Positions 1-24,965 of a stretch of DNA of 24,965 nt are shown one piece after another. The first letter of the stretch is position 1. The number at the start of each line of letters is the position of its first letter. Below the pieces are notes generated by a model. The model was given only the letters and a program-made list of their open reading frames with translations. It was not told the DNA's origin and did no database searches. Position numbers and translations under genes: made by a program. This DNA is from a virus, in IMG/VR virus record IMGVR_UViG_3300009419_000087, positions 1 to 24,965 of that record. One strand, written 5' to 3'.

Positions 1-1055
1 ATATAATACATATATACCATAATAAACGTTCTGGTATAACAATAGGTACTCCTCCTTTAGAACCAGTAAAAGATGATTTGTATACTCTTAGGAATATTGA
101 GCAATGTGCTGAAACAATGATCTATAGAAATGCATCACCTTTTATCCATGTTAAAGTTGGTGAAAAAGATGCACCTGCAAGAACATTAGCGGATGGAACA
201 TCAGAAGTAGATGTATATTCAGCGATCATAGATAACATGTTTGAGTATGGTGGAGTTGCAACTCCACACAGAGTTAGTATCGATTTAAAAGGGTCTGAGT
301 CGCAAGCACTTCGTTTAGAAAGTTATTTAACACATTTTCAACAAAGAGTTTTAGCAGGACTACAATGTTCTTCTGTCGACTTAGGTATAGGTACTAATAC
401 TCCTGGAGGTTCTGCTGGTATTATCTCACAAGGACTAAAAGATGATATTAGAGCTTATCAGAGAACTATATCTAATTTTATAACTAATCACATTCTTAAT
501 GAGTTACTATTAGAGTCTAATTATTATATAGGTAAGTTAGTAATACCTAAAAAAGAACAGGTAAGATTAGTATTCTCTGAGAATGATTTAGATTTAAAAA
601 TTAAAGTAGAAACACATTACTTAAATCTTTTTCAAGGTGGTTTAATTACTCAAGAGTTTGCTATGCAGCATATAACAAACATGACTAAGAAAGACATACA
701 GCCTCTTCCTAAAATAGATGGTCCAACAACAAAGGCTACTCCCGGAAAGAGTGCAAATGTTCTTAAAAGTAATAGTTCTGCCGGAAGAAAAATTAAAGAC
801 AGTATAGTTGATCCTGATATTGCTTATCCTACCTTATCTTACAAATGTAAAGTAGATGATCTAGAAGTATTAGATAATTTTGTCAAGACGGAAATGTTGC
901 TATTAGATATTAACTGTGATATACTAGATAATATCTATGAGCAAACTTTAGCTATTAAGAATAATTTAGGAGAATCCTATTCAATTAGAATTTTACAAGA
1001 TTCTCTAATAAGCCTTGCAATTGATAATTTAATTAATAATAGTACAGAGGAATAA
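1..1055 (+). CDS. Portal protein, C-terminal part (5' end outside window)
   Basis: The frame is open from the first complete codon at base 3 and ends with TAA at 1053-1055, so the gene starts upstream of the window. The visible N-terminal stretch (IYHNKRSG, then an Ile/Gly/Pro segment leading to YTLRNIEQCAETMIYRNASP) has the look of the central crown and clip region of phage portals. The middle has a Gly-rich loop (SVDLGIGTNTPGG) and long helical segments, and a less conserved C-terminal third follows. Portals form the 12-subunit ring at one capsid vertex through which DNA enters and leaves. The position just upstream of a protease-scaffold and the major capsid protein fits this. A TTG at base 78 could start a 325-residue version, but it has no ribosome site and would cut a continuous conserved segment, so I reject it. 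The assignment rests on remembered family pattern plus gene order. Confidence 0.75.
   Translation, partial: IIHIYHNKRSGITIGTPPLEPVKDDLYTLRNIEQCAETMIYRNASPFIHVKVGEKDAPARTLADGTSEVDVYSAIIDNMFEYGGVATPHRVSIDLKGSESQALRLESYLTHFQQRVLAGLQCSSVDLGIGTNTPGGSAGIISQGLKDDIRAYQRTISNFITNHILNELLLESNYYIGKLVIPKKEQVRLVFSENDLDLKIKVETHYLNLFQGGLITQEFAMQHITNMTKKDIQPLPKIDGPTTKATPGKSANVLKSNSSAGRKIKDSIVDPDIAYPTLSYKCKVDDLEVLDNFVKTEMLLLDINCDILDNIYEQTLAIKNNLGESYSIRILQDSLISLAIDNLINNSTEE
1046..1051 (+). promoter_or_regulatory. Ribosome binding site deciding a TTG start
   Basis: AGAGGA lies seven bases before the TTG at 1059 and overlaps the end of the portal gene. It supports TTG as the start of the protease-scaffold gene, since no ATG is available in frame nearby. 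Confidence 0.6.
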
Positions 1056-1058
1056 AAT

Positions 1059-2759
1059 TTGTTATTAAATGACTTAATTAAAATTAAGATTAACAAAGAA
1101 AAGCTTTTAGACATAAGAGATAGCGTAGATAAAGATATATCTAGTTTGAATGTTAAGATTGAGTCTTCACATTCAGGTATAATAAACGGTAACAATGTTT
1201 TTTATACCCCTAAATCCTTGAGACAAGGCGCAGAAACTTTAGTTAATCCATATGCAAAAAATCTTCAAAGAAGACACTATAATAAGTCTGTAGGGCCTAT
1301 TAAAAAAGCATATTATACCCAAACCGTAGAAAATGGTAATCAATATTTAAATGCTATTGAGTCTGCTAAGACTCCTTTAGATCTTGTTGATGCTGTTAAT
1401 ACATACCTTACATCTACTACTTATAAATCACGACAAACTTTAGGTTTAGGTGCTCTTTTTATTGAAGGTAGTATTTTTGATGTAAATAAAATAAAGGAAT
1501 TAAAAGATAATGCTGTAGGTCATGTATCTATTGCAGGTGATAGTACTAGTGCATACTGTAGTATTTGTGCAAAACATGCTGGGACTTGTTCTCATGAGCC
1601 AGGAAAAACTTATAATAGAAGAAAGGCTTTTACAATTGTCGACGCAGCTTTACTAGACCATGTATCTTTTGAAGACTATCCTGCAGATTCTGCAACAAAA
1701 ACTTACTTACTAGAAGATGAGCTTATTGCTTCCCATTTAGATATAACTGATATTACACAAACACAACAAGGAACATCTATGAAACTTACGTTACAAGAAA
1801 TTAAAGATAAGCTAAGTAATGTTGAAGAACTATATACTAGTCTAAATATTAATAAAACTTTAGCTTTAAAAGATAGCGAACAAGATTCTGACTATCTATT
1901 TACAGAAGAAAAATTACTTGCTCTTAATACAAAGCAAGCTATCTATATTGCACAAACTATTCTTACTGAACTAGAAGATTCGGAAGATAAAGAATTTTTA
2001 GTTGCTAAAGTTGAAGAAGCTAAGAAAGATGTTCTTGGTGAAATTACTTTTGAAGAACTTACTGCAGAAGTTTTAGCTAAAGAAGAAGCAGAGCCAGAAG
2101 TCAAAGAAGTTGCTAAAATAGATAATACTGAAGTTTTAACAGCTATTAGTACTCTTACTGCAAAGTTAGAAGAACTACAGACAAGTGTTGTTGGGTTACA
2201 AGATGCTAAGTCAAGTACTTTAGCACAAAAAGAATTAGTTGCATTGCGCGCTGACTTGAAAAACAAAAACACATTGGTTGCACAGTTGACATCAGAATTA
2301 AAAGATGCTATACTGAATGAAGTTTCAAGTAAAATTGAAGATGCTGATAAAAAAGCTAAACTATTAGAACAACTTGCAGATAAATCTGTAGCAGAAATTA
2401 AGACTGCTGTTGCACTGCTAGATAGCGTATCTACTAAGCCTGCTGCTGTAGAACCTCCAGCAACTCCAGAGACTACTATCGAAGATTCAAAAAAAGAAGC
2501 TACTCCTGATCTAAGCGTCGTTAATAAAATCGAAGCTACTGAAATAATGGATAACAAAGAAAAAACTCCAGAAGAAATTGAAATTGAAGATTCAATTAAT
2601 TTAGTTAATACTTTAGTTACTAGCTTAGCTTTAGAAGATAGTGCTGTTTTAACACAAACACAGTTTGCAAAAGAATACAAAAAAATCGTGAATACTCATG
2701 GTTTCAAAGTAGCAAAACAATTTGCAGATACATTAAAAAATAAACATAAAATTAAGTGA
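1059..2759 (+). CDS. Prohead maturation protease fused to scaffold domain
   Basis: Starts with TTG, preceded by AGAGGA at 1046-1051, three bases after the portal stop; no in-frame ATG lies near. Residues 1-220 look like a capsid maturation protease. H155 (in VGHVSIAGDS) and S203 (in DHVSFEDYPAD) are 48 residues apart, close to the His-Ser spacing I recall for the HK97 protease, and the second segment matches the usual EVSxVxxPA-type strand around the catalytic Ser. Between them sits a Cys/His cluster, C167-x2-C170-x6-C177-x-H179, followed by PGKTY, which recurs in myophage proteases of this kind and could bind zinc. Residues 225-566 are acidic, Ala/Glu/Lys-rich and largely coiled-coil, with a Pro-rich linker near 465-475, as expected for a scaffold. 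The protease would cleave scaffold and capsid subunits during head maturation. The protease call is fairly firm; the catalytic residues are inferred. Confidence 0.72.
   Translation: MLLNDLIKIKINKEKLLDIRDSVDKDISSLNVKIESSHSGIINGNNVFYTPKSLRQGAETLVNPYAKNLQRRHYNKSVGPIKKAYYTQTVENGNQYLNAIESAKTPLDLVDAVNTYLTSTTYKSRQTLGLGALFIEGSIFDVNKIKELKDNAVGHVSIAGDSTSAYCSICAKHAGTCSHEPGKTYNRRKAFTIVDAALLDHVSFEDYPADSATKTYLLEDELIASHLDITDITQTQQGTSMKLTLQEIKDKLSNVEELYTSLNINKTLALKDSEQDSDYLFTEEKLLALNTKQAIYIAQTILTELEDSEDKEFLVAKVEEAKKDVLGEITFEELTAEVLAKEEAEPEVKEVAKIDNTEVLTAISTLTAKLEELQTSVVGLQDAKSSTLAQKELVALRADLKNKNTLVAQLTSELKDAILNEVSSKIEDADKKAKLLEQLADKSVAEIKTAVALLDSVSTKPAAVEPPATPETTIEDSKKEATPDLSVVNKIEATEIMDNKEKTPEEIEIEDSINLVNTLVTSLALEDSAVLTQTQFAKEYKKIVNTHGFKVAKQFADTLKNKHKIK
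1779..2759 (+). CDS. Candidate internal-start scaffold protein (nested in protease gene)
   Basis: An in-frame ATG at 1779 has AAGGA at 1768-1772, six bases upstream. This initiation signal is better than the one used by the full-length gene. The product would be 326 residues, beginning MKLTLQEIKDKL and comprising the acidic coiled-coil half without the protease domain. Several phages, such as lambda with C and Nu3, make extra scaffold this way. The start falls right at the boundary between the protease-like and coiled-coil parts, which is what a functional nested start would need. Seen: the ribosome site, the start codon, the frame and the domain boundary. Inferred: that it is used. Confidence 0.5.
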   Translation: MKLTLQEIKDKLSNVEELYTSLNINKTLALKDSEQDSDYLFTEEKLLALNTKQAIYIAQTILTELEDSEDKEFLVAKVEEAKKDVLGEITFEELTAEVLAKEEAEPEVKEVAKIDNTEVLTAISTLTAKLEELQTSVVGLQDAKSSTLAQKELVALRADLKNKNTLVAQLTSELKDAILNEVSSKIEDADKKAKLLEQLADKSVAEIKTAVALLDSVSTKPAAVEPPATPETTIEDSKKEATPDLSVVNKIEATEIMDNKEKTPEEIEIEDSINLVNTLVTSLALEDSAVLTQTQFAKEYKKIVNTHGFKVAKQFADTLKNKHKIK

Positions 2760-2777
2760 TATCGAGGATATTAAAAT

Positions 2778-3725
2778 ATGGCAACTTATGATAGTTTTGC
2801 AAACAACACACAAAACCGTACTGGCTATGAAATTCCACTACAACATACTCCATCACATGGTTTCTCTGATGGTATAGCACCTGCTGGTACGTTCCGTGTA
2901 GCTCCTTATCTACCATTACTACGTTACAATGAAGAAAAATTTGTTGATATCGTTATTGCTAGTGGTAAAATTGTAGCATTTGATTCTAAGGGTGCAATTG
3001 TACCTGCTGGTCTACGTTTTGAAGCTGAAGCTTACGCTGCTGCGTTGGCTACAAGTGTTGCGGCTGCTGATACTCAGGCTCTAGTACGTTACACATCAAT
3101 AGACGTTCAAAAGAAAATTAGAAACTTTAAAGGCGAGTTGGTAGTTGCTAACGAACCAGTTGTAAAATCATTCTTCACTGGCACAGTATTAGATAACGAA
3201 GTATCGTTCTATTGTGGTGTTACAATGGGAGAAGTATTTGCACACGCTGGCGGAAACAACCAAAATCCAACTAGACTAAATTATACAAACTTCAACCGTC
3301 AACCAAACATTGGCTTCATGTGTGATTACCATCAACAGTACGCAGTAGTTAAAGACTTGGCAACTATCCGTACTGCACCTCAAGTTGGTGTTGCGGCTCT
3401 TGTAGCACAGCCTACTGAATTTGCTCATGGTACTTTCATTACTTATGATCGTGAATCAAACTTTGTACCTTGTGCTAAGCATGGTTTTGGATCAGCTAAT
3501 CTAGCTGCTGTTATTGGTCAGGTTACTGGTGTAACTATATTTAGAGATTCTGCTACTGATGCTGAAGTTACAAATCATAACTTCCTAGATAAAGTTGTAG
3601 CTCCTAATGCAGCTACTGCAACTGCTATGAACCAGATTCCAAACTCTGAAAATGGTGGTAAAGGTAGTTATCTAATTCAATCAAATGGTTACGCAGTTGT
3701 AGAATTCGGTCTACATTTCCGTTAA
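2778..3725 (+). CDS. Probable capsid decoration or other head structural protein
   Basis: ATG start with GAGGA at 2764-2768. The 315-residue product lies between the protease-scaffold and the major capsid gene, a slot often held by a head decoration or cement protein. Residues about 55-80 (DIVIASGKIVAFDSKGAIVP, then AGL) have the small beta pattern seen in decoration proteins, where a Gly-turn and an 'xxPAG' edge recur. The composition is that of an abundant virion protein: Ala-, Val- and Asn-rich, few charges, no membrane segment, and many CGT arginine codons as in the capsid gene. No catalytic motif is visible. It could instead be a second capsid-shell component. The structural role is likely; the exact function is inferred from position and a short motif. 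Confidence 0.55.
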   Translation: MATYDSFANNTQNRTGYEIPLQHTPSHGFSDGIAPAGTFRVAPYLPLLRYNEEKFVDIVIASGKIVAFDSKGAIVPAGLRFEAEAYAAALATSVAAADTQALVRYTSIDVQKKIRNFKGELVVANEPVVKSFFTGTVLDNEVSFYCGVTMGEVFAHAGGNNQNPTRLNYTNFNRQPNIGFMCDYHQQYAVVKDLATIRTAPQVGVAALVAQPTEFAHGTFITYDRESNFVPCAKHGFGSANLAAVIGQVTGVTIFRDSATDAEVTNHNFLDKVVAPNAATATAMNQIPNSENGGKGSYLIQSNGYAVVEFGLHFR

Positions 3726-3758
3726 TAACTAATTATAATTTAAAACAAGGATAAATAA

Positions 3759-4940
3759 ATGAAATTTGAAGATCTAAAAAAATTAGTACTTTCTGCTGGT
3801 TATGACGCAGAAGCTGATGTGCAGTTCAGTATCAGTGATGCTATCAATACTGCAGATGCTCCTCAGATGCTTACCCGCATCTATACGGAAATTGTACAAA
3901 GTGCAGTTGAAATGCAAATGGTTGGCCAACGTCTAATTAAAACTATGCGTTTTAACGATGTTATCGGTAACTCTGTAGCATACAAATGGATTGGTGCTGG
4001 TAACGTTCCTTCGAGCTATCGTGCTGAAGGTGCTGAATACCCAGAATTCAGTCTAGCAGTTGGTTCAACTTCTATGATTAAAGCTCAATTTGAACAACAC
4101 GGATATGTTGTTAAAATTACTCGTGAGCAAATTCAACAATCTCAGTGGGATGTTATTACATTACACATTACTGAAGCTGCTAAAGCGTTAGCACGTAACA
4201 AAGAAAAAGCAATTTTTCAATTGTTTGACAGCCAAGGTGTTGTTGTTTTTGATAATGACGGTGGTCCTGGTGATTCGTTGAAAGGTAGATGTAACGGTCG
4301 TGACATTTTCGGTGTTAAGAACGGTGCTATTACTCAAGAAGATTTGTTTGACATGTATTGCGAAGGCTTATCTAATGGATACAATCCAAACGTAATCCTA
4401 GTTCATCCACTAGCATTCCCGATCTTCCAGAAAGATCCTATTTTACGTAACGCTGGTTACAACATGTATAACCCACGTGAGTTTATTAATAGTAAATTAA
4501 ATCCTATTAATTCTTATAAGAATGGTACAATTGATACATGGAGAAACCAACAACGTACTGCTACTGGTAAAGCACAACGTTTGTCAGAAGATGAAATTGC
4601 ACTAACTACTACTGGTTTCAATAGATTGCCAAGTTACAGCCCACTCTCAGGAATGACTGTTATTACTTCGCACTTAGTACCATTTGACCGTGTAAATCAA
4701 ACTACAAGTATCATCATGATTGATACAGAATCGTCAGGTGTTCTAAACGTACAAGCTCCTCTAACCGTAGATTCATGGGAAGAAATGAGCCGTGAGATCA
4801 CTGCAGTTCGTATCAAAGAAGCTTACAGTATCGATGTTATTGACGGTGGTTTAGGTATTCTTGTTGCTAAGAATATTCCATTAGTTGCTAACGAAATCAT
4901 GCTAAATCCACAAGTTGTTATCAACGATCTAACTGATTAA
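3759..4940 (+). CDS. Major capsid protein (HK97 fold)
   Basis: ATG start with ACAAGGA at 3745-3751. The 393-residue protein has the features of an HK97-type shell protein. The N-terminal segment is helical and acidic. A central block (residues about 60-150) includes the passage with SSYRAEGAEYPEF and a VKITREQIQQSQWDV helix resembling the spine-helix region. A passage around NPNVILVHPLAFPIFQKDPI then leads to RN, typical of the axial domain in myophage capsid proteins. Fourteen of its seventeen arginine codons are CGN, while neighbouring neck genes use AGA or AGG, as expected for the most abundant product. A strong terminator follows. It assembles on the scaffold and is probably trimmed by the protease at 1059. 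The cleavage site is not evident from sequence alone. Confidence 0.88.
   Translation: MKFEDLKKLVLSAGYDAEADVQFSISDAINTADAPQMLTRIYTEIVQSAVEMQMVGQRLIKTMRFNDVIGNSVAYKWIGAGNVPSSYRAEGAEYPEFSLAVGSTSMIKAQFEQHGYVVKITREQIQQSQWDVITLHITEAAKALARNKEKAIFQLFDSQGVVVFDNDGGPGDSLKGRCNGRDIFGVKNGAITQEDLFDMYCEGLSNGYNPNVILVHPLAFPIFQKDPILRNAGYNMYNPREFINSKLNPINSYKNGTIDTWRNQQRTATGKAQRLSEDEIALTTTGFNRLPSYSPLSGMTVITSHLVPFDRVNQTTSIIMIDTESSGVLNVQAPLTVDSWEEMSREITAVRIKEAYSIDVIDGGLGILVAKNIPLVANEIMLNPQVVINDLTD
4421..4437. repeat. Inverted repeat within the capsid gene
   Basis: GATCTT and AAGATC are perfect 6-bp arms around CCAGA, in the codons for IFQKD. It matches the core of the longer hairpin in the tube gene at 10891-10911. 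Confidence 0.4.
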
Positions 4941-4959
4941 TAGTTAACAACTTTACAGT

Positions 4960-4990
4960 AAAAGCCCTTTATATTGTTAAAGGGCTTTTT
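4960..4990 (+). terminator. Rho-independent terminator after the capsid gene
   Basis: An 11-bp perfect stem (4960-4970 with 4979-4989; core AAAGCCCTTT) has an 8-base loop ATATTGTT and runs into a T tract. It begins twenty bases after the capsid stop. Only 25 bases separate it from the next start codon, so it most likely lowers rather than ends expression of the downstream genes, or protects the 3' end of the capsid message. Confidence 0.85.
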
Positions 4991-5015
4991 ACAAGAAAAA
5001 TAAAAGGATAAATAA

Positions 5016-5405
5016 ATGATTACATTAAGAATTGGAAACAAATCGGCTTTCTTTTTTTGTGGTGATATTAAACTTTCTAGAAAAAGCTTTCCAAAAGTAT
5101 CTTTAGAGGTATCTAGCATTCCTGCTAATATTGCTCAAGGTCTTATGAGAGGTATTTCTGGTGGTACAGTTATAGTAAGTGAAGAAGATAAATTAGCAAT
5201 ACAAAGTATTATTGATGCCTCTAAAGAATCTGCTGTAAAGGAAGTATCAGTTACAAGTTCTGAAGAAGAAAAACCAGTTACTACAGAAGAAGTAAAGAGT
5301 GTTGAAGCTAGTGAAGAAGCTCCTGCTGTTGTTACTCCTGCACCGAAACAAGCTCGTCAGAAAAAAGCTGCTCCAGCTACTACAGAAAAACCTAGCGAAG
5401 AATAA
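5016..5405 (+). CDS. Small unknown protein with acidic Ala/Pro-rich tail
   Basis: ATG start with AAAAGGA upstream; the AAGGATAAATAAATG start region is nearly identical to that of the capsid gene. The product is 129 residues. The first 65 or so look folded, with short strands (MITLRIGNKSAFFF) and a helix rich in small residues (PANIAQGLMRGISGG). From about residue 72 it becomes low complexity: Glu/Val/Thr repeats, then an Ala/Pro/Lys/Gln segment (VTPAPKQARQKKAAPATTEK) that is probably disordered. I do not recognise the family. Its place directly after the capsid terminator suggests a minor head protein or an assembly factor. No catalytic residues or membrane segments are visible. Confidence 0.7.
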   Translation: MITLRIGNKSAFFFCGDIKLSRKSFPKVSLEVSSIPANIAQGLMRGISGGTVIVSEEDKLAIQSIIDASKESAVKEVSVTSSEEEKPVTTEEVKSVEASEEAPAVVTPAPKQARQKKAAPATTEKPSEE

Positions 5406-5420
5406 TAAATAAGGTGTTAT

Positions 5421-6500
5421 ATGAATATAGTATTAATTAATACAGAAAAAGAATTAAAATCCTTTCCTATAACACAAAGTATTAAATTAAAATCTGATAC
5501 TAATATAGAAGACAATGATTTACAAAATACCATACACTTGTTTGAAGTCACAAGAAAAGACTCTTTAGTGAATTTGGGTAACCCTTTTAATTATAATTTA
5601 AGTTTAATTAAAAGAGATTTTGATAAAGTTGATCTAGCTTTTAGTAAGATTTTAGAACCAGATGTCGTACCAGATAGCTATTTAATTAATATTACACCTA
5701 AACAACCTTTAGATTTATTATCTACTTACTTACTGTATATAGATAAAAATATAAGCAAACCCTATTTAGAAGTAGGTAAGTTAGTTAGTAAGAGTTTGTC
5801 AACAGTAACTGTTAAATCTTTAGATGACATAGATACAGATATATCGAATATTGAAATTAAGATACTAGAAACTACTAGATTATTAAAAAATCAAAGTCTT
5901 GTAAAAATTGAGACAGTAGTTAATTATCAGCCTATTAGTGCTAAGCAAATTAGTCTAGATTTAAAGAAAGATAATAAGTTAGTATTTAAGAATATTGAAA
6001 TTTGTTTTGAAAGTCCAGTGTATATAAAAGATGAAACTTTTAACATAGTAGTAAATAGAAGAGAAACAGCTTTACAAGATTCTCTTAGTTATTTAATAGA
6101 TACCTGTGGAAACTCTGACATACTTCCTATGGAAGTTGAAGAAGCGTCTACTAAGGTAAGTAATCAAGCTATACTAGATTTTTATAACACTCCAATATCT
6201 CCTAACTTACCTATTACTTACACACTAGAATATTTGAGTTTAAATACTATACTTATTAGCTTACCAGATACAATAACAAAAGAACAAATAGATATAGAAA
6301 ATATAACAGTAGTAAATAAGTATGCATTTAATAACTACTTATTGAATAACCTAAAATTATTTGATGATTCTTTAAAATACATATTAAAAGTAACTTGGGA
6401 TGATTTTGAAAACGCTATAATTATAGATTTATTCTATACTCCAGAAGAATTATTAGAAGCTCAAGTAGACACTATGTTTATTGATTTATCAGGATGGTAA
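5421..6500 (+). CDS. Unknown protein of the head-tail region
   Basis: ATG start with AAGG at 5411-5414, fifteen bases after the previous stop. The product is 359 residues, rich in Leu, Ile, Asp, Asn and Lys, with alternating hydrophobic patterning that suggests a mainly beta protein. No known motif, signal peptide, transmembrane helix or Cys cluster is evident. All five arginine codons are AGA, in sharp contrast to the capsid gene, which suggests a low-copy product. The end overlaps the ribosome binding site of the next gene (AGGATGG at 6491-6497), so the two are likely translated together. The setting between capsid and sheath makes a neck, connector or minor head protein most likely. I do not recognise the family. 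Confidence 0.65.
   Translation: MNIVLINTEKELKSFPITQSIKLKSDTNIEDNDLQNTIHLFEVTRKDSLVNLGNPFNYNLSLIKRDFDKVDLAFSKILEPDVVPDSYLINITPKQPLDLLSTYLLYIDKNISKPYLEVGKLVSKSLSTVTVKSLDDIDTDISNIEIKILETTRLLKNQSLVKIETVVNYQPISAKQISLDLKKDNKLVFKNIEICFESPVYIKDETFNIVVNRRETALQDSLSYLIDTCGNSDILPMEVEEASTKVSNQAILDFYNTPISPNLPITYTLEYLSLNTILISLPDTITKEQIDIENITVVNKYAFNNYLLNNLKLFDDSLKYILKVTWDDFENAIIIDLFYTPEELLEAQVDTMFIDLSGW
6491..6497 (+). promoter_or_regulatory. Ribosome binding site deciding the start at 6505
   Basis: AGGATGG lies seven bases before ATG 6505 and inside the last codons of the preceding gene. It favours 6505 over an in-frame TTG at 6481, which lies upstream of this site. Confidence 0.6.
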
Positions 6501-6504
6501 AAGA

Positions 6505-6885
6505 ATGCTAATATTCTTAAGAAGTATGTACGGAAATTACGGTCCAATGACTTCTAGTAGGTTCATTGAAGATTCTCTGTTAGTTGATAAGAATAAAAAT
6601 AGCTGTTTAATTTACATTAAAAATATAAGTAATGATAGTGTTACACTAGATCAAATTACTTGCAAAAGTAATTTAAATTACAGGATAAGACTCTTAACTA
6701 ATCAAGAAAGATTATCTGCAGAAGCAGATCAAAATTTTGTAGATAGTTTAAGTTACACGCTTAACGACTTAGATGTTAATACAACAATAAGTAGTCAAGG
6801 GAGTGTAGCTCTAGCGTTAAAATACTTTGATACAGATTTTAACAAAATAAAAAATAAGCTATTATTAGAGGTACAATATTTATGA
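6505..6885 (+). CDS. Small unknown neck-region protein
   Basis: I place the start at ATG 6505 because of the well-spaced AGGATGG. A TTG at 6481 would add eight residues that overlap the previous gene, and an ATG at 6526 is a shorter option. The product is 126 residues, with a GNYGPMTSSRF segment near the N-terminus and then alternating polar and hydrophobic residues typical of beta strands (CLIYIKNISNDSVTLDQITC). It resembles a small Ig-like or jelly-roll fold, but I cannot name a family. It ends with TGA inside an ATGA overlap with the next gene, so translation is coupled. A minor structural role in the head-tail connector is the simplest reading. Confidence 0.6.
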   Translation: MLIFLRSMYGNYGPMTSSRFIEDSLLVDKNKNSCLIYIKNISNDSVTLDQITCKSNLNYRIRLLTNQERLSAEADQNFVDSLSYTLNDLDVNTTISSQGSVALALKYFDTDFNKIKNKLLLEVQYL

Positions 6886-7565
6886 ATATTGAATTAAACA
6901 TTACAATACCACTAATAAACTCTACACAAACAATTAAGGCAAATAGTCAATTACTATTGTATCCTTTTTACTGTATGGAAGCGGATGTTGTAAATCCTTT
7001 TGAAGAATTTGAAGAGAATAAATCAATATTTGTTAGACAAATTATATTTAACAACTCAATTAAAGTTCTAACTGAAACAAAAAAGTTAGAAATGTTTAAT
7101 ATACTAGCTGAAGAAGATTTGTTTGCTCTTAGAAGAGAGTATACAATTTGTTTATCTACTTACGAACTAACTAAGAAAATGAAATTAGACTATGTAGGTA
7201 CAATTAGCAGAGCTAAGAAGTTAGGCGATTTTGAAGTCTCAACTTCTAAAAAAACTGACTCACTAGTTGTAGACAGATTATTAAAAGATACTAAAGAGTG
7301 TCTAGAGTACTTTACTGGTTTTATTAAAGAGTTAGAGAGTGAGAAAGTTCTACCAAGATACTTTGCTAAAGGTTCTCTAAATATAACTTCTACCTACTCA
7401 GGTAGTAGATTATGGTGGTTATCTGGAATGACTCCTAATATAACAGATGCGTATGCAAGTTCTAAAGCTTTATATAATAATAAGCAGTTTAAAATAGGTA
7501 ATTTTACCGTAAGGAGAGACTATGTTCCAGAATCCAGAGCTGGATATACAGAAGGAAATGTATGA
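6882..7565 (+). CDS. Unknown neck-region protein, possible head-tail adaptor
   Basis: ATG start in an ATGA overlap with the previous stop, with AGAGG at 6867-6871. The product is 227 residues. The N-terminal half mixes strands and helices (LLLYPFYCMEADVV; ILAEEDLFALRREYTICLS). The C-terminal half has a helix-rich stretch (LLKDTKECLEYFTGFIKELE) and then an aromatic patch, GSRLWWLSGMTPN. The last 44 bases also encode the start of the next gene in another frame. I do not recognise the family. Location among small co-translated genes between capsid and sheath suggests a connector or head completion component. No nuclease or protease motif is visible. Confidence 0.6.
   Translation: MNIELNITIPLINSTQTIKANSQLLLYPFYCMEADVVNPFEEFEENKSIFVRQIIFNNSIKVLTETKKLEMFNILAEEDLFALRREYTICLSTYELTKKMKLDYVGTISRAKKLGDFEVSTSKKTDSLVVDRLLKDTKECLEYFTGFIKELESEKVLPRYFAKGSLNITSTYSGSRLWWLSGMTPNITDAYASSKALYNNKQFKIGNFTVRRDYVPESRAGYTEGNV
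7511..7516 (+). promoter_or_regulatory. Strong ribosome binding site inside the preceding gene
   Basis: AAGGAG, a consensus Shine-Dalgarno core, lies five bases before ATG 7522 while the preceding frame is still being translated. It supports a true 44-base overlap of the two genes. Confidence 0.7.
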
Positions 7566-7998
7566 TCTACTCTTTACAGATAAAGATTGTACTCCTATTA
7601 AAATACCTTTTATTCATAAAAAAGTAAGAAGAGATAGTAGAGACTATATAATTAAATGTAAGTGTACACTTGAGAATGGTTTGTCAGAAGGTAGCTTAAC
7701 ATGTCCTTATTGTTTTGGAGATGGTTACTTAAGTGATGAGTACATACAAGAAGGCTACCACATGATCTCTGCTGGCCGCGCCAGCAAGACTGGTGACAAT
7801 AATAATATTAAAATGTTATTTACAGACTCTAGTGTCGACATTAAAAGAGAAGATAGAGTACATCTAATTAGAATAACAGATGATGGTAAAATAGATGTAC
7901 CTATAAAAATAAAAGAAAGATACTTTGTGTATAGAAATACATTGATGCGTGGATCTGATAAAAAATCAGATTATAATTTATCAATTTTATGGGATTAA
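7522..7998 (+). CDS. Neck-region protein with DnaJ-like Cys cluster
   Basis: ATG start directly after AAGGAG at 7511-7516, overlapping the previous gene by 44 bases. The 158-residue product carries C46-x-C48 and C61-x2-C64. The second pair lies in TCPYCFGDGY, which matches the CxxCxGxG repeat of DnaJ-type zinc centres, so a bound zinc ion is likely. Before it comes a basic segment (IHKKVRRDSRDYIIK). The C-terminal half is predicted beta (DRVHLIRITDDGKIDVPIKI). Similar short proteins with a single CxxCxG motif occur in the neck gene cluster of other myophages, where they are probably structural. An unusually GC-rich hairpin lies within the gene at 7771-7785. The specific role (head completion or tail terminator partner) is not determined. 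Confidence 0.62.
   Translation: MFQNPELDIQKEMYDLLFTDKDCTPIKIPFIHKKVRRDSRDYIIKCKCTLENGLSEGSLTCPYCFGDGYLSDEYIQEGYHMISAGRASKTGDNNNIKMLFTDSSVDIKREDRVHLIRITDDGKIDVPIKIKERYFVYRNTLMRGSDKKSDYNLSILWD
7771..7785. repeat. GC-rich perfect inverted repeat within a gene
   Basis: GCTGGC and GCCAGC flank the three bases CGC, forming a perfect 6-bp hairpin of nearly pure G and C in DNA that is otherwise AT-rich. It encodes part of SAGRASK. It could act in the RNA as a pause or processing structure, or be a chance result of this peptide. Confidence 0.5.
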
Positions 7999-8002
7999 AA
8001 TT

Positions 8003-8623
8003 ATGTCTGATGAACAATTAGAAAGTATATTTAAACAAGATTCGTTACTTGGTATTGAAAAATCTAATATAGACATCGAAGATTTTTACAGAGTTCTTAG
8101 AGCTTTATTCTCAGACTTAGACTTACTAGATTACTCAAATGAATTCCAAGACATAGGAAAATTTGCTTTTATTAAAGCATTTCCAGACACAAGTTATAAT
8201 TTACATAACGTAGTTACCTACCATGTACTAAACAGTGAACCGTTCACTTCAACTAGTAGAGAAGGTAATTTTACACATTATGGACCACAGTTTAAAAAAC
8301 AAGCTTACCAATCAGAATCTGGTAACGTAGTAGATACTTATCACTTACCACAACAACATGAAATAGAAATCAGATGTTTTTCTAGATCTAGTGAAACTTG
8401 TGTTAAGTTAGTTAAATTAATAGAAAGTATTTTAATAACACACGCAAGTGTTCTTAAAAAATATATAAAGCATTACAGACATATTAAAACCGATGGATTA
8501 GAATTCTTAGGTGAGTATGATCAAAAAAGATTGTTTACTAAAGCTACTTTCTATGCGTGTTATACACATGTTGCATATGAGACAGATTTAGAACAATTAA
8601 AAAATATAACATTGACATTTTAA
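8003..8623 (+). CDS. Probable tail terminator or sheath-completion protein
   Basis: I choose ATG 8003 (MSDEQLES), five bases after the previous stop, with a GGGA-type ribosome site. An upstream start at 7949 would add 18 residues that overlap the previous gene. The product is 206 residues. The N-terminal part has acidic helices (IEDFYRVLRALFSDLDLLDY). The middle has strands with the phrase TYHLPQQHEIEIRCFSRSSE, and a helix follows (VKLVKLIESILITHASVLKK). A strand-helix-strand layout of about 200 residues placed immediately before the sheath gene fits proteins that cap the tail tube and sheath at the neck, such as T4 gp15-type. That is an inference from position and size; no diagnostic motif is seen. 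Confidence 0.5.
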   Translation: MSDEQLESIFKQDSLLGIEKSNIDIEDFYRVLRALFSDLDLLDYSNEFQDIGKFAFIKAFPDTSYNLHNVVTYHVLNSEPFTSTSREGNFTHYGPQFKKQAYQSESGNVVDTYHLPQQHEIEIRCFSRSSETCVKLVKLIESILITHASVLKKYIKHYRHIKTDGLEFLGEYDQKRLFTKATFYACYTHVAYETDLEQLKNITLTF

Positions 8624-8637
8624 ATAAAGGAAATACA

Positions 8638-10686
8638 ATGGAAACAAATCGTGTAGGTATTAATACCGAAATTACAGATCAAAATTTATTAAATAAGACT
8701 GTACTACCACAAAATATTAGTGTTGTGATTGATCGTGCATTTTCTGGCCCGTCTAACACTCTTTACCTAGCTCGTGACTTTAAAATTGCTACAGCTTTGT
8801 ATGGAGAACGCTCACCTATTATACAACTTGCTAAAGATGTTTTAGCCGGTAGCGGTGAAAACGCAACAATCGCGTTATATCGTATAGGTGGTGGTGCTGG
8901 AATTCTAAAGAATATTTTTGGTGAATACAGTGAAATTTCTACAACTGCAGAAGTTATTGGCGCAGGTCAAGACTTAGCAGTATATGTAGGTCCTCGTCCA
9001 AATGATGCTAGCAAATCTTGTGTTATTGTTACTAAACTAAGTACAGGTAAGATTGTATTCAGTAATGTACCTGGAAGTCAAATTAACACCAGAGACGTTA
9101 TTGTTGAAGGCTTTGATGAAAACTTTACACCTTACCGTGTAGGTACAGTAACAAGCCCAGTAGTTCTGTCAGAAGTTTCTGAGAATTTACTACATAGCAT
9201 TACTGAAGTGTTTACTGTAACTAACAGTTCTACTACTTCGTTCACATTAGAAACTCCTGTTGCTACTGCTACTGCTAACTTAGTTGTAAGTAAAACAGTT
9301 GGTCCAATTACTACTTTACTAACCGTTACTCCAGTAGTAAATGGTGGGGATACTACTGGTTTTACAGTAAGTTCACCTCTAGCAGTAGATGATGTAGTAA
9401 GCTGGACTTATACTAAGCCACTAACTCCTCAAGAATTAAGTGAAAGTGATGTAGTATTTGAAGCAGGTAAAAACTCGCTAAGTGCAGACTTAAATACTCT
9501 TTACGAATTGTATGACAGTGCTTTTGAAGACTTAGAGAATGTTCGTGCATCAACAGTTACTGTTCGTGACTTGTTTAACTGCAGAAACATTGCTGCTGGT
9601 GATGATGACACAGCAGACCGCCTAACTTACTTAAAACGTACTGAAGGTGATGAAGGTTTTGTTTATGAGTGGTCGGATGTTAAATTCCTTTACTCTCCGG
9701 CAATTCCTGGTCCAGCTACTACAGATCCGCTGTTAGCACAGATTGATGACAATGGTCGTCCAATCATAGAAGAAGCATATAACGAAGTTGACTTTGCTCA
9801 CCGTTTAGCTACTTGGGCTTATACAAACTCAACCACTTCTGATTTTATCCATGCAACAATTGGAGCAGTTCCTCCTAAATCAACAAGTACTCTTGCAGTA
9901 AAACGTTGGTTAGGTAGTCTACCTACAAAAGATATCTACGGGACAATCGTAGAAAACGGTAGTGGATTGAAAGGTAACCGCTTTATGGCTGGTACTACAG
10001 AAAGAGTTGCTGGTTTCTATGCAACAGATTCAGGTTATCCAGACGGTACTATATTGACTGATAGTTTTGGTTCAGTTGTAGATATTGGTAAGTATTTATC
10101 AATTGCTACTTTACCTTGCTACTTGGCAAGTGATTTAATTAGTGGTAGAACTGCTCCTCTAAATCCACCAAGAAGTTTTGCCGGATCGTACGCAGGTTTA
10201 ATTACCCAAGTAACTCCTGGTGATAGTACAACTAACAAAGTGTTTAACCAAGTTGTACCTTTGTTCTCAGTAAAAGATAGCGTAGCCAATACTTTAAGTA
10301 GTTTAGGTTATGTAGTTCTAACTGAAAAACAAAAAGGTGTTACCGTTTATTCTGGTGACTTAGCAACTAGTGATGCATCAGATTTTGATTATATCTCTAC
10401 TGCTCTAGCTATCTCTTATGTACTTAAGAGCTTAGAAGCAGTTATTGACCCATATTTAGGACGTGGACTTGACTTACCTCTTGCTGCCGCTCTAAATAAC
10501 TCAGTTGATACTGCACTTAAATCAGCAGCAGGATTAGGAATAATCAACGGATACGACTTTGTTATCAGCAGAGTAGGTGCTAACAACTTAGCTATCAATT
10601 TAAAAATTACACCAAAAGAAGAATTACGTGCAGTCTCGGTAACACTTGCATTGACACCTGATACTACTTTTAATTTAGAAGGCTAA
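8638..10686 (+). CDS. Contractile tail sheath protein
   Basis: ATG start with AAAGGAA upstream. At 682 residues it fits tail sheath proteins. The C-terminal 200 residues carry the family hallmarks: a Leu/Ala-rich stretch (KYLSIATLPCYLASDLI), a Tyr-Ala-Gly segment (GSYAGLITQVTPGDS), the helix around LAISYVLKSLEAVIDPYLGR, and the final strands (NLAINLKITPKEELRAV) that join neighbouring subunits. The N-terminal part resembles the variable outer domains. Residues about 182-258 form a Ser/Thr/Val-rich beta segment that looks inserted, probably an extra domain on the outside of the sheath. The sheath contracts to drive the tube through the cell envelope. The tube gene follows seven bases later. Frequent CGT arginine codons fit high expression. 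Confidence 0.87.
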   Translation: METNRVGINTEITDQNLLNKTVLPQNISVVIDRAFSGPSNTLYLARDFKIATALYGERSPIIQLAKDVLAGSGENATIALYRIGGGAGILKNIFGEYSEISTTAEVIGAGQDLAVYVGPRPNDASKSCVIVTKLSTGKIVFSNVPGSQINTRDVIVEGFDENFTPYRVGTVTSPVVLSEVSENLLHSITEVFTVTNSSTTSFTLETPVATATANLVVSKTVGPITTLLTVTPVVNGGDTTGFTVSSPLAVDDVVSWTYTKPLTPQELSESDVVFEAGKNSLSADLNTLYELYDSAFEDLENVRASTVTVRDLFNCRNIAAGDDDTADRLTYLKRTEGDEGFVYEWSDVKFLYSPAIPGPATTDPLLAQIDDNGRPIIEEAYNEVDFAHRLATWAYTNSTTSDFIHATIGAVPPKSTSTLAVKRWLGSLPTKDIYGTIVENGSGLKGNRFMAGTTERVAGFYATDSGYPDGTILTDSFGSVVDIGKYLSIATLPCYLASDLISGRTAPLNPPRSFAGSYAGLITQVTPGDSTTNKVFNQVVPLFSVKDSVANTLSSLGYVVLTEKQKGVTVYSGDLATSDASDFDYISTALAISYVLKSLEAVIDPYLGRGLDLPLAAALNNSVDTALKSAAGLGIINGYDFVISRVGANNLAINLKITPKEELRAVSVTLALTPDTTFNLEG

Positions 10687-10692
10687 TAAAAA

Positions 10693-11406
10693 ATGACAAA
10701 CGAAGTTACTGAATACACTTCTAAAGCTGGTACTGAAATTCACGCTGTCTTTGACACCGTGAAATTCGGAGACCTGCATATGGTTAAATATGCTACTCAA
10801 CGTGATGTAGCTAATATACACGTAATGGGGCGTGTAGATGCAGTAGGAACTGCAAAAGGTAAACGTCAAACTAACGGTGCTTGCGTATTTACGATCTTCC
10901 AAAAAGATCGTCTTATAGAAGCTGTTAAAGGTACTAAAGAGATTTTCTTGACTAATCATGAATTGCTAAACTATGGTGACGGAAGCACTGCAGTAGGTAC
11001 TCAAGATAAAGGTAGATTACTACAATTAGGTAGCAGACGTAATAATACTGTAAACCCTGATGTTGCTGCTAATGGTGGTTTAACTAATTTAACAAATACA
11101 TCAATATTTAGTATTGATACTTACGGTCAAACAGCTACTGCAGTTTTAGCAGATCAAATTCCACCTTTTGATATTACCTTAGTAGGCATTAGTGAAGTTG
11201 ATCCAAATGCTGCAAATAGAATGGTTATTCACGGGGTACAGTTTACTAGTGACCAAGGTGGTACTTCTATTGATGACTTAGTACTAGAAAGACAATTAAC
11301 CTTTATCGCACGTAGAATTAGTCCTTGGAGACCATTATCTGAAGTTAATAACGCAGGTAAAGTTGCAGGATCACCTACTTCAAACGCTAACAGCTTAAGT
11401 GTTTAA
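10693..11406 (+). CDS. Tail tube protein (probable)
   Basis: ATG start with GAAGG at 10678-10682 inside the end of the sheath gene. The 237-residue product begins with a strand and turn (GTEIHAVFDTVKFGDLHMV), then a spaced-glycine segment (G46, G56, G62) covering VMGRVDAVGTAKGKRQTNG, and ends with strands and RRISPWRPL. The repeated small strands and the pattern 'Grvda...kG.r...G...F' match phage tail tube proteins of the myovirus type. Position immediately after the sheath is the usual one. The same glycine spacing recurs in the next two genes, pointing to a family of tube-fold proteins. It would form stacked hexameric rings through which DNA passes. Codon use includes CGT, as in the capsid gene, and a strong terminator follows. 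Confidence 0.72.
   Translation: MTNEVTEYTSKAGTEIHAVFDTVKFGDLHMVKYATQRDVANIHVMGRVDAVGTAKGKRQTNGACVFTIFQKDRLIEAVKGTKEIFLTNHELLNYGDGSTAVGTQDKGRLLQLGSRRNNTVNPDVAANGGLTNLTNTSIFSIDTYGQTATAVLADQIPPFDITLVGISEVDPNAANRMVIHGVQFTSDQGGTSIDDLVLERQLTFIARRISPWRPLSEVNNAGKVAGSPTSNANSLSV
10891..10911. repeat. Inverted repeat within the tube gene
   Basis: ACGATCTT and AAGATCGT are perfect 8-bp arms around CCAAA. A shorter version (GATCTT-CCAGA-AAGATC) occurs in the capsid gene at 4421-4437. Both encode the peptide IFQKD. Confidence 0.45.
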
Positions 11407-11414
11407 TTAACCCT

Positions 11415-11448
11415 AAAAGGATGACAATTTAAATTGTCATCCTTTTTT
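11415..11448 (+). terminator. Rho-independent terminator after the tube gene
   Basis: A perfect palindrome spans 11415-11446 (AAAAGGATGACAATTT joined to its reverse complement) and runs into T residues. In RNA it would fold into a stem of about 14 bp with a small AT loop. It lies nine bases after the tube stop. Only eighteen bases separate it from the next ATG, leaving no room for a promoter, so expression beyond it must come by read-through. Confidence 0.85.
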
Positions 11449-11466
11449 ATTATAAGGAATAAATAA

Positions 11467-12174
11467 ATGGCAGAAGAATTAAATAAAAGTAAGTACGAGT
11501 TAAGTCAAGAATATACAGCAATACCCGGCACAATTGTTAGAGTAGTATTAGAATTTCCTGAGATAACTAACGATGGAAAAACCTTAGTATTTCCGCTTGA
11601 TGATGTTATGACCATTTCTTACTCTATGTATAGAGCTAAAACTCGTGTTGTAACTTTAGGTAGAAATGATGTAATAGGTTATGGATTAGGTACTAGACTT
11701 GTAGCAGGAAGTGTGATAAGATCGGTGTTTACGACTGATAAATTAACAAAATTACAAGAAGAAATTTACTTCTTAAAACAAGATGAGATCAGAGACAGGA
11801 TAACTAACATTAATGCAAAAGTTCCTAAAGGATTACCTAATAAAGATATGCTAGCGTTAATGAAAGATGATCTAACAAGTTTTAACATACACTTAGCTGT
11901 ACAAACAGAAGAGTTAGCTCTTAATGATACCACTCAAGAGTATGCTCCTCACGTTAGATATGAAGTAATACTTGGATGTGTTATTATTAATACAGGTCAA
12001 GTATATAGTATAGAAGATTTAATAACTGAATCTACATTTTCATACGAAGCAAAAGCTGTGAAGTCTATTGCTGATTTAACGAATACTAATTACAATACAG
12101 GATTCTCGTCAAGTACTTCTATGGTATCTGCTAGTAACTTATTAGATCCAACTTATAAACCTGCATTTAAATAA
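11467..12174 (+). CDS. Tube-fold-like tail protein 1 (tube initiator or baseplate candidate)
   Basis: ATG start with AAGGAAT upstream. The product is 235 residues, with a first strand PGTIVRVVLEF and a motif L64-G65, G75, V79-A-G81 in the segment after RAKTRVVTLG, followed by SVIRSVF. The glycine spacing (9 residues, then 5 residues between glycines) is the same as in the tube protein at 10693 and in the gene at 12193, which suggests common ancestry. In T4 several proteins at the base of the tail (gp19, gp54, gp48) share the tube fold, so this could start the tube or join it to the baseplate. The middle contains a helical, charged stretch (DKLTKLQEEIYFLKQDEIRD). The exact role is not known. 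It lies after the terminator, so its copy number is probably lower than that of the tube. Confidence 0.58.
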   Translation: MAEELNKSKYELSQEYTAIPGTIVRVVLEFPEITNDGKTLVFPLDDVMTISYSMYRAKTRVVTLGRNDVIGYGLGTRLVAGSVIRSVFTTDKLTKLQEEIYFLKQDEIRDRITNINAKVPKGLPNKDMLALMKDDLTSFNIHLAVQTEELALNDTTQEYAPHVRYEVILGCVIINTGQVYSIEDLITESTFSYEAKAVKSIADLTNTNYNTGFSSSTSMVSASNLLDPTYKPAFK

Positions 12175-12192
12175 TAAGGAGTAATAGTGTAA

Positions 12193-12804
12193 ATGACAAA
12201 TTTATACACACAGTTTTACACTGCTGCAGATGTAACTGTATCTATAGCAAATCGTGATATAGCTAGTAGAGAGGTAGGTTTAGACTTACTTACAGGTATT
12301 GGATATAGACACAATATTACTGCTATGCCGGTGTACGGGCTAGGGAATCAATTACCTGAGTTTTATTCACAAGGCAACTCATTAGTTACTGGTACTCTAG
12401 AATTAAGTTTTAAAAGTGGCATATATCTTACAAGAGCATTAAGTGCTATTGGTAACTATCCAGATAATTTTGCTAAAAGGAATGAATTACAAAGTAAAGA
12501 TCCTAGTAAAATGACTAATGAGGAATTTAGAACCTTAGCACAACTTACAAGGATAAACGGAATTGAAATACCAACAGAAGAAAGTATATTACAGTATTCT
12601 GATCCTTGTGACATAATAATTAGATTTGATAATAATAGCGATCTAAATAAAAATATAGCTGGATACTTGAGTACTATTACATTAGTTGATGTAAGATTTA
12701 TAGAGTTTGTACAAGGTGTATCAACAGCAGGGGATTCAGTTATTACAGATCAATATCGTTTTATGGCAAAAACAATAGTAGCAAGACAATCTAATACAAT
12801 ATAA
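12193..12804 (+). CDS. Tube-fold-like tail protein 2
   Basis: ATG start with AAGGAG at 12176-12181, 11 bases upstream. The 203-residue product shows the same spaced-glycine motif: L50-G51, G61, V65-T-G67, then TLELSFKSG. The spacing is the same as in the preceding gene and in the tube. The C-terminal part has helices and a beta hairpin (NIAGYLSTITLVDVRFIEFV) followed by YRFMAKTIVARQS. I take it as a second minor tail or baseplate protein of the tube-fold family. No nuclease, protease or membrane segment is visible. An alternative is a tail-tube variant. The family relation is inferred by eye from the motif and its exact spacing, not from an alignment score. Confidence 0.55.
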   Translation: MTNLYTQFYTAADVTVSIANRDIASREVGLDLLTGIGYRHNITAMPVYGLGNQLPEFYSQGNSLVTGTLELSFKSGIYLTRALSAIGNYPDNFAKRNELQSKDPSKMTNEEFRTLAQLTRINGIEIPTEESILQYSDPCDIIIRFDNNSDLNKNIAGYLSTITLVDVRFIEFVQGVSTAGDSVITDQYRFMAKTIVARQSNTI

Positions 12805-12829
12805 ATTAATAATTAAAAGGTGTTAAAAA

Positions 12830-13279
12830 ATGGACTATAAAGTTAAAGGGTTAAATAACGAAGAACAACAAAAACAAGAGTTTGACGAGATAGACGAAGA
12901 ACTGGCATATCTTATTAATATGCATGAAATTATAATGGATGTAGATCCACTCAATGCTCCTCCAGTATCAGTATTAGAATCATGGAAGCACAAGTACAAG
13001 AATATTTATATATCTAGAGTTGTAGATCCTAATACATATTTTATCTGGAGAACAATCAGAAGGGGTGAGTTTAAAAAATTAAACTCTGACAACTGTTTTG
13101 AAAATCCTACTTCAGGGTATGAAATATTAGTAGAGACTTGTTTACTATATCCTACACCTACACAGCAATGGAGACTGACCTCTCCTGCAGGTATAATTGA
13201 AAGTTTAGGTAAACAGATAAGTTATCAATCTGGATTTGTATCTGATGCAGAACTAATAAATTTAATCAGAGTGGTTTAA
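12830..13279 (+). CDS. Probable tail assembly chaperone, first of pair
   Basis: ATG start with AAAAGG upstream. The product is 149 residues with an acidic N-terminus (NEEQQKQEFDEIDEELAYL). The central IWRTIRRGEFKKL and the C-terminal sequence WRLTSPAGIIESLGKQISYQ, then SGF, match the pattern I recall for small proteins placed before the tape measure gene, where a short 'paG...L...I...SGF' ending is typical. Such proteins hold the tape measure until the tube has formed around it. The stop TAA is followed by AAT and then the ATG of the next gene in the same frame, an unusual layout for chaperone pairs, which often use a -1 frameshift. Confident as a gene; function by context. Confidence 0.6.
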   Translation: MDYKVKGLNNEEQQKQEFDEIDEELAYLINMHEIIMDVDPLNAPPVSVLESWKHKYKNIYISRVVDPNTYFIWRTIRRGEFKKLNSDNCFENPTSGYEILVETCLLYPTPTQQWRLTSPAGIIESLGKQISYQSGFVSDAELINLIRVV

Positions 13280-13282
13280 AAT

Positions 13283-13801
13283 ATGTATTTAAATTCAGGA
13301 TCAAATTATTATTTAATACCTCTAGAAAACGTAATAATTTATACGCAATCTGGACTATCTATTAAAAATCCTAATTTTAAAATTAGATTATTAAGTTATG
13401 CTGAATTTAAAAAAGTAACTACTTTAATAGAAGCAAAAGCCAGTAATACAGAAATATCTGATGAAATATTTACTGCTTGTTTTTTAGGAATATTAGGGTT
13501 TGAAGATGAAGTAGTAGATTTTGATGCTACTCCATTAGCAATACAGTTAATAGCTGACTCAATTTATTTAAGAACACAACAAGCTATTGTAAGACCTGAA
13601 ATAACTTTTAATAACTTTTTAATTAGTACAAATCTATTTGATATCTGGTGCGGTCTTGTTGCAAATATACTTAATATACCTTTTGAAGATGTAGTAGTAA
13701 AACCTGTCGATGAAGTTATACGTTTGTACAGTCTTGCTTACTTGGTAAGCAATAGAGCTATCGCACCAATAGCAGCAGAAGAACCAGAAAAGAACAAATA
13801 A
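13283..13801 (+). CDS. Probable tail assembly chaperone, second of pair
   Basis: ATG at 13283 is in the same frame as the previous gene, separated only by TAA-AAT. The ribosome site is weak (AGAGTGG at 13268-13274), so reinitiation by ribosomes finishing the first gene is likely. The 172-residue product starts with MYLNSGSNYYLIPLENVIIY and continues with FKIRLLSYAEFKKVTTLI. This resembles the N-terminal pattern of T4-type baseplate hub and tail chaperones ('LPS.G.pY ... i.ir.l...E...i'). The remainder is helical (LIADSIYLRTQQAIV; IRLYSLAYLVSNRAI). It could be the longer chaperone that contacts the tape measure protein. The relation to T4 gp26/gp51 types is a by-eye comparison. Confidence 0.55.
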   Translation: MYLNSGSNYYLIPLENVIIYTQSGLSIKNPNFKIRLLSYAEFKKVTTLIEAKASNTEISDEIFTACFLGILGFEDEVVDFDATPLAIQLIADSIYLRTQQAIVRPEITFNNFLISTNLFDIWCGLVANILNIPFEDVVVKPVDEVIRLYSLAYLVSNRAIAPIAAEEPEKNK

Positions 13802-13817
13802 TAAAAGTGAGAAATAA

Positions 13818-16800
13818 ATGAGTACAGAAGATAACAGTGCAATTCCTGAGTTTCTAATTGGCTATGGTGCTTATAAAGTCCTAGACTCCCATAAAAATAG
13901 TAGAGAGTTATTCAGTAAACTTCCTGGTACTCAGACATTTCAAAAACAATTACAAAGAAGTGCAGGGTTTACTGCGTATGCTAAAGCCAATCAAAGTATT
14001 GGCATGTCAGCTATTTCGCAAGTAATGGCTTTAGAAGAAGCCTCTCCGCTCCACGTATTAAGAACTTTCCAAATCTCTAACTTACTCCAACCTTTTACTA
14101 AGATTACAGAGTTTGATTCTGAAGTCCACATAAGCGGACAATCTATAAGAGGACAGCAAGCTTTCTATGAAGCCTTATTAATTCAAAATGAAAAAGAAGC
14201 AAACCGACGTGTTAAAAGATTACTACAAGCTGAAGATTTAAAAAGAGGAATGATCTTTAAAAATAACAAGCTTTATGGTATAAATAGTAATGGGTCTATT
14301 AACACGGCAGACGTTATTTTAGAAGACGCTCGTCTAGTACTAGCAAGTCAAAAAAATGGTCAGATAAATTCTCAAAATCATGTTCTGCGTAAATATGCAG
14401 AAGGTTTAAAAGGGAAGATAGATTTTAGACAAGCTGTAAATGATCCAGTAATGGTTATAGGATCTACTAAAAATAATTTAGGAAAACAATTAAATGCCTA
14501 CTTAAAATTAGGTATGGAGATGGGTTACAAAACTTTAGATAACCCTATAGCCGGTTTTGAAGAATTAGTAACAGGGTTAGGTGGAGAAGTAACAGGGTTA
14601 ACTCAGACTAAATTTTGGCAAAAAGCTAAAGCTATTTCTAACATACAACTAGGGACTGGCGGTGTCTACGACATAGGACACGCAGATAGTTTAAAAAGAG
14701 TTGCTAAGAATATGGCAATAAAGGCTGGCGGAGCTTACCTAGGTTATCAATTGTTAGACTCAGGTGCTCGCTTAATAGCAGGTCCAGATTCAGATTTTAA
14801 ACAAGGATTACTCACCGGCTTTGGTGGTATTTATGCCGATGCTAGAATAGGCTTTGCCAAGGCATTCTCTGACAGATTTCAAAATTATCGTAATAATCAG
14901 GAAGCTGCTGCTCCTGGATCTACCGATCTACTTACACTTTTAGGCATGCCATTAGGAGGTGCTTTAATAGGTGCACAGTCTGCTTATTTTGGAAGAATAG
15001 GTAGGATGGCTACAAAAGGAATGGAAGCCTCTGCAGCTAAATATTCTGTAGAAAATTCTTCACCATTACTTGCTAAAACTCTTGGCATTTATAAACCGAT
15101 GACAATGATGAAACGTAATGCAGTGATTGGTGGTGCTTTAGGTGCAGCAAGCATACTACCATTTTTGCCGGGAGCTTTAATAGGTGCTTCTTCTAAAGAA
15201 TTAGAAGAAAGATACTCAGGTAAAAAAGAACAAGAAGTAAGAGCGAACCGTTGGTGGTTAATGGGTGGTAATTCCGTACATGGGGATCATGTAAAGTATT
15301 CTCAACAAAATTGGTTTGCAAGAGCTAAATCTGAAGCTAAAACAAAAGCTATCTATGGAGATGCTGAAACTAAAAAATCTTTAAATCCTTTATTACATCC
15401 TATTGCCTACTTACGAGATCCTTACAAATTTGAAAAGATGACTGATGCTTACATGCCTGCTCCAGTTTGGGGAATGGAAGTAGGTGTCGGTTCTTTTTTA
15501 GGTAAGTTTTATGAAAGAACAGTTGGTCAGTTAATTAAGCCTGATATATTAAATCCACGAATTACACTAGAACAAGAAACTAAAAAGAAAGAAGTAGGCC
15601 AGTTAAAAAATACTGATAGTGTTGTTGGTGTTGCTATTGACAATGAAATTACTCAATTTCGTAATAAAAACTTAAAAACAGAGTTAGTGGATATTGAACA
15701 AGTTAAGCAACAAGTTCTTGAGAAGAATACAAGAATGTTTAACTCAAATGAATTTGATGGTAGCTTAAAAAGTATTGTAGAACAAGTACAAGGTTTAAAA
15801 AATACTGAGAGTACTAAAGTAGTAGATTTAAAAGATTATGATATAAATGTAGAAGATGCTGATACTATAAAACTAACAAAAAAAGGAGCTGGAGGTTTAT
15901 TTGGTAAAGATAGCAAACCTATAAGTATACGTCTGGCTGGTATAGATGCGCCAGAAAGTGCTGATCATAAAGCTGGAGATGCACCTAAATATGTCTTCCA
16001 TCAAGACCAGGAGTTTAATAAAGAATCTACTGCTATGTTAAAAGATATGTTATCTAAACAAAAAACATTACAATTAGTAGTTAATACAAAAGACTCTACT
16101 TATGGCCGCCAACTAGGTGTTATAGTAGGTGATAATAATACTAATATAAACTTAGATCTAGTCAAGAAAGGAGCTGTTACAGCCTTACCTTGGGATGGAG
16201 GTTCTGACATTATGTCTAAGGGCTCTTTGAACCAAGCACAGAAACAGGCTATGAAGAATAACGAAGGTCTTTGGCAAGGTAAGCGTTACAAAGCTGAGCA
16301 TTTATTTGGTGAGTTAACAGAAGGTCCTCTTACTCACAATACATTAACTAACATGAAAAAGTTAGCTGAAGATCCAACTCTTGCTGCTCTTGCTACTTAT
16401 TTAAAGAATTTGGAAGGAAGTAAAGGAGAGCTTTCACAGGAAGAAATAAAAACTGTGCAAGGTTTAGCGAGTTCTTATCTTGCAAATAAAGAGAAGAATC
16501 GTAATATCAGAGACTATCAAAATACTTTAGGACTTTCTGTTGGTAAGTCAAATGATATGTCAGATCCTACTGTAAATGCAGCTTTAAGTTTTAATTCTAA
16601 AGTAAGTGTAAATTCTAACTTTGGCGGAGACAACTCCTTAGTGCAATCTAATACCTCACCAGTTTATACACCTCAGTTACAAAATGCACAACTAGCTTAT
16701 CAATCTTTATCAGATTTTGTAGGTATTAAAGGTTGGGCTTTTGCAATGGGAGTAGATGCATTATCTGAAGGTGCTTCTTTTGTAAAAGAACAGCAGTTAG

Positions 16801-18464
16801 CAAAGTCAGGAGAAGCTAGTAATTTTGCAAGAGGTTTTAAAGATTTAAATCTAGGTGACGTAGGTGGTATTGGTGAATTTCAAAGAAAGATAATGGGTAC
16901 TTCAAAAGGTGCCTTGCCTGATACTACTAATATGATGACTAACCAAATGCCTTCTTGGTTACCTAAGAATGGTAGTAGATACTATATAGATTTTAGTAAA
17001 GGTAATCCTTATGCGGCTGTTGAAAATGGAGAAGAACGTTTACCGGGTGCTGGATATGCAGCTTTAAATCCTGAAGTAAGAAATTTAAAACCAGAAGAAT
17101 ATCCTCTTATACATCAATATAAAATATTATCTGATGTAGCAAAAGGATCAGCCGAACAATATAGGATGAGAAAGAAATTATTAGATGAATATAAAGCAGG
17201 CAATCTTAGTAAAAGAGAAGAAGATATTTTAGTAGAAACTTTAGATAAAGAAGTAGCTAGAGAAAATAAAAGGATATTTAAAGATGATTTAGAAAAAAGA
17301 AAAGAAGCTGCCGGTCCTGTAGGTTTTTTACAAAATAACTTATGGAACAAGTTATCTGCTATTTCTAATTCTAACCCGTTAGAGATGTTAACTCCTTGGA
17401 GACCTTTTAGTAAATTCATGCATCAAAGAACTGCTATAGAAGATTATGAAGCAACTCAACTAGGTGGCTCAGATACTGCTATCTGGACTAACCCTTATTC
17501 ACACTTTATAAAACCTGCGTTAAATAAGACTAGATTAATGTTTGACGATACTTTTAAACCTAAAGAAACACAAGAAAAAGAAAATGTAAATGAGTATTTT
17601 GATAAATTAGGTTTTTTAAAAGGTATGCTAAATGGTAATAACAGAGACGCACAAAATACTATTGTACACAGTAGTATATCAGGTTTAAATACTAAAGAGA
17701 AAGTGTTAAGATTTAGAGCAGCTTTACAAGATGATCAGAAAATATATTTTAATAACTTTTCAAAAGAAACTGATAAATCTAAAAGAGAAAGAATTTTAGA
17801 AATGCTTCCTACAGATGTAGCAAGAGGGTATGAACAAATTTGGAAAAATTTGGATATTGCACTAGACGCTAAAAGTTCTGGAGGATCTGTACAAGGCGCG
17901 CTAAAAACTAACTTTTTAAAAACTACTAATGAACTAAAAACCAGGCTAGCAAAAGATTTTAAACTAACAAAAGAGCAATCTTTTCAAATTGATAAAGATA
18001 TAGAAAAGAACAGGGATATGTATGCTAATCAAGGATATTCTAAGAAAGAAAGAAGAGACCTAGCAGAAGCTGATTTAGTAAGAACACGTATAGCTCAAAA
18101 AGAAGCTTATGCTTATGTTAATGAAGCTACTGGCACTCCAAAAGGATTCTTTGCAGGTTGGGACCCTCGTCTTACAATTAAAGATATTAAAATTAAAACA
18201 TTGGCTGCTGGTAAAGAAGATTTAAGACGCTTTGGTTTTTGGCAAGGTGATGAAGATCGAATGAATAGTATTAAAGCATTAGATAAAGATGAACAAGTTA
18301 TTACACAATTAGATGCAATAAAAGAAGAGATTAGGCACGAAAGAAACACTAAAGAATTAATTGCTAACGCATTATTTAAAAAAGGTTTCAATGCTGGTCA
18401 AATAAAAATAAATGATTCAGAATTTAACTCTATAGTAATTAGACAAAATTCTCAAGGAGATTAA
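13818..18464 (+). CDS. Giant tail or inner-virion protein with staphylococcal-nuclease-like domain
   Basis: ATG start, weak GTGAG ribosome site. At 1548 residues it sits in the slot of the tape measure, just after the chaperones. Glycine-rich hydrophobic segments lie at about 299-322, 371-393 and 434-459 and could insert in a membrane. A tryptophan-rich stretch follows (NRWWLMGGNSVHGDHVKY, W479 onward), then a passage with LRDPYKFEKMTDAYMPAPVW. I recall this combination from large virion proteins of other big myophages. Residues about 670-822 form a thermonuclease-like domain with D680, D682, R705, D710, E713 and R764 in place (see separate entry). The C-terminal third is charged, helical and coiled-coil-like. 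The protein may be the tape measure, or an ejected protein that enters the cell with the DNA. Virion placement is inferred from position. Confidence 0.78.
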   Translation: MSTEDNSAIPEFLIGYGAYKVLDSHKNSRELFSKLPGTQTFQKQLQRSAGFTAYAKANQSIGMSAISQVMALEEASPLHVLRTFQISNLLQPFTKITEFDSEVHISGQSIRGQQAFYEALLIQNEKEANRRVKRLLQAEDLKRGMIFKNNKLYGINSNGSINTADVILEDARLVLASQKNGQINSQNHVLRKYAEGLKGKIDFRQAVNDPVMVIGSTKNNLGKQLNAYLKLGMEMGYKTLDNPIAGFEELVTGLGGEVTGLTQTKFWQKAKAISNIQLGTGGVYDIGHADSLKRVAKNMAIKAGGAYLGYQLLDSGARLIAGPDSDFKQGLLTGFGGIYADARIGFAKAFSDRFQNYRNNQEAAAPGSTDLLTLLGMPLGGALIGAQSAYFGRIGRMATKGMEASAAKYSVENSSPLLAKTLGIYKPMTMMKRNAVIGGALGAASILPFLPGALIGASSKELEERYSGKKEQEVRANRWWLMGGNSVHGDHVKYSQQNWFARAKSEAKTKAIYGDAETKKSLNPLLHPIAYLRDPYKFEKMTDAYMPAPVWGMEVGVGSFLGKFYERTVGQLIKPDILNPRITLEQETKKKEVGQLKNTDSVVGVAIDNEITQFRNKNLKTELVDIEQVKQQVLEKNTRMFNSNEFDGSLKSIVEQVQGLKNTESTKVVDLKDYDINVEDADTIKLTKKGAGGLFGKDSKPISIRLAGIDAPESADHKAGDAPKYVFHQDQEFNKESTAMLKDMLSKQKTLQLVVNTKDSTYGRQLGVIVGDNNTNINLDLVKKGAVTALPWDGGSDIMSKGSLNQAQKQAMKNNEGLWQGKRYKAEHLFGELTEGPLTHNTLTNMKKLAEDPTLAALATYLKNLEGSKGELSQEEIKTVQGLASSYLANKEKNRNIRDYQNTLGLSVGKSNDMSDPTVNAALSFNSKVSVNSNFGGDNSLVQSNTSPVYTPQLQNAQLAYQSLSDFVGIKGWAFAMGVDALSEGASFVKEQQLAKSGEASNFARGFKDLNLGDVGGIGEFQRKIMGTSKGALPDTTNMMTNQMPSWLPKNGSRYYIDFSKGNPYAAVENGEERLPGAGYAALNPEVRNLKPEEYPLIHQYKILSDVAKGSAEQYRMRKKLLDEYKAGNLSKREEDILVETLDKEVARENKRIFKDDLEKRKEAAGPVGFLQNNLWNKLSAISNSNPLEMLTPWRPFSKFMHQRTAIEDYEATQLGGSDTAIWTNPYSHFIKPALNKTRLMFDDTFKPKETQEKENVNEYFDKLGFLKGMLNGNNRDAQNTIVHSSISGLNTKEKVLRFRAALQDDQKIYFNNFSKETDKSKRERILEMLPTDVARGYEQIWKNLDIALDAKSSGGSVQGALKTNFLKTTNELKTRLAKDFKLTKEQSFQIDKDIEKNRDMYANQGYSKKERRDLAEADLVRTRIAQKEAYAYVNEATGTPKGFFAGWDPRLTIKDIKIKTLAAGKEDLRRFGFWQGDEDRMNSIKALDKDEQVITQLDAIKEEIRHERNTKELIANALFKKGFNAGQIKINDSEFNSIVIRQNSQGD
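15825..16283 (+). other. Thermonuclease (SNase-like) domain within the giant protein
   Basis: Residues about 670-822 match the staphylococcal nuclease fold in order. The VEDADTIKL strand carries D680 and D682 (SNase D19 and D21). RLAGIDAPES carries R705, D710 and E713 (SNase R35, D40, E43), with exactly the same spacing as in SNase. YGRQLG carries R764 (SNase R87). It ends with LDLVKKGAV and NEGLWQGKRY, the usual closing segment of this family. These are the calcium ligands, the general base and the two phosphate-binding arginines, so an active calcium-dependent nuclease is plausible. Activity itself is not shown by sequence. Confidence 0.85.
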
Positions 18465-18470
18465 TATAAT

Positions 18471-21400
18471 ATGGCTAAATTTAGCACACAAGCTAAATTT
18501 GTTCTTGGTGCTGCAGCAACAGGTGCATATTTAGGTGACATAACAGATGATCCTATTGGTGGTTTACTAGGTGCTACAGTGCTGGCTAGCACTGCAACAT
18601 TTATGAAACTTACTACTTCAGATATTAAAGGCGCAGGTAGTTTACCTACATCTTTTGATCTCGATCAGAATGTTATTAATGCTAGTAAAAATCAGGTGTA
18701 TACAGATAGAGAGTTAATGAGTATTAACAGGGTTAAAGAATTTATTAATACTCAAGACAGAAATATTGCTAGACTACCTAAGATTGAAAAAAAATTAGCT
18801 GATAATAATCAACAAATAGCATCTGGTAAAATTAGTAAAAGGCGTGCAGCTAAGTTACAATTAAAAAATAAGAGTCTAACAAGGTTTTTAGAGAAAAATA
18901 GCCCACAAGCTTTAGAGCAAGTGGCTATTGACTTGGCAGCAAAATTAAAAACATTTAATCATAATATAACACCTACGTACGAAGGTCTTAAGACTTATTT
19001 ACAAGGTATTACAGATCCTGCAGATGCTACAAGAGTAATGAGTTTGATTAGAGGTGCTAAACCTTACTCTGCTATAGACGCAGAAGATAGCTTAAGAACT
19101 AGTAGATCATTTGTAAGACAAATAAATACAACTAAAGGAAATGCTTTAGATAGTTTATCAAAGCATTTCCAAGATAAATTTAATAACCCTGCGGATGTTG
19201 CTTTAGAAAAAGCTAGATTAATTTTAGATAGAAACTCTTCTGAGACTATTGCTATCAAAGGTGGAACAGTATTATACACAGACAAATTTAGCGGTAAAGC
19301 AGAAGCTATACCAATTACTTCTGTTACAGAAAAAGGCGTATTTTATCATACTCCAAAACCAGGTACTAACTTTGCTATAAATGCAGTTAACCCATACGGT
19401 ACTGCATATGCAAATCAAACTCCTGTAAGAATTTTAGGAACATCTGAAACAAGAGTACCTACTTTTGCGGATGTTACTCAAAGAATGCATCCAGAATTAC
19501 TTGCTCTGCAAGTCAGTCAAGGTAAGAGTATCACTGAAGAATTAGATGTAGTAAGATCACAACTAAGACACGGACTTGACGAAGCAAGCATTGAACTAAA
19601 TATACCTGCACAATTAAATGACGATAATATCAGTCAAAGGTTTAGGGCAGCAGGGCAAGCAACCAATTACCAACACACATTGAATTATGATGTAAATGGT
19701 AAATTAAATACCGAAAGACCTCTCCGTAAATTAAAGATGATAAGTGAAGCTGGAGGTACAAGACCTGAAGGTAAAACTGTACTTGCAGAGATCATGGAAG
19801 GTTACTTGCAGAATAACCCTGAGATGGCAGACAATCTTTTAAATAATATTTCTTTAAATAATACAACTACGCTGTCTGGTATAGACTTTCAAGCAATAGC
19901 TCCTCTTAGCATGAATCAACGTGGTGCGACTGCTGTAGGTGTAAGGGATATGCTAGCTAGCAACAGATCACAAGATTTTAATTTGTTATCTGAAATATAT
20001 ACAGGGTTTGAATCTCAGTTTGCTAGTAGTAATGTGTTTAATAGATTAGATGTACGCGATAAAACTACATACAATAAATTATTAACTGACATACTAGGTA
20101 CATCTAGAGTATTGGCAGATGGAGCGGGATTTTTTAATAGTGCTTTAGAGACTACAGAAAAATTCTCAGCAGAAGTATCTGATAGATTAGTACTAGGTAG
20201 ACAACAAAATGGTTCGTTGTTAATTAAAGATGAACGCTTAGCAAGTCTACTAGAAACTTATAAAAATTCAGGAAGAACTACTGGTTTAAATGAAGATTTT
20301 ATTCGTGATTTTAATAGAGCAGAAGCTACTAGAAGTTATGTACAAGCCTTTAAAGAAAGAAATCCTAATACAAGAAAATTTAAAAAAGCAGATTCTTTTG
20401 AAGATCTTTTAAATATTTATAAAAATTCTCGTGGCACGACTAGAATGGCTATCAATAATAATGTATCTGGATTTGAAATAAAAGCTGGTCAAGTGTTAGG
20501 TGTCGATGCTGTAGGGAACGAAATTAAACTACATAAGCAGTATACCCGTGCTGAATTGACAGGTTTGCTATTAGATGAGAATGGTAATTTGCTTATACAT
20601 AGTAGAGCAACTTTTGATCCTAAAGAAGAAAGAATAGCTAAATTATTCTCTGAAGCTGCTAAATCTAACTTACATGGTATGACACAGAATCAATATGGAA
20701 AAGCTGCAACTTTAGCTGTTATGTTAAATGAAGGTTTAATAAATCCACTTACACAAAGTATTCCAGAAATGTCTGGTAGGATAATGGACGCTTATCAAGG
20801 AGTAATAAAGAGTGTAGCTAATGGTAAAGAATTAACACCTATTCAGCAAAAAATTCAAACAGCTATAAGTTCAGATTTTATATTAGCTGCAGAAGATACA
20901 AATACTTCTGCAATAACTAATGTATTAAGAGCTAAAACAAAAGAAGATATATCTGAAGTATTTTCTCCAAAAGGCAGTATGCAATATACAGATAAAACTT
21001 TAACAAGAATGGATTTAGGTGCTAAAAGTACATTAAGAGAAGCTAAAAATGCTGCTCTGGCAACATTAATGCAAAGTAATTTTAAATCAGCAACAGATTT
21101 AAATTTAACAATTGCTAGTGATATTTTTACAAATTTTGATAAAGTTGCAGCAGGAGTAGGTAATAAAGAAGAACAAGAAGCAGTTAAATCTATGCTAGAT
21201 CGTTTTAACTTCAATCTGGGAGACACTGAAACTACTCCAGAAGAAATTCGTTCAAAACTCTCAACAATATTGCAACAAAGCACTCTAGCTTCAAACTTAA
21301 CAGGTAAAAATGCACAAGAATATCAAACTAACTTATATAATATGATGCGCGGCTTAACAGATACTAACCTTGAAAATTATGCATCAGGTATGATAAAAAG

Positions 21401-23549
21401 TGTTGGTGCTGTTAACAAAGGACAAGCCGTATTAGGAGTAGGCAATAGAGCTAGAATGTCATGGACAGCTTATAATCAATTGTTAAAATCAGGATTTACT
21501 CCACAAGATTTATCTTCTTTTGGTAAGTCAGATTTTAAAACTTTATTAGAACTAGAAGGAATATTTTCTGAAAGATTTGGACATAGTAAAAGAATTAAAG
21601 ACTTAACTATTAATAGTCAACTAGGAAATTTAGGAAGTGAAGTAGAACGTATAATAACTCAATCTGCACCTGAAGCCCGTGTATCTAAATTAAAAACGAT
21701 GGGTATTCATGTAGATGAAAAAGCAGCTTTTATAAGCTATAAGCTAAAAAATCCATTTAAAGAGTTGGAACATTTAAACTTCAATACTATGACAGCAAGC
21801 CATTCTGGAAGTCATGACGATGGTTTAAAAGTAATGATGAAGGATTTAGAAAAAGCTAGATTAAATGTCTTTAGTTTAGATAGACAGTTAGCAGATGCTT
21901 CAGAAGCTGACAGAGGTAATATAAGATCAGAGTACGAAGCTGCTGCTAAGAAATATATGAAATTAGCTGATAACTTACTAAAAGGTGACAACTCTTTAGT
22001 TAAGAAAGCTGCATCTTTAGTGACTGAGCAAAGTAACATTAGTCTTGCAATGGCAGTAGGTGGAGAAGCTTCAGACTATATTGCTAGCCAAAAAACTAGA
22101 CCTAATGGTGTATTTATTTCAGAAGAAGGCTTAGCGTTAAGAACAGAAAGAATGGGATTAAAAGCTAGTGATCTAGTAGAAACAAAAATAGCAGGATATG
22201 ACAATCTTTATAAAATTCAATATAAAGTTGGTGACGAGCTAATTGATTTAAAAAGCTTATTTACTCGTGAACCTGCACAAGGACCTTTAGCTACAACTTA
22301 TGAAGATTTAATTTTAGATAGAAGTCTTGAAAAAACTGGAAACGGTGCTCATGCTTTTGTAACAGAGAATCACGAAGGATTCTCTAAAGGTAAGTATCTA
22401 GACTTTGACCAAGATACTTTACAAGAGTTGTTTGGAAAACTAGGAAGTAAGGCAGAACAAGATGTATTAAATATTAAGTTTGAAAAAATACAAAGCTACT
22501 TAGATGATATAGTACCACTAGCTAAATTTATGAAAGTAAAAGGAGCTAATAAGACTATATTTACTCCTGCAGATTTTGAAGATGTTGCTGATATTACTTC
22601 GTTTAAAAATACTGCAGGTATTCAAGGTAGAGAACGTAAATCTTTAGCTGGTGTAGCTACACGTTTGGCTACAAATTTGTCTGAAGCTTTAACAATGGAA
22701 TTTGATGCAGTGTCTCCAGAAAAAGCTGTAAGAGGAAGATTCCTTGGTCACGTCTTAGTAGAAAACTTACTTAAGTCTGCTCACCTAAGTACAAAAGAGT
22801 TTGCTAAACAAGCAGAAGCGGATATTGAATCTTTAAGTAGAAATAGAAGTGCGTATTTAGAAGGTAGATTAACTGCTAAACAATATCGTACAGAAATAGA
22901 ACCTGTTTATCGTAGATCTTTAAACTTAGATAATCCTGAGTTAATGGCGGAGGGTAAGGCTAAGTTAGATACTATTCTAGATGATATTTTAACTGCAGAA
23001 ATTAACCAAGCTAAGTTAGTTTCAGATAAAGCGAGAACACCTTTGGATATTGGTAACTCTGCTATAAGAGGGACAACAGTTGATAAATCTATGGAAGTAG
23101 TAGCTAATTTTACGCCGATGACTTCTGAAATAGATTTGCAAGGTTCTCGTTCTTATGGTAGAATGGCAAGAGAAATAAAAGTTAATATTGCAAGCACTAT
23201 TAAAAACAATAAAGGCATCCTAGGCGTAGGTGCTGCTGCACTTGCTTTAGGGTCTATTATGACTAGAGATGGTGCAGAAGTCTCTGAAGAGAGAGAAAGA
23301 ATGATACGCGGTAATGGTGGTAAGATGATTACTGGCCCTACTAACGTACCTATGGGTATAAATACTAATACAACAGCAAGTAGCTATGTAACTCCTAAAG
23401 TTCAAAATACAGGTCAAAAATCTGTGGAAGTTAATGGTGATTTTGCTGAATATGCAGAGTATGGTGATGCTAGTAATTATATGGATCAAACAGCGGCTCT
23501 TTCTAGTGCTATTTTTGGAGATAATCTAAGAACGGCTCGCCTAGAATAA
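18471..23549 (+). CDS. Giant virion protein with RNA polymerase-like R-x-P / DFDxD motif (candidate)
   Basis: ATG start with AAGGAG at 18454-18459, seven bases after the previous stop. At 1692 residues this is the largest protein in the window. Residues 8-46 are Gly/Ala-rich and hydrophobic, and residues 1582-1597 (GILGVGAAALALGSIM) form a second membrane-like segment, so both ends could contact membrane or tail lumen. A coiled coil runs from about 1124 to 1180. R1266-E-P lies 45 residues before D1311-F-D-Q-D1315, the layout seen around the catalytic loop of the beta-prime subunit (R-x-P, then DFDGD about 35 residues on). Further on, FKNTAGIQGRERKSLAGVAT is followed by long helices. It may be a virion RNA polymerase-like protein, a tape measure, or an inner-virion protein. 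The structural role is likely; the polymerase idea is tentative. Confidence 0.72.
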   Translation: MAKFSTQAKFVLGAAATGAYLGDITDDPIGGLLGATVLASTATFMKLTTSDIKGAGSLPTSFDLDQNVINASKNQVYTDRELMSINRVKEFINTQDRNIARLPKIEKKLADNNQQIASGKISKRRAAKLQLKNKSLTRFLEKNSPQALEQVAIDLAAKLKTFNHNITPTYEGLKTYLQGITDPADATRVMSLIRGAKPYSAIDAEDSLRTSRSFVRQINTTKGNALDSLSKHFQDKFNNPADVALEKARLILDRNSSETIAIKGGTVLYTDKFSGKAEAIPITSVTEKGVFYHTPKPGTNFAINAVNPYGTAYANQTPVRILGTSETRVPTFADVTQRMHPELLALQVSQGKSITEELDVVRSQLRHGLDEASIELNIPAQLNDDNISQRFRAAGQATNYQHTLNYDVNGKLNTERPLRKLKMISEAGGTRPEGKTVLAEIMEGYLQNNPEMADNLLNNISLNNTTTLSGIDFQAIAPLSMNQRGATAVGVRDMLASNRSQDFNLLSEIYTGFESQFASSNVFNRLDVRDKTTYNKLLTDILGTSRVLADGAGFFNSALETTEKFSAEVSDRLVLGRQQNGSLLIKDERLASLLETYKNSGRTTGLNEDFIRDFNRAEATRSYVQAFKERNPNTRKFKKADSFEDLLNIYKNSRGTTRMAINNNVSGFEIKAGQVLGVDAVGNEIKLHKQYTRAELTGLLLDENGNLLIHSRATFDPKEERIAKLFSEAAKSNLHGMTQNQYGKAATLAVMLNEGLINPLTQSIPEMSGRIMDAYQGVIKSVANGKELTPIQQKIQTAISSDFILAAEDTNTSAITNVLRAKTKEDISEVFSPKGSMQYTDKTLTRMDLGAKSTLREAKNAALATLMQSNFKSATDLNLTIASDIFTNFDKVAAGVGNKEEQEAVKSMLDRFNFNLGDTETTPEEIRSKLSTILQQSTLASNLTGKNAQEYQTNLYNMMRGLTDTNLENYASGMIKSVGAVNKGQAVLGVGNRARMSWTAYNQLLKSGFTPQDLSSFGKSDFKTLLELEGIFSERFGHSKRIKDLTINSQLGNLGSEVERIITQSAPEARVSKLKTMGIHVDEKAAFISYKLKNPFKELEHLNFNTMTASHSGSHDDGLKVMMKDLEKARLNVFSLDRQLADASEADRGNIRSEYEAAAKKYMKLADNLLKGDNSLVKKAASLVTEQSNISLAMAVGGEASDYIASQKTRPNGVFISEEGLALRTERMGLKASDLVETKIAGYDNLYKIQYKVGDELIDLKSLFTREPAQGPLATTYEDLILDRSLEKTGNGAHAFVTENHEGFSKGKYLDFDQDTLQELFGKLGSKAEQDVLNIKFEKIQSYLDDIVPLAKFMKVKGANKTIFTPADFEDVADITSFKNTAGIQGRERKSLAGVATRLATNLSEALTMEFDAVSPEKAVRGRFLGHVLVENLLKSAHLSTKEFAKQAEADIESLSRNRSAYLEGRLTAKQYRTEIEPVYRRSLNLDNPELMAEGKAKLDTILDDILTAEINQAKLVSDKARTPLDIGNSAIRGTTVDKSMEVVANFTPMTSEIDLQGSRSYGRMAREIKVNIASTIKNNKGILGVGAAALALGSIMTRDGAEVSEERERMIRGNGGKMITGPTNVPMGINTNTTASSYVTPKVQNTGQKSVEVNGDFAEYAEYGDASNYMDQTAALSSAIFGDNLRTARLE
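22260..22430 (+). other. Candidate double-psi beta-barrel catalytic region
   Basis: FTREPAQGP (R1266, P1268) and KYLDFDQDTLQELF (D1311, D1313, D1315) lie 45 residues apart. In cellular RNA polymerases the magnesium-binding loop is DFDGD, preceded by a conserved R-x-P. In the virion polymerase of crAss-like phage phi14:2, as I recall, the loop is DFDID. Here Gly is replaced by Gln. The three aspartates are present, but I cannot place the two conserved barrel lysines with confidence. The motif does not fit a canonical EF-hand, which needs Gly at position 6 and Glu at 12. Low to moderate confidence. Confidence 0.3.
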
Positions 23550-23587
23550 GTTAAAAACATTTTATAAATAAAAGGTTAAATAAAATA

Positions 23588-24965
23588 ATGATTAAAGAAA
23601 TTTTTCAAATAAATGATATACTACTAGAAGTAAATCCTTCAGATGTTAAAGTTTTAGATGACAACTATGTAGTAGAAGAAAGCTATTTAAGATCTAATGC
23701 AGTCTATGCAAATAGATCTAAATATGCTGCTACTAAGATAGCGCTAACAATTCCGGTAGAAATATCGGATACTTTTTTAGCATCTTTAGATAAAGTAAAT
23801 TATCTAACCTTGCCTAATGCTTATAAAATAATTTGTCAAGTAAGCAACTACCCTTTTTGCTTTATCAAGTCTAAAAGGGTAGAGACTTATATTAATCCTC
23901 CAAACAAATCAGCTACAGATTTTATGATATTTGCTATTTCAGAAGTAAATATTACAAGTCGTGCAGAAGTAAGTAATATATTGTTTTTAGAATTAATACT
24001 TGTATTTTTTAATCACACACCTTTTATTAAAGATTTTACTTTCTTAAAACATCCTAATATAAAGCTAGATGGTTCTTCAGAAATTACAGAACAAGAAGCT
24101 AAAGGACTATTTAGAGGAATTACAAGAGATACTCCAGAAGCAACTAAAGAGGCTATTATAGACGCTCTTAATGAACAAACTTCTTTTGCTACTCTTGAAA
24201 GCAGTGAAGCATGGCAGAATTATTTTGAAAATATATTTAGAGATATTGCTAACAATGTCAAAAAAGAAAATTTTTCAGAAGCTATAAAAGAACTGACAGG
24301 TATTTTTAAATCGTTACGTGTTGCTATAGCAACACCGATTGTTCACGTCTTTAATTCAGAAACGATAAATGAAGAAACAGAAAATAGATTAGTAGATGAT
24401 AATACTAGATATGTCTATAGTATGAATACTTCAACTAGAGGAACAGAAGCTATAAAAGCACTATATGATTCTGTAGAAGGCCAAAACTTTACCGTAGAAA
24501 AACTTACAGAAAATCCAAGATCTCCTACAAGTAATACCGTAGACCCGTCAACTCTGTCCAATAATGAAAGAATTAAGCAAGAAACTCTAAACCCCACTGA
24601 TACGCCAGTAATTGTTGAACCAGTAAATAATGTATCTAAATTACTTATGCCGTCAGAAATGGAAGCTATAATGAAAAAAGCGGAAGACGATGCTAATACT
24701 ACTTTTTTAGAAAATGTTAAAATATACGCTATTAACTGGACGGATATAGATTTAGCTACTGTTGGAGCATCTGTACAAAGTTTTAAAATTTCTAAAAGAA
24801 ATAAATTAGCTTTAAATCATATAGTGAGCTATAAACATCCTATTGTACAACACTTAGGGAAAGCACCTACTGAGATAACAATACAGTACTCCGCAAATAG
24901 TGGTAATCAATACTTAACGGATTTAAGTCCTACAGCGTTTATTAAAGATAAGTTTAATATTATAG
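23588..24965 (+). CDS. Probable baseplate or hub protein, 5' part (runs off the end)
   Basis: ATG 23588 with AAAGG at 23571-23575, 38 bases after the previous stop. The frame stays open for 459 codons to the window edge, so the C-terminus is missing. The N-terminal 180 residues are a compact alpha/beta region (IFQINDILLEVNPSDVKVLD; FLASLDKVNYLTLPNAYKII). Then comes an acidic helical stretch and a Ser/Thr/Pro/Asn-rich linker (about residues 300-345). From about residue 397 a segment reads FKISKRNKLALNHIVSYKHP, then IVQHLGKAPTEITIQYSANS. The QHLG...I.I pattern resembles phage tail and hub proteins that begin with 'P..QhlG.....i.i.G'. Placement after the giant tail genes supports a baseplate hub or tail-tip role. 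Confidence 0.7.
   Translation, partial: MIKEIFQINDILLEVNPSDVKVLDDNYVVEESYLRSNAVYANRSKYAATKIALTIPVEISDTFLASLDKVNYLTLPNAYKIICQVSNYPFCFIKSKRVETYINPPNKSATDFMIFAISEVNITSRAEVSNILFLELILVFFNHTPFIKDFTFLKHPNIKLDGSSEITEQEAKGLFRGITRDTPEATKEAIIDALNEQTSFATLESSEAWQNYFENIFRDIANNVKKENFSEAIKELTGIFKSLRVAIATPIVHVFNSETINEETENRLVDDNTRYVYSMNTSTRGTEAIKALYDSVEGQNFTVEKLTENPRSPTSNTVDPSTLSNNERIKQETLNPTDTPVIVEPVNNVSKLLMPSEMEAIMKKAEDDANTTFLENVKIYAINWTDIDLATVGASVQSFKISKRNKLALNHIVSYKHPIVQHLGKAPTEITIQYSANSGNQYLTDLSPTAFIKDKFNII

Follow-up and report, generated by a model that had tools for sequence, protein, structure and literature searches.

Single-chain RNA polymerases with two barrels, virion RNA polymerases and one fusion of such an enzyme to a tape-measure protein are already known. 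That fusion, gp96 of phage P23-45, is the closest precedent for the protein analysed here, and it has been proposed to be carried with the tail, delivered to the host and used for transcription of the first genes (PMC10770324). The crAss-like phage phi14:2 likewise has a virion polymerase with two barrels in a single chain, gp66 (PDB 6VR4), which is structurally closer to QDE-1 (PMC10770324). Another single-chain two-barrel DNA-dependent RNA polymerase of phage origin is YonO of SPbeta, whose aspartate triad is needed for activity (PMC5467207). Among jumbo phages, two-barrel enzymes of the phiKZ and AR9 type come in a virion and a non-virion set, and a 2021 survey of 224 jumbo phages found RNA polymerases only in the phiKZ-like group and two others (PMC7824862). 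Finally, in 0305phi8-36 the gene orf146 lies directly before the hub gene orf147 and was assigned as the tape measure mainly by its length, and the QDE-1-like RNA polymerase of this phage, orf99, is encoded outside the structural region (PMC2147016).

The stretch analysed here, hereafter the window, is a virus record of 24,965 bases with no known host. Its genes stand in the order portal protein, major head protein, tail sheath, several small genes, a protein that we call A, a protein that we call B, and the start of the baseplate hub. The genes that matter for the argument are the following.

8638 to 10686, plus strand: tail sheath protein, giving the contractile-tail context (phrog_16991, E 2.4e-69; 47% identity to the ME3 tail sheath).
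13818 to 18464, plus strand: A protein, 1548 aa, a conserved virion protein of the lineage with an inserted nuclease domain (47% identity to ME3_35).
15927 to 16277, plus strand: SNase-type nuclease domain within the A protein (PF00565, E 1.5e-16).
18471 to 23549, plus strand: B protein, 1692 aa, predicted single-chain two-barrel RNA polymerase in the tape-measure position (homologues ME3_36 and L012:14587-19797; profile match E 9.5e-7).
23588 to 24964, plus strand: baseplate hub protein, truncated where the window stops (phrog_8809, E 2.6e-49; gene order as for ME3_37, annotated baseplate hub).

The same gene order, with a putative tail chaperonin between the sheath and the A protein, is found in Acinetobacter phage vB_AbaM_ME3, which its authors relate to Bacillus phage 0305phi8-36 (PMC5000817). 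The succession of chaperonins, B-position gene and hub holds in the window, in ME3, in Bacillus phage KLEB27-3, where the same-position protein carries the annotation structural protein, and in phage-plasmids. Since the gene order matches that of ME3 and that around orf146 of 0305phi8-36, the B protein lies at the tape-measure position; the A protein just upstream is another candidate for the tape measure. The SNase domain, which is in the A protein in the window, is apparently in the hub protein in ME3 (L002:16780-23769), whose A protein has none, and a nuclease domain thus appears to move between virion proteins. In the contig of the other close relative, the A gene (L012:10341-14568) is read as two overlapping ORFs, which reflects either a real frameshift or a sequencing error.

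A reading made from the letters of the window alone had pointed to a pair of motifs in the B protein, R-E-P and DFDQD, as those of an RNA polymerase active site. The ORF, the coordinates, both motifs and the distance between them, 45 residues from R1266 to D1311, were all confirmed.

21897 to 22445, plus strand: predicted beta-prime-like region with double-psi beta-barrel A (DPBB-A), residues about 1143-1325 (hhalign score 67.8; PDB beta-prime profile matches).
22266 to 22274, plus strand: R1266-E-P1268, the R-x-P motif of the predicted active site (in a 30-row alignment, R in 28/30 rows and P in 30/30).
22401 to 22415, plus strand: D1311-F-D1313-Q-D1315, predicted metal-binding aspartate triad (three D in 30/30 rows).

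DFDQD is the sole D-x-D-x-D in the 1692 residues. By itself such a motif is weak evidence, because it was present in 26% of 20,000 shuffled versions of the protein; an R-x-P placed 35-48 residues upstream of a D-x-D-x-D was present in 0.55% of them. The pair is nevertheless far beyond chance, since the proline of R-x-P and the three aspartates are the only invariant columns of the 30-row alignment, which spans the diversity of the family. The sequence-only reading would have been refuted by homologues in which the aspartates were not conserved; they are strictly kept even where almost everything else differs.

Relatives of the B protein were difficult to reach from its own sequence. Single-protein scans of IMG/VR with the B protein or with its KLEB27-3 relative returned no relatives, and a HMMER iteration from the B protein stopped at three sequences, so that profile-profile comparison was needed. 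We therefore collected the family through a conserved block of the A protein, which gave 133 related viral stretches (80 loci fetched) and eight bacterial contigs. This block, M-P-[DS]-W-[LM]-P ... G-E-x-R-L-P-G, at 16956-17060 of the window and in all loci from L021 to L108, is a very good marker of the lineage. The motif pair was present in most ORFs downstream of the A protein among the fetched loci, and a family HMM added three loci (L105, L097 and L107) whose motif the first pattern had missed. Altogether, R-x-P followed by D-x-D-x-D is found in about 50 proteins that occupy this position in related phages and phage-plasmids. In KLEB27-3 and in phage-plasmids of Cytobacillus, Bacillus and Paenibacillus, the protein at this position is 2300-2430 aa long, each with R-Y-P-[S/T] and then D-x-DGD some 40 residues on. 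These Firmicute-type relatives of about 2300 aa also have an exonuclease-like domain near the N-terminus (RNase_H_2, E 3e-4; L007:9863-16726, residues about 260-335), which the shorter window type lacks. In Moorella phage MTATph1 (L004:25513-32869), an exonuclease-like ORF of 1309 aa is separated by a transposase gene from an ORF of 313 aa, whose match to the RNA polymerase profile is confined to the C-terminal end of that profile; the catalytic core appears to have been lost.

The search yielded just two full-length relatives of the window type. One is L012:14587-19797, on a 242,588-base IMG/VR contig, with 41% identity to the B protein; the other is ME3_36, with about 25-28%. They carry the pair as REPSQG...DFDQD and REPAQG...DHDQD, respectively. 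Across the three proteins of the window type 258 of the 1692 positions are invariant, among them R1266, P1268, D1311, D1313, D1315 and two lysines, K724 and K731, considered below. The window type differs from most relatives in having Q in place of G at the fourth position of the triad motif. This is unremarkable, because the residue varies across the family (G in 18 of the 30 rows, Q, K and R in 3 each, A in 2 and T in 1). In phi14:2 gp66 the motif reads DFDID, the glycine being replaced there as well. Downstream of the triad, the segment VENLLKSAHLS aligns with a K-H motif of the family, the K being A or S in the window type; we infer that this segment is the bridge helix. Several proteins at the same position in sister lineages have no D-x-D-x-D, including a group of about 15 related phages (L062-L083) in which the ORF after the A protein is roughly 1600 aa long. 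The position therefore does not always need a polymerase, and this suggests, by analogy with P23-45 relatives that lack the fusion (PMC10770324), that the enzyme can be absent from it.

We then asked whether the family can be recognised as an RNA polymerase. Searches of Pfam, PHROGs and PDB with the B protein as a single sequence returned nothing relevant and recognised no RNA polymerase; a weak match to UPF0184, in a predicted helical region, was discarded. When the three window-type sequences were compared as a profile with 27 relatives, hhalign aligned motif on motif over about 150 columns (score 67.8, E 9.5e-7), the maximum among 100 column-shuffled decoys being 25.0. The window type is thus significantly homologous, at the profile-profile level, to the family that contains L021, the member chosen for structure prediction. 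Compared with all PDB sequences, the family profile matched almost solely beta-prime chains of RNA polymerases, aligned at the motif, and the match to bacterial beta-prime extended upstream into a conserved segment before it. The top match was the non-virion polymerase of phiKZ (E 0.005, or 0.002 when the window type was added). Taken one by one, the E-values are modest; what counts is the uniformity of the matches. In addition, Pfam RNA_pol_Rpb1_2 matched 3/30 members (best E 4e-4), and the PHROG "RNA polymerase beta subunit" matched one (4e-4).

The AlphaFold2 model of L021, built from a 21-row alignment, reached a pLDDT of 74.4 and a pTM of 0.72. All 50 Foldseek matches listed for it against PDB were largest subunits of RNA polymerases (best E 1.3e-7); phi14:2 gp66 was absent among the matches listed, which excludes nothing. 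A second look at residues 1-457 of the model found Rpb2 (Z 16.5 over 361 residues, 3.8 A). Because of the matches to both the largest subunit and Rpb2, the model holds a beta-like and a beta-prime-like half in one chain. Against predicted viral structures, the L021 model matched the 802-residue second piece of an ME3 protein (E 8.6e-12). As ME3_36 is 1603 aa long, this piece is taken as its C-terminal half, an identification by length only, the accession being untraced. With that reservation, the match connects the window type with the fold by way of an independent prediction that others had made. For the window protein itself the model was weak (mean pLDDT 50.5, pTM 0.35), and against PDB structures it gave mostly coiled-coil matches; matches of its residues 549-744 to RNA polymerase I were not relied on, as the rmsd was near 16 A. 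Between about residues 1116 and 1295 local confidence was mostly 50-89, and R-x-P is preceded by a strand and followed by two strands, a helix and then D-x-D-x-D, an order shared with L021. This local agreement between models is consistent with the fold and is not a proof of it. The structure check thus holds for L021, which is predicted to fold as a single-chain two-barrel polymerase, and for the ME3 fragment that matches it, the window model remaining of low confidence.

A two-barrel polymerase also needs its other barrel, and the sequence-only reading had left the lysines of that barrel unlocated. Alignment with the family now places candidates for them.

20463 to 20705, plus strand: predicted beta-like barrel (DPBB-B), residues about 665-745 (L101-group profile match; strands in the window model).
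20640 to 20642, plus strand: K724, the first of two basic residues that are candidates for a catalytic role in DPBB-B (K in 26/30 rows; invariant in the window type).
20661 to 20663, plus strand: K731, the second of these candidates in DPBB-B (K in 24/30 rows and R in the other 6; unchanged among the three window-type sequences).

A separate hhalign match to the L101 group covers the segment of the two lysines, with a score of 35.2 against a maximum of 28.5 for 100 decoys. The aligned segments, KLFSEAAKS in the window, KFFSEENKF in L085 and KFMIEGEKT in L021, each have two basic residues 7 apart, and resemble the K-x7-K pair in the beta barrel of cellular enzymes such as E. coli beta. K724 and K731 thus align as the basic pair of the family, an assignment that rests on alignment without a confident window model. 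Another segment, VNKGQAVLGVGN (about residues 981-992), was considered for the barrel lysines and dropped: it does not align with the basic pair of the family, and the K of ME3 is a Q in L012.

Related genomes often encode a further polymerase away from the tail genes. The Pfam family PF05183 matched 13 of 33 related records, 10 of them above the curated cut-off, and none of 14 control genomes. In ME3 and on the L012 contig no second polymerase was detected by PF05183, Pfam or PDB sequences; it was found by D-x-D-G-D. In both genomes a pair of neighbouring ORFs encodes a further enzyme, and the second ORF of the pair carries D-[VS]-DGD. An ME3 protein of 798 aa, A0A172Q0S6, equal in length to the first ORF, matches the L021 model (E 1.2e-7) and supports the assignment. 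A group I intron (RF00028, 51 bits) lies on the minus strand at L122:4230-4621, about 223,229-223,620 of the ME3 genome, separating the R-N-P with which the first ORF ends from the D-V-D-G-D encoded in the second, with a homing-endonuclease-like ORF nearby. This intron apparently splits the second polymerase gene of ME3 within the region coding for the active site. On the L012 contig the corresponding gene (L124:9197-12685, minus strand) consists of two adjacent ORFs (726 aa and 432 aa), the break lying elsewhere than in ME3; it may therefore be a two-subunit enzyme. A pair of virion and non-virion polymerases would parallel the situation in P23-45 (PMC10770324).

Taken together, we propose, with a probability of roughly 0.8, that the B protein is a single-chain two-barrel DNA-dependent RNA polymerase that is part of the tail or travels with it, and is packaged, injected and used to transcribe the first phage genes. 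The conservation of the motifs, the homology to a family with a predicted RNA polymerase fold, the position of the gene and the second polymerase of relatives are observed; that the protein is catalytically active, is present in the virion, is injected and transcribes early genes is inferred. The polymerase assignment of the sequence-only reading is in this sense supported, by the conserved aspartates, the L021 fold and the ME3 match. The motifs of the B protein make up the complete catalytic signature of an RNA polymerase related to the cellular enzymes. In the predicted enzyme, D1311, D1313 and D1315 would bind the catalytic metals in one of the barrels, K724 and K731 would be contributed by the other, and R1266 would sit in the usual R-x-P segment. 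Built into the tail of a contractile-tailed jumbo-type phage, or carried with it, the packaged protein would enter the host along with the DNA and transcribe the first genes; the task might then pass either to a second phage polymerase, of the kind that related genomes encode at another site, or to the enzyme of the host. Since dozens of related phages have this enzyme in the same location, it is probable that they, too, inject a phage-encoded RNA polymerase with their DNA.

Several observations count against this proposal: the weak window model, the lack of any RNA polymerase match from the single sequence, Q for G in the triad motif, S-A-H for K-H downstream, and the triad-less proteins of sister lineages. 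One alternative is a true two-barrel descendant that no longer polymerises, the fold being kept in what is now only a tape-measure or ejection protein, as the assigned position of the gene (PMC2147016), the poor predicted structure, the sister proteins without a triad and the replaced glycine would allow. We consider this unlikely, however. A lost function would release precisely the catalytic residues, and the three aspartates, Arg-x-Pro and both lysines are kept at 26% identity, when only 258 of 1692 positions are invariant; moreover, residues other than glycine are common at the fourth triad position in the family. That the motif pair is a mere coincidence in an ordinary tape-measure protein is harder still to maintain. 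The frequency of D-x-D-x-D in shuffled sequences (26%) and the failure of the B protein alone to match any RNA polymerase in sequence libraries would fit, but the only invariant columns in 30 rows are those of the pair, the profile match has an E of 9.5e-7, and both the RNA polymerase fold of L021 and the matching ME3 fragment would remain unexplained. Conservation and fold have already largely refuted this possibility, which we regard as very improbable.

The enzyme could also be active and made late with the structural genes, yet neither packaged nor injected. There is no virion proteomics for this phage, and P23-45 and 0305phi8-36 have non-virion polymerases too (PMC10770324, PMC2147016). 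Nevertheless, the B gene lies inside the run of tail genes in a conserved order, its KLEB27-3 relative is annotated as a structural protein, and many relatives have a separate polymerase away from the tail cluster, which together make an unpackaged enzyme improbable. Extending the preferred reading, a packaged and injected polymerase, to the whole lineage is a larger step, which we find reasonably likely though less secure than the proposal for the B protein itself. In that case 0305phi8-36-like phages, among them ME3 and dozens of environmental contigs, would share an unrecognised virion polymerase, replacing the tape measure or fused with it, that transcribes the first genes independently of the host and hands over to a second polymerase. 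As part of the same joint reading, and with the sequence of 0305phi8-36 orf146 not included, the supposed tape-measure gene of the lineage would then be a polymerase gene.

If the B protein is an active virion polymerase, the conclusion of the 2021 survey (PMC7824862) is wrong for a widespread lineage, and members of this lineage could begin infection independently of the host enzyme, as in the presence of rifampicin. The link between tape measure and polymerase, so far that of one group of Thermus phages, would become a recurring arrangement, now in contractile tails. The family also offers a large and diverse set of sequences (D-x-D-[G,Q,K,R,A,T]-D) in which to study what a two-barrel active site really requires. 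A 2026 review (PMC13282480), searched for 0305, ME3 and tape measure, does not mention the lineage. What is new is the contractile-tailed jumbo-type lineage, the C-terminal catalytic core and the wide distribution, with the proviso that the supplementary RNA polymerase tables of PMC10770324 could include some members. The suggestion that a tail cluster with a sheath is a new setting for such an enzyme thus stands for the most part, as regards the contractile-tailed lineage; a virion polymerase fused to a tape measure was already known from P23-45 (PMC10770324).

The comparison with known systems can be summarised as follows. The phiKZ and AR9 enzymes are multisubunit, with split beta and beta-prime and a virion set located in the head, whereas the B protein is one chain from a tail cluster. 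YonO, of about 100 kDa, differs in that it transcribes prophage late genes and is not a tail-cluster protein. With 0305phi8-36 (PMC2147016) the window shares the order of chaperonins, orf146 and hub orf147, and the structural proteins place both in the same lineage; orf146 was assigned there as a tape measure and not as an RNA polymerase. Relatives carry a predicted polymerase at the tail position together with a separate one of the PF05183 type. The resemblance is closest to P23-45 gp96: in both systems a single-chain polymerase with D-x-D-x-D, predicted here to have the two barrels of gp96, is encoded at the place of the tape-measure gene, and a second, non-virion polymerase is encoded in P23-45 and in relatives of the window. 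However, P23-45 belongs to the Thermus phages and its tail, of non-contractile type, is extremely long; its polymerase makes up the N-terminal part of a protein of 5,002 aa and has DFDGD at 779, whereas the B protein, from a contractile-tailed phage, has its predicted core with DFDQD in the C-terminal part of 1692 aa.
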